From NCBI RefSeq assembly GCF_001423845.1, contig NZ_LMPM01000001.1, positions 2,654,153 through 2,718,152 on the forward strand: a stretch of DNA of 64,000 nucleotides, written 5' to 3'. The translations under genes and the position numbers were made by a program. Source of the DNA: Sphingomonas sp. Leaf357. Its GTDB lineage: Bacteria > Pseudomonadota > Alphaproteobacteria > Sphingomonadales > Sphingomonadaceae. Shown one piece after another: positions 1 through 64,000 of the stretch (the stretch's first letter is position 1; each line of letters opens with the position of its first letter). Below the pieces are notes generated by a model. It ran no database searches and was not told the origin of the DNA. It was given only the letters and a program-made list of their open reading frames with translations.

Positions 1-2
1 AC

Positions 3-1463
3 GTGCGACTCGATCTCTCGGCGATCGGCCAGGACACCACGACGCGGGGCCTGAACACCGTCGACGTCGACGCGGTGACGCTGCAACCCCTGTTCGGCCG
101 GCTGACGCAGAACCGCAACGTGGTGGAGGGCAGCTTCATCAAGTTCCGCCTGTACAACGCCACGTTGCGCGCCGATCTCGGCGCGATCGATCTGGTCTCT
201 TCCACCACGTATCAGCACACGGCGCTCAGCCAGGTGAACGACGCCACGCGCAGCTTCGGGGCGCTGCTCGGCGGGCTGTTCGGCATTCCCACGCTCGGCG
301 TGCGATCGACGCAGAACACGCGCACCGAACGCTGGTCGGAAGAACTTCGCGCCAATGCGAACGGCGTCGCCAACGGGCTGCTCGATCTGCAGGCCGGTTT
401 CTATTGGACGCACGAACAGGATTCCAACCGCATTCCGAGCTTCGATCCGTTTCTGACGACGACCGGTGCGACGGTGGCCTTGCCCAATATCGTGACCGCG
501 GCGATCCTGTCGAAGTACGAGGAATATTCGCTCTTCGGAAACGCGACCGTGCATCTCGGCGACAAGTTCGATATCCTCGGCGGTGTTCGCTACAGCCATG
601 ACAAGCAGGATTATTTCCAGGATTATGCCGGCCTGATCATCGGCGCGCGCCGCATCAACACGGGACAGGAAAAGGCGAACATCGCCACCTATCTCGTCTC
701 GCCGCGGTTCAAGTTCTCCGAAAACGCGATGGTCTACGGTCGGGTCGCATCTGGCTATCGCCCTGGCGGACCGAATGCGGTGCCGCCGCCCAGCGTGTTC
801 GTCGCGCCGGACACGTTCGCACCCGACCGGCTGACCCAATACGAGATCGGATTCAAGGGGCAGACCGCGGATCGCTCGCTCAGCATCGATGCCGCACTGT
901 TCTACACCAACTGGAAGGACATCCAGATCCAGACCAGCGCCGCCGGGTTCAACTTCTTCGTCAATGGCGGCAAGGCGCGCAGCCAGGGGGCAGAGGCGAC
1001 GTTGCGCTACCGCCCGGTCGCTGGCCTGAACTTCGGCCTGAATGCGGGCTATACCGATGCCAAGCTGATCACCGCCGCACCGGCGGCCGGCGGGGTGGAC
1101 GGTGATCGCCTGCCCTACGTTCCACGGCTCGCGGGGTCGTTCACCGCCGATTACGACATCCCGCTGAGCGGCACGATGAAGGCGAATATCGGCGGCAGTG
1201 CGAACTATGTCGGCAATCGCAATTCCGATTACAGCCAGAAATTCCCCAAACGCCTGAACGACTATACGACGTTCGATCTGCGCGCGGGCGTCGGTGACGG
1301 TGCCTGGTCGCTCTCGGCGTTCGCTCGCAACCTGACCGACAAACGCGCGATCAACGTCGTTTCGGCGGCAGGTCTCGCGCCGAGCAACACCGCCGGACAG
1401 GTGTATAACGCATCCTACATCCAGCCTCGCACGATCGGCCTGGAAGCAGCGTTCCGCTTCTGA
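3..1463 (+). CDS. TonB-dependent receptor, C-terminal part (5' truncated by window edge)
   Basis: This is the beta-barrel part of an outer-membrane TonB-dependent receptor. The frame is already open at the left edge, so the signal peptide, TonB box and plug lie outside the window. About 486 residues are visible. They show repeated amphipathic strands with aromatic girdles and barrel phrases such as ASGYRPGGPNA and YEIGFKGQ, and the protein ends in the typical terminal Phe (EAAFRF). The family imports large or scarce substrates using energy from TonB-ExbBD. The next gene starts 28 nt downstream, so it probably shares an operon with the hydroxyacid dehydrogenase and the MFS carrier. The substrate cannot be read from sequence; a hydroxyacid or its precursor is a guess from context. 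Confidence 0.9.
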   Translation: MRLDLSAIGQDTTTRGLNTVDVDAVTLQPLFGRLTQNRNVVEGSFIKFRLYNATLRADLGAIDLVSSTTYQHTALSQVNDATRSFGALLGGLFGIPTLGVRSTQNTRTERWSEELRANANGVANGLLDLQAGFYWTHEQDSNRIPSFDPFLTTTGATVALPNIVTAAILSKYEEYSLFGNATVHLGDKFDILGGVRYSHDKQDYFQDYAGLIIGARRINTGQEKANIATYLVSPRFKFSENAMVYGRVASGYRPGGPNAVPPPSVFVAPDTFAPDRLTQYEIGFKGQTADRSLSIDAALFYTNWKDIQIQTSAAGFNFFVNGGKARSQGAEATLRYRPVAGLNFGLNAGYTDAKLITAAPAAGGVDGDRLPYVPRLAGSFTADYDIPLSGTMKANIGGSANYVGNRNSDYSQKFPKRLNDYTTFDLRAGVGDGAWSLSAFARNLTDKRAINVVSAAGLAPSNTAGQVYNASYIQPRTIGLEAAFRF

Positions 1464-1491
1464 TCGGAAGAGCCGGGCAAAGGACGAATTC

Positions 1492-2892
1492 ATGCATATC
1501 GACAAAATCCATGCCCGTCCGCCGCTCGATCCCGGCTTCGTCGCGGCGCTGCGGCAGCGTTTCGGCGACGCGCTGGACACGGGCGAAGCGGCCCGTGCCC
1601 AGCATGGCGCGAGCGAAGCGCATTTCGCGCCGATGCCGCCGGACGCGGTCGTGTTCGCCCAGTCGACCGAAGAGGTGGTCGATCTGGTCAAATTGTGCAC
1701 GGCGGCCGGCGTGCCGATCGTTCCATACGGTGCGGGCACGTCGATCGAAGGCAATGCTCTGGCGGTGCGCGGCGGTGTGAGCGTCAACCTGTCGCGGATG
1801 ACCGAGATCGTCGCGGTCCATGCCGAGGATTTCGACTGTACGGTGCAGGCCGGGGTGCGGCGCGAGGAACTGAACGTCCACTTGCGCGATCAGGGCCTGT
1901 TCTTCCCGATCGATCCCGGCGCCAACGCCACGATCGGTGGCATGGCCTCGACCCGCGCCAGTGGTACCAACGCGGTGCGCTACGGCACGATGCGCGAAGC
2001 CGTATTGTCGCTGACCGTCGTCACCCCGGACGGCAAGGCGATCAAGACCGCCACTAGGGCGCGCAAATCCGCGGCAGGATACGATTTGACCCGCCTGTTC
2101 GTCGGATCGGAAGGTACGCTCGGGATCATCACGGAGGTGACGCTCCGGTTGCACCCCATTCCGGAGACGATCAGCTCGGCGGTCTGCGGCTTCGACAGCC
2201 TGCAAGGCGCGGTCGACACCGTCGTGCAGTCGATCCAGTGCGGCGTCCCGCTCGCACGGGTGGAGATCCTCGACGACAAGCAGATGGCGGCGGTCAACGC
2301 CTGGTCGAAGCTCGGCTATCCCGAGGTGACGACCCTGTTCTTCGAATTCCACGGCTCACCCGCCGGGGTCGAGGAACAGGTGACGCTGGTGCGCGATCTG
2401 GCCGCGGCGAACGGCGGCGGTGAGTTCCAATGGTCCAACCTGCCCGAGGAGCGCGCCAAGCTGTGGAAGGCGCGGCACGAGGCCTATTACGCTGCCGTCA
2501 ACGTCCGTCCGGGAGCGGTCGGCTGGACGACCGACGTCTGCGTCCCGATCAGCCGATTGCCCGAATGCATCCTTGAGACGAAACGCGATCTTGAGGCCGG
2601 CACGGTGCCCGCGACGATCCTAGGCCATGTCGGGGACGGCAATTTCCACGTGATCTTCTCGATGGACCCGAATTCGACGGAGGAGTTGCACGAGGTCGAG
2701 GGGATCAACGCCAGGCTGGTCCAGCGCGCTCTGCGGATGGACGGGACGTGCACCGGCGAACATGGCATCGGCATCGGCAAGCAGGATTGGCTCGTCGCCG
2801 AACTCGGCGAGGCCGTGGAGGTGATGCGTACGCTGAAACGCGCGCTCGATCCGCAGGACCTGTTCAACCCCGGCAAGATCTTCTCCCTGTGA
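1492..2892 (+). CDS. FAD-linked D-2-hydroxyacid dehydrogenase (D-lactate dehydrogenase / GlcD family)
   Basis: A 466-residue VAO-type flavoprotein that oxidises a D-2-hydroxyacid such as D-lactate or glycolate to the 2-oxoacid and passes electrons to a quinone or cytochrome. The FAD-binding PCMH domain fills the first half (PYGAGTSIEGNA near residue 82, PGANATIGGM near 142, GSEGTLGIITE near 206). The C-terminal half has the metal and substrate signatures GHVGDGNFH (about 380) and GEHGIG (about 422), and the protein ends LFNPGKIFSL as usual. Length fits single-chain D-LDH enzymes rather than a three-subunit glycolate oxidase, and no GlcE or GlcF is adjacent. A purine-rich ribosome site (AAAGGACG) precedes the ATG. 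Its stop overlaps the GTG start of the MFS gene. The exact substrate is uncertain. Confidence 0.9.
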   Translation: MHIDKIHARPPLDPGFVAALRQRFGDALDTGEAARAQHGASEAHFAPMPPDAVVFAQSTEEVVDLVKLCTAAGVPIVPYGAGTSIEGNALAVRGGVSVNLSRMTEIVAVHAEDFDCTVQAGVRREELNVHLRDQGLFFPIDPGANATIGGMASTRASGTNAVRYGTMREAVLSLTVVTPDGKAIKTATRARKSAAGYDLTRLFVGSEGTLGIITEVTLRLHPIPETISSAVCGFDSLQGAVDTVVQSIQCGVPLARVEILDDKQMAAVNAWSKLGYPEVTTLFFEFHGSPAGVEEQVTLVRDLAAANGGGEFQWSNLPEERAKLWKARHEAYYAAVNVRPGAVGWTTDVCVPISRLPECILETKRDLEAGTVPATILGHVGDGNFHVIFSMDPNSTEELHEVEGINARLVQRALRMDGTCTGEHGIGIGKQDWLVAELGEAVEVMRTLKRALDPQDLFNPGKIFSL

Positions 2893-4163
2893 ACGACCAG
2901 CCAAGCGACCAGCGGTTCGGTCACGCCGTTCCCGGCCTGCTGGTACTCGCACTCGCGCTGGCGGTCGGCTTCACGCAGATGGGGTCGTTCAGCACGGTGC
3001 AGGACGGAGCAAAGGCCGAACTGGGCCTGAGCGACGTCACGCTCGGGCTGATCCAGGGCGTCGGCGCGGCCGTGCCGCTGGTCTTGTTCTCGATCCCGAT
3101 CGGCATTCTGGTCGATCGCTGGAACCGGATGCGGCTGATGCTATTGTTCTCCCTGCTGGCGGTCGGCGGATCGCTGCTGACCGCCCTCGCCGGCAACGTG
3201 CCGACCTTGTTCGTCGCCCGCATGATGACCGGCGTGGCGACCACCGGTGGGCTCACCGCGGCGTTGTCGCTGGCGGCCGACATGTGCGCTCCGGCGCAGC
3301 GCGGGCGCGCGATGCTGATGGTGACGCTCGGCAAATCGCTCGGGCTCGCCTGCGCTTTCGCGCTGACCGGTTGGTTGTTCGGGATCTTCGCGGGCGGTTT
3401 CAACCTCTTCAAGGGCGGCTTGCCGTGGCGCGAGGCACATTTCGCGCTGGCGGCCATCGCGGCCCTCGCCAGCCTGCCGCTGTTCCTGATCGCCGAGCCT
3501 GCGCGCCACGAGGTGGCGGCCGGGCCGCGCGCGGCATTCCGGGTCGTGGCCGACGAGCTATGGGCGCGCCGCGCATTCCTGATCCCGCTGTTTCTTGGCC
3601 AGGTGTCGGTGGTGATGGCCGATGCCGCGGCAGGCATCTGGGCGTCTCCGATGCTCACCCGCTACTTCGGCCTGACGCCGCAGCAGTTCGGCGGCTGGAT
3701 GGGCGCGTTGCTGCTCGGTACCGGCATCGCGGGCGCCCTGCTCGGCGGCATCGTTGCCGACCTGGGCCAGAAGAGCGGCCGACGCGGCGGCTTGCTGATC
3801 GGCGCGGTCGCGGCCGCGGCGATCGGGATCCCCGCCGCGCTGTTCCCCTTAAGCGGGTCGATCCCGATCTTTGCGCTGGCGCTCGGTACGTTAATCCTCG
3901 CCGGCACGATCACCGGGCTGATCACCTCGGTTGCGATCACGGTGCTGCTGCCCAACGAGCTGCGTGGCCTGTGCCTCGGCGCGTTCATCGCGTTTGCCGG
4001 GCTCGTCGGATACGGCGTCGCGCCGCCATTGGTCGGCTGGGTCAGTCTTCTGCTCGGCGGCGAGCAGCATCTCGCGGTGAGCCTGACGTTGGTCGGCATG
4101 ATCACGAGTTGTCTGGCATTCGGTTCGTTCTACGTCGCCATGCGTCGCGCACCTGTAAGATAG
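2889..4163 (+). CDS. MFS transporter
   Basis: A 424-residue major facilitator with about twelve hydrophobic segments. The conserved loop after TM2 reads GILVDRWNRMRLM. The GTG start is chosen because GTGA overlaps the stop of the dehydrogenase gene, implying translational coupling, and because the upstream part of the open frame is Arg-rich and unlike a membrane protein. Since it is coupled to a 2-hydroxyacid dehydrogenase and a TonB receptor, it most likely moves that pathway's substrate across the inner membrane. The family assignment is firm; substrate and direction are inferred. Confidence 0.88.
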   Translation: MNDQPSDQRFGHAVPGLLVLALALAVGFTQMGSFSTVQDGAKAELGLSDVTLGLIQGVGAAVPLVLFSIPIGILVDRWNRMRLMLLFSLLAVGGSLLTALAGNVPTLFVARMMTGVATTGGLTAALSLAADMCAPAQRGRAMLMVTLGKSLGLACAFALTGWLFGIFAGGFNLFKGGLPWREAHFALAAIAALASLPLFLIAEPARHEVAAGPRAAFRVVADELWARRAFLIPLFLGQVSVVMADAAAGIWASPMLTRYFGLTPQQFGGWMGALLLGTGIAGALLGGIVADLGQKSGRRGGLLIGAVAAAAIGIPAALFPLSGSIPIFALALGTLILAGTITGLITSVAITVLLPNELRGLCLGAFIAFAGLVGYGVAPPLVGWVSLLLGGEQHLAVSLTLVGMITSCLAFGSFYVAMRRAPVR

Positions 4164-4214
4164 CTATTGCCCAACCTATCCGATAGGTTTAGGAAGGCTT
4201 CAAGGAGAGGCGGC

Positions 4215-4949
4215 ATGGAACGCATAACGGTATCGCCCGAAATGATGGCGATCGTCGGCCCCGGCGTGATTGAGGAGCTCGGGCTCGATTCCCCCGTCGT
4301 ACTGGCGTTCAGCCTCGGCGAACTGCCGGTCATGGCGGTCCAGACGGCCGGTGAGACGAATGATGCCGTCGCGCTGCGACTCTGCGTTACCGAAGACGCC
4401 TGCCGCCGCTTGTTCGGACATGTTCCGACTGTTCCGGCAACATATCATCTGCCCAGCGATCTGCGCAGCATCGCCCTGGCGGTTCGCGATTGCCCGCTGG
4501 ACGGCGCGGCAGGCATCACCCTTCGCGGCGCGAAGAGCATCGAATTGCTCTGCGAAAGCTTCACCGCCCTGCTCGGCGACGCGCTGGTGCCAGCCAATGC
4601 CGACGCCACCTTGTCGGAACGCGATACGCGACGGATCGTCCATGCGCGACAGATCATCGACGAACAATGGCGGGAGAAGCTGACGCTCGATACGATCGCG
4701 GGCACCTGCGGGGTGAACCGGGTCAAGCTGACGAGCGGGTTTCGCGCGCTATTCGGCCTGAGTGTCGCCGACGCGATCTCCGAGCGCCGGCTTGGCGGGG
4801 CACGGCAGATGTTGCTGGCAACCGACCTGCCCGTATCGTCGGTCGGCTATGCCTGCGGATATCTCAGCAATGCGAGCTTCACGCGCGCCTTCTCGCGTCG
4901 CTATGGCGTGGTTCCCTCCCGCCTGCGCGCCACGGCGATGGCGGCATGA
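4215..4949 (+). CDS. AraC-family transcriptional regulator
   Basis: A 244-residue regulator with a C-terminal double helix-turn-helix AraC/XylS domain (about residues 145-240). The first helix pair is seen in LTLDTIAGTCGVNRVKLTSGFRALFG and the second in PVSSVGYACGYLSNASFTRAFSRRYG, which matches the family signature. The N-terminal part (about 140 residues) is not a recognised cupin and may bind an effector. The start is set at the ATG behind AAGGAGAGG; an upstream in-frame extension lacks a ribosome site. The stop overlaps the next start as ATGA, coupling it to the GntR gene. It probably controls the upstream hydroxyacid and transport genes. Confidence 0.9.
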   Translation: MERITVSPEMMAIVGPGVIEELGLDSPVVLAFSLGELPVMAVQTAGETNDAVALRLCVTEDACRRLFGHVPTVPATYHLPSDLRSIALAVRDCPLDGAAGITLRGAKSIELLCESFTALLGDALVPANADATLSERDTRRIVHARQIIDEQWREKLTLDTIAGTCGVNRVKLTSGFRALFGLSVADAISERRLGGARQMLLATDLPVSSVGYACGYLSNASFTRAFSRRYGVVPSRLRATAMAA

Positions 4950-5653
4950 ACGTCGTCTCGGCGATCGGCGGCAGTCTGGTCGATCAGGCGGTGCGCCGGG
5001 TGCGCGATCATATCCGGTCGAACAATCTCAAGCCGGGCGACACGCTGCCCGGCGAAGGACATTTCGCTGCCGACCTGGGCGTGAGCCGCGCGGTCATGCG
5101 CGAGGCATTCGGCGCGTTGGCGGCCCTACGCCAGATCGACGTCGCCAACGGCCGCCGGGCCCGCGTCGCGGCGATCGACGGCATGGTGATGAGCGCCTCG
5201 CTCGACCACGCCGTGGCCACCGCGCAGATTTCCGTCGCCGATGTGTGGGATGTGCGGCGGACGCTGGAATTGCGCACCGCCGAACTCGCCGCACGCAACC
5301 GCAGCGGCACCGAAGCCCGGCTGATCACCGATCTGGCGGCGGCGATGATCGTCGATCGCAACGATCTTGCCGCCCGAACCCGTCACGACATCGCGTTTCA
5401 CCAGGCCATCGCCCAGGCCAGCGGAAATGCCCTGTTCCTGCAGATCGTCCGATCGTTCGAAGCGCTGATGCTGGTCGCCGTGCCGACGGCATGGCGCACC
5501 CGTACCGATATCGAGCAACAGGATTTGATGCTCGCGCATCACCAGTCCATCGCCAGCGCGATAGCCGATCGCGACCCCATAGCGGCAACGGCGATGATGG
5601 ATGCGCATTTCGATGAATCGATCAGCGATCTGTTCAATCAACCCCGCAGCTGA
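4946..5653 (+). CDS. FadR-subfamily GntR regulator (FCD domain)
   Basis: A 235-residue regulator. Residues 1-75 form the winged-helix GntR domain (DHIRSNNLKPGDTLPGEG, then LGVSRAVMREAFGAL). The rest is an all-helical FCD ligand domain with the usual acidic and His metal residues (DIAFHQAIAQASGN and the later AHHQSIASAI and MDAHFDESI). FCD regulators sense carboxylates such as lactate, glycolate or gluconate, which suits the nearby D-2-hydroxyacid dehydrogenase. The start ATG overlaps the AraC stop by 4 nt, so the two regulators are made together. A perfect palindrome at 5718-5732 just downstream could be a target, but this is inference. Confidence 0.9.
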   Translation: MNVVSAIGGSLVDQAVRRVRDHIRSNNLKPGDTLPGEGHFAADLGVSRAVMREAFGALAALRQIDVANGRRARVAAIDGMVMSASLDHAVATAQISVADVWDVRRTLELRTAELAARNRSGTEARLITDLAAAMIVDRNDLAARTRHDIAFHQAIAQASGNALFLQIVRSFEALMLVAVPTAWRTRTDIEQQDLMLAHHQSIASAIADRDPIAATAMMDAHFDESISDLFNQPRS

Positions 5654-5717
5654 CGCACGCATCATCGACGGCAGCAACGTGCATCGTCTTGCTGACACGA
5701 GACGATATGGTCGGCGT

Positions 5718-5732
5718 GAGACAATTTGTCTC
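5718..5732. promoter_or_regulatory. 15-nt perfect palindrome, candidate operator
   Basis: GAGACAA-T-TTGTCTC is a perfect inverted repeat lying immediately before the upstream ATG candidate of the DUF983 gene and 65 nt after the GntR stop. It is AT-richer than its surroundings. Position and symmetry suggest an operator for a dimeric regulator, perhaps the neighbouring GntR protein. If it is an operator here, the DUF983 start at 5769 becomes more likely than 5733. Confidence 0.4.
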
Positions 5733-6224
5733 ATGGCGGTTACGGATCGGCAGTCTATCTACAACATCATGAACCAGTCAGATCAGGTGCCCGTCGGACA
5801 CGGCGACGGCAAGGGCAAATTCCTCTGGATCATGCGCTGTGGCTGGAAAGGGCTTTGTCCGCGCTGCGGCGTGGGACCGATGTTCAAGTCCTGGCTGAAG
5901 ATCGCCGATCGCTGCGACCATTGCGCGCTCGACTATCGCTTCGCTGCTCCGGACGACGGGCCGGCATTCTTCTCGCTCTGCGTCATCGCGCTGCCGCTGA
6001 TCGCGTTCGTCGTCTGGATCCAGGTGGCATTCGATCCCCCGGCATGGGTGCATCTGGTCACGTCGGTACCCTTCATGGCGCTCGGAACCTTGTTGCCACT
6101 CAGGCCGATCAAGGGATGGCTGGTGGCTTCGCAATACGTCAATCGAGCTCAAGAGGCGGGAACGCAGCAACTCTGGGCGCAACTTCACGGCACGCGGGCA
6201 GGCCAGAGTGACTTCGACCAATAG
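5733..6224 (+). CDS. DUF983 family small membrane protein
   Basis: A protein of about 163 residues with two CxxC-type pairs near the N-terminus (CPRCGVGPMF and CDHCAL), a zinc-ribbon-like arrangement, followed by two hydrophobic segments (SLCVIALPLIAFVVWIQVAF and a second ending GTLLPLRPIKG). This is the DUF983 pattern, common in alphaproteobacteria and of unknown function. The start is uncertain: ATG 5733 directly abuts a palindrome, while ATG 5769 (MNQSDQ) is inside. Neither has a good ribosome site. It is probably monocistronic. Confidence 0.8.
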   Translation: MAVTDRQSIYNIMNQSDQVPVGHGDGKGKFLWIMRCGWKGLCPRCGVGPMFKSWLKIADRCDHCALDYRFAAPDDGPAFFSLCVIALPLIAFVVWIQVAFDPPAWVHLVTSVPFMALGTLLPLRPIKGWLVASQYVNRAQEAGTQQLWAQLHGTRAGQSDFDQ

Positions 6225-6364
6225 GTCGCTTGGTCATCGAGAGGACGCGGCTCCAGCGCGATGATATCTGGGGTGAAGAGTTACGAAACCCGTTAGAAGC
6301 GGTGTTGCTTAACGGGGAGTCATTTCGTTCGATGCGATCCGCGTAAGCTGCAGGTGTTGGCTCG

Positions 6365-7021
6365 ATGAAAACTCCCCTATCCTTCCAGCAGTTGACCGTT
6401 CTAGCGATCCTGGTTCTGCTGGGTCTCGGGATCGGAAGTATTTTACGGCGCTCGGTGCCGGTCGGCCGTGATCTGGGTGCGAACCAGACGGTGGCGAGCA
6501 TTTTGAACGACCGAGCCGTTCCATCCCGATCTCCGCCCGAACCGACGCTGACGTTGGTAGTGTTCACCGATTACCAATGCCCGGCGTGCAAACTCGCCGA
6601 GCCCGCGATGGCGGCCGCGATCGCGGAAGATGGCCACGTTCGCGTGGTGTATAGGGATTGGCCTATCTTCGGAGCCCGATCGGAGCGAGCCGCACGTGTC
6701 GCGATCGCCGCGGACCGGCAGGGCATCTATCCCAAGCTGCATTCCTGCCTGATGGCGGAGCGACGCCTGCTCGACGACGCAATCCTGCGTGAATGCGTCG
6801 TGCGGTCGGGAGGCGACTGGCGGAGGGTGCAGGGTGATCTGCAGGCATATGCGCCGGAGATAGAGCATCAACTGAGCTCCACTCGGCGTGCCGCCTTCGG
6901 CTTGGGCTTTCAGGGCACGCCTGCCTTCCTGGCGGGAACGGTCGTCGCGTTGGGCGTCTTGAGTCGGAGTGAGTTCGGAAGGCTGCTAGCCGAAGGGCGC
7001 CAAGCCGCCAGTGTCCATTAA
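6365..7021 (+). CDS. DsbA-like thioredoxin-fold disulfide oxidoreductase
   Basis: A 218-residue protein with one N-terminal hydrophobic segment (LTVLAILVLLGLGIGSIL), acting as signal anchor or signal peptide, followed by a DsbA/thioredoxin domain in the periplasm. The active site is CPAC (in TDYQCPACKLAEP, about residue 74) and the cis-Pro loop reads GFQGTPAFLAG near 182, so the redox machinery is intact. The family (DsbA_5/BdbD-like) oxidises or shuffles disulfides in exported proteins. It stands alone, with 140 nt upstream holding no obvious ribosome site or gene. Function at family level is safe; a specific client is unknown. Confidence 0.85.
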   Translation: MKTPLSFQQLTVLAILVLLGLGIGSILRRSVPVGRDLGANQTVASILNDRAVPSRSPPEPTLTLVVFTDYQCPACKLAEPAMAAAIAEDGHVRVVYRDWPIFGARSERAARVAIAADRQGIYPKLHSCLMAERRLLDDAILRECVVRSGGDWRRVQGDLQAYAPEIEHQLSSTRRAAFGLGFQGTPAFLAGTVVALGVLSRSEFGRLLAEGRQAASVH

Positions 7022-7156
7022 AGACTGGAAAGCGTCACCGAGTGCTTGCCCGCCAATAGTCTTTTCATGTTCTGAGAGTTCCGGCGAAACACTCAGATCA
7101 AAAGCCCGAACTCGAACAGACGACAAGAACCGAGCCCACAAAATCCTTAATAAAAA

Positions 7157-7175
7157 GTGTAAATTTATTTTACAC
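7157..7175. promoter_or_regulatory. AT-rich inverted repeat, candidate upstream activator site
   Basis: GTGTAAA-TTTAT-TTTACAC is a perfect 7-bp inverted repeat with a 5-nt spacer in an unusually AT-rich stretch (about 7140-7205) within GC-rich DNA. Its centre lies about 60 bp upstream of the -24 element of the sigma-54 promoter at 7226-7240, the usual distance for a bound enhancer protein. The link to a PrsR-type activator of PEP-CTERM genes is inference. Confidence 0.5.
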
Positions 7176-7225
7176 ATCGGCATCACCGCGATTTTTTTTG
7201 GTTTGAACCTCAGCGAATCCGCCAC

Positions 7226-7240
7226 TGGCACGCTTATTGC
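7226..7240 (+). promoter_or_regulatory. Sigma-54 (-24/-12) promoter
   Basis: TGGCACGCTTATTGC matches the sigma-54 consensus TGGCAC-N5-TTGC exactly, with GG and GC separated by the required 10 nt. Transcription should begin near 7252, about 40 nt before the ATG of the PEP-CTERM gene, whose ribosome site (GGGGAT) lies within the leader. Some PEP-CTERM genes in other proteobacteria are RpoN-dependent under PrsK/PrsR control, which this placement would fit. Confidence 0.7.
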
Positions 7241-7293
7241 TCAAGTATCGGCGGGAGCGTGCAATGGGGCGCGCGTAATATGGGGATACTGAA

Positions 7294-7941
7294 ATGAAAA
7301 TGATCACGAAAAGCCTGCTGGCTGCAACTGCGCTGATGAGCCTTCCGTCCGTGGCTCAGGCCGCTGTGGTGGTATCGAACGTCGTCATCAACGTGCCGAA
7401 CACGATCGATGGCATCTACATCAACGTCGTGACGGGCGCGACCGGCACGTCCGGCGCCGCAGTGTCGGGCTGGGATTTCAACCCCTACAACAATAACGCC
7501 GGACTGACCTTTTACGGCACCGGCTCGCCCTACGGCATTCTCGCCACGGGAACTCCCGGCACGACCGCGATCGCCCGCGATCTGGCTGCAGGCACCGTCA
7601 TCGGATCGGCGGGCCAGTTCAATCAGTTCCAGACTCTGGGCACTCTGTTCCAGACCGCCGGTAACCATGTCCTCGGCTTCAGCTTCCTTAACGAAGCCAC
7701 CGGGCAGACCAATTACGGTTATGCTCGCATCACGACCAGCACCGGCACGGGCACCGGCCTAGGCTTCCCGGCGACGATCACGCAGCTCGTCTACGAGAAT
7801 TCGGGCGCCGCGCTGACCGTGGCCGCTGTTGGTGGCGCGGTTCCCGAGCCGGCAACCTGGGGCATGATGATCCTCGGCTTCGGCATGATCGGTGCGGCTG
7901 CGCGCAAGCGCAGCGTCAAGACGACGGTCAAGTTCGCCTAA
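7294..7941 (+). CDS. PEP-CTERM sorting-domain exported protein
   Basis: A 215-residue exported protein. It has an N-terminal signal peptide (KSLLAATALMSLPSVAQA, cleavage after AQA), a Gly/Thr/Asn-rich beta body with no Cys, and a C-terminal PEP-CTERM signal near residues 186-210: PEPATW, then the hydrophobic run GMMILGFGMIGAA, then RKR. Such tails are recognised by an exosortase/archaeosortase-type enzyme and the protein is usually delivered to the surface or matrix alongside exopolysaccharide. No exosortase gene is in the window. The start follows GGGGAT at suitable spacing. It is preceded by a sigma-54 promoter and followed by a strong terminator, so it is a single-gene unit. Confidence 0.9.
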   Translation: MKMITKSLLAATALMSLPSVAQAAVVVSNVVINVPNTIDGIYINVVTGATGTSGAAVSGWDFNPYNNNAGLTFYGTGSPYGILATGTPGTTAIARDLAAGTVIGSAGQFNQFQTLGTLFQTAGNHVLGFSFLNEATGQTNYGYARITTSTGTGTGLGFPATITQLVYENSGAALTVAAVGGAVPEPATWGMMILGFGMIGAAARKRSVKTTVKFA

Positions 7942-7964
7942 TTTCGCCATTATCGCGCGAAGGG

Positions 7965-7996
7965 AAAGCCGCCGGTCGAAAGACTGGCGGCTTTTT
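7965..7996 (+). terminator. Rho-independent terminator after the PEP-CTERM gene
   Basis: AAAGCCGCCGGTC-GAAA-GACTGGCGGCTTT forms a 13-bp stem with one G-U pair and a GAAA tetraloop, followed by a T run (7992-7996). It lies 24 nt after the stop codon. Confidence 0.85.
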
Positions 7997-8022
7997 GCTG
8001 TTTCGGTCTAAGAGCTTCGGCC

Positions 8023-9735
8023 ATGGGAAAACCAATGGTTTCAGGGCAGACCCCACGCAGGCCGGATGCGCCGCTGGACTGGCGCCGTCGCGCCGCCAAG
8101 CTGTTGGCCAGGGGCGATCGCAAGGGCGCTGCCAAAGCGTTCCAGCGTTATCTTTCCGCCCCTTTGACGCACCCCGTATTGCGCAGCATCGAGGCTTCGA
8201 TCGAGCGGCGCGATTTCGGCTCGGCGGAATTTCTGCTCACCCAGCATCTCGCCGGTGACCCGGACGATCCCGCGGCGCTCCACCTGCTCGGCAAGGCCAT
8301 GGTCGCGATCGGCAAGTATGACGACGCCGAACGCGCGCTCCGTCACGCGGTCGAGATCGTGCCTGCGTTCGCCGAAGCGCGCTATCGGCTCGCCGTGGCA
8401 TGCCTGATGCGGGGAAGCTTTGAAGAGGCGCTGACAGAGACGGCCCACCTGCTGCGCGCGATGCCGAACAACGTCGAATATCTTCGCCTTCGTGCGGGGG
8501 CGCTGGTCGGCCAGGGCGATGTCGGCGGTGCCGTTGAAATCAATGCGGCGTTGGCAAAGGCGCATCCGGGACGCGCCGACATCCTCTTGGACTATGGGCA
8601 TAAGCTACGGCCACTCCGTCGAGCCGAGGATGCCGCCGCCGCCTATCGCGGGGTCATCGCGCTGATCCCACATCAAGGGGACGCCTGGTGGCAGCTCGCC
8701 AATCTGAAGGTCGGCGCGCTCAAGGACGACGACATCGTGACCATACGCGCGCTTTTAGCTTCGAAAGCGCCAACAGATCACGATCGGTACCATCTCAATT
8801 TCGCGCTCGCCCGAGCGCTCGAGGATCGCGGCGATTATGGCGCGGCCATGGCAGCCTACCGAGTCGCCAACCGCGATCGGTTGCGCGTCCAGCCCGAGGT
8901 GCCGGGCGTTACCGCCTCGGAACTGGTCGATCGCGCGATCGCTCTCTTCACGCCCGAATTTCTGGCACGGCACGAAGGATCGGGCGATCCGTCACGTGCC
9001 CCGATCTTCATCCTTGGCATGCCCCGCAGCGGATCGACGCTCTTGGAGCAAATCCTGTCCGCGCATCCGATGATCGAGGGGACGCAGGAACTGCCCGAAC
9101 TGGGCCTGATCGTCCGCACGCTCGATGACGCCGAGCGGCCGGGCAAGCCCCCCTACCCCCAAAGCCTTGCCGATTGCGGGCCGGACGAACTTCGCGCGCT
9201 CGGGGCGGCATATTTGAGTGGCGTCGCCGCCAAGCGGCGCACCGATCGCCCGCATTTCCTGGACAAGCAATGGTCGAACTGGCTGCATATCGGCCTGATC
9301 CAGCTCATCCTGCCGAATGCGCGGATCATCGACACGCGGCGCGACCCGCTTGCGAACTGCCTGTCGATGTTTCGTCAGCATTTTGCCCGAGGCGCGTCGT
9401 TCACCTATGCCATCGACAGCTTGGTCGATGCGTATCGCTCCTACGATCGTCTGATCGCTCATTTCGACGCGGTCCGCCCGGGGCGGATCCAGCGCGTCCG
9501 GCTTGCCGATCTGATCGACGATACCGAAGCGACGGTGCGGAATCTGCTCGATCATCTAGGCCTGCCCTTCGCGCCCGAATGCCTGCGCTTCCACGAATCC
9601 GATCGCCCGGTCTTCACGCCTAGCGCTGAACAGGTGCGCAGACCGATCAACCGCGATGCGGACGCGCTGGTCGCGGGATTCGCGCCCTATGTGGATGATC
9701 TCCGCGCCGCGCTAGGCGAGCTCGCCGCGCCGTGA
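8023..9735 (+). CDS. TPR-repeat sulfotransferase
   Basis: A 570-residue two-part protein. Residues about 30-290 are tetratricopeptide repeats (for example HLLGKAMVAIGKYDDAERALRHAVEI and YRLAVACLMRGSFEEALTE). Residues about 325-550 are a sulfotransferase domain with the PAPS 5'-phosphosulfate loop GMPRSGSTLLEQ (about 331) and the downstream FLDKQWSNW and DTRRDPLANCLS signatures. It would transfer sulfate from PAPS to a protein or glycan; the repeats may select the acceptor. There is no signal peptide, so it is cytosolic. It sits alone behind the PEP-CTERM terminator, and a link to surface-glycan sulfation is only a suggestion. Confidence 0.88.
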   Translation: MGKPMVSGQTPRRPDAPLDWRRRAAKLLARGDRKGAAKAFQRYLSAPLTHPVLRSIEASIERRDFGSAEFLLTQHLAGDPDDPAALHLLGKAMVAIGKYDDAERALRHAVEIVPAFAEARYRLAVACLMRGSFEEALTETAHLLRAMPNNVEYLRLRAGALVGQGDVGGAVEINAALAKAHPGRADILLDYGHKLRPLRRAEDAAAAYRGVIALIPHQGDAWWQLANLKVGALKDDDIVTIRALLASKAPTDHDRYHLNFALARALEDRGDYGAAMAAYRVANRDRLRVQPEVPGVTASELVDRAIALFTPEFLARHEGSGDPSRAPIFILGMPRSGSTLLEQILSAHPMIEGTQELPELGLIVRTLDDAERPGKPPYPQSLADCGPDELRALGAAYLSGVAAKRRTDRPHFLDKQWSNWLHIGLIQLILPNARIIDTRRDPLANCLSMFRQHFARGASFTYAIDSLVDAYRSYDRLIAHFDAVRPGRIQRVRLADLIDDTEATVRNLLDHLGLPFAPECLRFHESDRPVFTPSAEQVRRPINRDADALVAGFAPYVDDLRAALGELAAP

Positions 9736-9854
9736 TCGGCCACGGCCGCGCCGCGATGCCGTCGTAGAGACGATCGAGATGGGCGTGTCATGTGCCGGGA
9801 CAGGAACGGCGCGGCTTAAACGCAGTCTTGAGCCGAACGAATAGGAGAAACGGA

Positions 9855-11039
9855 ATGAGCGACCCAGCCCCCGGCGTGACCGGCCCCAGCGAGCGCGCCC
9901 TAACGATCGGCGCGCGGGTGGAGGCGTTCGTGCGCGGCGTGGTCGCTCCCTACGAACGCGACCCCCGATGCGGTCCGCACGGGCCGTCCGACGCGCTGGT
10001 CAGTGAATTGCGCGGGCTGGCGCGCGCCGCCGGCGTGCTGACGCCGCACATTTTGCCCGGTGGCAGTCACCTCGATCAACGCGAAACGGCGTTCGTGCTG
10101 CGTCAGTCCGGCCTGTCGCCGCTCGGCCCGATCGCGGTCAACACCGCCGCACCGGACGAGGGCAACATGTTCCTGCTCGGCAAGGTCGGCAGCGCGGAGC
10201 AGAAGAAGCGCTTCCTCGACCCCTTGGTCGCCGGCGACGCGCGATCGGCCTTCTTCATGACCGAATTGGCCGAGGAGGGCGGCGCGGGATCAGACCCGTC
10301 GATGATGAAGACGACCGCGGTGATGGACGGCAATCACTGGGTCGTGAACGGGCGCAAGGCTTTCATCACCGGTGCGGAGGGGGCGAAGGTCGGCATCGTC
10401 ATGGCCAAGTCCGAGGACGGCGCGTGCATGTTCCTGGTCGATCTGCCCGATCCCGCGATCACGATCGAACGCATACTCGACACGATCGATTCGTCGATGC
10501 CCGGCGGGCATGCGGTGGTGAAGATCGACAATCTTCGCGTTCCCGCCGACCAGATGCTGGGACATAGCGGCGAGGGCTTCAAATATGCTCAGATCCGCCT
10601 CGCCCCGGCGCGCCTGTCGCATTGCATGCGCTGGCTCGGCGCGTGTCTCCGCGCGAACGAGATCGCCACGGACTATGCCTGCCGTCGCCACGCCTTCGGC
10701 AAGCCGCTGATCGATCACGAAGGCGTCGGCTTCATGCTGGCGGAAAATCTGATCGACCTGAAGCAGGCGGAATTGATGATCGATTGGTGTGCCGGCGTGC
10801 TCGACAGCGGCGCGGCGGGCGGTGCGGAAAGCTCGATGACGAAGGTCGCGGTGTCGGAAGCACTGATGCGCGTCGCCGACAAATGCGTTCAGGTGATGGG
10901 CGGCACGGGCGTGACGGGCGATACGATCGTCGAGCAGGTGTTCCGCGAAATCCGCGCGTTCCGCATCTATGACGGCCCGACCGAGGTCCATAAATGGAGC
11001 CTCGCCAAAAAGCTCAAGCGCGACCGGAAAGCTACCTGA
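9855..11039 (+). CDS. Acyl-CoA dehydrogenase (ACAD10/11-like)
   Basis: A 394-residue FAD enzyme that forms the 2,3-double bond of an acyl-CoA and reduces ETF. The N-terminal helical domain and the middle beta domain (FFMTELAEEGGAGSDPSMM, about residue 134, and NGRKAFITGAEGAKVGIVM) are complete. The C-terminal helical domain holds GGTGVTGDTIVEQVFREIRAFRIYDGPTEVHKW, the form seen in ACAD10/11-like enzymes acting on branched or hydroxylated acyl-CoAs. The start is the ATG behind AGGAG; the frame extends upstream without a ribosome site. No beta-oxidation genes adjoin it. Confidence 0.9.
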   Translation: MSDPAPGVTGPSERALTIGARVEAFVRGVVAPYERDPRCGPHGPSDALVSELRGLARAAGVLTPHILPGGSHLDQRETAFVLRQSGLSPLGPIAVNTAAPDEGNMFLLGKVGSAEQKKRFLDPLVAGDARSAFFMTELAEEGGAGSDPSMMKTTAVMDGNHWVVNGRKAFITGAEGAKVGIVMAKSEDGACMFLVDLPDPAITIERILDTIDSSMPGGHAVVKIDNLRVPADQMLGHSGEGFKYAQIRLAPARLSHCMRWLGACLRANEIATDYACRRHAFGKPLIDHEGVGFMLAENLIDLKQAELMIDWCAGVLDSGAAGGAESSMTKVAVSEALMRVADKCVQVMGGTGVTGDTIVEQVFREIRAFRIYDGPTEVHKWSLAKKLKRDRKAT

Positions 11040-11079
11040 CCACGGCGGGTGCCCCGGATCAGGCCGCCAATACCAGCAC

Positions 11080-11330
11080 CACCGCCATGCGTGATGCGCA
11101 TCGACTCGACGGGGCCGAGTTGCACGGCAAGGATCCTGATGTGATCGGGCTTGGCGACGACGGGCGGCCGGGCAATTATTCTGCTTGGCAGATCACGCAC
11201 TGCTCGAAACAATATCGGGAGGCTGCCGACGCCGGCCGCGACCCTGGACATGAACGCGTTGCTCGAAACGCGTGGCGAGCTTTCCCAGGCTCGCCATATG
11301 GACGCGCGAGGCGATGGCCGCCGTGCCGCC
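11080..11330 (-). pseudogene. Possible degraded C-terminal remnant of a LysR-type regulator
   Basis: The 385-nt gap between the acyl-CoA dehydrogenase and the GGDEF-EAL gene has no intact gene. On the minus strand, one frame reads SPRVSSNAFMSRVAAGVGSL, then PILFRAVRDLPSRII, then PPVVAKPDHIRILAV. This resembles the end of a LysR effector domain (SNxxxxxxAVxAGxGIxxLP..., then KPDxxWxLTHxDLRRVPRVR). There is no DNA-binding domain and the last part no longer fits the family, so it would be decayed. The match is from memory of the family pattern, not a search. Confidence 0.35.
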
Positions 11331-11424
11331 CTGACGGCCATTGCTGCGAGGGCGAGACCTGAGGGGTTAAGTTTCTTGCAGGATGCGTGACGGCGAAGCG
11401 TAAGCCGGCCGCCTCGCCTATGCC

Positions 11425-13800
11425 TTAAGCCGCGGCCGACATCTTCCCCGCCAGCATGTCCATAACGGCGTCGCCTTCGATCGGGCGGCTGAACCAATAA
11501 CCCTGGATACTCGAACAGCCCTGCCCGCGCAGCTCGTTGAGCTGTTCGCGGTCCTCGACGCCCTCGGCGGTAGTCTCCATCTTCAGCGCCCGCGCGAGAT
11601 CGACGATGGCATGGACGATCGCGGCCGAGCTTTCGTCCTGTGCGACCCGATCGACGAACGATTTGTCGATCTTGATCTTGTCGAAAGGGAAGCTGCGGAG
11701 ATAGCTGAGCGAGGAATAGCCGGTGCCGAAATCGTCCAGCGCGATGCGTACGCCCATGCCGCGCAGTTGGTGCAGCACCTGCAGCACGCCGGTCTCGCCA
11801 TCGAGGAAGACGGATTCGGTGATCTCGATCTCCAGCCGGTTCGCCGGCAGGCCGCTGCGGGTCAACGCCTGGAAGATGATGTTCGAGAAACCGGAATTGC
11901 GGAATTGCAGCGGCGAGACGTTGACCGCGACCCGGACATGGGCAGGCCATTCCGCCGCCTGCCGACATGCCTCGTGCATCACCCATTCGCCGATCGCGAC
12001 GATGAGGCCGGTTTCCTCCGCCACCGGGATGAATTCCACCGGAGACACGTTACCGCGCACGGGATGTTCCCAGCGGAGCAGCGATTCGAAGCAGCCGATC
12101 CGATCCTTCGCCAGATCGAAGATCGGCTGGTAGTTCAGGCGGAACTGGCCGGTAAGGATCGCCTCGCGCAGGTCCAGTTCGAGCTGCCGGCGCTTGCGCG
12201 CGGCAGCGTCCAGCGCGGGTTCGAAGAACCGGAACACGCCGCGGCCGTCCTGCTTGGCGCGGTATAAAGCGAGGTCGGCGCTTTTCAGCAGCAGATCCGC
12301 ATCGGCACCGTCGCCCGGTCCGATCGCAATGCCGATGCTGACACCGGTGGCGATCTGGTGGCCATCGACCAGCACGGGTTTGCGGAATTGGTCGATGATC
12401 TCCTGCGACAGCGCACGGGGGCGATCGTCGTCGAGACGGCCGGCGAGGATGATGGCGAACTCGTCGCCGCCCAGCCGCGAGACGGTGCCGTCCCGCACGA
12501 GATCGGCGAGCATGAGTCCGACCTGACGCAGCAGCGCATCGCCGATCGGGTGGCCGAGCGTATCGTTGACACCCTTGAACCCGTCGAGATCGAGGCACAG
12601 CACCGCCGCTTTCTCGCCCATCTTTGGCGAACGGATCAGCGCCGATTCCAGCTGCTGACGGAAATAGGTGCGGTTGGGCAGGCCGGTCAGCGAATCGTGG
12701 AACGCGAGATGCGTGATGCGATGTTCGCGCTCCAGGATGCCGGCCGACATCGTGTTGAAGCTCTCGGCGAGGCGAGCGATCTCGTCCGATCCCTCGACCT
12801 TGAGTTCGGCCCGCGAGCCTTCCTCCAAAGCTTTGGCGGCGGCGTCGAGCGCGGCGATCGGGCGGGCGATGCCGCTGGCGAGGCGACGGCTGCCGAGCAG
12901 CACGAGGATCAGGCCCATCACGCCGGCCAGCGCGATCCCGATCTGTAGCGAGCGGTAGGAGGCGAGCGCCTTGTCCAGCGGATAGCTGAGCAGCAACGCC
13001 GCCTCGGGCGTCGTGCCGCGTCCGGCAAGCGGGATGGCGAGCGCAAAGGACTTTCCGCCCGGCAAATCGAGCGTCGCCGGGGCCGCACCCGCCGACTGGA
13101 TCGCGCCGGCCACGAACCGGTCGAGCGCGGCGTCGCCGGCGGCGACTCGATCGGTGGTGGCCCAATGGCCATCGGCGCGGCGATGGAGCATCGTCGCGGT
13201 GAGCGGGATCGCCGACAGGCGTTCGAGCGCCCGCATCTCGGCGGCGTCGAGCGGCACGGCGAAGACCACCTGGCCGATCTGCACAGGGGCCATGATCGGC
13301 GCCACGATCAGACGGTATGTGCCCGCGCCGCTCGCGATCACGGCATTGTTGGTGCCATTGACGAACCTGGACGGCAGCGCCGTCAGCGCCGCGCGCAGAT
13401 CGGCCGGTCCATCGCCGATCACGTCACCGCTCGTCTCCACGACGAAGGCATTGGCGACGCCGGCGCGGGTACGCAGATTGGCGACGGCCGAGGCGATCGT
13501 CGGACGGTCCCCGCTCGCCACGGCAGTACGAAAGCCGAAATCGCGGGCCAGCACGTCGGCCGAACCGGTCAAGGATTTCGCGCGCAGCGCCCAGATGCGA
13601 TCATAGACCGTGCCGCTGGTCGAAAGCTCCGCGCGCACCGAGGCCTGGGCATGGGCCCGGATCATCACCTGTGCGACGATCGCGACCACGATCAGCGCGA
13701 TAGCGAACAACCCGGCATACAGCACGGCCAGCCGGGTGCGGAGATGACGGAAGTCGAACAGCCGCGCGACGATCGGCGCGATCGCGAGGGCGCGGGTCAC
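11425..13800 (-). CDS. Membrane sensor with HAMP, GGDEF and EAL domains (c-di-GMP turnover)
   Basis: A 791-residue inner-membrane protein. TM1 is at about residues 24-46 and TM2 at about 291-312, enclosing a periplasmic sensor of about 240 residues (Cache-like by size and position). HAMP (about 313-365), GGDEF (about 366-530) and EAL (about 545-785) follow. The cyclase motif RLGGDEF (about 441) is intact, but the RxxD inhibitory site is replaced (RDGT). EAL catalytic residues are present: ESLLRW (about 571), NVSPLQFR, EITESVF, DDFGTGYSSLSYL, KIDKSFV and AEGVE. It can therefore be expected to break down, and possibly make, c-di-GMP in response to a periplasmic signal. Its start overlaps the cupredoxin stop by 4 nt, so the pair is translationally coupled. 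Confidence 0.92.
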   Translation of the reverse strand: MTRALAIAPIVARLFDFRHLRTRLAVLYAGLFAIALIVVAIVAQVMIRAHAQASVRAELSTSGTVYDRIWALRAKSLTGSADVLARDFGFRTAVASGDRPTIASAVANLRTRAGVANAFVVETSGDVIGDGPADLRAALTALPSRFVNGTNNAVIASGAGTYRLIVAPIMAPVQIGQVVFAVPLDAAEMRALERLSAIPLTATMLHRRADGHWATTDRVAAGDAALDRFVAGAIQSAGAAPATLDLPGGKSFALAIPLAGRGTTPEAALLLSYPLDKALASYRSLQIGIALAGVMGLILVLLGSRRLASGIARPIAALDAAAKALEEGSRAELKVEGSDEIARLAESFNTMSAGILEREHRITHLAFHDSLTGLPNRTYFRQQLESALIRSPKMGEKAAVLCLDLDGFKGVNDTLGHPIGDALLRQVGLMLADLVRDGTVSRLGGDEFAIILAGRLDDDRPRALSQEIIDQFRKPVLVDGHQIATGVSIGIAIGPGDGADADLLLKSADLALYRAKQDGRGVFRFFEPALDAAARKRRQLELDLREAILTGQFRLNYQPIFDLAKDRIGCFESLLRWEHPVRGNVSPVEFIPVAEETGLIVAIGEWVMHEACRQAAEWPAHVRVAVNVSPLQFRNSGFSNIIFQALTRSGLPANRLEIEITESVFLDGETGVLQVLHQLRGMGVRIALDDFGTGYSSLSYLRSFPFDKIKIDKSFVDRVAQDESSAAIVHAIVDLARALKMETTAEGVEDREQLNELRGQGCSSIQGYWFSRPIEGDAVMDMLAGKMSAAA

Positions 13801-14399
13801 TTGCCCGTGATCGTATAGGTGTTGGTGAAACCGCCCGCGCCGATCGTCGCCGCTTGCGCCAGCATGTTGTCGGCCGCGCGGATCGACGGGTGCCAGACGC
13901 GAACCGTGGCACCGCCGGCCGGCAGGTTGGAAATCGTGGCGTGGCCAGCGGCGTCGGTCTGCACCGCGAACGGCGTGTCGACGACGATGATGAAGGCGCT
14001 CATCTGATCATGGATGTTGCAGCCGAGCGCGACCGCACCGGTATGATCGAAGACGACACTACGCGTATCGTCCTTGCCGTACAGCTTCAGGTCGAACTTC
14101 TTGGCCTTGGAGAAGGAATAGACGTGGTGCCGGACCTTGTCGAAATTCGGGAAGGTCACGGTGGAGCCGATCGGAACGATCAGGACGTGCGGATCGAACT
14201 GGATGTTGCGCTGGGCCATCGCCGTGCCCCAATCGAACCGGATCGGGGCGGCAGGTTTTTTCGGCGTATCGATCATCACGACGGCACCGACGAGCGGTTT
14301 CCCGTCCGCTCCGCGTACGTCGATATTGGCGGTCGCGGCGTGCGCGGCGACGGGGGTAACAGCGGTCGCCAACAGGGCGAGGTAAGCACGGAACAGCAT
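13797..14399 (-). CDS. Exported cupredoxin-like protein (methylamine-utilisation/plastocyanin type)
   Basis: A 200-residue periplasmic protein with a signal peptide (LALLATAVTPVAAHA). The body reads as a blue-copper fold: a first ligand His in VRHHVYSF (about residue 91) and the C-terminal ligand loop LGCNIHDQM (about 126-134), which supplies Cys, His and Met. The N-terminal ANIDVRGADGKPLVGAVVMI is typical of proteins annotated as methylamine utilization protein, but no amine dehydrogenase genes are here. A C-terminal beta domain (HATISNLPAGGATVRVWHP) follows. It is the first gene of a two-gene unit with the GGDEF-EAL sensor and is divergent from DUF3034. An electron carrier or copper/redox sensor role is inferred. 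Confidence 0.88.
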   Translation of the reverse strand: MLFRAYLALLATAVTPVAAHAATANIDVRGADGKPLVGAVVMIDTPKKPAAPIRFDWGTAMAQRNIQFDPHVLIVPIGSTVTFPNFDKVRHHVYSFSKAKKFDLKLYGKDDTRSVVFDHTGAVALGCNIHDQMSAFIIVVDTPFAVQTDAAGHATISNLPAGGATVRVWHPSIRAADNMLAQAATIGAGGFTNTYTITGK

Positions 14400-14509
14400 A
14401 GCCGGACATAGGCCTGAGAGCCTTTCCGACGAGTAAACCGCATCTTCATGGGACGCTAACCATCGGGGGCCATGAGCGGGATGTCATTGTACTCCGGAGC
14501 CTATTCTCG

Positions 14510-15391
14510 ATGTTTGCCCAAATGCTGATTCGGCTGGTGACGGCTCTGATCGCCGTCGCGATGGCCGGGCCGGCGGTGGCGGGTGAGATGCGCCAGGGCG
14601 GCAAGATGTTGCTGACCGGTGGCGTTAGCAGCATCGAGGGCGCAGCGGGCGGCGGCCTGGCCACCTGGGCGCTGATCGCCGGAAACGAAACGGATGCCGG
14701 GATCGGTGGCAAAGTGCACGCCACCTATGTCGCGCTCCCCGATTTCGATCTCGCCAGCGCGGGGGTCGCCATCGGCATCAGGGATCGGGTCGAGATTTCC
14801 TATGCGCGGCAGACTTTCGATACGCGACAGGCGGGCGCGGCGCTTGGCTTGGGCAAAGGCTTCAAGTTCGGTCAGGACGTCTACGGCGTGAAGGTGAGGA
14901 TCTCGGGGAGCGCGCTGTACGATCAGGACAGGATCCTGCCGCAGATTTCGATCGGCGTTCAGCACAAGCGCGCCGACAAGGCACCGATCATCGCGGCGGT
15001 TGGCGGAAAGCAATCGAACGGCACCGATTTCTACGTCGCCGCGACCAAGGTGATCCTGTCGAGGTCGCTGGTGGTCGATGCGACCGTTCGGTTCACCAAG
15101 GCCAATCAGTTCGGCTTGCTCGGCTTCGGCGGGGATCTGAAAAACCGATACAAGCCGCAATTCGAAGGATCGGCGGGGATGCTGATCAAGCGCAACCTGC
15201 TCGTCGGCGCGGAAGTGCGCACTCGGCCGAGCAATCTCGGTTTCGCACGCGAGCAGCGCGCTCTGGACGCATTCGCCGCCTGGTCTGTTTCCAGGAATGT
15301 CGCGTTCACCGCAGCCTATGCCGATCTCGGCGATATCGCTACGGTGCGGCGTCAGCGCGGCGCTTTCCTGTCGCTGCAGGGCAGTTTCTAA
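14510..15391 (+). CDS. DUF3034 family outer-membrane beta-barrel-like protein
   Basis: A 293-residue protein with a signal peptide (RLVTALIAVAMAGPAVAG) followed by the DUF3034 opening GGKMLLTGGVSSIEGAAGGGL. The body alternates polar and hydrophobic residues in barrel-like strands, and the chain ends SLQGSF with a terminal Phe as in outer-membrane barrels. Function is unknown. It is the first gene of a unit with the truncated hemoglobin 15 nt downstream, and is divergent from the cupredoxin/c-di-GMP pair across a 110-nt promoter region. Barrel topology is my inference from the pattern. Confidence 0.8.
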   Translation: MFAQMLIRLVTALIAVAMAGPAVAGEMRQGGKMLLTGGVSSIEGAAGGGLATWALIAGNETDAGIGGKVHATYVALPDFDLASAGVAIGIRDRVEISYARQTFDTRQAGAALGLGKGFKFGQDVYGVKVRISGSALYDQDRILPQISIGVQHKRADKAPIIAAVGGKQSNGTDFYVAATKVILSRSLVVDATVRFTKANQFGLLGFGGDLKNRYKPQFEGSAGMLIKRNLLVGAEVRTRPSNLGFAREQRALDAFAAWSVSRNVAFTAAYADLGDIATVRRQRGAFLSLQGSF

Positions 15392-15406
15392 GCGGAGCCG
15401 GACTCA

Positions 15407-15883
15407 GTGATAAGCATCGTTCTTGCCGCCCTGCTCGGCTTGCAGGCAACGCCCATTCCCCCGCCGGAAGACCCGGTCGATCCCTACACGCAGAGCAACG
15501 CCAATGCCGGGGCGACGCCGTTTGCCGGGCCGGGCATGCTCCGGGCCTTTCACGGTAAGGCCGGGATCGCGCGCGTTGTCGATGAGCTGGTGACGCGGAG
15601 CATCGCCGATCCGCGCATTTCCGATATCTTCAAAGGCCAGGATATGGTGCGCCTGCGGCGCACGCTGAAGGAGCAGTTCTGCTTCATCCTGAATGGTGGA
15701 TGCGATTATACCGGGCGGGACATGAAGGCCTCGCACAAGGATCTCGGCCTACAGACCGCCGATTTCAATGCGTTGGTCGAGAACCTTCAGGCGGCGATGC
15801 GGCAGGAGAAGGTGCCGTTCTTCGCGCAGAACCGTCTGCTGGCGAAGCTCGCGCCGATGAAGCGCGATACCGTCGTCCGCTGA
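15407..15883 (+). CDS. Exported group 1 truncated hemoglobin
   Basis: A 158-residue protein whose residues about 40-150 are a group 1 truncated globin: HGKAGIARVVDELVTRSIADPRI, then QFCFILNGGCDYTGRDMKASHKDLGL, with the His of KASHKDLGL in the proximal F8 position. Two features are unusual. It begins with a hydrophobic leader (MISIVLAALLGLQATPIPPPE), implying export to the periplasm or membrane attachment, while most of the family is cytosolic. The usual FY pair at B9-B10 is replaced by LV, removing the Tyr that normally contacts bound oxygen or NO. It is co-transcribed with DUF3034. Confidence 0.88.
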   Translation: MISIVLAALLGLQATPIPPPEDPVDPYTQSNANAGATPFAGPGMLRAFHGKAGIARVVDELVTRSIADPRISDIFKGQDMVRLRRTLKEQFCFILNGGCDYTGRDMKASHKDLGLQTADFNALVENLQAAMRQEKVPFFAQNRLLAKLAPMKRDTVVR

Positions 15884-15996
15884 CGTTCCGGCTTTCGCTC
15901 CCTCCTACTCTACCCGCTCGATACGTTCATCGGCAGTTCTGCCGACCTCGCCCATAAGATACCGAGCCGTGACGATTCGAACGACTGAGTGACTTT

Positions 15997-16902
15997 ATGT
16001 GGATGGTGATGCGCAACGCAGCGTTGCGACTGACGATGGCGGCGGTGACGATTACCGCGTTTCCGACGATCGCAGAAGCCCGGCCAAAGGGCTTGCCGCC
16101 CGTGTCCGCGCTGGTGGTGAACGCCGCGACCGGCGCAACCCTCTATCGCGATGCCCCCGAGCGGGTTCGGGCACCGGCATCGCTGACCAAGATGATGACG
16201 ATGTTCCTGACCTTCGAGGCCTTGGCCAGAGGAGACGTGAAACCGAACACGTCGATCCGGATTTCTCGCCATGCGGCCAATCAACCGCCCTCGCGTCTCG
16301 GAATCGCCCCGGGCAAGACCCTATCTGTGCGCAACGCGCTCCGCATCATGGCCGTGGATTCCGCCAACGACGTCACCGTCGCGATGGCCGAGGCCCTGGG
16401 GGGCAGCGAAAATCGATTCGTGTCCCGCATGAACGCGACCGCCGGTCGTCTTGGATTGCGCAACACCCACTTCGCCAATGCGACCGGGCTCAAGAACCCC
16501 GGCAATCGCACGACGGCGCGTGACATGGCGACCTTATCGCTTGCGCTCATTCATCGCTATCCCGAATATTACGACGTCTTCGGGACGCGCAAAGTGAGCT
16601 GGAATACGCGGACGATGCGCAACCACAATCATCTGCTCGGCAAGGTCACCGGGGTCGATGGCATCAAGACCGGATACACGATCGACGCGGGCTACAATCT
16701 CGCGGCCTCCGCCAAGCGGAAGGGCGTTCGCATCGTCGTGATCGTCCTGGGCGCGCGAACCGCGGCCGATCGGGATCTGCGTGTCGCCAACCTGCTCGAA
16801 CTCGGCTTCATCCCGCCGGTCGTTCGGCGTCCAAAATCGCGCGACGAAACGGTAACCCCGAGCAAGAGAGTAAAGGCCGCGAAGACGCGAGCGAGACCTT
16901 AA
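15997..16902 (+). CDS. D-alanyl-D-alanine carboxypeptidase (DacA/PBP5-like)
   Basis: A 301-residue exported serine peptidase of family S11 that trims the terminal D-Ala from peptidoglycan pentapeptides. A signal peptide (ALRLTMAAVTITAFPTIAEA) is followed by all three catalytic motifs: SLTK near residue 61, SAN near 121 and KTG near 224 (GIKTGYT). It is shorter than PBP5 (about 400 residues), lacking the C-terminal beta domain and membrane anchor. It ends with a basic Lys/Arg-rich tail. It converges on the lipoprotein/L,D-transpeptidase pair, giving a small peptidoglycan-remodelling locus. Confidence 0.92.
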   Translation: MWMVMRNAALRLTMAAVTITAFPTIAEARPKGLPPVSALVVNAATGATLYRDAPERVRAPASLTKMMTMFLTFEALARGDVKPNTSIRISRHAANQPPSRLGIAPGKTLSVRNALRIMAVDSANDVTVAMAEALGGSENRFVSRMNATAGRLGLRNTHFANATGLKNPGNRTTARDMATLSLALIHRYPEYYDVFGTRKVSWNTRTMRNHNHLLGKVTGVDGIKTGYTIDAGYNLAASAKRKGVRIVVIVLGARTAADRDLRVANLLELGFIPPVVRRPKSRDETVTPSKRVKAAKTRARP

Positions 16903-16912
16903 GAACCGCCGT

Positions 16913-17269
16913 TTATTTTTGCTCCACGACCTCGGCCGGTGTCTGTTGCGGCGCTGGATCGCTGCGTGAGGCCCGCGACGTCATGCCGGACGCGGCCGCG
17001 TCGTCCAGCATCTGCTCGTCCGGCTCCGGGGGCGCCTCGGTCAACTCGTCCATGGCGTTGGACTGAACCGTCGCGTCGGGTGCCGGCAGTGCGACCCGTG
17101 TCGGGCTGGGCGTAGGGGTCGGTGTCGGCGGTAGGTCCTCGATCTGCTGAACGTCGTTCTCCGGCGCGCGCTCGGGTTCGTCACGCGAACAGGCGGCCAG
17201 CGCACAGGCCAACAGCAGAACAGTGACGAGTTTGGGCGAACGGGTCGGTTTGATCATCGTGTCTCTCAC
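16913..17269 (-). CDS. Small Pro/Thr/acid-rich lipoprotein
   Basis: A 118-residue protein with a lipoprotein signal (VTVLLLACALAAC, lipobox LAAC, Cys about 27). The mature part is low-complexity and apparently disordered, with a PTPTPTPSPT run and many Asp, Glu and Pro. No family is recognised. Its start overlaps the stop of the L,D-transpeptidase gene by 4 nt, so the two are made together and it may act as an envelope tether or partner of that enzyme. Evidence that it is coding is the lipobox, the coupling and clean length. Confidence 0.75.
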   Translation of the reverse strand: MRDTMIKPTRSPKLVTVLLLACALAACSRDEPERAPENDVQQIEDLPPTPTPTPSPTRVALPAPDATVQSNAMDELTEAPPEPDEQMLDDAAASGMTSRASRSDPAPQQTPAEVVEQK

Positions 17270-18732
17270 AGCGAGGCGAGCGCCTGGCGCGCCTGTCGGG
17301 TTTCGATCTTGCTCGCGAGCGTTCCATCCCAGCGATAGGGATCATTGCGGAAGCTCACCACGCCGTTCGCATTGGCGAATGCGGTCCAGTACAGCAGGTA
17401 GACCGCCTCGCGGTCGGACATGCTGGCGCGCACCGTCTTGCCCTCCTCGACGGTAGCATCGATCACGTCGGGCGACCATTCGGGCGTGTTCTTGAGCAGG
17501 AGCTTCGCGAGATCGGCGGGCTTTTCCAGCCGTACGCAGCCATGGCTCGACAGCCGGTCGAACTTGGCGAAGCCGGATTGCGCGGGCGTATCGTGCAGAT
17601 AAACGGCGAACCGGTTGTCGAAGTCGAACTTGAACTTGCCCAGGGCGCTGCGCTCCGAGGATTGCTGCAGCCGCTTGCCGCCATCCCCGGTGTCGATGAT
17701 GCGGAAGCCGTTGCGCTTGAGATAACCGGGCTTGGCCTTCTCCTTCGGCCACAATTCGCGGTTGGCGATCGACGACGGCACGTTCCAGGGCGGGTTGAGC
17801 ACGACGCTGTGGATCTGCGACACGAGCATCGGCGTCTCCGCGCCCGGCCGACCCGTCACCGCCTTCATCGACATCACGGGCGTATCGCCCTCGAACACGG
17901 TCAGCACCGCCGCGGCGATGTTCACCTGAATGCGGTTCTTCGGCAGTACGCCCGGCAGCCAGCGCCAGCGCTCCATATTGGCCATGATCTGGCGAATGCG
18001 CGCCTCGACCGGCACGTTCAGCGCGGCAATCGTCTGGGTACCCGCCGCGCCGGTGGGGTTCAGCCCATAGCGTTGCTGCGCGCGGCGCACCGCCTCGGCC
18101 AAAGCGGTATCGTAGCGGTCCCCAGTCGCGTCGAACGCGGCATCCTCGATCGCGATCCGCTTCCGCAACGCCGCGACCGCCGGGCCGCTGGCGGCGAGCT
18201 TCAGGTCCGTACCGGCAAGCGCGGTCCAGCCACCCGCCGCAGCCAGCGCGCGATACCGCGCGAGCCCGGCGACCAAAGTATCGTAGCCGGCATAAGGCGG
18301 TGGCAGCGACGCGATCCAGCTCGCCAGCCGGTCGCCAGCCACGGCGGCGGCGAATGCGGGCAAGGGATCATAGGCCGGGGGCCTGATGCCCCATTCAAGC
18401 TGGAAATCGTCCTCGATCAGCCGCCCGGCATGCACCGCGCTCGCATGATCCAACGCGGCGCGCACCAAAGCATCGCGATCCAGCGGAACGGCGCGCGGCG
18501 TCGCGCTTTCCTGCAACCCCTGCGCGATCGAATCGCGATCGATCAGCGTGGCGAGCAAAGCTGCCTGGGCATCGGTCAAGGTCGGGAGCACGACGGCGGG
18601 GCTGAGCAGTGGCCGGGGCACCACGATCGCCTGCTGCGCAAAACCGGGCACTGGCGCGATCAGCGCGGCGATCGTCAGCGCCGGAGTCAGCGCGGGGCCG
18701 ATCCGGCGGGTGAAACGGCGTCCGTAGTTCAT
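17266..18732 (-). CDS. YcbB-type L,D-transpeptidase
   Basis: A protein of about 488 residues that makes 3-3 crosslinks in peptidoglycan or attaches proteins to it. An N-terminal signal (LTPALTIAALIAPVPGFA) leads into a helical region, a peptidoglycan-binding-like segment (RYGLNPTGAAGTQTIAALN) and the YkuD catalytic domain with SSHGCVR; the Cys is near residue 398. Length and order match YcbB (LdtD) rather than short YkuD enzymes. The start is placed at MNYGRR behind a GGA-containing stretch; MDRPM four codons upstream is an alternative. The downstream lipoprotein is coupled by a 4-nt overlap. Confidence 0.9.
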   Translation of the reverse strand: MNYGRRFTRRIGPALTPALTIAALIAPVPGFAQQAIVVPRPLLSPAVVLPTLTDAQAALLATLIDRDSIAQGLQESATPRAVPLDRDALVRAALDHASAVHAGRLIEDDFQLEWGIRPPAYDPLPAFAAAVAGDRLASWIASLPPPYAGYDTLVAGLARYRALAAAGGWTALAGTDLKLAASGPAVAALRKRIAIEDAAFDATGDRYDTALAEAVRRAQQRYGLNPTGAAGTQTIAALNVPVEARIRQIMANMERWRWLPGVLPKNRIQVNIAAAVLTVFEGDTPVMSMKAVTGRPGAETPMLVSQIHSVVLNPPWNVPSSIANRELWPKEKAKPGYLKRNGFRIIDTGDGGKRLQQSSERSALGKFKFDFDNRFAVYLHDTPAQSGFAKFDRLSSHGCVRLEKPADLAKLLLKNTPEWSPDVIDATVEEGKTVRASMSDREAVYLLYWTAFANANGVVSFRNDPYRWDGTLASKIETRQARQALASL

Positions 18733-18856
18733 CGGTCTGTCCATCTGCAAAGGTCGCACTGCCGCCCGCTCATGCTTCGGCTCATAGAGCCTCAAGCTGA
18801 ACGGGTCACGGCGAACTTTGCCCGATGATCCGGAAAAGACTGAAATTTATGCGCGG

Positions 18857-19384
18857 TCAGAAGGCCCGTTCGCCGATATAATTGCCCGCGCTGCTGTAGC
18901 GGCAGACGAACACGTCCTCGCGCGCGCTGGTCGCCTGTGCGCAGCCGACCTCACGCGTGTCCCGCCACATCAGCTGGGTGTAGTGCCCAACATCGGCCAC
19001 CTTGCCGGTGACGCTGTTGTCCGGAAACGTCCCCGGCTTGAAGTAGCGCTTTTCGCGGATCCACGCCTCGATCCTCGCCTCGAGCGGGTAATAGCCCTTC
19101 GTCCCCGCCCACAGGTTCTCCCCTTGCGGATCGGTCGGCCGTTCGGGCGCATGTTCGAACGATCCGGTGGCGGCCAGATGGTCGGCCCAGCGCTGAGCGG
19201 ATACCGCCAGATCGGCATTCCAGCGCAGCGGCGCGATCCCAAGTGTCGCGCGCTCGCGGTTATGGACGGCCAGGATCCGCGCGTCGAAGAATTGCGCGAG
19301 ACTGGTCGCGCCCATCAGCATCGGCGCCGCGACACTCAGAAACGAGAAAGCCGCCAGCCGTCGCAGCGCGTATCCACCGTGCAT
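18857..19384 (-). CDS. CAP (SCP/PR-1) domain exported protein
   Basis: A 175-residue protein with a signal peptide (LRRLAAFSFLSVAAPMLMGA) and a complete CAP domain. The cavity residues are visible: His in GSFEHAP, Glu in QGENLW, and the signature VGHYTQLMW, plus a final Cys pair (VGCAQ and VFVCRY). Bacterial CAP proteins are secreted and often act at the envelope, but the biochemical role is unknown. The start is chosen at the ATG with GGGAG 8 nt upstream; the frame extends 12 codons further without support. It lies between two L,D-transpeptidase genes. Confidence 0.9.
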   Translation of the reverse strand: MHGGYALRRLAAFSFLSVAAPMLMGATSLAQFFDARILAVHNRERATLGIAPLRWNADLAVSAQRWADHLAATGSFEHAPERPTDPQGENLWAGTKGYYPLEARIEAWIREKRYFKPGTFPDNSVTGKVADVGHYTQLMWRDTREVGCAQATSAREDVFVCRYSSAGNYIGERAF

Positions 19385-19558
19385 CGATCCATCTCCCGTC
19401 CAGGACGGAAAAGGTGACACGATCCCCTCTCAACGAGGTTTCAGGCTGTGGTTAGGGGGGCGTTAGGCAGTTCTCGCGCAAGGGATGTAGACCGGCCTCG
19501 GACCAATCGAGCCCGGGGTGCCGGTTCTCGTGGCCTTCAAAACCGTGCCCGATGCCGC

Positions 19559-20218
19559 CTAGCTCCGCCCCGGCGCGCCGTTGCCACTCTCCGGCATGAT
19601 GACGACTTCGTCACCGCGCCGCATTTCCGCGAAGACCAGCCGAGCGAACCCTTCCGGAATGCCGACGCAACCATGCGTGGCCGATCCCTGTCGGACATTG
19701 CTCGCATGGATGGCGACTCCGTCGCCGGTCAGCCGAAGCATGAACGGCATCTCCGCATCATACAGTGAAGAGCGATGCGTCTCCGCTTTGGCGAGGACCG
19801 GAAACACGCCGGACGGCGTCGGCTTGCCGTCGGTGCCGAACAGGATGACCGCCGACCCGATTTCATGCCCTGCGCGAAAGACCGACATGGTCTGGCGCGC
19901 CAGATCAACCCGGATCCAGGCCGGCCCCTTCGGGACGCCGCCGTCGTTCCAGACATAGTCGCCGAACCGAATCGGTTTGCGTTCGTTGAGTATGCTCCGA
20001 ACCTCGTGAACGCTACCGTCTGGCGACACGAGTTTCGGATAACGCCCGACGGGATAGCGGATCCGCGATCCGACCGGAGCGGGCTGGACCCGCACAGTCT
20101 CGACCTCTCTACGGTCGGCGGCGGCCGACCAAATCACGATCACGCCTATGCACAGAACAATGGCGACGATGAAATACGGCCAGATCGAAGACGAAGGTCG
20201 CTGACCCGCGCCATTCAT
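19559..20218 (-). CDS. YkuD-family L,D-transpeptidase
   Basis: A 219-residue enzyme with an N-terminal membrane anchor (YFIVAIVLCIGVIVIWSAA) and a periplasmic YkuD domain. The active site is IHASNVRQGSATHGCVGIP, with Cys near residue 184 and the upstream His. RIRYPVGRYPKL and WIRVDLARQTMSVF are the usual opening strands. It should form L,D-crosslinks or anchor proteins to peptidoglycan. Its start overlaps the stop of the PEP-CTERM gene by 4 nt. That unusual pairing suggests the PEP-CTERM protein and the transpeptidase are made together. Confidence 0.9.
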   Translation of the reverse strand: MNGAGQRPSSSIWPYFIVAIVLCIGVIVIWSAAADRREVETVRVQPAPVGSRIRYPVGRYPKLVSPDGSVHEVRSILNERKPIRFGDYVWNDGGVPKGPAWIRVDLARQTMSVFRAGHEIGSAVILFGTDGKPTPSGVFPVLAKAETHRSSLYDAEMPFMLRLTGDGVAIHASNVRQGSATHGCVGIPEGFARLVFAEMRRGDEVVIMPESGNGAPGRS

Positions 20219-20868
20219 CCCGAGATCCGCTCACGCTCCCCGAAAAAGCCGCGCGACTTGGCGCGCAACGCCCAGCCAATCGCAAAGAACCCTGCGATCA
20301 ACATCATCCAGGTCGAGGGTTCCGGCACGCCCGGCACGCCCGGTTCGACCGGGGTAACTCCACCGCCGCCGCCGCCAGGCAGGAACCCCACACCGCCAGG
20401 TACGAACCCCGGGATCGATCCGACGCCGGTGGGTGCGACCGAGACCGGCGGAAGCACTCCGATGTCGGGGATGATCGCCGCGCCATCGGTCGCCAACGGC
20501 GTTGTCAGGAGCGCGTCGGTATATTGCGGGGCGTCCGACACGGCGGCAGGCGGCCGGGTCCGGACATTGCTCAGCACGCGTTCGCTGGGGGGAAGGGCCG
20601 CCACCGCGCGCGACGCGTTCTTATCGTGTGCCCGCGCCTTCTTCGTCTGATTGAGCGCCGCCGACGTCCTGGTGCCTGGCGATCGATCGGCGAAAACAGA
20701 CAAGGGATCGGCAAGCGCCGCGGCGATCAGCGATCCGTTGGTCGGTGAGGACAGACTATAGGATAGACCGGCGGTTAGTAAGGCAGCCGGGAGTAGAACC
20801 AGAACCTTGCGGGCATGCGATCTTCCGAAACGCCCTATCCTCGAACCCGAAGTTGTTTTCATCCCCAT
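20215..20868 (-). CDS. PEP-CTERM protein, second copy
   Basis: A 217-residue exported protein with a basic N-terminus, a signal segment (VLVLLPAALLTAGLSYSL), a disordered middle, a Gly/Pro-rich linker (GGVGFLPGGGGGG) and a PEP-CTERM tail: VPEPSTW, hydrophobic MMLIAGFFAIGWAL, then RAKSR. Unlike the 7294-7941 protein it lacks a folded-looking body and is not preceded by a sigma-54 promoter. It is the first gene of a pair with an L,D-transpeptidase. The start could be MGMK or MKTT two codons later. Confidence 0.82.
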   Translation of the reverse strand: MGMKTTSGSRIGRFGRSHARKVLVLLPAALLTAGLSYSLSSPTNGSLIAAALADPLSVFADRSPGTRTSAALNQTKKARAHDKNASRAVAALPPSERVLSNVRTRPPAAVSDAPQYTDALLTTPLATDGAAIIPDIGVLPPVSVAPTGVGSIPGFVPGGVGFLPGGGGGGVTPVEPGVPGVPEPSTWMMLIAGFFAIGWALRAKSRGFFGERERISG

Positions 20869-20913
20869 CAGCCGACAACCTTCGGGCGTCGAAAAAGTTT
20901 CATGACGGCAGCG

Positions 20914-21975
20914 TCAGGGAATCAGACGATCCAGGCGAAGCCTTGCAAACAGATCGAAAAAGGCATCGTCCGTAGGCTGGTATGCCGTGAACCCGAAGCG
21001 CCGGCTTTTCGACATATCGGTCACCACTTCGATCGGCCGGCCGAGATCGGCATCGGTGTGCCAGGGAGAGGCAAGCCGCGACAGATCGGGCTCGGCCAGC
21101 CCCTCGCGCGCCGCAATCGCCCGCCACAGCTCGGCATCTTCAGCCATCTGTATTTCGAGCGGACGCACCGTGCCGTCGAACGGCGCCGCTGCGATCCCGA
21201 ACCACTCGGCAATCCGTTCCCACATCCATTGCCAGCGAAAGACGTCCCCGTTGACGATGTTGAAAGCCTGATCGTGCGCCGCGTCCGTTTCGGTCGCCCA
21301 TAGAAGATGCCGGGCGAGTTGACGGGCGTCGGTCATGTCGGTCAGGCCGTACCACTGCGCCGCGGAGCCCGGAAAGGTGAAGGGCCTCCGCGTTTCGCGG
21401 CACAGGGTCGCGTAGACCGCCAACGTGGTGCCCATGTTCATCGCATTGCCCACGGCCTGGCCGATCACGGTGTGCGGGCGATGCACGCTCCAGGTGAAGC
21501 CGTCACGCTTTGCGGCGGCGAAGATCTCGTCCTCCTGCGCGTAATAGAAGTTCTCCACATCCAGCCGCCCTTGTTCCTCGCGAAACGGCGTCTGCGGCAG
21601 GGCACCTTTTCCATAGGCCTCGAACGGGCCGAGATAGTGTTTCAGTCCGGTCACCAGCGCGACATGGCGCGGACCACGCGGTTTCGGCAGACCGTCGAGC
21701 AGGTTGCGAACCATCGCGGCGTTGACGCGGATGTTCTCGGCCTCGCTGTCCTGTCGGGCCCAGGTGGTGATGAACACCGCGTCGGGCTGCAGCTCGCTCA
21801 ACGCCGCCGCCGTCCCTGTCGCGTCGTGCAGGTCGACGGACAGCGGTCGAACGCCGGCCTGTTTGATCTGGCGCCGCGCCAGGCCATGAACGGCCCAGCC
21901 CTGCTCTGCCAACAGCGCCGCCGTCGCACTGCCGACGATGCCACTCGCTCCAACCACCAGTGCCGTTCTTATCAT
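20914..21975 (-). CDS. PRISE-type SDR (progesterone 5-beta-reductase / iridoid synthase-like)
   Basis: A 353-residue NADPH-dependent short-chain reductase of the atypical PRISE group. The nucleotide motif is GASGIVGSA (residues 8-16), the adenine-phosphate Arg-rich turn is GLARRQIK, and the active-site segment reads NFYYAQEDEIF near 146-156, where PRISE enzymes keep a catalytic Tyr. The family reduces activated C=C bonds of enones and related carbonyls. It is divergent from an HxlR regulator across 96 nt, so it is probably induced by reactive electrophiles. The substrate is unknown. Confidence 0.85.
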   Translation of the reverse strand: MIRTALVVGASGIVGSATAALLAEQGWAVHGLARRQIKQAGVRPLSVDLHDATGTAAALSELQPDAVFITTWARQDSEAENIRVNAAMVRNLLDGLPKPRGPRHVALVTGLKHYLGPFEAYGKGALPQTPFREEQGRLDVENFYYAQEDEIFAAAKRDGFTWSVHRPHTVIGQAVGNAMNMGTTLAVYATLCRETRRPFTFPGSAAQWYGLTDMTDARQLARHLLWATETDAAHDQAFNIVNGDVFRWQWMWERIAEWFGIAAAPFDGTVRPLEIQMAEDAELWRAIAAREGLAEPDLSRLASPWHTDADLGRPIEVVTDMSKSRRFGFTAYQPTDDAFFDLFARLRLDRLIP

Positions 21976-22071
21976 GCTCGTTTCCTTCCGATCGCCATTG
22001 ATCTAGGCAGCGCCGGCCCGAGCTTCTAGACGGCACCATTCGGGGACGTAGACACCTAAAGGTAACCAGAG

Positions 22072-22452
22072 ATGCAACCGGGCACGATCGCGGACGAGTG
22101 GCGGGAGGATTGCGCGCCGCGCCGGGTGCTGGCGCTGTTCGCCACCAAATGGACCAGCATGGTGCTCCATACGATCCATGTGCGGCATGACGGCGTCGCG
22201 CGGCCGGGCGCGCTGCAGCGGACCCTGCCGGGCATCTCGAAGAAGATGCTGACCCAGACGCTGCGCGAAATGGAAGAGACCGGGTTGCTCACGCGGCACG
22301 TGCAGAGCGCCGTCCCGCCAGCGGTGGAATATCGCCTCACCCCGCTCGGCGTGCGTTTCGTGGAGCCGATCGAACTGCTCCACGATTGGGGGCGGGACAA
22401 TGCAGATGCGCTGGATCAGCTCGGCAGCAGGCCGACCGCCCGGCGCGGTTAG
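22072..22452 (+). CDS. HxlR-family transcriptional regulator
   Basis: A 126-residue winged-helix protein of the HxlR group. The recognisable core is LFATKWTSMVLHTI, LPGISKKMLTQTLREMEETGLL, then VEYRLTPLGVRFVEPI. Many HxlR members sense electrophiles or quinones via a Cys; here one Cys (DCAPR, about residue 14) sits at the usual N-terminal place. It is transcribed away from the PRISE reductase and likely regulates it. A short palindrome (ACCTAAAGGT, 22054-22063) just upstream of the start is a possible operator. Confidence 0.9.
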   Translation: MQPGTIADEWREDCAPRRVLALFATKWTSMVLHTIHVRHDGVARPGALQRTLPGISKKMLTQTLREMEETGLLTRHVQSAVPPAVEYRLTPLGVRFVEPIELLHDWGRDNADALDQLGSRPTARRG

Positions 22453-22497
22453 CCCCTGAAAGCGAAGGGAGTATCGGATCATGGCCGGCTCGGCTAC

Positions 22498-23025
22498 GTG
22501 GCCGTCATGATCGACGACACTTCTCAAGCCGGACGCACGCTTGCCGTCGTGTTCGGGGCGGCCGTCCGCACCGATGGCAGCGCGAGCCCGGCGCTGGCGC
22601 GACGCGTGGGATATGCCGCCGCGGTCGCCGAGGCGGACCCGAACGTGGACCTCTTCCTGTCGGGCGGCGTCGGAACGCATCCGCCGTCCGAAGCCACGGT
22701 GATGGCCGAAATGCTGGACGGTGCCGTGTCCGCCGACCGGCTCATCCTGGACGACATCAGCGCCGACACGCTTCAGACGGTTCGAGCCGCGTCGGCCTAT
22801 GCCCGGGCCCACAATTATGCCGCGATCCTGACCTGTACGGATGCCTATCATCAGCCGCGTGTCCGCATGCTGTTCCGTCTGATGGGGCTTGCGAGCCGCC
22901 CGGTGCGCCTTGCCGCACGCGGCTCCCGGCAATTGCAGACGAAGATGTGGCTGCGCGAAGCCGCCGCAATTCCCTACGACTTCGTGGCTGGGGTCGGTGC
23001 TGCCTGGCGCGACCGGCGCCTATAG
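22498..23025 (+). CDS. YdcF-family (DUF218, SanA/ElyC-like) protein
   Basis: A protein of about 175 residues with the DUF218 core: VVFGAAV at the start, FLSGGVGTHPPSEA (about 52-65), DTLQTVRAASAYAR and ILTCTDAYHQPRVRMLFR. Relatives act in envelope biogenesis. There is no clear membrane anchor, so this looks like a soluble short form. The start is uncertain: GTG 22498 or ATG 22507. The 3' end overlaps the convergent LytTR gene by 6 nt. Confidence 0.8.
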   Translation: MAVMIDDTSQAGRTLAVVFGAAVRTDGSASPALARRVGYAAAVAEADPNVDLFLSGGVGTHPPSEATVMAEMLDGAVSADRLILDDISADTLQTVRAASAYARAHNYAAILTCTDAYHQPRVRMLFRLMGLASRPVRLAARGSRQLQTKMWLREAAAIPYDFVAGVGAAWRDRRL

Positions 23026-23823
23026 ATTTTCGACGGCACCGCGATACCGGCGACTGCCGCGAAATTCCGCTCCGTCGTGCAACGTCACGACGAAATCGCC
23101 CGATCTGTCCGACGAGATGCGGCGGATGGCGTCTCGCCGGACCAGCAAGGCGCGATGGATGCGAACGAAGGCGTCGCCGAGTTCGGCCTCGGTCGCGGTG
23201 AGCGTCGTCCTGTGCAGCACCGTCCTCCCCTGCCACACGATCTCGACGTAATTCCCGGCCGCACGAATCGCGTCGATCTCTGCGACCGGAATGGCATGGC
23301 GAATGCTGCCGTCCTGAACGATCAGGGTTCGAGCCGCCTCGGTAGCCTGCGGTTCTGCGGCACGCACGATCAGCCACTGGACCAGCGCCGCCATCGCCAC
23401 GAATTGCACGTAGGTCGAAACGTCCTTCCGGAACTCGTAGAGCAGGCGGTCGCCGATCACGCCGAAGAACCGGTACGGACCGTATCCCGTGGCCTCGTAA
23501 TAGACGTGCCGGATCGCCACCATGACCGCGATATGCCAGCCGGAGACCAGGACAGCCCCGCCGATCAGAAGCACTATCGCGAGCGGCCAGGACGATCGCG
23601 GTGGCTTGAACCGCGCCACGGCCCACCACAGCAACGGGTACAGGCTCAGCCACCCGATCATGCTGCTCCATTCCCACGACCAGACCAAATGCGGTGCGAT
23701 GCGCGCACCCGAGACGGCCAGATCGCTGATCGTCGATTCGGCGTTCGCTATGAGGATCAACGCCACGACGGCCAGAAACCCGGCGACGAACAGGATGAAG
23801 ATCCGGCGCTGCGCCCCGTTCAT
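23020..23823 (-). CDS. Membrane-bound LytTR-family regulator
   Basis: A protein of about 267 residues. Residues about 1-145 have four hydrophobic segments (IFILFVAGFLAVVALILIA, WSSMIGWLSLYPLLWWAV, SSWPLAIVLLIGGAVLVSG and FVAMAALVQWLIV). Residues about 165-267 form a LytTR DNA-binding domain (IPVAEIDAIRAAGNYVEI, VRIHRALLVRRDAIRRI, DGAEFRGSRRYRGAV). Such proteins bind DNA while anchored in the inner membrane. The start is set at MNGAQRR; the frame runs 33 codons further through a Gly-rich segment (to 23922) that may not be translated. It is divergent from the acyltransferase gene, its likely target. Confidence 0.85.
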   Translation of the reverse strand: MNGAQRRIFILFVAGFLAVVALILIANAESTISDLAVSGARIAPHLVWSWEWSSMIGWLSLYPLLWWAVARFKPPRSSWPLAIVLLIGGAVLVSGWHIAVMVAIRHVYYEATGYGPYRFFGVIGDRLLYEFRKDVSTYVQFVAMAALVQWLIVRAAEPQATEAARTLIVQDGSIRHAIPVAEIDAIRAAGNYVEIVWQGRTVLHRTTLTATEAELGDAFVRIHRALLVRRDAIRRISSDRSGDFVVTLHDGAEFRGSRRYRGAVENL

Positions 23824-23953
23824 CCCGCGCCAGCCGCCGCTCGTCCCCGGTCGCCCCGCCGCCATCCCTGCCGATCCGCCTGCCATCCCTCGGTGATAGT
23901 GCCCGTTCCCGTCCCCCGCCACCCTTGCCTGATCACGGATTTCGGAGGCGAAT

Positions 23954-25093
23954 ATGGAGCGGCATTACGGAATGGACTGGCTGAGGATCGGGGCGTTCGG
24001 CCTGCTGATCCTCTATCATGTCGGCATGGTGTTCGTGCCATGGGGCTTCCAAGTGAAGACGGCGCAGCCGATCGCGTGGGCCGAGATCCCGATGTTCCTG
24101 ACCAGCCCGTGGCGGTTGACCTTGCTGTTCGTCGTATCCGGCTATGCCAGCCGGGCACTGGCGGCGAAGTCGCGCGGCATCGGCGCGTTCTTCCGCAATC
24201 GCACCGCCCGCCTGATCGTGCCGCTGGCGTTCGGTATCGCGGTCATCGTGCCGCCCCAGGCCTGGGTCGAACTGTCGACGCAGCATGGCTATGCGGCCGG
24301 CTTCCTCCACTTCTGGACGCGGGACTATTTCCGCTTCGGCACGCTCGACGGCATCGTCCTGCCGACCTGGAACCACCTTTGGTTCGTGCTGTACCTGTGG
24401 GTGTACACGGCGGCGCTGGTGGTGACGATGTGGCTGAACCGGTCCTCGCGCGGCCAGGCATTGTTCGACCGGGTCTTCGCGGGCTGGCGCGCGATCGCGG
24501 TGCCGGCGGCGTATCTGCTGCTGATCGAAACCGTGTTGTTTCATCGGCCCGAAGACACGCACGACCTGATCAACGATGGCGTCGCGCATCTGCGTTACGT
24601 CCCGGCGTTCCTGTTCGGTTTCGGCCTGGCCGGATCGCCTGTGGTGCTGGCGGCCTTTGCCAGGCATTGGCGGACGGCGGCGGCGGTCGCGGGACTGTGC
24701 TTCGCCATGATCGCGGCGCTGCTGCTCCGCTGGCCCGATTTCACCTTTCCCGACAGCGCCGAGGTGGTCTGGACGTACCGGATCGTCCGCCATCTGGAGA
24801 CATGGACCGCGATCGCCGCGCTGATCGGCATCGCCGAGAGTTTCTGGAACCGCGACCATCGCTGGCGCGCCACCCTCGCCGAGGCGACATTTCCCTTCTA
24901 CATCATCCATCAGACGATCATCGTCGTCGTGGAGGCCTGGCTGAAGCCGCTGAACATCGGTGCCACAGCCGAGTTTGCGCTCCTCGTGCCCGCCACGGCG
25001 ATCGGCTGCTGGCTGTTCTACGATATTGGGCGCCGGATCGGCTGGCTGCGACCGTTCATCGGGCTGCGGCCCGCGGCCTCGCTCAGCCGATGA
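23954..25093 (+). CDS. Acyltransferase 3 family membrane protein
   Basis: A 379-residue integral membrane protein with about ten hydrophobic segments. The opening MERHYGMDWLRIGAFGLLIL and the HVGMVF turn match acyltransferase 3 (OpgC/OafA-like) proteins, where an N-terminal Arg and His act in catalysis. Late motifs include FPFYIIHQTIIVVV. The family O-acylates glucans, lipopolysaccharide or other envelope sugars. It is divergent from the LytTR gene and converges on the ArsB-like gene with an 11-nt tail-to-tail overlap. The acceptor is unknown. Confidence 0.87.
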   Translation: MERHYGMDWLRIGAFGLLILYHVGMVFVPWGFQVKTAQPIAWAEIPMFLTSPWRLTLLFVVSGYASRALAAKSRGIGAFFRNRTARLIVPLAFGIAVIVPPQAWVELSTQHGYAAGFLHFWTRDYFRFGTLDGIVLPTWNHLWFVLYLWVYTAALVVTMWLNRSSRGQALFDRVFAGWRAIAVPAAYLLLIETVLFHRPEDTHDLINDGVAHLRYVPAFLFGFGLAGSPVVLAAFARHWRTAAAVAGLCFAMIAALLLRWPDFTFPDSAEVVWTYRIVRHLETWTAIAALIGIAESFWNRDHRWRATLAEATFPFYIIHQTIIVVVEAWLKPLNIGATAEFALLVPATAIGCWLFYDIGRRIGWLRPFIGLRPAASLSR

Positions 25094-26336
25094 GCAGGCG
25101 TGCTCCAAGCGCCGCGGCGAGCGCCGGGATCATCGTCGCCGCCCCCACCTTGAGGAAGCGCCAGAAGCCGACATCCTCACCCTCCCGGCGGATCGCCTGG
25201 AGCCAGAGAATCGTCGCGAGCGATCCGGTGATCGACAAATTGGGCCCCAGATCGACGCCGATCAGCAGGGCGTCGACGACCAATCGGGGCGGATGCGCCT
25301 GCGCCACGGCGGTGCTGGCGACGAGGCCCGCCGGCAGGTTGTTCATCAGGTTCGAACCGAAGGCGAGGATCGTGCCCGAAACGGCGGCGGCGCGGGCGGG
25401 GTCGGCCGCCGCCTCCCGCAACGCCTGCGCGACATGGCCGATCACCTCCGTCCGGTCCAGCGCCTCGACCAGCACGAACAGCCCGGCGACCAGCGGCAAC
25501 ACGCTCCATGACACCGATGCCGCGACCTTGAATGGCGAACGCCCGGCCAGGGCGCAGACCCCCAGCATGGTCGCGACACCGGCAATGCATGTCGGCAGCC
25601 CCAGCGGCAGATCGAACGCCGACATGACGATCAGCACGATCGCTGTCGCGGCGATCCCGCCGAATGCCGCCTTGCCGCCAGTCGACAGCGGGGCGCGATC
25701 GACGTCGCAGTCGCACGCCCCCACCAGCCGCTTCCGCTCCACCCAACGCAGCGCCAGATAGGTGACGAGGATCGCGGCCAGCGACGGCAGCGCGAACGAT
25801 CCGAACCATTGCCCGAGCGGCGGCATCTTCCCGCCGTAGAGGACCAGATTCGCCGGGTTCGAGATCGGCAGCACGAAGCTCGCGGCATTGGCGATCAGCG
25901 CGCAGGCGAACAGCAAGGGGAGCGGCTCGGCCTTGGCCTTCCGCGCAGCGGCGTAGACCGCCGGGGTCAGCACGACCGCGGTCGCATCGTTGGACAGAAA
26001 CGTCGTCGTGACGATCCCTGTGACATAGACCAGGGTGAACAACCGGAGCGTCGACCCCCGGGCCCTGATCGCCGCGGTCGCGGCGACCCAGTCGAACAGC
26101 CCCTGTTCGCGCGCCGTTTCGCTGAGCAGCATCATGCCGATCAGGAACAGATAGACGTCCATCCCCTTGCCCACCGCGCCGAGCGCCGCGCCCGGCGGCA
26201 TCAGCCCGAAGATCAGCAACAGCGCAGCACCGGACACGGCCCAGATCGCTTCGGGCCAGCGGAACGGCCGCGAGATCACACCAGCAGTCGCGGCGGCGCA
26301 GATTCCCCAGGTCACACCCGATGCCAGGATCACCAA
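25083..26336 (-). CDS. ArsB/NhaD-type ion transporter (arsenical pump membrane protein family)
   Basis: A 417-residue carrier with ten or more membrane segments of the ion-transporter superfamily. The repeated helical-hairpin signatures are FLSNDATAVVLTP (about 112) and, in the second half, FGSNLMNNLPAGL, which matches ArsB (arsenite/antimonite extrusion). A Cys-rich loop (GACDCDVD) sits in the middle. No ArsR, ArsC or ArsA gene is nearby, so an arsenite role is unproved; another anion is possible. It is the last gene of an MFS-phosphoesterase-transporter operon, overlapping the phosphoesterase by 7 nt. Confidence 0.82.
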   Translation of the reverse strand: MVILASGVTWGICAAATAGVISRPFRWPEAIWAVSGAALLLIFGLMPPGAALGAVGKGMDVYLFLIGMMLLSETAREQGLFDWVAATAAIRARGSTLRLFTLVYVTGIVTTTFLSNDATAVVLTPAVYAAARKAKAEPLPLLFACALIANAASFVLPISNPANLVLYGGKMPPLGQWFGSFALPSLAAILVTYLALRWVERKRLVGACDCDVDRAPLSTGGKAAFGGIAATAIVLIVMSAFDLPLGLPTCIAGVATMLGVCALAGRSPFKVAASVSWSVLPLVAGLFVLVEALDRTEVIGHVAQALREAAADPARAAAVSGTILAFGSNLMNNLPAGLVASTAVAQAHPPRLVVDALLIGVDLGPNLSITGSLATILWLQAIRREGEDVGFWRFLKVGAATMIPALAAALGARLLIG

Positions 26337-27448
26337 TGCCGCCCGTTCTTGTTCGGGCCGAGCTGCGTGCCCTCGATCCCGTGTTCGGGCCAGGCACCGA
26401 TCGCGTGTATGTCCCGCCCCGGCGCGATCGGAACGCCCCGGCGCGGAATATCGTCCTCCGCCCGCACCAGCACACGGATAGTGTCGCGATCCTCGCCGGA
26501 TGCAACGAAGAGCGTGTGCAGGCCGGCCTCAAGTGCCACGGTGGCCCGCATCAGGCCGTTCTCCGTAGCGCATGTCATCGCGTGGTCCTCGTCTCCGATC
26601 CGTAGAGTGACGGATTCGCCGGACCAGCCGTACACTTTCGCGACCACCTCGACCTCGCCCGGACGCGGCACCTGTCGCGGGTCGGCCGGCCGCGTGACCA
26701 TCCGGTAATCGGCCGGCGCCGCGATCTGGACGAACGGCCACGGCGTGCCGAGGCGCTTGAAGCGCCAGCTCGGGACGCGATCATGCACCGTGATGAGCGC
26801 ATAGCCCGGCTGTCCGTCGCCCTCCTCGATCTGCGCGATCGAGCGCGTCGCGCCGTAGACGACGCGGCCGTCGTTGAGCAGCTCGTTGTAATGCGTATGG
26901 CCGGTAGCGACGAACGCGACGCGCGCGTCGGCGAAGGTCTGCGCGATCGTTTCGCCATCGGCGGCGAGATCGCCGGGATAGGCGTGCATGAACACGATCG
27001 GGGTCTGCCGCTCCGCTTCGGCGCGCGCCAGTTCCTCCAGCAATCGGTTACGGTGATGCATCGTCAGCCGGAAATCCGGGCCGCCGGCACCGGCCGAGAT
27101 CATGTCGAGAAAGATGCAGCGATGTCCCGCGATCACCTCGGCTTCAGGGCGATTCACCTCCGGGAAGGCAGCTTCGTAATTGACCAGATCTCCGCCCTCG
27201 AAATCGTGATCGCCCGGGATCGCTCGCCAGGGTAGGCCGAGCGGTGCCAGCGCCTCAGTGATATGCCGATATTGCTCGGGCGTGGCATGGTTCGCATTGT
27301 CGCCCGGCAGGAAGATGAAATCCGCGGCCGCGCCGATATGCGTTTCGATCTCGGCGACGATCGCCTGAAGGCGCGGTTTGCTGATCAAGCCGTCCGCTTC
27401 GTCCATATGCAGATCGCCGATATGAACCCAGCTGATCGACGCGGTCAC
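26330..27448 (-). CDS. Calcineurin-like metallophosphoesterase
   Basis: A 372-residue protein. Residues 1-240 contain all metal-binding blocks of the superfamily: GDLHMD (11-16), PGDNAN (about 48), GDHDFE (about 79), FMHAYP (about 153) and GHTHYN (about 183). This order fits the CpdA/Icc group of cyclic-nucleotide or general phosphodiesterases. The C-terminal 130 residues look like a beta-sandwich. There is no signal peptide, so it is cytosolic. It overlaps the MFS gene by 4 nt and the ArsB-like gene by 7 nt. Placement between two transporters suggests it acts on what they carry, but this is not known. Confidence 0.85.
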   Translation of the reverse strand: MTASISWVHIGDLHMDEADGLISKPRLQAIVAEIETHIGAAADFIFLPGDNANHATPEQYRHITEALAPLGLPWRAIPGDHDFEGGDLVNYEAAFPEVNRPEAEVIAGHRCIFLDMISAGAGGPDFRLTMHHRNRLLEELARAEAERQTPIVFMHAYPGDLAADGETIAQTFADARVAFVATGHTHYNELLNDGRVVYGATRSIAQIEEGDGQPGYALITVHDRVPSWRFKRLGTPWPFVQIAAPADYRMVTRPADPRQVPRPGEVEVVAKVYGWSGESVTLRIGDEDHAMTCATENGLMRATVALEAGLHTLFVASGEDRDTIRVLVRAEDDIPRRGVPIAPGRDIHAIGAWPEHGIEGTQLGPNKNGRHW

Positions 27449-28737
27449 GATCGTTCCTCCGCTCCGTCATCACCGGTGCCCGCGCAGGCCGGTCGCAGCG
27501 TTCCGGCGAAACCGACCCACAGGCCGACGCTGATCAGCGCGAAGCTGCCGAGGATGTAGAAGGCAACGTGATAGCCGAGTTCCTGCGCCAGCCAGCCGCC
27601 GATCGCGGGGCTGAGCGACGCGCCGAGGCCCTGGATCGTCATCACCGCCCCCTGCCCGACATTCACGCGTCCCGTGCCGTTGAGCAGGCAGGCGACCAGG
27701 CCCGGCACTGCGACGCTCTGCAATCCCGCGCCGATCCCGTCCAGCGCCTGCACCGGCCATACGCCCCAATGCTCGATGAACGTCCCCGCCAGCATCCCGC
27801 GCAACGGCAAGGCCGCGAACGATATCAGCATGACGAGCCAATAGCCCCGGCCCGCCGCCATCCGCATCGCGATCAGCGCGGTGACGATCATCACCGCCTG
27901 CGCGACCATTACCGTTTCGGCGACGAACAGGGCGGCATTGCCCTTGCCCGCGCCGACGACCGCGAGCCCGTACAGCGGCAGCATCGCACCGTTGCCGAGA
28001 TGGAAGCAGGCCAGCGAGGCGGCGAGGATCAGCATCGGCTTGTTCCGCAACAGCGTCTTGAAACCCTCGGCCTGCCCGCCCTTCTCGTCCTTTTCGCCTT
28101 TCCCGGCCTTGCCTTCCAGCCCCCGTGCCGCACGATGGTCGATCGCCTTTTCCGGGATGGTCAGCACGGCGATGATCGCCAGCACGCCGAACACGGCGGC
28201 AAGATAGAAGATCGCCGGCATGCCGAACTTCCAGCCGAGATAGCCCGACAGGCCCGCACCCACCATATTGCCGGCATGGTTCCAGGCCTGGTTGCGCCCG
28301 TTCTGCGCGTTGAACCCGTTCTGCCGGACGATCCCCAGCGTCATGCCGGTCACCGCCGGACCGATCGCGGCCCCGGCGATGGCGGTCGCGACCTGGCTGA
28401 CGGTAACGACCAGACCGGATTGCGACAGCAGGATCAGGAACGACGCCATGACGGTGCAGATGCCCGTGACGATGACGACGAGCCGCTTCTTCTCGGTATG
28501 GTCGATGAACGCTCCGGCCGGCACCGTCATGATCATGCCGGCGACCCCGCCGGCGGTCATCACGGTGCCGATCGGGCCGGCCGTCCAGCCCTTTTGCTGC
28601 AGGAAGACGCCCAGGAACGGGCCGATCCCGGCCTGCATATCCGCCATGAAGAAATTGAGCGCCTGCAGCGCCCCCTTGGCACGCTTCGTTTCATCAGAGC
28701 TGGCGGCCGGTGAGGCCATCGCACGGGTCGCCATCAA
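27445..28737 (-). CDS. MFS transporter
   Basis: A 430-residue, twelve-segment major facilitator. The first cytoplasmic loop reads PAGAFIDHTEKKRLVV, and there is a central basic loop (EGKAGKGEKDEKGGQAEG) between the halves. It is the first gene of the unit whose later members are a phosphoesterase (4-nt overlap) and an ArsB-like transporter. The N-terminal Met cluster makes the start uncertain by a few codons. It was compared with ArsJ-type organoarsenical exporters because of the ArsB-like partner, but the GAPDH partner typical of ArsJ is absent. Substrate unknown. Confidence 0.87.
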   Translation of the reverse strand: MMATRAMASPAASSDETKRAKGALQALNFFMADMQAGIGPFLGVFLQQKGWTAGPIGTVMTAGGVAGMIMTVPAGAFIDHTEKKRLVVIVTGICTVMASFLILLSQSGLVVTVSQVATAIAGAAIGPAVTGMTLGIVRQNGFNAQNGRNQAWNHAGNMVGAGLSGYLGWKFGMPAIFYLAAVFGVLAIIAVLTIPEKAIDHRAARGLEGKAGKGEKDEKGGQAEGFKTLLRNKPMLILAASLACFHLGNGAMLPLYGLAVVGAGKGNAALFVAETVMVAQAVMIVTALIAMRMAAGRGYWLVMLISFAALPLRGMLAGTFIEHWGVWPVQALDGIGAGLQSVAVPGLVACLLNGTGRVNVGQGAVMTIQGLGASLSPAIGGWLAQELGYHVAFYILGSFALISVGLWVGFAGTLRPACAGTGDDGAEERS

Positions 28738-28945
28738 ATTCTCTCACTCACCTTGGATTGAAGCGTCCCGGTCATCCCGGCTGCCATTTGGCCGCACCCT
28801 AGGCGCGATACCGACATTCCGGCCTGAACGGCTTCGTTCATATTCGGTTCACCAAATTGGCGCTGTTTCGAGAAATATTTTGTTACAATGTCCGGCTGTG
28901 AGCCAATCGACCTTCGTTGTCGCATCGAGCTTATATCAATTTGTC

Positions 28946-29052
28946 CGTCACCCCGGACTCGTTACGGGGGCCACCGTGCCGAGCGGTCCGCAAGCATGCC
29001 ATTTTCCATCTCGAAATCCGCTGGTGTATCCCGGAACCAGTCCGGGGCGACG
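28946..29052. repeat. ~107-nt dispersed palindromic repeat, copy 1
   Basis: The unit begins CGTCACCCCGGACTCGTTACG and ends with GGAACCAGTCCGGGGCGACG, the two ends being inverted copies (CGTCACCCCGGAC and GTCCGGGGCGACG with one difference). The middle holds GTGCCGAGCGGTCCGCAAGCATGCC. It is the most divergent of three copies and sits in the gap upstream of the metal-efflux operon. Confidence 0.85.
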
Positions 29053-29122
29053 GATTAGTTGGGGGACACCGCTCTCAAACCCGCCGACGCCTGAATTTCG
29101 ATCCACCCAGAGGAACGACGCG

Positions 29123-29182
29123 ATGCCCGCCCTGCGTCGATCACCGAAGCTCTACGAAGAAGATTACATCGGCCGGAAGTGA
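29123..29182 (+). CDS. Possible 19-codon leader ORF upstream of the metal-efflux operon
   Basis: An ATG with AGAGGA at good spacing opens a frame of 19 codons (MPALRRSPKLYEEDYIGRK) ending 4 nt before the start of the next gene. The peptide is charged, not a signal peptide. The strong ribosome site and near-touching stop and start suggest translational coupling or a leader, but no homologue is recognised. Confidence 0.35.
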   Translation: MPALRRSPKLYEEDYIGRK

Positions 29183-29186
29183 TGCT

Positions 29187-29522
29187 ATGGCTGGGTCGAT
29201 GCGCAAGCTGGTTCTCTTCCTCTCCCTTATCATGCTGGTCTCCGGGTGGACCGGCATGGCGCAGGCTGTGGAAGTCGGCCCCTGCCCCGAAATGTCGGCG
29301 GCAGCGCACGAGCCAGTCTATTGCGATGGCAATCAGGAGCCGGCCGATTGCGACAAGGATTGTCCGCGTCATCTCAGCTGCCACGGCCATCATGTCGGCA
29401 CGCCGATGACCAGCGCCATCGCTGCCGCACCGGTTGCTCTTCCGCGCGTGTTCGTCGCGCAGCGCGGTGAAACGCTGGCCGGCCGCGAGCTCGAACAGGC
29501 CCTGCGCCCACCCAAAGCCTGA
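29187..29522 (+). CDS. Small exported Cys/His-rich protein heading the czc operon
   Basis: A 111-residue protein with a signal peptide (KLVLFLSLIMLVSGWTGMAQA) and a short mature part rich in possible metal ligands: Cys in VGPCPEM, VYCDG, ADCDKDC and LSCHGHH, with His nearby. The last 40 residues lack Cys. No named family is recognised. It lies 55 nt upstream of czcC and in the same direction, so it may be a periplasmic metal-binding or sensing partner of the efflux pump, as small proteins of this kind occur beside other RND operons. The start follows GGAAGTG; MRKL four codons in is the alternative. Confidence 0.7.
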   Translation: MAGSMRKLVLFLSLIMLVSGWTGMAQAVEVGPCPEMSAAAHEPVYCDGNQEPADCDKDCPRHLSCHGHHVGTPMTSAIAAAPVALPRVFVAQRGETLAGRELEQALRPPKA

Positions 29523-29577
29523 CACGTCACGCGGGCGCGCGGATCGCGCCCGATCATGACCCTGTCAGGAGTATTCC

Positions 29578-30840
29578 ATGTATCGCATCTTTGCGGCCGT
29601 TCTGGTCGCTGGCGCCTGCGCATCTTCGCTGCAGGCGCAAGGTCAGGCGTCGGCGTCCGCCGAGCCGCCGCTGACGTTGGCCGACGCGCTGGCCGCGGCC
29701 GGCGCCTCCTCTCCGACAATCGAGGCCTCGCAATCCGGCGTCCGGGCGGCGCAGGCGCAGCGCACGATCGCCGGTCTCCGACCCAATCCGTCGTTCGAGG
29801 CGATGACCGAGAACGTCGCCGGGTCCGGCACCTATCGCGGCCTGCGCTCGTCCGAGACGACCGCCGGCCTGTCGCTGCCGATCGAGTTGGGCGGCAAGCG
29901 TTCCGCGCGCGTCGCGCTTGCCGACGCGCAACTCGGGCGAGCGGAACTGGACACCGTGATCGCCGGAGCCGATCTGCGCTTGCGCGTGACCCAGGCTTAC
30001 GGCGCCGCGATCGCCAGCCAGCGCCGCGCCGCCAATGCCCGTGATCAGGTCGGGATCGCGACCGAACTCTTGCGCGCCGCTCGGGTGCGCGTGGCTGCGG
30101 GCCGCGCATCGCCGCTCGAGGAGCAGCGCGCGGACGTCGCCCGCTTGACGGCGCAAGGGGCCGCCGAGCGGGCCGAACGCTCCGCGCAGGTCGCGATCGA
30201 CAACCTTGCGCTGCTGACGGGTCAGATGACGAGCCGGCTTGATGTCGGGTGGTTCGACCGCGTCGATATGGCAGTGCCGACACGCGCGGTGAACATCGGC
30301 GATACGCTCGCCGCCATCGCCGCGCGGGCGGATCTGTCCACGGCCACCGCACAGGTCCGGCTCGCCCGCAGCCAGCGCGTGCCGAACATCACGATCGGCG
30401 CGGCGGCGCGGCGGATCCAGGCGAGCAAGGATATCGCCGGCGTGTTCAGCGTCTCGGTGCCGCTACCCTTCTTCAACAACGGCCGGGCCGCGATCGACAT
30501 GGCCTCCGCCCAGCGCCAGCAGGCGGGTGCCAACCGGCGCGTCGCTATGCTCGATGCGGCACAGGCGATCGCCACCGCGCGAGCAGATGCCGCTAACGCC
30601 GCGATCACTGCCCGCAACACCACCGGGCCGACCCTTACCGCCGCGCAGGAGGCGGCGCGTATCGCCCGCATCGGATACCGCGAGGGCAAATTCGGCCAGC
30701 TCGATCTGCTCGAGGCCGAACGCACGCTGGCCGAAACCCGCTCGGCCGCGATCGATGCGCTGGCCGCCTATCACGATGCCGAGGCGCGGCTCGAACGCCT
30801 GGTCGCCCCGGCACCCCCACTCTTGAAGGACACACGATGA
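29578..30840 (+). CDS. czcC: CzcC-like outer-membrane efflux channel (TolC family)
   Basis: A 420-residue TolC-family protein forming the outer-membrane duct of a tripartite RND pump. It has a signal peptide (FAAVLVAGACASSLQA) and two OEP repeats. Typical phrases are LPIELGGKRSARVALADAQL in the first half and VSVPLPFFNNGRAAIDMASAQRQQ in the second, the CzcC/CusC-type signature; YREGKFGQLDLLEAERTL is the usual ending. It lacks a lipobox Cys at the signal site. The stop overlaps the czcB start by 4 nt. Confidence 0.92.
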   Translation: MYRIFAAVLVAGACASSLQAQGQASASAEPPLTLADALAAAGASSPTIEASQSGVRAAQAQRTIAGLRPNPSFEAMTENVAGSGTYRGLRSSETTAGLSLPIELGGKRSARVALADAQLGRAELDTVIAGADLRLRVTQAYGAAIASQRRAANARDQVGIATELLRAARVRVAAGRASPLEEQRADVARLTAQGAAERAERSAQVAIDNLALLTGQMTSRLDVGWFDRVDMAVPTRAVNIGDTLAAIAARADLSTATAQVRLARSQRVPNITIGAAARRIQASKDIAGVFSVSVPLPFFNNGRAAIDMASAQRQQAGANRRVAMLDAAQAIATARADAANAAITARNTTGPTLTAAQEAARIARIGYREGKFGQLDLLEAERTLAETRSAAIDALAAYHDAEARLERLVAPAPPLLKDTR

Positions 30841-31985
30841 ACAGCATGATCAAAGCCGCGCTCGCGTCTACGCTGATTCCGCTGGCGCTCGGTGCCTGTG
30901 GCGGCAAGATCGAGGACAAGCCCGACGCCATGGCGGGAATGGAAAACAGCGCGGGGAACACGGCAGACAAGGATGCCGTTACGCTCACCGCGCGCCAGAT
31001 CGCCGATGCCGGGATCGAAGTCGCGATCCCGACGGTCGGCGGCGTCGCCGGCGCGCTAGAAGTGCCGGCGCTCGTCCAGGCCGATCCGCAAGGATTGCAG
31101 ATCGTCTCCGCGACGATCGGCGGTCGCTTGGTCGCGCTGACCCGCAACCTTGGCCAGCCCGTTCGCCAGGGCGACGCGCTCGCCGTGATTGAAAGCCGCG
31201 AGGCCGCATCGCTGAACGCCGAGGTGCAAGCGGCACGGGCGCGGCTGGCATTGGCGCAGTCCAACCTTCGGCGCGAACAACGCCTGTTTGACGAACGCGT
31301 CTCGCCGGAACAGGATCTGCTCGCGGCCCGCACGGCAGCGACCGAGGCGGGCATCGCGCTTCGCCTGGCGCAACAACAACTCGGCGCGACCGGCGGGGGC
31401 GGCGGAGCGCTCAATCGCATCGCGATGCGCTCGCCGATTTCGGGGCAGGTGATCGCCCGCCCCGCGACGCTCGGCCAGACGGTCGACGCCAATGCCGAAC
31501 TCTACCGCGTCGCCAATCTGGGGCGCGTCACGATTACGGCGTCGGTGTCCCCGGCCGATGCCGGGCGCGTCCGCCCCGGCATTCCGGTCGAGGTCACCGC
31601 TGCCGGCCGGCGGCAGCAAGGCAGCGTTACCTTCGTCTCGCCGGTGCTCGACGATGGCACGCGCCTCGTCCAGATCATCGCCGCGCTGGACAATCGGACG
31701 GGCCAGTGGCGCGTCGGCGAGCCGGTGAAGGCGGCATTCCTGCTGCCAGCCACCGGGGACCGCAGCATCGCGGTGCCCTCCACCGCGATACAGTCGCTGG
31801 AAAACCGCACGATCGTATTCGCCCGCACGCCGACTGGCTTCCACGCGCTGCCCGTCAGAACCGGCCGCCGCAACGGCGATCAGGTCGTCATCACCTCGGG
31901 CCTCACCGGTCGCGAGCGGATCGCCACCACCAACTCCTTCACGCTCAAGGCCGAACTCGGCAAGAGCGGCGAAATGGAGATGTGA
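30837..31985 (+). CDS. czcB: CzcB-like periplasmic adaptor (membrane fusion protein)
   Basis: A 382-residue adaptor that links the CzcA pump to the CzcC channel. It begins with a lipoprotein signal (IPLALGACGG, lipobox LGAC), so it is anchored to the inner membrane by lipid. The HlyD order is present: barrel-lipoyl (VSATIGGRLVALTRNLGQPVRQGDALAVIES), helical hairpin (about 120-175), second lipoyl half (RSPISGQVIARPATLGQTV) and membrane-proximal domain. It lacks the His-rich N-terminal metal-binding domain of classical CzcB. The next gene starts 5 nt after its stop. Confidence 0.92.
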   Translation: MNSMIKAALASTLIPLALGACGGKIEDKPDAMAGMENSAGNTADKDAVTLTARQIADAGIEVAIPTVGGVAGALEVPALVQADPQGLQIVSATIGGRLVALTRNLGQPVRQGDALAVIESREAASLNAEVQAARARLALAQSNLRREQRLFDERVSPEQDLLAARTAATEAGIALRLAQQQLGATGGGGGALNRIAMRSPISGQVIARPATLGQTVDANAELYRVANLGRVTITASVSPADAGRVRPGIPVEVTAAGRRQQGSVTFVSPVLDDGTRLVQIIAALDNRTGQWRVGEPVKAAFLLPATGDRSIAVPSTAIQSLENRTIVFARTPTGFHALPVRTGRRNGDQVVITSGLTGRERIATTNSFTLKAELGKSGEMEM

Positions 31986-31989
31986 ACCC

Positions 31990-34900
31990 ATGATCTCCCG
32001 TCTCGTCACCTTCTCGGTCGAACGCCGCTGGCTCGTCCTGCTGCTCACCGTCATCGCCGCCCTGACCGGCATCTTCGCTCTGCAACGTCTGCCGATCGAT
32101 GCCGTGCCGGATATCACCAACAATCAGGTGCAGGTGAACGTCCTCGCGCCGTCGCTGTCGCCCGACCAGATCGAGCGGCAGGTGTCGTTCACGATCGAAA
32201 CCTCGCTCGCCGGTATTCCGGGGCTGGAATTCACCCGCTCGCTGAACCGCAACGGCTTCGCGCAGATCACGGCGGTGTTCTCCGATTCCACCGATATCTA
32301 TTTCGCCCGCGCGCAGGTCGCCGAGCGGATGCGAATGGCCGAGCGGCGGCTTCCCGCCGGCGTCATGCCGGAAATGGGGCCGATCGCCACCGGTCTTGGC
32401 GACATCTTCATGTGGACGGTCGAATATCGCGAACTCGATCAGGTCCGGCACCGCGACGGCGAACCCGGCCTGCAACGCGACGGCAGCTATATCACGCCGG
32501 AGGGCGAGCATCTCGTCAGCGAGGCCGACAAGGCGACCTATCTGCACACCGTGCAGGAATGGATCGTCGCGCCGCAATTGCGCGGCACCGAGGGGGTGGC
32601 CGGCGTGGATTCGCTCGGCGGTTACGATCGCGAATATCTCGTCATTCCGGATATGCAGCGGCTCGCCGCGATGCGCCTCACCGTCGGCGACCTGGCGACC
32701 GCGCTCGAGCGCAGCAACACCAGCGTCGGCGCGGGCACGGTCGATCTGAACGGTGCCGGCCTGTTCGTCAGGTCCGACGCCCGCGTCCGCACCGCCGACG
32801 AACTCGCGCGCACCGTCGTGACCTCGCACGAGGGCGTGCCGGTCTTGCTCAGTCAGGTGGCTGAGGTGCGCGCGGGCCAAGGCATCCGCACCGGCTCGGC
32901 ATCGGAAAACGGGCACGAGGTGGTCGTCGGCACCGCCGTGATGCGCATTCGCGAGAACAGCCGCACGGTCGCGACGGCGGTGGCGGACCGGCTCAAGGCG
33001 ATCGGTCGATCGCTGCCGACCGACATCGTCGCCAAGCCGGTGCTCGACCGCACCGAATTGGTCAACTCGACCATCGCCACCGTCGCCCGCAATTTGGCCG
33101 AGGGCGCGCTGTTGGTGATCGTTGTCCTGTTCGCCCTGCTCGGCAATTTCCGCGCCGCGCTGATCGCCGCTTTCGTTATCCCGATCACGATGATGCTGAC
33201 CGCGACCGGCATGCTGCGTGCCGGCGTGTCCGCTAACCTGATGAGTCTCGGCGCGCTCGATTTCGGCCTGATCGTCGATGGTGCAGTGATCATCGTCGAG
33301 AATGCGCTGCGGCGGCTCCGCGAGCGGCAGCATGAGGCGGGCGACCCCTTGCCGTTGAGCGAACGCCTCGCCGTGGTCGCGGCGTCGGCGCGCGAGATGA
33401 TCCGCCCGTCGCTCTACGGACAGGCGATCATCGTCCTCGTCTACACCCCGTTGCTCACCTTTTCGGGCGTCGAGGGCAAGATGTTCGAGCCGATGGCGCT
33501 GACCGTCATCATCGCGCTGCTGTTCGCTTTCGTCCTTTCCGTCACGTTCGTTCCCGCGGCGATCGCCGCGTTCCTGGGCGGGCGGGTCGACGAGAAGGAA
33601 AGCCGGATCATAGCTGCGATCAAACGCCGCTACGAACCCGGCCTGGACGTCGCGATGCGCAGGCCGAGCCTCACGATCGGCGGCGCGCTCGTCGGCGTGG
33701 TGCTCGCGGCTCTGGCCTTCTCCACTTTGGGGCAGGAATTCCTGCCGCAGCTCGATGAGGGCGACATCCTCGTACAGGCGTGGCGACCGCCCGGCACGTC
33801 GGTGCAGCAGAGCCAGCAGATGCAGTTCGCGGTCGAGAAGATCATCTCGCGCGAACCGGAGGTCGAATACGCCTTCTCGCGCACCGGCACGTCGGAGATC
33901 GCGTCCGACCCGATGCCGCCCAACGCTACCGACACGTTCGTCATGCTCAAACCCCGCGCCCAGTGGCCCGACCCGTCTTTGCCCAAAAGCGACCTGGTCG
34001 AGCGGATCGAGAAGAAGGTCTCGACCATCCCCGGCAATGCGTATGAGATCACCCAGCCGATCCAGATGCGCTTCAACGAGCTGATCGCTGGCGTGCGCGG
34101 GGATATCGCGGTGAAGGTTTTCGGCGACGACTTCGCGCAGATGAACGCCAGCGCCGTTCGCATCGCGGAGGTGTTGCGCAAGGTGCGCGGCGCGGCGGAC
34201 GTGCGCGTCGAGCAGACCGAGGGACTGCCTTTGCTCGACATCCGTCCGAACCGCGATGCGATGGCCCGAGTCGGCGTCACGGCGGGCGACGTGCAGGATC
34301 TCGTGTCCGCCACGATCGGCGGGCGGCAGGCCGGCATGATCTTCGAGGGCGACCGGCGCTTTCCGGTCGTGATCCGGTTGGCGGAGGCCTCCCGCTCGGA
34401 TCTGCCGACGCTCGGGCAATTGCCGGTGCCGACCGCGAGCGGAGCGTTCGTGCCGCTCGCCAGCGTCGCGGACATCGCGATCGGCGACGGTCCGAACCAG
34501 ATCAGCCGCGAGAACGGCAAGCGGCGGGTGGTCGTGCAGGCGAACGTGCGTGGGCGCGACGTCGCCGGCGTCGTCGCCGACGCACGGGCGGCGCTCGATG
34601 CACAGGTCGCTTTGTCCCCCGGCACCTATCTCGAATGGGGCGGTCAGTTCGAAAATCTGGCCGCCGCCCGCGCGCGGCTGTCGATCGTCGTGCCGATCTG
34701 CTTCGCGGTCATCATGCTGCTACTCTACGGCGCGCTCGGATCGGTCCGGGACGCCGCCCTGGTGTTCACCGGCGTTCCGCTCGCGCTGGTCGGCGGCATC
34801 CTCGCGCTCGTGCTGCGCGGCATGCCGTTCTCGGTATCGGCGGCAGTCGGATTCATCGCGCTGTCCGGCGTCGCCGTGCTCAACGGCTTGGTCATGGTCA

Positions 34901-35190
34901 GCTCGATCCAGGATCTGAGGCGACAGGGGATGGATCGTGCGCAGGCGGCGCGGGAAGGCGCGCTGCTCCGCCTGCGACCGGTGATGATGACCGCGCTCGT
35001 CGCGTCGCTCGGGTTCGTGCCGATGGCACTCGGCCACGGTGCCGGCGCGGAGGTGCAGAAGCCGCTCGCCACCGTAGTCATCGGCGGCCTGATTTCTGCG
35101 ACGTTGCTGACGTTGTTCGTCCTGCCGACGCTCTACGCTCGATTCGGCGGCACGTTGGCGAAGCGCGACCGGGCGGAACCCGGCGGGTGA
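31990..35190 (+). CDS. czcA: CzcA-like heavy-metal efflux RND pump
   Basis: A 1066-residue inner-membrane RND transporter that uses proton flow to export metal ions from the periplasm or cytoplasm. It has the duplicated 6+6 membrane layout with two large periplasmic loops. The TM4 proton-relay motif reads DFGLIVDGAVIIVEN (about residues 424-438), the divalent-cation (Czc/Ncc/Cnr) form with two Asp and a Glu, not the CusA form for Cu+/Ag+. Zn, Co, Cd or Ni is therefore predicted. The start MISRLVTFSVERRWLVLLLT is typical. No sensor kinase or MerR gene is adjacent, so regulation is not visible here. Confidence 0.93.
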   Translation: MISRLVTFSVERRWLVLLLTVIAALTGIFALQRLPIDAVPDITNNQVQVNVLAPSLSPDQIERQVSFTIETSLAGIPGLEFTRSLNRNGFAQITAVFSDSTDIYFARAQVAERMRMAERRLPAGVMPEMGPIATGLGDIFMWTVEYRELDQVRHRDGEPGLQRDGSYITPEGEHLVSEADKATYLHTVQEWIVAPQLRGTEGVAGVDSLGGYDREYLVIPDMQRLAAMRLTVGDLATALERSNTSVGAGTVDLNGAGLFVRSDARVRTADELARTVVTSHEGVPVLLSQVAEVRAGQGIRTGSASENGHEVVVGTAVMRIRENSRTVATAVADRLKAIGRSLPTDIVAKPVLDRTELVNSTIATVARNLAEGALLVIVVLFALLGNFRAALIAAFVIPITMMLTATGMLRAGVSANLMSLGALDFGLIVDGAVIIVENALRRLRERQHEAGDPLPLSERLAVVAASAREMIRPSLYGQAIIVLVYTPLLTFSGVEGKMFEPMALTVIIALLFAFVLSVTFVPAAIAAFLGGRVDEKESRIIAAIKRRYEPGLDVAMRRPSLTIGGALVGVVLAALAFSTLGQEFLPQLDEGDILVQAWRPPGTSVQQSQQMQFAVEKIISREPEVEYAFSRTGTSEIASDPMPPNATDTFVMLKPRAQWPDPSLPKSDLVERIEKKVSTIPGNAYEITQPIQMRFNELIAGVRGDIAVKVFGDDFAQMNASAVRIAEVLRKVRGAADVRVEQTEGLPLLDIRPNRDAMARVGVTAGDVQDLVSATIGGRQAGMIFEGDRRFPVVIRLAEASRSDLPTLGQLPVPTASGAFVPLASVADIAIGDGPNQISRENGKRRVVVQANVRGRDVAGVVADARAALDAQVALSPGTYLEWGGQFENLAAARARLSIVVPICFAVIMLLLYGALGSVRDAALVFTGVPLALVGGILALVLRGMPFSVSAAVGFIALSGVAVLNGLVMVSSIQDLRRQGMDRAQAAREGALLRLRPVMMTALVASLGFVPMALGHGAGAEVQKPLATVVIGGLISATLLTLFVLPTLYARFGGTLAKRDRAEPGG

Positions 35191-35339
35191 AATCCACTCG
35201 GCGCAGCGGCGCGGCGATCCGGCGCAACCCCATTGTCCTCCGCCACGGTAGGAATAGCCTCTCCTGCGGGGGGCGTAGTCGGAGTCGGCGCGCCCATAAT
35301 GGCAGACCGACACCGCGCGCCCGAACAGGGAGAGCCGTA

Positions 35340-35930
35340 ATGGATTTCGCGTCCGATCAAGTCCAACCGATCCTGGTGACCGCAAAGGGCGACCCCAAGC
35401 TGCCGAACGCGGTAAACCATGTCGAACTGGACCTGGCCAAATTCCATAACGGACGCTGGGCCTTGCAGCTCGACGCGGCCTTCGCTCGCCGCTCCATACC
35501 GGCGGTGATCGTCGCGCGCGGCGTCGCGTGCCTGGCGGTGGCGTGGTGGGCACAGCTCTCGCCGCGCAGCTATTTGGATGCGGTGCGCGGCGCGGTGTTC
35601 CGCTCCCCGCTGCATGTTGAACTCGGCCAAGCACCGATCGCGGCGAGCGCCAGCACCGGCCCCACGCACCGCCTGCCCTTCCCGTCGATCGTGGCAAACG
35701 ACGTGACCCTGTATGTCGAACAGGTGCTGGCCCTCGCCGACCGTTGGGGCAGCCGGTTCGTCGATCTTAGCGCACCGTCATCCGATCACCCGAGCAATCG
35801 ATCGAGCACCGGCACGGCGGCAGAGGAACGCCTGCTGGCCTATCTTGCCCTGCTCGATCCGCGCGTGGCATCGGACGACGATCGCGCGGTGGCGTACATC
35901 GCCCCGCTCGCGCCGATCCACTCTATCTAG
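35340..35930 (+). CDS. RBBP9/YdeN-like alpha/beta hydrolase lacking the catalytic serine (probable pseudoenzyme)
   Basis: A 196-residue protein that aligns along most of its length with RBBP9/YdeN hydrolases: VNHVELDLAKFHNGRWALQLDAAF, then VARGVACLAVAWWAQL, then PFPSIVANDVTLYVEQVLALADRWGSRFVDL. In active members the second block carries the nucleophile elbow (VAHSLGC-type). Here it reads VARGVAC, so His, Ser and the following Gly are all changed. The C-terminal block that supplies the catalytic His (RWGSRFVDL followed by SDHPSNRSSTG) is also abnormal. It has a good ribosome site (GGGAGAG), so it is likely expressed as a non-catalytic protein. It converges on the FGE gene with an 8-nt overlap. 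Confidence 0.7.
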   Translation: MDFASDQVQPILVTAKGDPKLPNAVNHVELDLAKFHNGRWALQLDAAFARRSIPAVIVARGVACLAVAWWAQLSPRSYLDAVRGAVFRSPLHVELGQAPIAASASTGPTHRLPFPSIVANDVTLYVEQVLALADRWGSRFVDLSAPSSDHPSNRSSTGTAAEERLLAYLALLDPRVASDDDRAVAYIAPLAPIHSI

Positions 35931-36867
35931 AACGTCCCAACGCGACCGTCCGGAACCCCAGATGCGACGCGGCCAGCGTCTCCTCCTGCGCATGCCGCGC
36001 GGCGGGCCGGTAGCGGGCGCAATAATTGCTCGCGCACAGGAACGATCCGCCCTTGATCACGCGCGCCCGCGCGCCGGGCTGGCGCGGATCGAAGCTCGGG
36101 TTGCCGGGTGTGCCGTCGCCGGTCGCGAACGCGCCGTGGCCGGGGAGATACCAGCTCTTGGTCCATTCCCACACATTGCCGATCAAATCGTACGCGCCGA
36201 CCCCGTTCGGCTCGAAGCACCCAACCGGCGCGGGGCCGACAAAACCGTCCTCGCCGCTGTTCCGGTTCGGAAAATTCCCCTGCCAGGTGTTGGCGTGGCG
36301 CGCATCGGGCCGAGCATCGGGATCGCGCAGACCGAAGCGGGCGGCCGCCTCGAACTGCTCTTCACTAGGCAGCGCCCGCCGCGACCAGCGAGCGTAAGCA
36401 GCCGCATCGGCATAGGTCACATCGACCACCGGCTGCTCTGAACGGCCCTTCAGATCGGTATGCGGCCCGTGCGGATGCCGCCAGTTCGCACCGCGCACGA
36501 AGCGCCACCATTCGGCCGGGTCCGGCGTATCGCCTGGCAGGCGCGGTGGCACGAACACGAACGCGCCGCCGTTCGGCCGCTCGGCCTCGGTGACATAGCC
36601 GGTCGCCGCGACGAAGGCGGCGAACTGGCGGTTGGTGACTTCATGTGCATCGATCCGAAAGGCGTCGACCTCGACCGGCGTCGGCGGGCCTTCCTCGGGA
36701 TAGAAACGATCGCTGCCGATCGCGAACCGGCTGGCGGGCACCAGCACGCTGCCGTCGCTGCGATCGCCGCCGCAGCGCTGCGCGACGGCGGATCGCGCCG
36801 GCACCGGTCGTGCATCCGCCCCGAGCAGTGCCAGCGCGCCGACCACCAGCAGCAGCGGCCGGATCAC
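35923..36867 (-). CDS. Formylglycine-generating enzyme (SUMF1/FGE) with a signal peptide
   Basis: A 314-residue aerobic, copper-dependent oxidase that turns the sulfatase active-site Cys into formylglycine. The FGE fold runs from FRIDAHEVTNRQFAAFVAATGY through LPSEEQFEAAARFG and IGNVWEWTKSWY to GGSFLCASNYCARYRPAAR, where the two copper-binding Cys (near 276 and 281, spaced by five) are intact. It begins with MIRPLLLVVGALALLGADA, a clear signal peptide, so it probably works in the periplasm. Its start overlaps the sulfatase stop by 4 nt, so it is made with its substrate. Confidence 0.92.
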   Translation of the reverse strand: MIRPLLLVVGALALLGADARPVPARSAVAQRCGGDRSDGSVLVPASRFAIGSDRFYPEEGPPTPVEVDAFRIDAHEVTNRQFAAFVAATGYVTEAERPNGGAFVFVPPRLPGDTPDPAEWWRFVRGANWRHPHGPHTDLKGRSEQPVVDVTYADAAAYARWSRRALPSEEQFEAAARFGLRDPDARPDARHANTWQGNFPNRNSGEDGFVGPAPVGCFEPNGVGAYDLIGNVWEWTKSWYLPGHGAFATGDGTPGNPSFDPRQPGARARVIKGGSFLCASNYCARYRPAARHAQEETLAASHLGFRTVALGRSR

Positions 36868-38537
36868 GGGAACGTCGCCGGCGTGGAGGGCAGGATCACC
36901 CCCACCTGCTTGCCATAACCGTCCCAGGCGGCGGCGAGCGCAGCCAGCCGCTTCGGCTCGCTTTTGGCGAGATCGCGGGTCTCGCCGGGATCGTCGGCGA
37001 GGTTGAACAACCGCCAGCCGTCACCGAGATTGACCGCCTTCCAGTCGCCCTGCCGCACCGCGCGGCGACCGAACAATTCGCTGGCGACGTGCTCGTCCGG
37101 CGCATGAACGCGTTTCGCCGCCCCTGTGAGATAGGGCCGCCAACTCGACCCACGCACCGGCTGCACCGTACGGCCGGCATAGCTGCTACCGCGCCATTCG
37201 CCGCCCGCCGCCTCGACCAAGGTCGGCACCACGTCCATCACCGTGCCGTACACGCCCGAGACGCCGCTGCGCTTGCCGCCCGGCCAGTCGATGAACGCCG
37301 CCACTCGGGTGCCGCCCTCGGTGGTGAAACCCTTGTAGAGCCAGGACGGCGCGGTCGCCGCCTGCGCCCAACCGGGGCCATAGCCGATATACGATGTCGG
37401 CTTGCCCCAATTCTCCAGCCGATTGTCGGCAGCCTTCACGCGCAGCGACAGGCCGGGAATTTCCGCGCGCGCGACATCCAGTCCCTCCGCCCCATTGTCG
37501 GCAGTGAACAGGATGATCGTGTTGTCGTACTGGCCGGTGGCCTTCAGATGCGCGATCACGCGGCCGACATTCTGGTCCATCCGGTCTACCATCGCCGCAT
37601 AGATCTCCATGGCGCGCGAATGTTCGGCCTTTTCCAGTGGCGACAGATCGGCCCAACGCTTGCTGCCCTTCAGCACCTCGATCGGATGCGCGACGACGTT
37701 CTGAGGAATCAGCCCCAGCGCCTTTTGCCGCGCCAGCCGGTGTTCGCGCAGCACCTCGAACCCGGCATCGTATTTGCCCTTGTAGCGCGCGACATCCTCG
37801 TCAGGTGCCTGAAGCGGCCAGTGTGGCGCGGTGAAAGTGAGATAGGCGAAGAACGGCTTGGTCTTGTCCGCCTTGCCGAGGAATTCGATCAACTTGGTCG
37901 CATAGGTGTCCGACGAATAGAAGTTGGCGGGCAGCGTGGCGAGCTGCTGGCCGTTCTCCCAATAGGTCGTGCCGAAATCGCCGGGCTTCTTCGAGATATC
38001 GAGCCCGTAATGGTTGCCGCCACCCTGTGCGAGATCGAAGCTCTGGTCGAAGCCGTGCCGCGCCGGGCTATCCTCGGCCCGTGTGCCGAGATGCCATTTG
38101 CCCGACATCAACGTCGCGTAATTCAGATCGTGCAGCCGATCCGCCAGCGATACGATATCGCTCGGCAGATAGCCCTCATAGCCGCGCTGGCCGCGCTGAT
38201 TGGGCGCGAGCAACTCGCTCATATTGCCGAGCCCGGCGAGATGGTTGTCGGTGCCCGACAGCAGCATCGAACGGGTCGGCGAACAGGCCGGGGCGGAATG
38301 GAAGCCGGTGAGCTTCAACCCGCGCGAGGCGAGCGCATCGAGGTTAGGCGTCCGGATCTCGCCCCCGAACGCCCCTACATCGGAATAGCCGAGATCGTCC
38401 GCGACGATGATGAGTATGTTCGGCTTGCGCGCCGGGTCCGCCGCCCTGGCCGGGGCGGCCGGCGCCGCCCCTTGAAGAAGCGCCAATGGAGCCAGCACCG
38501 CCGTCGCGGACAGTAACAGATATCGTTTCTTCATCAT
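36864..38537 (-). CDS. Secreted type I sulfatase (arylsulfatase family)
   Basis: A 557-residue sulfatase that hydrolyses sulfate esters. A signal peptide (RYLLLSATAVLAPLALLQG) precedes the metal-binding block ILIIVADDLGYSDVG. The formylglycine site is CSPTRSMLLSG, with Cys near residue 84 in the required C-x-P-x-R context. Further active-site blocks KWHLGTR and FTADNGAEG are present. The start MMKKRY follows AAGAGG; an upstream MSQEA is less likely. It is co-transcribed with its own FGE and lies downstream of a TauD-type dioxygenase, a sugar carrier and a TonB receptor, so the substrate is an organic sulfate taken up from outside. Identity of the ester is not known. Confidence 0.93.
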   Translation of the reverse strand: MMKKRYLLLSATAVLAPLALLQGAAPAAPARAADPARKPNILIIVADDLGYSDVGAFGGEIRTPNLDALASRGLKLTGFHSAPACSPTRSMLLSGTDNHLAGLGNMSELLAPNQRGQRGYEGYLPSDIVSLADRLHDLNYATLMSGKWHLGTRAEDSPARHGFDQSFDLAQGGGNHYGLDISKKPGDFGTTYWENGQQLATLPANFYSSDTYATKLIEFLGKADKTKPFFAYLTFTAPHWPLQAPDEDVARYKGKYDAGFEVLREHRLARQKALGLIPQNVVAHPIEVLKGSKRWADLSPLEKAEHSRAMEIYAAMVDRMDQNVGRVIAHLKATGQYDNTIILFTADNGAEGLDVARAEIPGLSLRVKAADNRLENWGKPTSYIGYGPGWAQAATAPSWLYKGFTTEGGTRVAAFIDWPGGKRSGVSGVYGTVMDVVPTLVEAAGGEWRGSSYAGRTVQPVRGSSWRPYLTGAAKRVHAPDEHVASELFGRRAVRQGDWKAVNLGDGWRLFNLADDPGETRDLAKSEPKRLAALAAAWDGYGKQVGVILPSTPATFP

Positions 38538-38589
38538 TGCCTCTTGGGACATCGAACGCGAAGAGCGCTCCGCTTTGCCAAAAACACAA

Positions 38590-38697
38590 CGTCACCCCGG
38601 ACCTGTTCCGGGGTCCACCGTGCCGCATGCTTGTCGTTCTAATCTCTTGCTTCGAAGCACGCCGCCTGGTGGACCCCGGACCAAGTCCGGGGTGACG
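38590..38697. repeat. ~107-nt dispersed palindromic repeat, copy 2
   Basis: The best-preserved copy. The left end CGTCACCCCGGACCTGTTCC is answered by the right end CAAGTCCGGGGTGACG in inverted orientation, and inner arms GGGGTCCACC and GGTGGACCCC also pair. The middle (GCATGCTTGTCG...) is not conserved. It lies between the TauD-like gene and the sulfatase gene and could act as an intra-operon hairpin. Confidence 0.9.
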
Positions 38698-38709
38698 ATG
38701 CCATACTGA

Positions 38710-39651
38710 TCACTCCGCCGCGACGAGTTCCAGCTGCGGCTCGGGCTTCACCACCCGGCTGCCGGAGCCATCGACGCCCACCGGCACCTGCCCCGCGATC
38801 GTCGCGCGGCGCAGCAGGCGGCGCTGCTTGCCGAAATCGGCGATGGCGCGGTGCTGCGTCGCGCGATTGTCCCAGATCGCCACGTCGCCCGGGTTCCAGC
38901 GCCAGCGCACGGTATTCTCCGGCTTGGTGATATGATCCTGCAACAGGCTGAAGATGCGCGCGGAGTCATCGCGGTTGAGCCCCACGAACGACTTCACGAA
39001 ATTGCCCAGCAACAGCACGCGTTCCTGCGTCTCGGGGTGGACGTGCACCACCGGATGCTCGGTCTCGTATACCGTCGAGGCGAAAATCTCGCGATGGCGT
39101 TTGATCTGGTCTTCGGATGCTTCGGGTCGCGAGGCGGCATAATCATAGGCATTGGTGTGGATCGCGCGCAGCCGGTCGGCGAGCGCCTTGAGCGGGGCGG
39201 GCAGATCGGCATAGGCCGCCGCGCCGTTCGCCCAGAGCGTATCGCCACCCGCCGGCGGGATGATCAGCGAGCGCAGAATCGATGCGGACGGAAAGGCCGG
39301 CAGGAACGTGATGTCGGTATGCCAGGCGGATGCCGCCTCGCCTTCCTTCGAGTTGAGTTCCAGCAGGAAGCGCGATCCTTCCGCCACCGGCACGGTAGGA
39401 TGCGCCAGCGGCTCGCCCAGCCTGGCGGCGAACGCCTCGTGGCTTTCGTCGGTCAGGTGCGTCTGGCCCCGAAAGAAGATAACCTTGTGGCGCAGCAGCG
39501 ACGCACGGATCGCCGCGACGGTCGGTTCGTCGAGATCGCCGTCGAGCTTAACGCCCCGGATCTCGGCCCCGATGCGTCCGCCCACGGGCACGACGTCCAG
39601 CGGATTGTCGGCGTCTTTCACATTGTCGAAATGGTGGATCAAGGCAGTCAT
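38710..39651 (-). CDS. TauD/TfdA-family Fe(II)/2-oxoglutarate dioxygenase (AtsK-like alkylsulfatase candidate)
   Basis: A 313-residue dioxygenase that oxidises its substrate using oxygen and 2-oxoglutarate. The iron facial triad is visible as WHTD (about residues 108-111) and a distal His in [11 protein letters not shown] (about 265), with the 2-oxoglutarate Arg in the following LLRRATI. Start motifs [15 protein letters not shown] and HKVIFFRGQ are standard for TauD/AtsK. Members cleave taurine or alkyl sulfates to sulfite or sulfate. In this locus with a sulfatase, an AtsK-like alkylsulfate role is likelier than taurine. It is 40 nt from the GPH gene. Confidence 0.87.
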
Positions 39652-39691
39652 GGCACTTCTCCTTCTCTCTGCGGTGGTACGGGGGGAACAC

Positions 39692-41080
39692 TCAGGTCGC
39701 AGCGCGGGTATCCAGCGCGCGCCGGATCTCGGTGTGCGCGGCCTCGTCCAGCGGAAAGCGCCAGATCAGCGAAGCGGCGACGATGTGTGCGAGCGCCGGG
39801 CCGAGCGCGAAGACGTATTTCAGCGCCTCCAACGATTCCGGGCAGCTATGGCCCTTGGGCTGGAAACCGAACCACGCGACCAAAGGCAGCGCGAGCCCGA
39901 TGCCGATCGCCGGCCCCAGCTTCATCGTCAGGCTGAACACCGAGAAGAACAGGCCGGTGCGGTTGTGTCCGGTCTCCAACTCGTGCGCATCGGCCACGTC
40001 GGCGACCATCGCGCGCAGCATCAGGTTGCCCGACCCTTGTGTAAGCCCTTGCGCCACGGCGAGCGCGATCAGTAGCCACAGCATGCCGGGGAAGACCGCG
40101 ATCAGGCCGATATTGATCGCCGCCTGCGCCAGTTCCCCGGCGATCGCGGTGCGCCGTTTGCCGTGGCGCTTGCCGATCGCGAGCCAGATCGGCCCAGCGA
40201 GGATACCGAACGTGAATTGCAGCAGGTACAGCCCGCTCGCCCAGGCCGGCAGCCCCATGTAATTGACCGCGAAGAACACGATCAGCCCGGCGCGGATCGA
40301 TTGCCCCGCCGTCACCACGGTATCGGAGGCGAGCACGCGCAGTAGCAGCCGGTCGCGCAGGATCAACGTCGCGGTCTGCCAGAAGCGCGCACGCGGCAGG
40401 CGCTCGATCGGGCGCGCCGGTTCCGGCAACGCGAACAATGTGAGCAGCAAGGTCGGCGCCAACGTGATCAGGATGAACCCGCCGACGACGTGCAGCTTCA
40501 GCGCGATATCGGCCGGGCGGACCTGTTCGAGCAAGGTCGGCAGGATCAGCGTCAGCACCAGCCCGATCGCGCGCATCGTCGCCTGATAGGTCACCACGCG
40601 CGTGCGTTCGTGATACTCGCCGGACAACTCCCCCGCCCAGGCGGAGAAGGGAATCTCGATCATCGTCCAGCCGCTGTAGAAGATGAACAGTACCACTCCG
40701 AGATAGAGCGGAGAGACGATATCGGGCGGAAAGAACAACAGGGTCGATCCGACGCCGAACAGCACGCCGCCCGCCGCGATCCATGGCCGCCGCCGCCCGA
40801 ACCGGCTGCGCGTCCGGTCGCTCAATGCGCCAACGAGCGGATCGCTCACCACATCCCAGAAGCGACCAATGAAGAACACCAGACCTATCGCCGCCAGCGA
40901 CAATCCGTAGTGCGTCGCATACAATTGCGGCACGAATAGCACGAGCGGCAGGCCCGCCCCCGCGATCGGGATTGCGAGCGACCCGAAGCCGAGCAGACGC
41001 AATCCGTCCGGTCGATCGCTTCGCGCGTTGGATGGTTGCGGCGTGTCCGCGACGTGCGCGAAATAGGGGATGCTGGCCAT
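39692..41080 (-). CDS. GPH/MelB-type cation symporter (MFS_2)
   Basis: A 462-residue carrier of the glycoside-pentoside-hexuronide family with about twelve membrane segments. The diagnostic early loop is [33 protein letters not shown] (about 70-102). Members import sugars, glycosides or other solutes with Na+ or H+. It is the second gene of the sulfate-ester locus, 13 nt after the TonB receptor, and is presumed to carry the ligand that the receptor brings into the periplasm across the inner membrane. Confidence 0.9.
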
Positions 41081-41093
41081 CTGCCACTCCTGA

Positions 41094-43499
41094 CTAGAAT
41101 TTGACCCGGAAGGTGGCGCCGAAGGTGCGCGGATCGCCCAATGTCGCGGTGACGAGGCCGTAATTGAGCACGCTCAGCGTCTGGAAATACTCGTTGTTCA
41201 GCAGGTTTCGCGCCCATAGCGACAGATCGTATCTGCCGTCGGCAAGACGCACCCCGACCCGCGCGTTGACCACGTCATAACCCGGCACGAGCCCGTACCG
41301 GCTGTTGCTGGCAACGGTGTAATAAGACGAGCGGTACGACCAGTCGGCATGGCCGTAGAGGTCCACGCCCTTGCGGAGCGGCACGGTGCCGTCACTGCCC
41401 AGCGCCGCCGACCATTTCGGCACGCCCGCGAGTGGCTGTCCGGTCATGCTGCGCACCTGGCCCAGGTTCAGTTGTTCGACCGGCGCTGGGCCGTTCGGAT
41501 AATCGACATAGGTCGCGTCGGTGTACGCGATCGATCCGGTCACGCCGAAATGGCGGTCGATCTGCCACGCGGCATCGCCCTCGAACCCGCGCGAGCGGAC
41601 CTTGGGGATGTTCGCGATATAGTTGATGTACGTCGTGGTGCCGATGATCTGCTGCACGATCGTCGTCTGATATTGCGTGACGTCGGTCTGGTACGCAGCC
41701 AGGTTCACCGTGACCGCGCGATCAAAGAATTGCGACTTCACGCCGATCTCGTAATTGTTGACCTTCTCGGGCTCGACCAGTGCCGACACCCCCGCGGGCA
41801 GATTGGTGAGGTTCAGCCCCTGCGATTTCGAACCGCGCGAATAGGTCGCGTAGAGCAGCACATCGTCGGAGGGTTTCCAGCCGAGGGTCGCGAGGCCCGA
41901 CAGGCTATCGTTCTTAGCCGAGACGTCGAAGGCGGCGATCGGACTCAACGTGTTGCGGATCGTGGCGACCTGCGCGAGCTGCGTGGCGTTCAAGCCGGTC
42001 GTCGGTTGCGCGAACACGCGAGTGCTGCTGTACGATCCCCATTTGTCTTCATGGGTGTAGCGCAGGCCCAAGGTCAGGCTGAGCGCGGGGTCGATATGCC
42101 ACACCCCCTGCCCGAACACCGCGAAACTGCGCGTGTGCGGGTCGGATTGCGAGTTGGTAAGCAGGCCGTTTGCCGCGATGTTGGCGACCGCCACCGGCAC
42201 GGTGGGGTACAGCGCCGCGCCCGCATCCGCGCCGTATTCGGTCGTCCCGCGCCCGATGACGTTCTGGTAGAAATAATAGAGCCCGCCGACATAATCGATG
42301 ATATTCTTGCCGTTGGAGGCGATGCGCACTTCCTGGCTGAACTGGCGCTGGAAATTCTGCTGCTGGCTCTGCAGGTTGATCGACAAAGCGGTGTAATCGC
42401 TGTCGTTGCCCGGATACCAGTTCCAGCGCCTTCCGGCCGTAACCGACGTGATCGTCGCCGGGCCGATATCGTAATTGATCTCGCCCGACAGGCCCCAGGT
42501 GTTCATGTTCGCCTGGAACCGCGAATTGGCGTCGGTCCGTCGGGCGAAGGGATCGAACGGCGGCGGCGTATAGCCCAACCGCGTCGTGCGATCGGCGAAG
42601 GTGTTCGCGATCGCCGCGCCATTGTCGTAGGTGCCGAAGCTGCCGACCAGCACGTTGATGCAGCAATTCTGGTCCTGCTGCCCCCAGTCGCCGATCAGCC
42701 GCACCGTCAGGTTCGGCGCCGGCGTCAGCAACAACTGCCCACGGATCGTCGCGTTGCGATAATCGTGCACGTCGCGCTTGGTCGTCGTATCGTAGAGGAA
42801 GCCGCCACGGTCGGTATAGGCACCGCTCAGCCGGAAAGCGGCAAGCCCGTCGATCAGCGGCCCGGTGAGCGATCCGCGCAGCTGAGAGAAATCGTAATTG
42901 CCGACATCCGCCTGCCCGTCGAAGCCCCAATCGAACTTGGGCAGTTTCGAACTGATGTTGATCGCGCCCGCCGTGGTGTTCTTGCCGAACAACGTGCCCT
43001 GCGGCCCGCGCAGCACCTCGACATGATCGAGATCGACCAGATCGAACTGGCTCTGCCCGACGCGCCCGTAATAGACGTTGTCGACATAGACGCCGACGCC
43101 GTTTTCCAACCCATCATTGGTCAGCGCCACGTTCGATCCGAGACCGCGGATATTGATGTTGGTGTTGCGCGGATTGAAGCTGAACACCTGCAGGGACGGC
43201 ACCAATTGCTGCACCTGATCGAGCCGGAAATCGCCCCGCGCCGCCAGCTGCTCGCTGCCCACGACGCTCAACGCGATCGGCACGTCCTGCGCGCGTTCCT
43301 CGCGCCGACGAGCGGTGACGATGACCTCGCTGGACGGCTCCGCATCGGTCGTCAGCGATTCCGGCGCGGTGGCGGGCGCGGCCGGATCCGCGCTCGCGAT
43401 CTTGATCGGTGCGGCGGTCTGCGCGGCCGCATGCTGCGCAGCAAATGCCAGGGGCGCTGCGCCGGCGATGAGTTTCAGTCGTCGATAGGCATGCGTCAT
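41094..43499 (-). CDS. TonB-dependent receptor of the sulfate-ester locus
   Basis: An 801-residue outer-membrane receptor. Signal peptide (LIAGAAPLAFAAQHAAA), a TonB-box region followed by SSEVIVTARRREERAQDVPIALSVV, a plug (NIRGLGSNVALTNDGLENGVGVYVDNVYYGR, then VEVLRGPQGTLFGKNTTAGAINI) and a 22-strand barrel ending GATFRVKF. The start is the ATG after GGGAAGGGCAG; the frame continues 21 codons upstream without support. This plug style is the common sphingomonad type for sugars, aromatics or steroid-like compounds. It is the first gene of the receptor-carrier-dioxygenase-sulfatase-FGE series. Confidence 0.93.
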   Translation of the reverse strand: MTHAYRRLKLIAGAAPLAFAAQHAAAQTAAPIKIASADPAAPATAPESLTTDAEPSSEVIVTARRREERAQDVPIALSVVGSEQLAARGDFRLDQVQQLVPSLQVFSFNPRNTNINIRGLGSNVALTNDGLENGVGVYVDNVYYGRVGQSQFDLVDLDHVEVLRGPQGTLFGKNTTAGAINISSKLPKFDWGFDGQADVGNYDFSQLRGSLTGPLIDGLAAFRLSGAYTDRGGFLYDTTTKRDVHDYRNATIRGQLLLTPAPNLTVRLIGDWGQQDQNCCINVLVGSFGTYDNGAAIANTFADRTTRLGYTPPPFDPFARRTDANSRFQANMNTWGLSGEINYDIGPATITSVTAGRRWNWYPGNDSDYTALSINLQSQQQNFQRQFSQEVRIASNGKNIIDYVGGLYYFYQNVIGRGTTEYGADAGAALYPTVPVAVANIAANGLLTNSQSDPHTRSFAVFGQGVWHIDPALSLTLGLRYTHEDKWGSYSSTRVFAQPTTGLNATQLAQVATIRNTLSPIAAFDVSAKNDSLSGLATLGWKPSDDVLLYATYSRGSKSQGLNLTNLPAGVSALVEPEKVNNYEIGVKSQFFDRAVTVNLAAYQTDVTQYQTTIVQQIIGTTTYINYIANIPKVRSRGFEGDAAWQIDRHFGVTGSIAYTDATYVDYPNGPAPVEQLNLGQVRSMTGQPLAGVPKWSAALGSDGTVPLRKGVDLYGHADWSYRSSYYTVASNSRYGLVPGYDVVNARVGVRLADGRYDLSLWARNLLNNEYFQTLSVLNYGLVTATLGDPRTFGATFRVKF

Positions 43500-43799
43500 C
43501 GCTGCCCTTCCCCTTATGGTTTTGGAAGAGTTGTTCGGTAATCGTCGTGTGTCGTCGGCCATCTGCTGCGGGCGCAGCTATCCCGTCCCGCAAGCCGGAT
43601 AAGCGTGCGGAGCGGACACAGCGTCACCATTGCGCCGGTAGGGCGCTCAGGCTGCTACGATGGGTGAATGGCCGTCAGGGCCTCAGGGGCGACAGCGCGT
43701 CCCGGGGGGCCGATGGAGATAATGGCAACGCATCATCGAGAACTCCTCGCATGGTTGAACCGTATCGACCCGAAACCAGTCTCGCGCCGTAACGACACT

Positions 43800-43821
43800 A
43801 TTCCTATCGAACGAATGGGAT
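43800..43821. promoter_or_regulatory. 22-nt imperfect palindrome between divergent TonB receptor genes
   Basis: ATTCCTATCGAACGAATGGGAT has symmetric positions AT.CC..TCG..CGA..GG.AT, with 14 of 22 positions matching its reverse complement. It lies in the 676-nt gap between two divergent receptor genes, about 300 nt upstream of the minus-strand receptor. The form suits a LacI- or GntR-type operator. The rest of this gap (43500-43962) shows no gene I can support. Confidence 0.35.
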
Positions 43822-43962
43822 TTAGCGAGCATAGTTCGACTTGCCGTTCGCAAAGCGCGGCTACCTGCCCGCATCGGGCGTGATCCTGTCTCTCCGAAGC
43901 GTGGCCGCAAAGAGCGATATATCGACTTAGGCGTGCGGTGCTTGCATTACCCATCGCCCAGC

Positions 43963-44069
43963 CGTCACCCTGGACCCGTTCCAGGGTCAACCAAGCGGCT
44001 TGACCAGAACCATGAGGTTGATGATCAGGCTGCCGACACGGTGGACCCCGGAACAAGTCCGGGGGGACG
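43963..44069. repeat. ~107-nt dispersed palindromic repeat, copy 3
   Basis: It begins CGTCACCCTGGACCCGTTCC and ends GGACCCCGGAACAAGTCCGG plus GGGGACG. The left arm has drifted (CCCTGG for CCCCGG, with the compensating CCAGGG inside), so the local hairpin is kept. It lies in the gap before the receptor gene at 44176. Confidence 0.85.
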
Positions 44070-44127
44070 GATACGACCGGCGAGTGGACCGCAAAAAGAC
44101 TGAATGTTCGTACGCTCTAAAACCACT

Positions 44128-44165
44128 AAGGCGGTCCGTCGTTCGGGCCGCCCTTCTCTTTTTTT
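44128..44165 (+). terminator. Terminator-like hairpin in the receptor leader, candidate attenuator
   Basis: AAGGCGGTCCG-TCGTT-CGGGCCGCCCTT forms an 11-bp stem with one G-U pair and one bulged C, followed by CTC and seven T (44159-44165). It ends only 10 nt before the receptor ATG at 44176, so any transcript of that gene must cross it. The left arm can instead pair with GGACCGC at 44086-44092 (7 bp with GCGGTCC at 44131-44137), giving mutually exclusive antiterminator and terminator forms. If translation starts at ATG 44104 instead, the hairpin lies within the coding region. Confidence 0.55.
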
Positions 44166-44175
44166 CCGAAAGTCC

Positions 44176-46200
44176 ATGTTCTCGATGCGCCGCTTCTTCG
44201 GATTGCCCCTGATCGCTCTGCTGCTGCCGCTACCGGCCTTGGCCCAGACCGCGCCGCCCGCGTCAGAGGACGAAAGCGAGATCGTCGTGCTCGGCTCCGG
44301 CCTGCCCTTGCCGCCCGGCACGCCAGCCTATGGCTCATCGATCATCGACCGCGCCCGCCTGAACGACGAGGCTTCCGACCGGGTCGAGAATGTCCTGAAG
44401 GACGTTGCCGGCTTCCAGCAATTCCGCCGGTCGGACAGCCGATCGGCCAACCCCTCCGCGCAGGGCGTTACGCTCCGCGCGCTCGGCGGCAACGCGTCGA
44501 GCCGCGCGCTCGTGCTGCTCGATGGCGTACCGCTGGCCGATCCGTTCTTCGGCTATATCCCGTTCACCGCCTTGTCGGCGGATCGCCTGTCCGGCGTGCG
44601 CATCACGCGCGGGGGTGGATCCGGGCCGTTCGGGGCCGGCGCGGTGGCCGGCACGGTCGAACTGGTCAGCGCAACGCGCGCCGATCTGCCGAACTATTCC
44701 GGCAGCGCCTTTTACGGCAGCAATAATGCGATGAGCGTGGCCGGCTCGGTCTCGCCCGATCTCGGCGGCGGCTTCGCCACCCTGTCGGGCCGGTTCGAAC
44801 GCGGCGATGGCTTCTTCACTACGCCTGGCGATCAGCGCGTCCCCGCCACGGTCCGCGCGCGCTATCGCGACTGGTCCGCCGGACTGCGCGCCGTGGCCCC
44901 GGTCGATGCCGACACCGAATTGCAATTTCGTGGCCTGCTGTTCGGTGACAATCGCACGTTGCGCTTCGCCGGTGCCGACAGTTCCTCGCAGGGCGAGGAT
45001 GCAAGCATACGGCTGGTCCATCGCGGGCGCTGGCAGATCGATGCGTTGGCCTATGTTCAGGCGCGCAACTTCAGCAACAGGGTGATCAGCAGCACGAATT
45101 TCCGCCTCAGCCTCGATCAGCGCAACACGCCCTCCACCGGCATCGGCGGCAAGATCGAGATCCGTCCTCCGGTCGGACCGGATCACGTCCTGCGCATCGG
45201 CGTGGACGCGCGCAAGGCGGACGGCCAGCTGTTCGAAGACGCCTACAGCACCGTCACCGGCCTGGTCACCGCGCGGCGCAATGCCGGCGGCGACACCAGC
45301 ACCACCGGCCTGTTCGTCGAGGACGACTGGACGATCGGCCGATTGATCCTGACCGGCGGGCTGCGCGGCGATCGCTGGACCATCACCGACGGCTTCTTCC
45401 GCGAGAAGACCAATGCCGGCAGCGTCACCACCGATCAACGCTATGGCGATCGCAACGGCGTGGAGGCGACCGGACGCGCCGGCGCGCTGTTTCGCGCGAC
45501 CGATGCGGTGGCGTTGCGCGTCGCGGGCTATACCGGCTTCCGTCTTCCGACGCTCAACGAACTCTACCGTCCGTTCGTAGTGTTTCCGGTCACGACTCAA
45601 GCCAATGCCGCTCTGGGCCTGGAAAAGCTGCGCGGGTTCGAAGGCGGCGCGGACCTGACCCCGGCCAAGGGTGTGAAGATCGGCGTCACCGCCTTCTACA
45701 ACCGCCTCGACGACGCCATCGCCAATGTGACGATCGGCACCAACCTGCGCCAGCGCCGCAATGTCGATGCGGTCGTGGCAAAGGGCGTGGAGATCACCGC
45801 CGGCGTCATACGCGGACCGATCTTCCTCGATGCCTCATATGCGTTCAGCGACGCCCATGTCCGTGCGAGCGGCGCGTCGATCGGGCTGAACGGCTTCGTG
45901 CCCGCGCAAAGCCCGCGCCAGGCCGCCAGCGCGACATTGGGTTGGGCACCCGCCACCGACTGGTCGCTCTCCGGCACTGTCCGCTACGTCGGCAAACAAT
46001 ATGAAGACGACCTCCAGACCGATATACTCCGCGCTGCATTGACGGTAGATGCGGTCGTCCGGGTGCCGATCGCCAGGCATGTCTCGCTGGTCGGCCGCGC
46101 GGAGAACATCTTCGACGAGACGGTCGTCACCCGCAACCAGGCGGGCTCGATCGATCTCGGCACGCCGCGGACGCTGTGGATCGGCATCCGCCTGAACTAG
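44176..46200 (+). CDS. TonB-dependent receptor
   Basis: A 674-residue outer-membrane receptor with a signal peptide ([18 protein letters not shown]), a TonB-box-like [11 protein letters not shown], a plug ([56 protein letters not shown]) and a barrel ending [10 protein letters not shown]. It is shorter than the receptor at 41094 and resembles BtuB/FecA-sized receptors for cofactors or siderophores. The start is placed at MFSMRR; an in-frame ATG at 44104 would add 24 basic residues. The acetyl-CoA synthetase gene begins 11 nt after its stop. The ligand is not known. Confidence 0.9.
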
Positions 46201-46210
46201 AGGAGAGTTT

Positions 46211-48160
46211 GTGAGCGACGACATCTATCCGGTGCCAGCGGAATGGGCGAACAGCGCCCGTATCGATGCCGCGACCTATGCCGCCGATTACGCGCGCTCA
46301 CTCGCCGACCCCACCGGCTATTGGCTCGAACAGGCGCAGCGGCTCGATTGGATGACCGCACCCACGCGCGCCGACGAAAGCGATTTTGGCGAAGAGAATT
46401 TCGCCGTCCGCTGGTTCGCCGATGGCGTGCTCAACGTCTCCGCCAATTGCCTCGATCGCCATCTGGCCGAGCGCGGCGACACGGTCGCGATCATCTGGGA
46501 GCCCGACGATCCGAAGGCGACCCCGCGCCACATCACCTATGCCGAACTCCACGTCGAGGTCTGCAAGTTCGCCAATGTCCTGAAGGCCAGGGGCGTTCGC
46601 AAGGGCGACCGGGTCACGCTCTACCTGCCGATGATTCCGGAGGCGGCGGTGGCGATGCTCGCCTGCACCCGCATCGGCGCGGTGCATTCGATCGTGTTCG
46701 GCGGCTTCTCGCCCGATGCGCTGGCCGGCCGGATCACCGATTGCGATTCGCGCATCGTCATCACCGCCGACGAAGGCCGGCGCGGCGGCAAGGCGGTCGC
46801 GCTCAAGACCAATGTCGATGCCGCGGCCAAGCTGACCTCCTGCCTCGACACGGTGATCGTCGTGAAGGCGACCGGCGGCGACGTTCCAATGACCGAAGGA
46901 CGCGATTTCTATTATGGCGATCTGATGGCGGACGCGTCCGCCGATTGCGCGCCCGAACCGATGAATGCCGAGGATCCGTTGTTCATCCTCTACACATCGG
47001 GATCGACCGGCAAGCCCAAGGGCGTGCTGCACTCCACCGGCGGCTATCTGCTCTGGGCCAGTCTGACGCACGAACTGGTGTTCGATTACCGCGCCGGCGA
47101 CATCTACTGGTGCGCCGCCGACATCGGCTGGGTCACCGGCCACAGCTACATCGTCTACGGCCCGCTCGCCAACGGCGCGACGACCTTGATGTACGAAGGC
47201 GTGCCCAACTGGCCTAGTCCGTCGCGCATTTGGGAGGTGGTCGATCGCCACAAGGTCAACCAGCTCTACACCGCGCCGACCGCGCTGCGCGCGCTGATGA
47301 AGGAAGGCGACACTTATGTCACCTCAACCAACCGCTCCTCACTAAAACTCCTCGGCACCGTCGGCGAACCGATCAATCCCGAGGCCTGGCGCTGGTATCA
47401 TGAGGTCGTCGGCGGCGGGCGCTGCCCGATCGTCGATACTTGGTGGCAGACCGAGACCGGCGGACACATGATCACCCCCCTGCCCGGCGCGACCGCATTG
47501 AAGCCGGGCAGTGCCAGCCACCCGTTCTTCGGCGTCGAACCCAAACTTGTGGATGCCGAGGGCAAGATGATGGAAGGCGCGGCCGAGGGCAATCTCGTCA
47601 TCGCGCGGAGCTGGCCGGGGCAGATGCGCACCGTGTGGGGCGATCACGACCGCTTCTTCCAGACCTATTTCAGCACCTATCCCGGCACGTATTTCACCGG
47701 AGACGGCTGCCGCCGCGATGCCGACGGCTATTACTGGATCACCGGGCGCGTGGACGACGTGATCAACGTCAGCGGCCACCGCATGGGCACGGCCGAGGTC
47801 GAATCCGCTCTGGTCCTGCACAAGACCGTTGCGGAGGCCGCCGTCGTGGGCTTTCCGCACGATCTCAAGGGCCAGGGGATCTATGCTTATGTAACCCTCA
47901 ACGCCGGCGAGAACCCGACCGATGAGCTGCGCCGCGATCTGGTGAAATGGGTCCGCCAGGAAATCGGTCCGATCGCCACGCCCGACGCGATCCAGTTCAC
48001 CCCCGGCCTGCCCAAGACCCGTTCGGGCAAGATCATGCGCCGCATCCTGCGCAAGATCGCCGAGGGCGATCTGTCGAGCCTGGGGGATACCAGCACGTTG
48101 GCGGACCCGAACGTGGTGGACGATCTTGTCGCGAACCGGGTGCGGCAGGCATCGGCCTGA
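46211..48160 (+). CDS. acsA: Acetyl-CoA synthetase
   Basis: A 649-residue ATP-dependent ligase forming acetyl-CoA from acetate via acetyl-AMP. Length is exactly that of Acs. AMP-binding motifs are complete: [18 protein letters not shown] (about 256), [32 protein letters not shown] (about 415) and [17 protein letters not shown]. The C-terminal [19 protein letters not shown] holds the Lys normally controlled by acetylation. The start is GTG behind GAGGAGAG. It probably shares a transcript with the receptor upstream. Confidence 0.95.
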
Positions 48161-48162
48161 AG

Positions 48163-48201
48163 CATATCTTCACCCCAAACACTGCCCAGGGTGAAGATAT
48201 G
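48163..48201. terminator. Perfect 13-bp inverted repeat between convergent genes
   Basis: CATATCTTCACCC and GGGTGAAGATATG form a perfect 13-bp stem around a 13-nt loop, three nt after the acs stop and 50 nt before the end of the convergent aldehyde oxidase gene. There is no T run, so a factor-independent terminator is not assured; it may act as a two-way stop or 3'-end stabiliser. Confidence 0.5.
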
Positions 48202-48250
48202 CGAAGAACCGATCAAACGAGAGGATCGGCCGAGCGTTCGAAACATGCAT

Positions 48251-50461
48251 TCAAGCCACCGCCGGCAAACGATCCAGATGCTTCTCCAACGTCATCGGAT
48301 AATCTCGCACTCGCACGCCAGTCGCATTGTATATGGCATTGGCAATCGCCGCGCCAACGCCACACAGGCCGAGCTCGCCGACACCCTTGGCCTTCATCGG
48401 TGAGGACAGCGGATCGACCTCATCGAGAAAGATCACTTCCTGGTGCGGAATATCCGCATGCACAGGGACCTCGTATCCGGCGAGATCGTGATTGACGAAG
48501 AAGCCGAAGCGCTTGTCGACCGCCAGTTCCTCCATCAACGCCGCGCCGACGCCCATGGTCATCGCGCCGATCACCTGGCTGCGCGCCGATTTCGGATTGA
48601 TGATCCGCCCCGCCGCGCATACCGCGAGCATACGACGAATGCGCGTTACGCCGGTATAGCTGTCCACCGCGACCTCGACGAAATGACCGGCGAACGTCGC
48701 CTGCTGATATTTCTTGTCGAGATCACCATATTCGATCGCGTCCTCGGCGACGATCTCGCCATCCTTGGCGGCATCCCCCAGCTTTGCGCTGCGATTACCC
48801 GATGTCACCTTGCCGGCGCTGAACTGCACGTCGGCGGAATTGAAGCCGAGCTTCTGCGCCACCGTTTCGCGCAGTTTCACGCAGGCGGCATATACGCCGG
48901 AGGTCGAATTGTTCGCCCCCCATTGCCCGCCCGAGCCGGCCGACGCGGGATGATCGGAATCGCCTAGAACCACCTTCACCTGATCAAGGTCGATGCCCAT
49001 CATCTCGGCCGCCGTCTGCGCCAGGATTGTATAGGTGCCGGTACCGATATCGGTCATGTCGGTTTCCACCGTGACGATCCCCTTGGCGTCGAGGCGCACC
49101 CGCGCGGCGGATTTCATCAGCAGGCTGCCGCGATATCCCGCAGCCACGCCCATGCCAATCAGCCAGCGTCCGTCGCGGACCATCGCCGGCTTTGCGTGTC
49201 GCTGCGCCCAGCCGAACTTGTCCGCACCCGTGCGCAGGCATTCGATCAACTGCCGTTGCGAGAATTTACGCTCCGGCTTTTCCGGATCGACCTGAGTATC
49301 GTTGATGACGCGAAGCTCGATCGGATCGATGCCCAGCTTCTCGGCCAGTTCATCCATCGCTATTTCCAGCGCCATCAAGCCCGGTGCCTCGCCAGGCGCC
49401 CGCATGGCATTGCCCTCGGGCAGATCGAGCACCGCCAGCCGTTGCTGCGTGATGCGGTTCGCACCGGCATAGAGGATCTTGGTCTGTGCGGCCGCCGTCT
49501 CCAGCCCGCCGCCGGGCAGATCGCCCGACCAGCTCTGGTGCCCGATCGCGATCAGCTTGCCGGTCTTGTCGGCACCCAAACGGATGCGCTGGATCGTAGC
49601 GGGCCGATGCGTCGTGTTGTTGATCATGAAGGGACGCGGCAACGCGATCTTTACCGGCCGCCCGGCTGCTTTCGCGCCCAGCGCCGCCATGATCGCGTCG
49701 GCGCGCACGAACAGCTTTCCACCGAACCCGCCGCCGACATAGGGCGAATCGAGTCGGACATTCTCCTTCGGAATGCCGAGCGTCTTGGCGACGTCGCCCT
49801 TGCTCCAGGCGATCATCTGGTTCGAGGTCCACAGCGTCAGCTTGTCGCCCTCCCAAGCAGCGATCGTCGCATGCGGCTCCATCATCGCATGGCTGTGATC
49901 GGGTGTCGTGTAGGTCTGGTCGAGCTTGATCGGCGCGGCTGCATAACCCGAAGCGAAATCGCCAAAGCTGGAATCCGCTTCCCCGCCAAAGCCGCCACCG
50001 GCTGGCTTGGTAGCCTTGTCCTTGGCGGCGGCGAGATCGAAGCCGCCAGCCTCGCGAGCATATTCAACTCGCACCAATGCGGCCGCGGCACGGGCCTGCT
50101 CGAACGTTTCCGCCACGACCACGGCAATCGCCTGATGGTAATGCTCGATATCTGGCCCGCCCAACAATTTGGCGGTGTTGAAATTGCCCTTGGCCAACTT
50201 GCCGGCGTTCTGCGCCGTTACGATCGTCAGGACACCGGGGGCGGTTTTGGCGTCGGCTAGGTTGATCGAGGTGATTCTGCCCTTGGCGATCGCCGATCCG
50301 ACGATGTAGCCGTACGCCTGATCGGACGCGACGTCGTGGCGTTCATAGGCATAGGGTGCCGTTCCGGTGGTCTTGTACTTGCCGTCGATGCGATCGTGCG
50401 GCTTGCCGACGACCTTCAACTGGTCGATCGGGTTCCGGCCTGCTGGTGTGTCGAATTTCAT
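48251..50461 (-). CDS. paoC: Aldehyde oxidase molybdopterin-binding subunit (PaoC-like)
   Basis: A 736-residue xanthine-oxidase-family large subunit that binds the molybdenum cofactor (MCD form in PaoC) and oxidises aldehydes to acids. Motifs are GKYKTTGTAPYAYE at the start, GGGFGGKLFVRADAIMAAL (about 243), the cofactor loop AMRAPGEAPGLMALE (about 350) and KGVGELGLCGVGAAIANAIYNATGVRVRDYPMT with the catalytic Glu. Length matches E. coli PaoC (YagR). The first codon is 3 nt after the stop of paoB. With its partners it forms a periplasmic detoxifying enzyme. Confidence 0.93.
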   Translation of the reverse strand: MKFDTPAGRNPIDQLKVVGKPHDRIDGKYKTTGTAPYAYERHDVASDQAYGYIVGSAIAKGRITSINLADAKTAPGVLTIVTAQNAGKLAKGNFNTAKLLGGPDIEHYHQAIAVVVAETFEQARAAAALVRVEYAREAGGFDLAAAKDKATKPAGGGFGGEADSSFGDFASGYAAAPIKLDQTYTTPDHSHAMMEPHATIAAWEGDKLTLWTSNQMIAWSKGDVAKTLGIPKENVRLDSPYVGGGFGGKLFVRADAIMAALGAKAAGRPVKIALPRPFMINNTTHRPATIQRIRLGADKTGKLIAIGHQSWSGDLPGGGLETAAAQTKILYAGANRITQQRLAVLDLPEGNAMRAPGEAPGLMALEIAMDELAEKLGIDPIELRVINDTQVDPEKPERKFSQRQLIECLRTGADKFGWAQRHAKPAMVRDGRWLIGMGVAAGYRGSLLMKSAARVRLDAKGIVTVETDMTDIGTGTYTILAQTAAEMMGIDLDQVKVVLGDSDHPASAGSGGQWGANNSTSGVYAACVKLRETVAQKLGFNSADVQFSAGKVTSGNRSAKLGDAAKDGEIVAEDAIEYGDLDKKYQQATFAGHFVEVAVDSYTGVTRIRRMLAVCAAGRIINPKSARSQVIGAMTMGVGAALMEELAVDKRFGFFVNHDLAGYEVPVHADIPHQEVIFLDEVDPLSSPMKAKGVGELGLCGVGAAIANAIYNATGVRVRDYPMTLEKHLDRLPAVA

Positions 50462-50464
50462 GGG

Positions 50465-51415
50465 TCAGCCCTTCGCTTCGGCCAGGACCGCGGCGAGCGT
50501 GCGCTCGACCAGCGGAAGCTTGAATGCGTTTTCGTGAGACGGTTTCGCGCCGGCCAGCAATCCGCTCGCCACCGCCCGCGCACCGCGCGGTAGATCCGCC
50601 TCCGCCGCCTCGACCCGCCAGGGCCGATGTGCCACGCCGCCGACCGCGACGCGGCCCGTGCCGTCCTGCTGCACCACCGCCGCCACCGAGATCAGCGCGA
50701 ATGCGTAGGACGAACGATCCCGCACCTTGTGATAAAGATGCATGCCGCCGATCGGCTTGGGCAAGGTCACGGCCGTGATCAGTTCGCCCGGCATCAAGGC
50801 GGTTTCGATATGCGGCGTGTTGCCGGGCAAGCGATGGAAATCCGCCATCGGGATGCTGCGCGTCGCGCCATCGGCCTTCACCGTCTCGACGCTCGCATCC
50901 AGCACGCGCATCGCCACGGCCATGTCGCTCGGATGAGTCGCGATGCACGCGTCGCTCGTGCCGATCACGCCCAATTGCCGGCTGAATCCACCGATCGCGG
51001 CGCAGCCGGACCCGGGCTTGCGCTTGTTGCACGCCTGGTTGGTGTCGTAGAAATACGGACAGCGCGTACGCTGCAGCAGATTGCCCGCCGTCGTTGCCTT
51101 GTTGCGCAACTGACCCGAAGCCCCGGCGAGCAGCGACCGGCTGAGCACGCCATAATCGCGCCGCACCGTCTCGTCGGACGCCAAAGCGGTGTTCTTAACG
51201 AGCGCGCCGATGCGCAGGCCGCCGTCCTTCGTCTTCTCGATCCGATCGAGCTTCAGATCCTGCACGTCGATCAGATGCGCGGGCGTCTCGATCTGCAATT
51301 TCATCAGGTCGAGCAGGTTGGTGCCGCCGGCGATGAACTTCGCGCCGGGGGTGCGGGCGACCGCCGCCGCCGCTTCGGCAGGCGACGTTGCACGGGTATA
51401 GGTGAACGGCTTCAT
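50465..51415 (-). CDS. paoB: Aldehyde oxidase FAD-binding subunit (PaoB-like)
   Basis: A 316-residue FAD subunit of the CO-dehydrogenase-medium-chain fold. The FAD loops are [14 protein letters not shown] (about 27-40) and [18 protein letters not shown]. It has the extra Cys set found in PaoB ([20 protein letters not shown] then CAAIGG), which in the E. coli enzyme binds an additional 4Fe-4S cluster. It overlaps paoA by 4 nt, and paoC starts right after it. Confidence 0.93.
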
Positions 51416-52059
51416 GCTTTGGCCCCCTCTCGACCCTGGGCGACTTCGGTCATCGCCTCGAGGATGTTCGAATAGGCACCGCAGCGGCAGATGTTGCCGC
51501 TCATCCGCTCGCGCATCTCATCGTTCGTGACCTTGGGCCTGTCGACCAGGCTGGCGCTGACATGGCTCGGCACGCCGGCCTTGATCTCGTCAAGCACCGC
51601 CACCGCCGAACAAATCTGGCCCGGCGTGCAATATCCGCACTGATACCCATCGTGCTTGACGAACGCCGCCTGCATCGCGTGCAGATTGTCGGGCGTTCCC
51701 AGCCCTTCGATCGTGGTGACCTTATCGCCTTCGTGCATCACCGCGAGCGTCAGACAGGAATTGATCCGCACGCCGTCGACCAAAACGGTGCAAGCGCCGC
51801 ATTGGCCGTGGTCGCAACCCTTCTTGGTGCCCGTCAGGTGCAGATTCTCGCGCAACGCATCAAGCAGGGTGGTGCGGGTATCGACGACCAGGTCGCGACG
51901 CTTACCGTTGACCTGTAGCGACACCTTCATGGTCTCGGGCGCAGCCTGCGTGGCGGGCCTCGCGGCCTGCGCCTCCGGCACCGCGCTCAATGCCGCCACC
52001 GCGGCACCGCCGACCAGGATCCCGCGGCGCGAAACCTCGACTTCGCCGGATGTTTCCAT
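51412..52059 (-). CDS. paoA: Aldehyde oxidase 2Fe-2S subunit with Tat signal (PaoA-like)
   Basis: A 215-residue iron-sulfur subunit. The N-terminus has a twin-arginine signal ([15 protein letters not shown]), which exports the folded complex. The plant-type ferredoxin cluster is [15 protein letters not shown] (about 84-98) and the second cluster is formed by [11 protein letters not shown] and [10 protein letters not shown]. It is the first gene of paoABC. The upstream 200 nt (52060-52260) contain a strong inverted repeat at 52148-52172 that could be its operator. The maturation factor PaoD is not in the window. Confidence 0.94.
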
Positions 52060-52147
52060 GATATCTCGCCCCTTCCGTTTCGGCCCATGATGGACGACGC
52101 CGATGCACCGCCTTGCCGAACTGTTTCACTACGCATGGCGAGTGTAA

Positions 52148-52172
52148 CGCATCGTGCATGCGAAACGATGCG
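52148..52172. promoter_or_regulatory. 8-bp inverted repeat upstream of paoA
   Basis: CGCATCGT and ACGATGCG form perfect arms around a 9-nt spacer, 89 nt upstream of the paoA start in the only AT-rich intergenic region nearby. A second, weaker repeat (CTATAT...ATATAG) lies at 52231-52250 next to the end of btuD. Either may be a regulator site for paoABC. Confidence 0.4.
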
Positions 52173-52260
52173 GAGCATTGATACCTTCAGCGGCATGAAG
52201 TTATATCGGGATTTCATTAATTGACCCATACTATATTCTTTGAGATATAGCAGGTGCCGC

Positions 52261-53025
52261 TCAAACGAAGCGGATCGTCGCCCCGCCATCCTGTCGGATC
52301 ACCCGAGCCTCGACATCGTAAAGCGTGCCGAGCCTGGCATCGGTAAACATCGCATCCGCCCCGCCCTGCCCGACGACCTGCGCGCCCTTCACCGCAACCA
52401 CATCGTCGGCGATGCGCATCGCCAAATCGAGATCGTGCAACGCCACGATCACCGTGCAGCCGCCATCGGCCAGCGCGCGCAACCGCCGTCCCGCATCGAG
52501 CGCGTGGCGCGGATCGAGCCCGGCAGTGGGCTCATCGACGATCAGAAGCTCCGGCTCGCCCACCGTCGCGCGGGCGAGCATCACGCGGGCCAGCTCGCCG
52601 CCCGACAGCTGTGTCGCCGGACGGTCGCGCAGATCCGCCAGATCGTAGCGCGCGAGCGCCGCATCGATCTTCGGCCGCCACGATCCGGGCAGCCCCCCGA
52701 AGGCCGGCAGATGCGCGATCAGCCCCAAAGCGACGACGCGCTCCACGCTGATCGCCCAATCGATCCGCGGGTTCTGCGGCAGATAGGCGCGCCGCGTGGC
52801 CAGCACCTTCCGCGACAAGGAGGACAGCGCCTGACCGCCCAGCGTCACGCTACCCGCCTCCGGCGCCAGCAAGCCGGCGGCGACCTCCAGCAACGTCGAT
52901 TTACCCGCGCCGTTCGGCCCGATCACCGCCGTCAGCCGCCCCGCCGCGAAATGCGCATCGGCGGCGTCGAGCACCACGCGCCCGCCCCGCCGCACGGCGA
53001 TACCAGTCAACACAAGGTCGCTCAC
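52261..53025 (-). CDS. btuD: Cobalamin ABC transporter ATP-binding protein (BtuD-like)
   Basis: A 254-residue ABC ATPase of the FecE/BtuD type that drives B12 import. It has Walker A GPNGAGKST (about 36), signature LSGGELARV, Walker B LLIVDEPTAGLD and the switch His in ALHDLDLAMRIAD. The GTG start is chosen because GTGA overlaps the stop of the permease gene; the open frame further upstream is a shadow of that gene. It is the last gene of the btuB-F-C-D series under the cobalamin riboswitch. Confidence 0.9.
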   Translation of the reverse strand: MSDLVLTGIAVRRGGRVVLDAADAHFAAGRLTAVIGPNGAGKSTLLEVAAGLLAPEAGSVTLGGQALSSLSRKVLATRRAYLPQNPRIDWAISVERVVALGLIAHLPAFGGLPGSWRPKIDAALARYDLADLRDRPATQLSGGELARVMLARATVGEPELLIVDEPTAGLDPRHALDAGRRLRALADGGCTVIVALHDLDLAMRIADDVVAVKGAQVVGQGGADAMFTDARLGTLYDVEARVIRQDGGATIRFV

Positions 53026-54005
53026 GGCGCGGTTCTCCGCACGTGCAGCACCAGCCACAGGAAGAACGGTGCCCCGATCACCGACACGAACACGCCGAGA
53101 TGGATCTCCGTGCCGAAATCCAGGATCCTTGTCGCCAGATCGGCGGCCAGCACGACCAGCGCACCTACGATCGCCGCCGGCAGCAAAGTGGCACCCGGCC
53201 GATGCCCGACCAGCGGCCGCACGATATGCGGCGCGACCAGCCCGACGAACCCGATCGCCCCGGTCACCGCCGTCGCCGCGCCGACGCCCAGCGCCGTGCC
53301 GAGCAGCGCGAACAGCCGCGCCCGCCCGAGATGCACGCCCAAACTCTCCGCCTGCGCCTCGCCCAGCGTCAGCGCGTCGAGCGCGCGGCCGGTCAGGAGC
53401 AACAGTGCAGCGCCTACGGCGATGAACGGCCCGGCAAGCAGCACATGATCCCAACTGCGATCCCTCAGCGACCCCATCAACCACGTCATGATCTCGTAGG
53501 CCGCGAAAGGATTGGGCGCGAGATTGAGCGCGAGGCTCACCCCCGCCCCCGCAATGCTCGACATCGCCACGCCCGCAAGGATCAGCGACAGCGTACCCCC
53601 GCGCCGCGACAGCGCGAACGCCACGCCCGCCGTCACCAGCGCCCCGACCATCGCGAACACCGGCGTCGCCAGTCCGAAACTGGCGGCGAACCCGTAATAG
53701 ATCGCGATCACCGCGCCGAGCGACGCGCCCGACGACACGCCGAGCAACCCAGGCTCGGCCAGTGGATTGCGCAGCAGCCCCTGCAACACCGCCCCCGAAA
53801 GCCCGAGGATGCCGCCGACCAACACCGCCAGCACCACACGCGGCAAACGCACCTCGATCACGATCAGCCGTGCGAGACTATCGCGCGGTGCCGCCAATGC
53901 TTGGATCACTTCGCCTGGCGTCATCCAGACCGATCCGGCGAGCAGGGACACGAAGGCCAGTGCCACCAAGGCACCTACCAACACGATCAGCCAGCGCGCG
54001 CTCAA
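53022..54005 (-). CDS. btuC: Cobalamin ABC transporter permease (BtuC-like, FecCD family)
   Basis: A 327-residue FecCD-type permease with about ten membrane helices. Family marks include LPRVVLAVLVGGILGLSGAVLQGLLRNPLAEPGLLGVSSGASLGA (about 54-98) and GFVGLVAPHIVRPLVGH (about 246). The FecCD family serves B12, heme and siderophores; the gene order and riboswitch make B12 the substrate. It overlaps both neighbours by 4 nt. Confidence 0.92.
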   Translation of the reverse strand: MSARWLIVLVGALVALAFVSLLAGSVWMTPGEVIQALAAPRDSLARLIVIEVRLPRVVLAVLVGGILGLSGAVLQGLLRNPLAEPGLLGVSSGASLGAVIAIYYGFAASFGLATPVFAMVGALVTAGVAFALSRRGGTLSLILAGVAMSSIAGAGVSLALNLAPNPFAAYEIMTWLMGSLRDRSWDHVLLAGPFIAVGAALLLLTGRALDALTLGEAQAESLGVHLGRARLFALLGTALGVGAATAVTGAIGFVGLVAPHIVRPLVGHRPGATLLPAAIVGALVVLAADLATRILDFGTEIHLGVFVSVIGAPFFLWLVLHVRRTAP

Positions 54006-54823
54006 GATGTCACCGCCGCCACCTGTCGCCGCAGGTCGACCGCAGCGTCGCCGATCGCCGGCGTGCCGCAGATCGTCGCCGATTGCGCCACGGTCAGCCG
54101 CTTCGCCGCCGGCCAGAAACGCCGCACCAATGGATGACCGCTGACGTTATCGCCCAACGACCCCTCACGTGGGTCGGCCACGCCGCGGACCAGGAAATCC
54201 GGCTTCGCCCGCAACAAGGCCTCGATCCCGCCGCGTGATCCCACGCTGGTCAGTCCGGCGGCAGCGACGATCGCTGAGAGAAAAGGACTGTCGCTCATGC
54301 CGTCCCGCCCCCAGGCGGCGACAGTGATCGGCCTTGCGCTGCGCACCGGTGCCAGTTGCGCATCCATCCGCGCGATCATCGCCTCGCCGCGCGCGCGCTC
54401 GCCGAGCGCCGCCGCCAGCACGCCGACGTTGCGTCGTATCCCTGCGACATCACCGGAATCCGCCAGTTCGAGCACCGGATAGCCCAGCCGCCGCAACATC
54501 GCGCGCCCGCCAGGATTGGAGAAGGTATCGGTCACGATCAGATCGGGCCGCGCCCGCGCGACCTCCTCGACGCTGCCGTGATTGGCCGCCACGCGTCGCG
54601 CCGCCGCGACTTGCGCCGAATAGCGCGGATCGCGCGACAGCCACGTCACCGAAGCGATCCGGCTAGGCGGCAGCAGCGCCAGCACCAATTGGTCGGTGCA
54701 CTGGTTCAAGCTCATCACCCGCATCGGCCGTGCGACCGGAACGGACGCGGCCGGCACGCTCGCGGTGCAGCCGCCCAGAAGCGCGGGCGACAGCAACGCG
54801 AGCCATGCCGGCCGCACCTTCAT
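54002..54823 (-). CDS. btuF: Cobalamin-binding protein (BtuF-like)
   Basis: A 273-residue periplasmic binding protein of the class III (BtuF/FecB) fold, with an N-terminal lipoprotein-type signal (LALLSPALLGGC). Core phrases are RVMSLNQCTDQLVLALLPPSRI, ARPDLIVTDTFSNPGGRAML, and IRRNVGVLAAALGE. It should hand B12 from the BtuB receptor to BtuCD. Its ATG overlaps the btuB stop by one base (TGATG), and its stop overlaps the permease start. Confidence 0.88.
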   Translation of the reverse strand: MKVRPAWLALLSPALLGGCTASVPAASVPVARPMRVMSLNQCTDQLVLALLPPSRIASVTWLSRDPRYSAQVAAARRVAANHGSVEEVARARPDLIVTDTFSNPGGRAMLRRLGYPVLELADSGDVAGIRRNVGVLAAALGERARGEAMIARMDAQLAPVRSARPITVAAWGRDGMSDSPFLSAIVAAAGLTSVGSRGGIEALLRAKPDFLVRGVADPREGSLGDNVSGHPLVRRFWPAAKRLTVAQSATICGTPAIGDAAVDLRRQVAAVTS

Positions 54824-56748
54824 CAGAAGCGTGCCTTCACGCCGCCGTAAGCACCGCGCCCCGGCGTGGCGAAGCTGAACACCTCTTCGTAGCGCTCGTT
54901 GAACAGATTCTCGACCCGGCCGAAGACCGAAAAGCGATCGCTCAATTTATATTCGGCGTTCAGGTTCACCAGCACATATTCCTGCAAGCTCACCCGTACC
55001 GGAATGAAGCTCGGATCGGTAAAGGCGACATCGTCCTGCCGGCCGTTGTAGCGCACGGTCAGCGTGGTCGAGAATTTTTTGTCCATGCTGAACACGGTCG
55101 TGTTGAAGCTGCCGATATGGTTCGGGCGGCGCACCTCGACCGTGCCGTTCTCCCGCGCATGCAGATAGGTGTACGCAATGTCGAAGCGAAGCTGATCGAT
55201 CGGTTGGGCCGAGGCGAACACTTCGACGCCCTTCTGCCGCGACAGGGTAGTGCGGTTGGCCGGCGATGCAACGAAGGTCGGCGCCGGGAAGGTCGTGTAG
55301 ATCTCGTCTTCCAACTTGCTGTCAAAATAGGTCGCACCGATCTTCGCCTTGCCGCCGGCGAATTCCTGGTCGAGGCCCGCTTCCCAGCCTTTCGACTTTT
55401 CCGGCTTCAAATTCGGGTTGCCGATATAGCGGCCGTCCGCATAGGCGAAGAGTTCGAAATAGCCCGGATTCTTGACGCCGGTGCCGTACGCGCCGTGCGC
55501 GCGCAAACCGGACGGCAAGCGATATCCGGCCTGCAGGCGATAGGTCGTCACGTCGGCGAAGCGATCGTTCTGGTCGCGACGGATCGACGCACCCAGCACC
55601 AGCGCATCGGCGATCGTGCCCTCATACTGGCCGACGAACCCCCAATTCTCGGTCGATTTGCGCCCGCTGAACGAAAACGGAGAAGCCACCGTGTTCTGGA
55701 ATTCCTCGCGCTCGTAATCCACCGCGCCGGTCAGCTTGCTGCGGAACTCGTCACTGCCGAACTGGAAGCTCGATTCGAGCGATCCCTTGTAGCGGCGGCC
55801 CTTGTCGCCATAATCCACGCCGAACGCGCTGTAGCCGGTCCGCGTCGTGTCGGCGATCTGCCCGGTCAGCGCGGTGTTCCACTTGCCGTCGGCCAGCGAC
55901 AATGCTGCGCGCAGCAGGCCGTAATAGGCCTTGTTGCGGAAATGCGTGCCCGGCGTGTCGACGATATAGCCGAACTTCGGCCCGGAAAACGCCGTGTCGT
56001 TGCTCAGCGCATCGGTATAGCTGTAGCGACCCACGCCGGTCAGCTTGAAGATGTCGGACGGCGTCCAGTTCACTTTCGCGCTCGCGCCGACGCCAGTGTA
56101 CCCCACGTCGCGCGTGCCATCCCGCGCGGTCGGCGTGCCGTTGGTGCGATAGAGCGTGCCGGACAGTGCATAATCCAGCGTGCCCGCAACCCCGCCGAAG
56201 CGCGCCGCGCCCGCCGCCGTGCCGAACGATCCGCCCTCGACGCGAGCGCTCAGGCCCTGCGATTCGGTGCCGGTGGGCGTGATATACTGGATCACGCCGC
56301 CGATCGCGTCCGATCCGTAGAGCGACGATTGCTGCCCGCGCAGCACTTCGATCCGCGCCTTGTCGTCGGCGATCAGCGTGCCGAAATCGTATTGGCCCTG
56401 ATAAGGGTCGGACGCCTCGATCCCGTCGATCAGGACGAGCACGTGATTGGCTTCGCTGCCGCGAATGCGGATGTCGGTCAGGCCGCCGATCGAGCGGTTG
56501 ACGGCGACGCCCGGCACGTCGCGCAGGATGTCGGAGACGATGCGGGTCTGGCGCTCCTCCATCTGCTCGCTGCTCAGCACCGTGACCGAGGCCGGCAGAT
56601 CCTTCACCGCGATGCCCTCGCCCGAGCGGGATGCGGTGACGGTGATGTCGTTGCCCTCGGCATCCTTGGGCGGCAGCGAGGCGTCGCTCTGGGCGAGCGC
56701 AGGCGTGGCGGCGACAAGCGCCAGCAGAGATACGAAAACGGTCTTCAT
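54823..56748 (-). CDS. btuB: Vitamin B12 outer-membrane receptor (BtuB-like TonB-dependent receptor)
   Basis: A 641-residue receptor close to E. coli BtuB length. Signal peptide (VFVSLLALVAATPALA), TonB box region (NDITVTASRSGE), plug with VSDILRDVPGVAVNRSIGG, IRIRGSEANHVLVLIDGIEASDP and EVLRGQQSSLYGSDAIGGVIQYI, the BtuB-type pattern, and a barrel ending GRGAYGGVKARF. The start is at the Met before the signal peptide. A cobalamin riboswitch lies about 250 nt upstream on the same strand, so expression falls when B12 is plentiful. Confidence 0.94.
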   Translation of the reverse strand: MKTVFVSLLALVAATPALAQSDASLPPKDAEGNDITVTASRSGEGIAVKDLPASVTVLSSEQMEERQTRIVSDILRDVPGVAVNRSIGGLTDIRIRGSEANHVLVLIDGIEASDPYQGQYDFGTLIADDKARIEVLRGQQSSLYGSDAIGGVIQYITPTGTESQGLSARVEGGSFGTAAGAARFGGVAGTLDYALSGTLYRTNGTPTARDGTRDVGYTGVGASAKVNWTPSDIFKLTGVGRYSYTDALSNDTAFSGPKFGYIVDTPGTHFRNKAYYGLLRAALSLADGKWNTALTGQIADTTRTGYSAFGVDYGDKGRRYKGSLESSFQFGSDEFRSKLTGAVDYEREEFQNTVASPFSFSGRKSTENWGFVGQYEGTIADALVLGASIRRDQNDRFADVTTYRLQAGYRLPSGLRAHGAYGTGVKNPGYFELFAYADGRYIGNPNLKPEKSKGWEAGLDQEFAGGKAKIGATYFDSKLEDEIYTTFPAPTFVASPANRTTLSRQKGVEVFASAQPIDQLRFDIAYTYLHARENGTVEVRRPNHIGSFNTTVFSMDKKFSTTLTVRYNGRQDDVAFTDPSFIPVRVSLQEYVLVNLNAEYKLSDRFSVFGRVENLFNERYEEVFSFATPGRGAYGGVKARF

Positions 56749-56995
56749 GATGTTCAGTCCCCCCGCGCCATTCTGGACGACGCGACTGGGGCCGTGTGTC
56801 GCGTGGCGAAACGCGAACGACGGCGACGGTTCAGCCGAACGGACGCGGAGCCCGGCTGCCTCGACACCGTGTGCGGCCCCGGCCGCACGGTTCGGGCCGC
56901 CGGCAAAGCATGGCTTCGCCAGAACCCGATTCGTCGCTCGAACGGACTCGTTCCGTGCCTCGGCCATCCCCTGGACGCGAGAGCATGAGCGACAG

Positions 56996-57206
56996 CGCCG
57001 GCAGGTCTCCTGGCTCACGGGTCACGGCTCGATGCACGCCTTCCCAGATCGTCTCGATCCAGTGGCCGTCCCGCCGGCCCCCGTTCGAAGGGCCTGGACA
57101 GGACATGTGCATCGCGCTCTCCGCTTACAGTTGCAGGGACAGCCGCGGCTTTGGGAGGAACCCCTCCCGCACCGCATTCCACATTTGAGCCCCTTGCGGG
57201 GCACCG
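56996..57206 (-). ncRNA. Cobalamin riboswitch
   Basis: On the minus strand the element starts with GGTGCCCCGCAAGGGGC and contains GCAACTGTAAGCGG (complement of 57121-57134), GCCACTG (57060-57066), GGGAAGGCG, and the B12 box AGCCAGGAGACCTGCC (57000-57015). These conserved blocks occur in the right order and spacing for the class I cobalamin riboswitch. About 250 nt separate it from the btuB start; within that leader, GTGCGGCC-CC-GGCCGCAC (56871-56888) forms an 8-bp hairpin without a T run, a possible part of the expression platform. Confidence 0.95.
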
Positions 57207-57310
57207 GCGCGATCATGCGAAGCCGGATGGTTCGCATCCGGTTTCGAGTGCGCCCTTAGTGGAAATGCTGCGCCGCGCAAACGAAATCCGCGCGAGGCGG
57301 CGCTCCGCGC

Positions 57311-57637
57311 TCAGCCGTGCCCGGTGCGCAGGTTCAGGATCACGACGCCGGTCACGATCAGCCCGATCGCGGCCAGCGCGGTCGTGTCGAGCTTCTGGGC
57401 ATAGGCGATCCACGCCACCGCCGTGACCAGCACGACGCCCGCGCCGGACCAGATCGCATAGGCGACGCCGATCGGGATCGATCGCAGCGCGAAGGACAGG
57501 AAATAGAAAGCGGCGGCATAGCCGACCACCACGATCAGCAACGGCCAGGGTCGCGTGAACCCTTCCGCCGATTTCAGGAAGGACGTGGCGATCACTTCCG
57601 ACAGGATCGCCACCGACAGCCAGATCCAGTTCGGCAC
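57311..57637 (-). CDS. SMR-family multidrug efflux protein
   Basis: A 108-residue, four-helix small multidrug resistance protein (EmrE/QacE/SugE size). The essential membrane Glu is present in VAILSEVIATSFLKSAEGFTRPWP (about residue 14), and IPIGVAYAIWSGAGVVLV is the usual loop and TM3. It works as a dimer exchanging cationic drugs or guanidinium for protons. Its start is 3 nt after the end of the amidohydrolase gene, so the two are co-transcribed. Confidence 0.93.
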   Translation of the reverse strand: MPNWIWLSVAILSEVIATSFLKSAEGFTRPWPLLIVVVGYAAAFYFLSFALRSIPIGVAYAIWSGAGVVLVTAVAWIAYAQKLDTTALAAIGLIVTGVVILNLRTGHG

Positions 57638-57640
57638 GGC

Positions 57641-58426
57641 TCAGCGCCCGCCGATGCCGGAGGCTGCCGCGCGCAACACCGCCGCCAGCCGTGCCGACCA
57701 GTCCGCGCATCCGGCGGCCGTGCCGATCAGATCCTGCCGCACCTCGATCTCGGCATAGGGGCGGCGCGCAGGATAGGCATGGCGCGGCACGGTGTAGTCG
57801 ATCGCGTCCATGCTGTAGGGCTCGTTGTCGCCGACCGTCAGCGTATCGTCGGCCCGCAACGCCGCGAGCAGCGCCTGCGCGAACGCGGTATCGCCGCCAT
57901 CGTGCAGCACGCCGATCTCCCACGGCCGCGTTACGGTCTGCCCCGCGCTTCGCAACATCGGGGTGAAGCTGTGCAGCGCCACCAGGATCGTCCCCTGCCC
58001 CGCCGCATCGCGCCGCGCGATCTCCGCGCCGATCGCTTCCTGATACGGCGTGTGGATCACCGCCACGCGCGCCGCGCGCTGGGCTGCATCCAGATCGCGA
58101 TTGCCCGGCACGACGGTCAGGTCGCTCACCTCGGGCATCGCATCGGCCCGCGCCGGATCGCGATTGCAGTCGATCACGAGGCGCGAATAGGTCTGCCGTA
58201 CGAACACCGCGTCCAGCGCCTCGGCCAGCATCGGCCCCAGTTCGCCGATGCCGATATCCCAGCCGATGTGTCGCGCGAGTTCCTGCGGCGGCAGGCCCAA
58301 TCCGGCGAGGCTCTCGGGCACCAGCTTCCCGGCATGATCGCCGATCAGCAGGAAAGGCGAGGCGCCGCCCGGATTGATCACCTGTACCGGCGACGGATCG
58401 TTCGCGCCCAGCAATGCCGCCGTCAT
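57641..58426 (-). CDS. N-formylglutamate amidohydrolase family protein
   Basis: A 261-residue metal hydrolase of the N-formylglutamate amidohydrolase family. Conserved parts are FLLIGDHAGKLVPESLAGLGLP with metal-binding His (about 31), DIGIGELGPML, YSRLVIDCNRDP (about 80-91), VALHSFTPML (about 148) and the final EIEVRQDLI. The start is the ATG after GGAAGGAC. The open frame continues far upstream through recJ on the other strand, but that extension is antisense shadow. No histidine-degradation genes are near, so a hut role is uncertain. Confidence 0.88.
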   Translation of the reverse strand: MTAALLGANDPSPVQVINPGGASPFLLIGDHAGKLVPESLAGLGLPPQELARHIGWDIGIGELGPMLAEALDAVFVRQTYSRLVIDCNRDPARADAMPEVSDLTVVPGNRDLDAAQRAARVAVIHTPYQEAIGAEIARRDAAGQGTILVALHSFTPMLRSAGQTVTRPWEIGVLHDGGDTAFAQALLAALRADDTLTVGDNEPYSMDAIDYTVPRHAYPARRPYAEIEVRQDLIGTAAGCADWSARLAAVLRAAASGIGGR

Positions 58427-58477
58427 GTCGCCGTCCTTCCTAACCGTTCGCCGCTCGTCTAAGCCTTCGGTCACATC

Positions 58478-60241
58478 ATGAACACCGTCCTGAACATCAC
58501 CCGGTCGATTCTCGGCCAGCCGTGGCGCTGGCGCGCGCTGGAAACCGACACGCGCGATCCCGGCTTCGCGCCCGACGATCTCGTCACGCAATTGCTGCTC
58601 GCCCGCGGCTGCCCGCGCGAGGATCTGGAGGCGCACAAGGCCCCCAGCATCCGCACCTTCATGCCCGATCCGTCGATCTTCCGCGATATGGACAAGGCGG
58701 CCGAACGGCTTGCCGATGCGATCGCGCACAAAGAATCGGTCACCGTCTTCGGCGATTACGACGTGGACGGCGCGACCTCCGCCGCGCTGATGATCCTGCT
58801 GCTGCGCGATCTCGGGCTGGAGGCGAAGGCCTATATCCCCGATCGCCTGATCGAAGGCTATGGCCCGTCCGGTGCCGCGATGCTGCGCCTGAAGGCGGAG
58901 GGCGCGGACCTGATCGTCACGGTCGATTGCGGCGCGCAGGCGTTCGACGCGCTCGAAGCCGCGCGCGACGCCGGGGTCGACGTGATCGTCGTGGATCATC
59001 ACAAATGCACGCTCGCCTTGCCGCACGCCCATGCGCTGGTGAATCCGAACCGGCTCGACGAGACGGACGGCGCGGCGCACGGTCATCTCGCGGCGGTCGG
59101 CGTCGCCTTCCTGCTCGGTGCGGCGCTGATTCGCGTGATGCGCGCGCGCGGTGCCTTCGCCGACACAGCCGAACCGCGCCTGCTCGATCTGCTCGACATC
59201 GTCGCCCTGGGCACCGTCGCCGACGTGGCGCAACTCCGCGGGCTCAACCGCGCCTTTGTCGCGCAGGGGCTGAAAGTGATGGCGCAGCGACGAAATATCG
59301 GCCTCAACGCCCTGATCTCCGCCAGCCGCCTCACCCGCGCGCCGACCGCGCAGGATCTCGGCTTCGCATTGGGTCCGCGCATCAATGCCGGCGGCCGCGT
59401 CGGCAAGTCCGATCTCGGCGTGCGCCTGCTCACCACGCGCGAACCGCAGGAGGCCGCCGCAATCGCCGCCGAACTCGATCGGCTGAACGAGGAGCGGCGC
59501 GCGATCGAGGGGATCGTGCAGGAGGCCGCCGACGCTCTGGCCGGCGTGGCGAAGGAGCGTGCGGTGCTCGTCGTCGCCGGGCGTGGCTGGCACGCCGGCG
59601 TGATCGGCATCGTCGCCGGCCGCCTGAAGGAGAAATACGGCCGCCCGGCGATCGTCATCGCCCTGGACGAAAATGGCATCGGCAAGGGATCGGGCCGATC
59701 GATCTCGGGCGTCGATCTCGGCGCGGCGGTGCTGTCGGCCAAGGATAGCGGCCTGCTCGTCGCCGGCGGCGGCCATGCGATGGCGGCCGGCCTGACGATC
59801 GCCGAGGACCAGTTGGCCGCGTTCGGCGACTTCCTCGAAACTCGCCTCGCCGACGCCGTCACCCGCTCGATCGGCGATCGCGCCCTGCTGCTCGACGCCC
59901 TGCTCGCCCCCGGTGGCGTCACCCCCGCGCTGGTCGAAGCTCTGGACAAAGGCGGCCCCTACGGCATGGGCTGGCCCCAGCCCCGGATCGTCGCCGGCCC
60001 GGTGCGGATCATCAAGGCAGAGATCGTCGGCAACGGCCATGTCCGGGTCATCATCGCCGGCGACGACGGCCGGTCGCTGAAAGCCGTCGCCTTCCGCCAA
60101 GCCGATACCTCGCTCGGCGCCGCGCTGCTCGGCGCGCCGCCCCATCGGCGACTCTGGCTCGCGGGCCGGGTGAAGATCGACGATTGGGGCGCGAAACCGG
60201 CGGCGGAACTCCATCTGGACGACGCCGCCTGGGCCGATTAA
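58478..60241 (+). CDS. recJ: Single-stranded-DNA exonuclease RecJ
   Basis: A 587-residue 5'-3' exonuclease for recombination and mismatch repair. The DHH phosphoesterase motifs are present: FGDYDVDGATSAAL (about 90-103), VTVDCGAQAFDA, VVDHHKC (about 172-178) and the late GRGWHAGVIGIVAGRLKEKYGRPAIV and GGGHAMAAGL of the DHHA1 domain, then an OB-like end. Length is near the E. coli protein (577). It is divergent from the amidohydrolase gene and followed by tRNA-Glu. Confidence 0.95.
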   Translation: MNTVLNITRSILGQPWRWRALETDTRDPGFAPDDLVTQLLLARGCPREDLEAHKAPSIRTFMPDPSIFRDMDKAAERLADAIAHKESVTVFGDYDVDGATSAALMILLLRDLGLEAKAYIPDRLIEGYGPSGAAMLRLKAEGADLIVTVDCGAQAFDALEAARDAGVDVIVVDHHKCTLALPHAHALVNPNRLDETDGAAHGHLAAVGVAFLLGAALIRVMRARGAFADTAEPRLLDLLDIVALGTVADVAQLRGLNRAFVAQGLKVMAQRRNIGLNALISASRLTRAPTAQDLGFALGPRINAGGRVGKSDLGVRLLTTREPQEAAAIAAELDRLNEERRAIEGIVQEAADALAGVAKERAVLVVAGRGWHAGVIGIVAGRLKEKYGRPAIVIALDENGIGKGSGRSISGVDLGAAVLSAKDSGLLVAGGGHAMAAGLTIAEDQLAAFGDFLETRLADAVTRSIGDRALLLDALLAPGGVTPALVEALDKGGPYGMGWPQPRIVAGPVRIIKAEIVGNGHVRVIIAGDDGRSLKAVAFRQADTSLGAALLGAPPHRRLWLAGRVKIDDWGAKPAAELHLDDAAWAD

Positions 60242-60318
60242 CCAAACGGACAAATCAGCGGGTTGACCAGCGCGGCGCATTTCCCTAACCGCCTCCAACC
60301 AACCGGCGCTGCCGGCAT

Positions 60319-60393
60319 GGCCCCTTCGTCTAGCGGTTAGGACGCGGCCCTTTCACGGCTGAAGCACGGGTTCGATTCCCGTAGGGGTCACCA
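60319..60393 (+). tRNA. tRNA-Glu (anticodon UUC)
   Basis: Acceptor arms GGCCCCT and AGGGGTC pair (one G-U), followed by A73 and an encoded CCA (60391-60393). The D arm TCGTCTAGCGGTTAGGAC and the anticodon arm CGGCCCTTTCACGGCTG with TTC in the loop are typical of tRNA-Glu. The T arm ACGGGTTCGATTCCCGT is intact. Confidence 0.95.
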
Positions 60394-60783
60394 AATCATT
60401 GAAGTTGCGGGACCGGTGGTATGTGCCGACCCACCGGCCGGGACAGCTTGGACTGACACGGGCACTACCTCGACCGACAAATGCGAATGCCAGAACGTAC
60501 CGCAAACGGTCGGTGACCCCTGAAACTTCGGATTGCGGTATCCGACTGAGCTAGGACACGGCTCCACCAACGACTGGAATGCGCTGTCGGAATCTCCAAG
60601 CCTTACGGCGCTGGCAAGCAGGGCCGTAAGGTGTCCCGGATGCGTCACCGGAGGTGCCGTGCGCCGCGATGTCGGCTCGATGCGCGCGGCGCGGCCCGGT
60701 GCGCAACGATGTGCGACCGCACGCCCGATCGCCTCCGTGCACAAGATCCTTGCAATCTCAGTAAGCCCCGCCATACAAGTCTT
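60394..60783. other. Gene-less region after tRNA-Glu with a degenerate tRNA-like segment
   Basis: No gene is supported in this 390-nt stretch; both strands have open frames with random-looking content. On the minus strand, about 60512-60575, TAGCTCAGTCGGATA is an exact tRNA D-arm-like sequence, and TTTCAGGGGTCACC follows. AGGGGTCACC also occurs at the tRNA-Glu 3' end (60383-60392), so the two sites are inverted 10-nt copies. No full cloverleaf can be drawn, so this may be a decayed tRNA piece or an old recombination junction. Confidence 0.4.
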
Positions 60784-60801
60784 ACATACAGTTGTGTATG
60801 T
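60784..60801. promoter_or_regulatory. Inverted repeat upstream of soxB, candidate operator
   Basis: ACATACA-GTTG-TGTATGT is a perfect 7-bp inverted repeat with a 4-nt spacer, ending 16 nt before the soxB start. It is AT-rich in a GC-rich background. The form fits a GntR-type (FadR/VanR) or similar dimer site; binding here would block transcription or translation initiation of the sox operon. Confidence 0.5.
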
Positions 60802-60817
60802 TCGCGAGGTGGTTCCG

Positions 60818-62077
60818 TTGGCAAAGCTGGACTATTCGGGCTGGCGCGTAGTGCGGGAAGGCCTGCGAAGTCAGAGCGGCTGGGGCGAGGCCTGGCGCAA
60901 TCCCGAGCCCAGGGCCGCCTATGACGCCATTATCGTTGGCGGCGGCGGCCACGGCTTGGCCACGGCTTACTACCTCGCCAAGACCCACGGCATGCGCAAC
61001 GTCGCCGTGCTGGAAAAGGGCTGGTTGGGGGGTGGCAACACGGGCCGCAACACGACGGTCATTCGTTCGAATTATTATTACCGCGAGAGCGCTGCGCTCT
61101 ATGACATGTCGCTCAAGCTCTACGAAGGGCTGGCTCGTGAACTGAACTACAACGTGATGTTCAGCCAGCGCGGGATGATCACGCTGGCGCACAGCCGGCA
61201 CGATCTGGAAGCCGCCGCCCGCTGGGTCAAAGCGATGCGCATAAACGGCGTCGATACCGTCATGGTCGACACCAAAGAGATCGCGCGCAGAGTGCCGATC
61301 CTCGACATGTCGCCGGAAGCACGCTTCCCGGTGATGGGCGGCTTTCTGCAGAAACGGGCCGGCACGGCACGCCATGATGCCGTAGCATGGGGCTATGCGC
61401 GCGCCGCAGACGCACTGGGAGTCGACATCATCCAGCAATGCGAGGTGACCGGATTTCGCCGCGCGACCGACGGCACGATCGCTGGCGTCGATACGAGCCG
61501 CGGACCGATCGCCGCCCGCTCGGTCGCACTCGCGGTGGCGGGACATTCGACCACGCTTGCCGAAATGGCGGGCTTTCGCCTGCCCGTCACCAGCTATGCG
61601 TTGCAGGCCTTCGTCACCGAACCCCTAAAACCGGTGCTCGATACCGTCGTGCTGTCGCTGGCCACCGGAGTCTATCTCAGCCAGTCCGACAAGGGCGGAC
61701 TGGTGATCGGTGGCGCCCTCGATCTCTACCCATCCTATGCGCAACGCGGGAACATGCCGATGGCGCGCAACGTGCTGGGCGCCGTGGCGCAGCAGTTTCC
61801 GCGCTTGGGGCGTGTGCGGTTGTTGCGGCAATGGGCCGGCATCGTCGATGTCGTGCAGGATTCGAGCCCGATCCTCGGGGCGACACCAATCCCCAATCTC
61901 CTGATCAATTGCGGCTGGGGCACGGGCGGGTTCAAGGCGATCCCGGCAGGCGGCACGCTGCTGGCGCACCACATGGCGACCGGCGCGCCGCATCCCCTGG
62001 CAGCGCCCTTCTCGCTTGCGCGCTTTTCGACCGGCGCGCTGATTGACGAAGCCGCCGCCTCCGGCATCGCGCATTGA
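60818..62077 (+). CDS. soxB: Sarcosine oxidase beta subunit
   Basis: A 419-residue flavoprotein that oxidises sarcosine to glycine and formaldehyde within the heterotetrameric enzyme. The FAD motif is IIVGGGGHGLATAYYLAK (about residues 35-53) followed by the diagnostic LEKGWLGGGNTGRNTTVIRSNYYY with covalent-flavin context. It ends GWGTGGFKAIPAGGTLLAHHMATG. The start is set at TTG 60818 because GAGGTGG lies 5 nt upstream and MAKLDYSGWRVVREGL then matches the family length (about 416). The open frame runs further upstream without support. soxD follows after 10 nt. Confidence 0.92.
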   Translation: MAKLDYSGWRVVREGLRSQSGWGEAWRNPEPRAAYDAIIVGGGGHGLATAYYLAKTHGMRNVAVLEKGWLGGGNTGRNTTVIRSNYYYRESAALYDMSLKLYEGLARELNYNVMFSQRGMITLAHSRHDLEAAARWVKAMRINGVDTVMVDTKEIARRVPILDMSPEARFPVMGGFLQKRAGTARHDAVAWGYARAADALGVDIIQQCEVTGFRRATDGTIAGVDTSRGPIAARSVALAVAGHSTTLAEMAGFRLPVTSYALQAFVTEPLKPVLDTVVLSLATGVYLSQSDKGGLVIGGALDLYPSYAQRGNMPMARNVLGAVAQQFPRLGRVRLLRQWAGIVDVVQDSSPILGATPIPNLLINCGWGTGGFKAIPAGGTLLAHHMATGAPHPLAAPFSLARFSTGALIDEAAASGIAH

Positions 62078-62087
62078 GGGACGAACC

Positions 62088-62384
62088 ATGCTGCTGATCA
62101 ATTGCCCCCTGTGCGGGCCACGCGACGAACTGGAGTTCCGGTGCGGTGGTGAAAGCCATGTCAGCCGGCCCGGCCCCGCCGAAACCGTATCGGATACCGA
62201 CTGGAGCGCGTACTTGTTCGCGCGTAGCAACCCCAAGGGCGTGCATTACGAACGCTGGGTCCACGCCTTCGGCTGCCGGCGCTGGTTCAACGTGGCGCGT
62301 CACACCGTCACGCATCGCATCGAAGCGATCTATGCGATGCACGAGCGTCCGCCGGTCGCCTTCGACGGAAGCGACGGGCTGTGA
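62088..62384 (+). CDS. soxD: Sarcosine oxidase delta subunit
   Basis: A 98-residue zinc-binding subunit of heterotetrameric sarcosine oxidase. The zinc ligands are visible in LLINCPLCGPRDELEFRCGG, and HAFGCRRWFNVARHTVTHRI is the family signature. It starts at the ATG after GACGAACC, with a weak ribosome site. Its stop overlaps the GTG start of soxA (GTGA), the standard sox gene order B-D-A-G. Confidence 0.93.
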   Translation: MLLINCPLCGPRDELEFRCGGESHVSRPGPAETVSDTDWSAYLFARSNPKGVHYERWVHAFGCRRWFNVARHTVTHRIEAIYAMHERPPVAFDGSDGL

Positions 62385-64000
62385 CGGGCGGGCAAACAGC
62401 TCGCGTCGCCGCCGGCGGACGCGTCGATCGATCCCGGCCGCTGAGTTTCACTTGGGAGAAACGCAGCTATACGGGCTATGCAGGGGATACGCTGGCATCC
62501 GCGCTGATGGCGAATGGCATCACGCTGGTGGGCAGATCTTTCAAATATCACCGTCCGCGCGGCATCATCGCTGCGGGTGTCGAGGAGAGCAACGCGCTGG
62601 TACAGCTGGGCCAGGGCGCGCGCTCAACGCCCAGCATGCGCGCGACCGAGGTGCTCCTCTATGACGGACTGGTGGCCAAGCCGGTCAACTGCTTTCCAAA
62701 CAGCCGGTTCGACGTCGGCGGCATCAACAATCTGGTCGCGCGCTTTCTTCCTGCGGGCTTCTACTACAAGACGTTCATGTGGCCGGATTGGCACCTGTAC
62801 GAGGGCATCATCCGTCGCGCCGCTGGGCTCGGCAAGGTCGCGACAGACGTCGATCCGGACCGTTACGAAAGCCGATACGCGCATTGCGACGTTCTGGTGG
62901 TGGGCGGTGGCCCGGCCGGCCTCGCCGCCGCTGACGCGGCGTCGGCCGCCGGTGCCCGCGTCATCCTGGCAGAGCAAGATTTCAGTCTGGGCGGTGCCCT
63001 GCTGTACGACGAAATCGTCATCGATGGCGAGAACGGGGACGCTTGGGCCACGCGGGTGGGTGAACACATTGCAGGGCGGCATGATGCCAAGCTGCTGTTG
63101 CGCACGACCGTACTGGGTTATCACGACCATAACAGCCTGACGATGGTGCAGCAGCTCGGTAACGAGATGGCATGCGCCGCCGACCCGACCCGGGCGCGTT
63201 ACCGGACATGGCAGGTCCGCGCGGCGCGCGTCGTGCTCGCCACCGGAGCCATCGAGCGACCGCTGGTGTTTCCAGGCAACGACCGGCCCGGCATCATGCT
63301 CGCCTCGGCGGTACGCCATTACGCCCGCCGGTTCGCGGCGCTAGCGGGCCGCCGGGGACTCGTGTTCACGAACAACGACTCTGCCTATCGCACCGCATTC
63401 CCGCTGGCCGACAGCGGCGTTACGATCGCGGCGGTCGTCGATGTACGCGAAACCGTGGCTTCGGATCTGGCGAACGCGCTGAGCCAACGTGGCATTCGAT
63501 CGATCGCTGGCGGCGCGGTGATCGACACGCGCGGCCGCAACCGCCTGTCCGGCGCGCAGGTCCGTACTAGCCACGGCCAGGAATGGATCGCCTGTGATCA
63601 TCTCGCCATGTCGGGCGGCTTTAATCCGACGACGCATCTGTTCAGCCAGTCGGGCGGTACCACGCGATACGCCGAAGACATTGCAGCCTTCGTCCCTGAC
63701 CACTCGGTCCAAAACGAATGCTCCGTCGGTGCCGCCGCGGGCGCGTTTTCTACGCACGCTGCCGTGCAATCGGGCACGACGGCAGGCGCGGCGGCGGCGA
63801 TGGCCATTGGGTTTGCGCCCGCGTCTGATGCAAAGCCCGTGGTCGCCAACGAACGTGCCGAGGCATCGTTGATGCCGTGCTGGTCAATCGACGCCGGGCG
63901 GAGCAAGGCGTTCGTCGATTTCCAGAACGATGTCAGCGTCACCGACATCGCCTTGTCGGCGCGCGAATCCTTCCGGTCGGTCGAACATCTCAAGCGCTAC
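62381..64000 (+). CDS. soxA: Sarcosine oxidase alpha subunit (3' truncated by window edge)
   Basis: At least 540 residues of the large alpha subunit (full length about 1000), read from a GTG that overlaps the soxD stop. The N-terminal 2Fe-2S/Rossmann-like part reads SFTWEKRSYTGYAGDTLASAL, VGRSFKYHRPRGI and EESNALVQLG. The NAD-binding motif is VLVVGGGPAGLAAADAAS (about 168-185) and a second dinucleotide region VLATGAIERPLVFPGNDRPGIM follows near 290. It ends in HLKRY at the window edge, still open. The folate-binding C-terminal half and soxG lie outside. Confidence 0.93.
   Translation, partial: MTGGQTARVAAGGRVDRSRPLSFTWEKRSYTGYAGDTLASALMANGITLVGRSFKYHRPRGIIAAGVEESNALVQLGQGARSTPSMRATEVLLYDGLVAKPVNCFPNSRFDVGGINNLVARFLPAGFYYKTFMWPDWHLYEGIIRRAAGLGKVATDVDPDRYESRYAHCDVLVVGGGPAGLAAADAASAAGARVILAEQDFSLGGALLYDEIVIDGENGDAWATRVGEHIAGRHDAKLLLRTTVLGYHDHNSLTMVQQLGNEMACAADPTRARYRTWQVRAARVVLATGAIERPLVFPGNDRPGIMLASAVRHYARRFAALAGRRGLVFTNNDSAYRTAFPLADSGVTIAAVVDVRETVASDLANALSQRGIRSIAGGAVIDTRGRNRLSGAQVRTSHGQEWIACDHLAMSGGFNPTTHLFSQSGGTTRYAEDIAAFVPDHSVQNECSVGAAAGAFSTHAAVQSGTTAGAAAAMAIGFAPASDAKPVVANERAEASLMPCWSIDAGRSKAFVDFQNDVSVTDIALSARESFRSVEHLKRY

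Follow-up and report, generated by a model that had tools for sequence, protein, structure and literature searches.

Two divergent gene pairs lie side by side in the window, the whole 64-kb stretch of DNA that was analysed. On the minus strand, the gene for a putative exported type 1 cupredoxin, designated CUP here (13797-14399), precedes a receptor gene with a GTG start (11425-13800), with a 4-nt overlap between the CUP stop and the receptor start. On the plus strand, a DUF3034 gene (14510-15391) is separated by 15 nt from a globin gene that also begins with GTG (15407-15883). An earlier note on this DNA had described the four ORFs, the 4-nt overlap and the 110-nt gap that separates the divergent CUP and DUF3034 start codons (14400-14509, no strand assigned), and all were found where it had placed them. 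A chance neighbourhood was considered and rejected: the genome holds 10 EAL loci in 3.87 Mb, which gives an expectation of about 3% for one within 6 kb, and the arrangement recurs across genera.

The gap had also been read as a shared promoter region. Positions 14400-14509 hold no sigma-70-like promoter or terminator match, so the shared promoter region is putative and stands as an arrangement. At 14456-14463 (plus strand), CTAACCAT is one mismatch from the CtrA half-site TTAACCAT, for which the gap is enriched among relatives; by itself this copy is not above chance. Of the 49 divergent gaps, 19 contain TTAACCA (mean after shuffling 0.9, maximum 4), a density of 2.22 per kb, versus 0.02 in the other intergenic DNA of the same loci; because the loci are related, the motif was chosen after inspection of frequent 7-mers and the density of a control 7-mer is raised too (0.44 versus 0.08 per kb; three loci, shuffled mean 0.8), this excess may partly reflect base composition. 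The CtrA half-site itself occurs in 9 of the 49 gaps and the full site, TTAA-N7-TTAA, in one. Exact FNR, CRP and NorR-type patterns were found in none of the 49, and one-mismatch operators of the three kinds number 0, 0 and 7, respectively.

Features of the four proteins

The DUF3034 protein matches PF11231 over the full profile (1-255) with 317.7 bits, versus a cut-off of 25, and the signal peptide and terminal Phe previously claimed for it are both present; a C-terminal Phe is found in 99 of 118 relatives. On the basis of these two features, it is a putative outer-membrane barrel. Amphipathic strands were counted as 16 segments versus a shuffle mean of 14.6, with 182 of 500 amphipathicity shuffles reaching the segment count and 50 of 500 reaching the mean, so that the protein does not clearly exceed the shuffles. 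A PDB profile search with DUF3034 gave no convincing relative, and hhalign compared it with a second barrel-like family (see below) at a probability of 14.9.

The globin matches PF01152 with 38.1 bits (Pfam cut-off, 21) and carries the proximal His, CD1 Phe, a C-x6-C pair and an apolar distal pocket (B10 Val, E11 Leu). The profile match and the proximal His bear out its assignment as a group 1 truncated hemoglobin. Among 118 aligned globins, the proximal F8 His is present in every one (118/118), no E11 residue is polar and B10 is apolar in 106. The claim of export fared less evenly. The N-termini of relatives speak for it, since crude patterns assign 30 of 118 a lipobox and 78 a hydrophobic N-terminus (10 were not scored), but the leader of the window globin is short and lacks a basic N-region, so that its export rests mainly on the relatives. 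We regard it as a probably exported group 1 truncated globin.

CUP scores 13.7 bits against Pfam Copper-bind, under the 21.2 cut-off. In the PDB, the profile of the CUP family finds amicyanin and copper nitrite reductase chains. The His, Cys, His and Met ligand positions are invariant (54/54 aligned sequences), and by this ligand set CUP classes as a type 1 cupredoxin, with predicted copper binding. Its C-terminal domain is CarboxypepD_reg-like, below the cut-off, and one CUP relative bears the RefSeq label 'methylamine utilization protein'.

The receptor comprises TM1 (residues ~20-53), a periplasmic dCache_3-type ectodomain, TM2 (~282-308), HAMP, GGDEF and EAL. The dCache_3 match is 38.6 bits (Pfam cut-off, 25.7); HAMP, GGDEF and EAL are also matched, and a weaker hydropathy segment (164-184) falls inside the ectodomain. 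The GGDEF motif is intact, and the EAL motif reads ESL with the catalytic Glu retained. In an alignment of 101 receptors adjacent to CUP, the residues that we take to be catalytic in the EAL domain (Glu572, Asn627, Glu659, Asp689, Asp690, Lys710, Glu746 and Gln766) are each conserved in 99 rows, with gaps in the remaining two, and GGDEF is active-like in 50 of the 101. Because the EAL residues are kept in all 99 ungapped rows and GGDEF is active-like in about half, the likely output is c-di-GMP degradation, and the window receptor is most likely a c-di-GMP phosphodiesterase. The label 'c-di-GMP sensor' used earlier is therefore misplaced, as a receptor of this kind metabolises c-di-GMP and does not sense it. 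Cys is nearly absent from the ectodomain, in which no alignment column of His, Met or Cys is conserved, and the match in a PDB profile search with the ectodomain was limited to the TM2/HAMP end.

Recurrence across genomes

The four families form two strongly co-occurring pairs, with DUF3034 and the globin nearly nested in CUP and the receptor. The sample was 398 Pseudomonadota genomes from 212 genera, and the counts are of strong matches (E<=1e-30 for CUP and receptor, E<1e-38 for the globin), with limits fixed after the lists had been viewed and weaker rows dropped, such as a full-length receptor in G021 (1.4e-29). DUF3034 occurs in 39 genomes and 27 genera, accompanied by the exported globin in 39, CUP in 38 and the receptor ectodomain in 37. 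Pairwise counts, some of them partly circular because the profiles were built from module members, are as follows: DUF3034 and globin, both in 39 genomes, DUF3034 only in 0 and globin only in 2; CUP and receptor, both in 49, CUP only in 4 and receptor only in 1; DUF3034 and CUP, both in 38 and DUF3034 only in 1. Fisher values for co-occurrence disregard phylogeny. Fifteen CUP genomes are without DUF3034, and G078 has DUF3034-globin without a strong CUP or receptor. The distribution is patchy, with DUF3034 in two of the seven same-genus genomes in the sample.

Linkage between CUP and the receptor is close: 46 of 55 receptor loci lie <400 bp from CUP, as do 23 of 32 when the 23 loci behind the receptor profile are excluded. 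No receptor lies within 400 bp of 13 of the 59 strong CUP loci. CUP stands beside a barrel-like protein only in L153, L155, L166, L174 and L175 and alone in L158 and L173, with a receptor elsewhere in each of these genomes. In G126, G142, G158, G375 and G015, receptor and CUP are both present yet far apart.

Clustering the neighbours of 120 DUF3034 loci returned four recurrent genes; the next neighbour cluster is found in 7 loci. The globin is in 117 of the 120 by clustering and 118 by profile, and the EAL cluster is in 94, or 92 once the histidine kinases of L108 and L109 are removed. The 80 named loci are the best 80 of 588 confirmed matches and thus favour relatives of the window; the draw of 398 genomes is the less biased sample. 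Of 133 CUP loci, 101 have an EAL receptor next to CUP, 97 of them on the same strand, and at least 25 of these 97 pairs overlap by 4 nt; this is a lower bound, since each ORF was taken back to its first start codon. Gene order is reshuffled and the set retained: 22 loci are single four-gene runs, and in alphaproteobacteria DUF3034-globin and CUP-receptor are divergent operons. (For L044 and L138 the apparent gene orders result from over-long ORFs; in L146 CUP-EAL lies just past 6 kb.) DUF3034-globin is alone within 6 kb in 15 of the 120 loci, a few of these from contig ends; six such genomes were examined, and CUP is elsewhere in four (one weak and short) and absent from two, both MAGs.

Conservation of the four-gene set across genera, which had been named beforehand as the test of the earlier proposal, is thus seen both in the 398 genomes and in the 120 loci. 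The proposal itself, a single envelope-to-c-di-GMP relay, holds up in that the set recurs and co-occurs, but its members are two nested pairs that sometimes stand apart. A single indivisible four-gene unit was rejected, since the pairs separate in some genomes.

Exchangeable partners of CUP

Every version seen includes CUP, with receptors of differing outputs and ectodomains. Beside it stand nucleotide cyclases (L152, L154 and L187), a Ser/Thr kinase (L163), histidine kinases (L108, L109, L136 and L181) and a chemoreceptor (L116); in L164 a histidine kinase is near CUP, with a MauG-type peroxidase gene between them. In L152, L154, L163 and L164, the receptor profile covers the ectodomain almost end to end. 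Long CUP pairs with dCache-type ectodomains in 105 of 107 cases and short CUP with other ectodomains in 5 of 6, in a table that leaves out L187 and has few short-CUP cases. Three kinds of barrel-like protein stand beside CUP. Of the 398 genomes, 14 carry the second barrel-like family and every one of these has CUP; 13 of the family's 15 matches are near CUP, 12 of the 15 being sequences from which its profile was built. The globin is missing where other barrel-like proteins replace DUF3034-globin, so the plan does not require haem. Genome co-occurrence, unlinked CUP and receptor, and exchanged outputs and barrel-like partners thus support the relay beyond linkage.

A proposed cross-envelope sensory module

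The reading that we favour, with modest confidence, is that CUP would be the periplasmic co-receptor of an exchangeable receptor in a cross-envelope sensory module, the signal being perhaps redox state, copper, O2 or NO. As the periplasmic input subunit, CUP would switch at its copper site between Cu(I) and Cu(II) or between apo and holo forms, and in one copper state it would bind the receptor by docking on the ectodomain. In the window, the EAL domain would degrade c-di-GMP, and GGDEF would provide either a second activity or an allosteric site. The DUF3034 protein would lie in the outer membrane. On the periplasmic side of that membrane the globin, whether anchored or free, might use its haem to bind O2, NO or peroxide, or to react with one of them, and set the CUP state by exchanging electrons with it. 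The redox or gas status of the outer envelope would in this way be sensed in the periplasm and converted into a change in c-di-GMP. The redox specifics of the module are in our view rather doubtful. Possible, as a tentative generalization, is an unnamed class of trans-envelope receptors in which the blue-copper CUP serves as a plug-in co-receptor. Its state would be set by a barrel-like partner in the outer envelope (DUF3034 with the exported globin, or unrelated barrels) and handed on to the receptor with which it is paired, be that a c-di-GMP phosphodiesterase, a nucleotide cyclase, a Ser/Thr or histidine kinase or a chemoreceptor, the signal being electrons or copper occupancy with no diffusible organic ligand.

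Apo or holo CUP might instead dock to report periplasmic copper, leaving DUF3034 and the globin accessory roles in copper or haem passage or in protection from O2 and NO. The type 1 copper ligands are invariant in CUP, and receptors accompany CUP in genomes that lack DUF3034 (the 15 CUP genomes above), as such a copper-status sensor would have it. However, beyond the four genes no neighbour cluster exceeds 7 of 120 loci, so neither does any copper-handling gene, a haem protein is often nearby (the globin, or the MauG-type peroxidase in L164), and type 1 copper sites usually serve electron transfer; we consider this reading, accessory roles included, unlikely. Alternatively, DUF3034-globin would serve detoxification or transport and CUP-receptor signalling, the two pairs having only regulation or habitat in common. 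That the pairs are nested rather than identical, are apart in some genomes and form divergent operons in alphaproteobacteria is consistent with such a separation, which nevertheless seems improbable: receptor and CUP are in 37-38 of the 39 DUF3034 genomes versus 50-53 of 398 overall, 22 loci are single four-gene runs, with other orders found too, and other barrel-like proteins adjoin CUP. The globin could also be the primary sensor of NO or O2, with CUP as its electron partner and a receptor that reads the globin or both. Its universal proximal His (118/118), its distal pocket (no polar E11, B10 apolar in 106/118) and the near-constant company of CUP-receptor with DUF3034-globin would suit a gas sensor, but CUP-receptor pairs occur without the globin and globins may also act as scavengers; we consider this quite unlikely. 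Very improbable is a system not for signalling at heart, in which CUP and DUF3034/globin form a pathway for electron transfer or for a nutrient, with the receptor only adjusting its expression or biofilm context: the 'methylamine utilization protein' label and the amicyanin-like CUP profile point that way, but in the clustering of 120 loci no enzyme gene recurs beside the module, and in 101 of 133 loci CUP adjoins an EAL receptor.

Relation to known systems

The co-receptor reading has a likeness in NspS-MbaA, the polyamine receptor of Vibrio cholerae. There the GGDEF-EAL receptor of the inner membrane is under the control of a protein in the periplasm, and MbaA without its bound partner acts as a phosphodiesterase (PMC8967002). 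In the module, CUP is a candidate for the part of the periplasmic partner, given its same-strand adjacency to the receptor (97 pairs); NspS binds polyamines, whereas the proposed partner is a cupredoxin, joined by a DUF3034-globin pair and varied receptor outputs. YfiBNR of Pseudomonas aeruginosa likewise has an outer-membrane lipoprotein, a periplasmic regulator and an inner-membrane c-di-GMP enzyme, but there YfiB sequesters YfiR, the inhibitor of YfiN, and the system is not known to include a cupredoxin, globin or DUF3034. The families of YfiB, an OmpA-type lipoprotein, and of YfiR are absent from the Pfam matches of the window's four proteins. YfiN is a cyclase that is not known to carry an EAL domain.

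CUP resembles amicyanin and other type 1 cupredoxins in its copper ligand set and profile, and differs from them in the extra C-terminal domain of its long form and in having a receptor as genetic partner. The module globin shares its profile match, proximal His and CD1 Phe with HbN and cyanoglobin; unlike these, module globins are apparently exported, partly lipoproteins, mostly carry C-x6-C and lack the polar B10/E11 pocket. In wild-type HbN, B10 is Tyr and E11 is Gln; the PDB chain aligned here has Phe and Val at these positions.

The constituent families are known and the assembly is new: a search of the open-access PMC literature on the module's parts found no description of the module, and DUF3034 came up in two papers. 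The proposal provides a testable role for DUF3034, for an exported truncated globin and for a cupredoxin labelled 'methylamine utilization protein', and it makes a blue-copper protein the input of several receptor types. To our knowledge, the inputs of many c-di-GMP enzymes are unknown; this small linked gene set offers a candidate input for one, testable by gene deletion.

In signalling of the FecA-FecR-FecI type, information passes from an outer-membrane protein through the periplasm to an inner-membrane output, as proposed for the module. Unlike that system, the module as a rule has no dedicated sigma factor; among the selected neighbours tested, ECF sigma or RskA-type genes are near L086, L104 and L127 only.

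A conserved set of four genes

Each of the four open reading frames that the earlier note had described was confirmed. On the minus strand lie the receptor gene (11425-13800; dCache_3, HAMP, GGDEF and EAL domains by Pfam) and, overlapping it by 4 nt, the gene for the exported cupredoxin CUP (13797-14399). On the plus strand are the genes for a DUF3034 protein (14510-15391) and, directly after it, a globin (15407-15883), both assigned by Pfam. The start codons of the divergent CUP and DUF3034 genes are 110 nt apart. Against Pfam Copper-bind, CUP scores 13.7 bits, under the cut-off of 21.2. A profile of the CUP family does match chains of amicyanin and copper nitrite reductase, and none of the four type 1 copper ligands varies among the 54 sequences aligned. 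Elsewhere, the window encodes a TPR-sulfotransferase protein (8023-9735; Sulfotransfer_3 and TPRs by Pfam) and, judged by eye, genes like those of a cobalamin/iron-type ABC uptake system (52261-54823; ATPase, permease and binding lipoprotein).

DUF3034 is patchily distributed: of 398 Pseudomonadota genomes sampled, from 212 genera, 39 from 27 genera carry it, as do two of the seven same-genus genomes of this sample. Of 40 neighbourhoods, 39 fetched plus that in the window, 39 contain the globin and 33 CUP. A scan of GTDB contigs confirmed at least 588 relatives; the best 80 of these, which were retained, include Sphingomonas (the closest named relatives of the window protein), Novosphingobium, Sphingobium, Caulobacter, Brevundimonas and Phenylobacterium, together with Azospirillum, Caballeronia, Burkholderia, Frateuria, Lysobacter and others. 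The ORFs of 120 loci, these 80 among them, were clustered: all 120 had DUF3034, 117 the globin (118 with a profile), 103 CUP and 94 an EAL cluster (92 once two histidine kinases are removed); no further cluster occurred in more than seven of these neighbourhoods. The four-gene set thus recurs across genera, which the earlier note had named as a check that would support its proposal. The divergent order of the window is seen in 49 of the 120 loci, the single-strand order CUP-receptor-DUF3034-globin in 22 and DUF3034-globin-CUP-receptor in 10 (two with histidine kinases); 15, some at contig ends, have DUF3034-globin alone within 6 kb.

DUF3034 homologues also lie on 13 plasmid records (nine Caballeronia, three Novosphingobium, one Paraburkholderia), one typed conjugative. 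In RefSeq the genes of one Caballeronia plasmid copy are labelled individually (DUF3034 family protein, group 1 truncated hemoglobin, methylamine utilization protein, EAL domain-containing protein), and the set has no system name. We found no description of the module in the open-access PMC literature on its parts, where two papers mention DUF3034.

Two co-occurring pairs

Co-occurrence was counted in the 398 genomes from strong hits only, with limits chosen after the lists were seen and Fisher values that take no account of phylogeny. DUF3034 and the globin occur together in 39 genomes, DUF3034 alone in none and the globin alone in two; CUP and the receptor ectodomain occur together in 49, CUP alone in four and the ectodomain alone in one. 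For DUF3034 and CUP the counts are 38 with both, one with DUF3034 only and 15 with CUP only. The pairs co-occur across genomes, but in some genomes DUF3034-globin and CUP lie apart. Four of six genomes with a CUP-less DUF3034-globin locus carry CUP elsewhere, the one in Azospirillum griseum being a short form. One genome with DUF3034 and without strong CUP, G078, has a second locus (L070) with a broken DUF3034 copy beside a disrupted globin.

CUP lies within 400 bp of the receptor in 46 of 55 receptor loci, or 23 of 32 once the 23 loci used to build the receptor profile are removed. The nine non-adjacent cases are second receptors with CUP 1.5 kb away (genomes G237, G344), receptors whose genome has its CUP far off (G126, G142, G158, G375, G015), a second receptor-like locus (G207) and a genome without strong CUP (G119). 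No receptor lies within 400 bp in 13 of 59 CUP loci. The second receptors of G344 (locus L032) and G237 (L033) share the ectodomain family and stand in tandem upstream of CUP; that in L033 is GGDEF-EAL by Pfam.

CUP is the common component

CUP is the component common to the versions of the module; outputs and barrel-like partners differ. Of 133 CUP loci, 101 have an EAL receptor gene next to CUP; 97 of these receptor genes share the strand of CUP, and at least 25 of the 97 show the 4-nt overlap. The place of the EAL receptor is taken by cyclases in L152, L154 and L187 and by a Ser/Thr kinase in L163. Histidine kinases stand at CUP in L108, L109, L136, L181 and L164, the last with a MauG-type peroxidase gene in between; L165 is arranged similarly, a short ORF there looking by eye like a peroxidase. 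L116 has a chemoreceptor, and L141 and L148 a membrane sensor with no recognised output domain. The DUF3034-globin front end is the same in L108, L109, L136 and L116, and the receptor profile spans the ectodomains of L152, L154, L163 and L164 almost end to end. In a partly circular comparison, CUPs with the C-terminal domain have dCache-type partners in 105 of 107 pairs and short CUPs other ectodomain types in five of six, while the sixth (L136) matches weakly, against a profile in which HAMP is included.

A CUP-like gene accompanies a MauG-type di-haem peroxidase gene in L164 (Pfam), L165 and L180 (both by eye), with a PAS histidine kinase beside them in L164 and L165. Such loci are a possible peroxide-sensing cousin of the module.

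The DUF3034 protein is barrel-like, its barrel fold putative. A second, weakly porin-like family of ~410 aa occurs at CUP (L151, L153, L155, L156, L159-L162, L166, L172, L174-L176). It was found in 14 of the 398 genomes, all with CUP (six also with DUF3034), and 13 of its 15 matches lie near CUP. Because 12 of the 15 are sequences from which its profile was built, what the search adds is that no CUP-less genome had a member. Twelve sequences share 32 invariant columns, and two members tested had no NCBIfam match. L152, L154 and L157 have a third barrel-like protein ahead of CUP, and by hand count 49 of 53 CUP genomes have one of the three kinds, which are putative barrels by weak Pfam matches or position.

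Predicted output and input

The EAL catalytic columns are intact in all 99 ungapped CUP-adjacent receptors, and the GGDEF motif, intact in the window receptor, looks active in only 50 of 101; the conserved output is therefore predicted to be phosphodiesterase. A D-F-G-F-R...R motif is conserved in the ectodomain, with Arg112 in 101/101; Cys occurs in 3% of sequences, and the alignment of 101 has no conserved His or Met column.

In the simplest reading, CUP would be the periplasmic input subunit of the inner-membrane receptor and would be fed by an outer-envelope partner. We tentatively favour redox coupling between haem and the copper of CUP, since the copper protein is constant and haem proteins (the globin, or the peroxidase in L164) are frequent neighbours; module versions without any haem gene seen also occur. 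Copper sensing and NO/O2 sensing, both among the inputs suggested earlier, are possible alternatives to such coupling. The HbN pocket has Tyr at B10 and Gln at E11; in the 118 globins here, E11 is Leu, Phe or Ile throughout and B10 is Tyr in only nine, with the proximal His in 118 and CD1 Phe in 117. By crude export patterns, 30 have a lipobox, 78 a hydrophobic leader and 10 are unscored. A C-x6-C pair is found by pattern in 108; of the other ten, one has an insertion and nine (Brevundimonas, Phenylobacterium and kin, perhaps few events) lack both cysteines together, which hints at a disulfide.

CUP and its receptor would work like NspS-MbaA (PMC8967002), and the compartment plan resembles that of YfiBNR; the module is a member of neither.

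A CtrA-like motif and occasional neighbours

TTAACCA, a motif chosen post hoc, occurs in 19 of the 49 divergent gaps (shuffled mean 0.9); its density there is 2.22 per kb, against 0.02 per kb for the remaining intergenic DNA, a control 7-mer being raised too. From PMC6180460 and PMC3692519, TTAACCAT corresponds to a half-site of CtrA or a variant; the full CtrA site is almost absent from the 49 gaps. The window gap (14400-14509) holds a TTAACCA-like copy with one mismatch, and the enrichment concerns gaps of alphaproteobacterial copies (the window and 48 others). A CtrA link, if real, would connect the module with the alphaproteobacterial motility/cell-cycle regulon.

The commonest extra neighbour (7/120 loci) is the cluster of a chemoreceptor gene (CHASE3, HAMP, MCP signal) that adjoins the module in L034 (4004-5965). 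Close to DUF3034-globin are ECF sigma factor genes in L086 and L104 and RskA-type anti-sigma genes in L104 and L127. At a single locus, L117, cytochrome bd-type oxidase-like genes (567-2967, by eye) adjoin DUF3034-globin-CUP.
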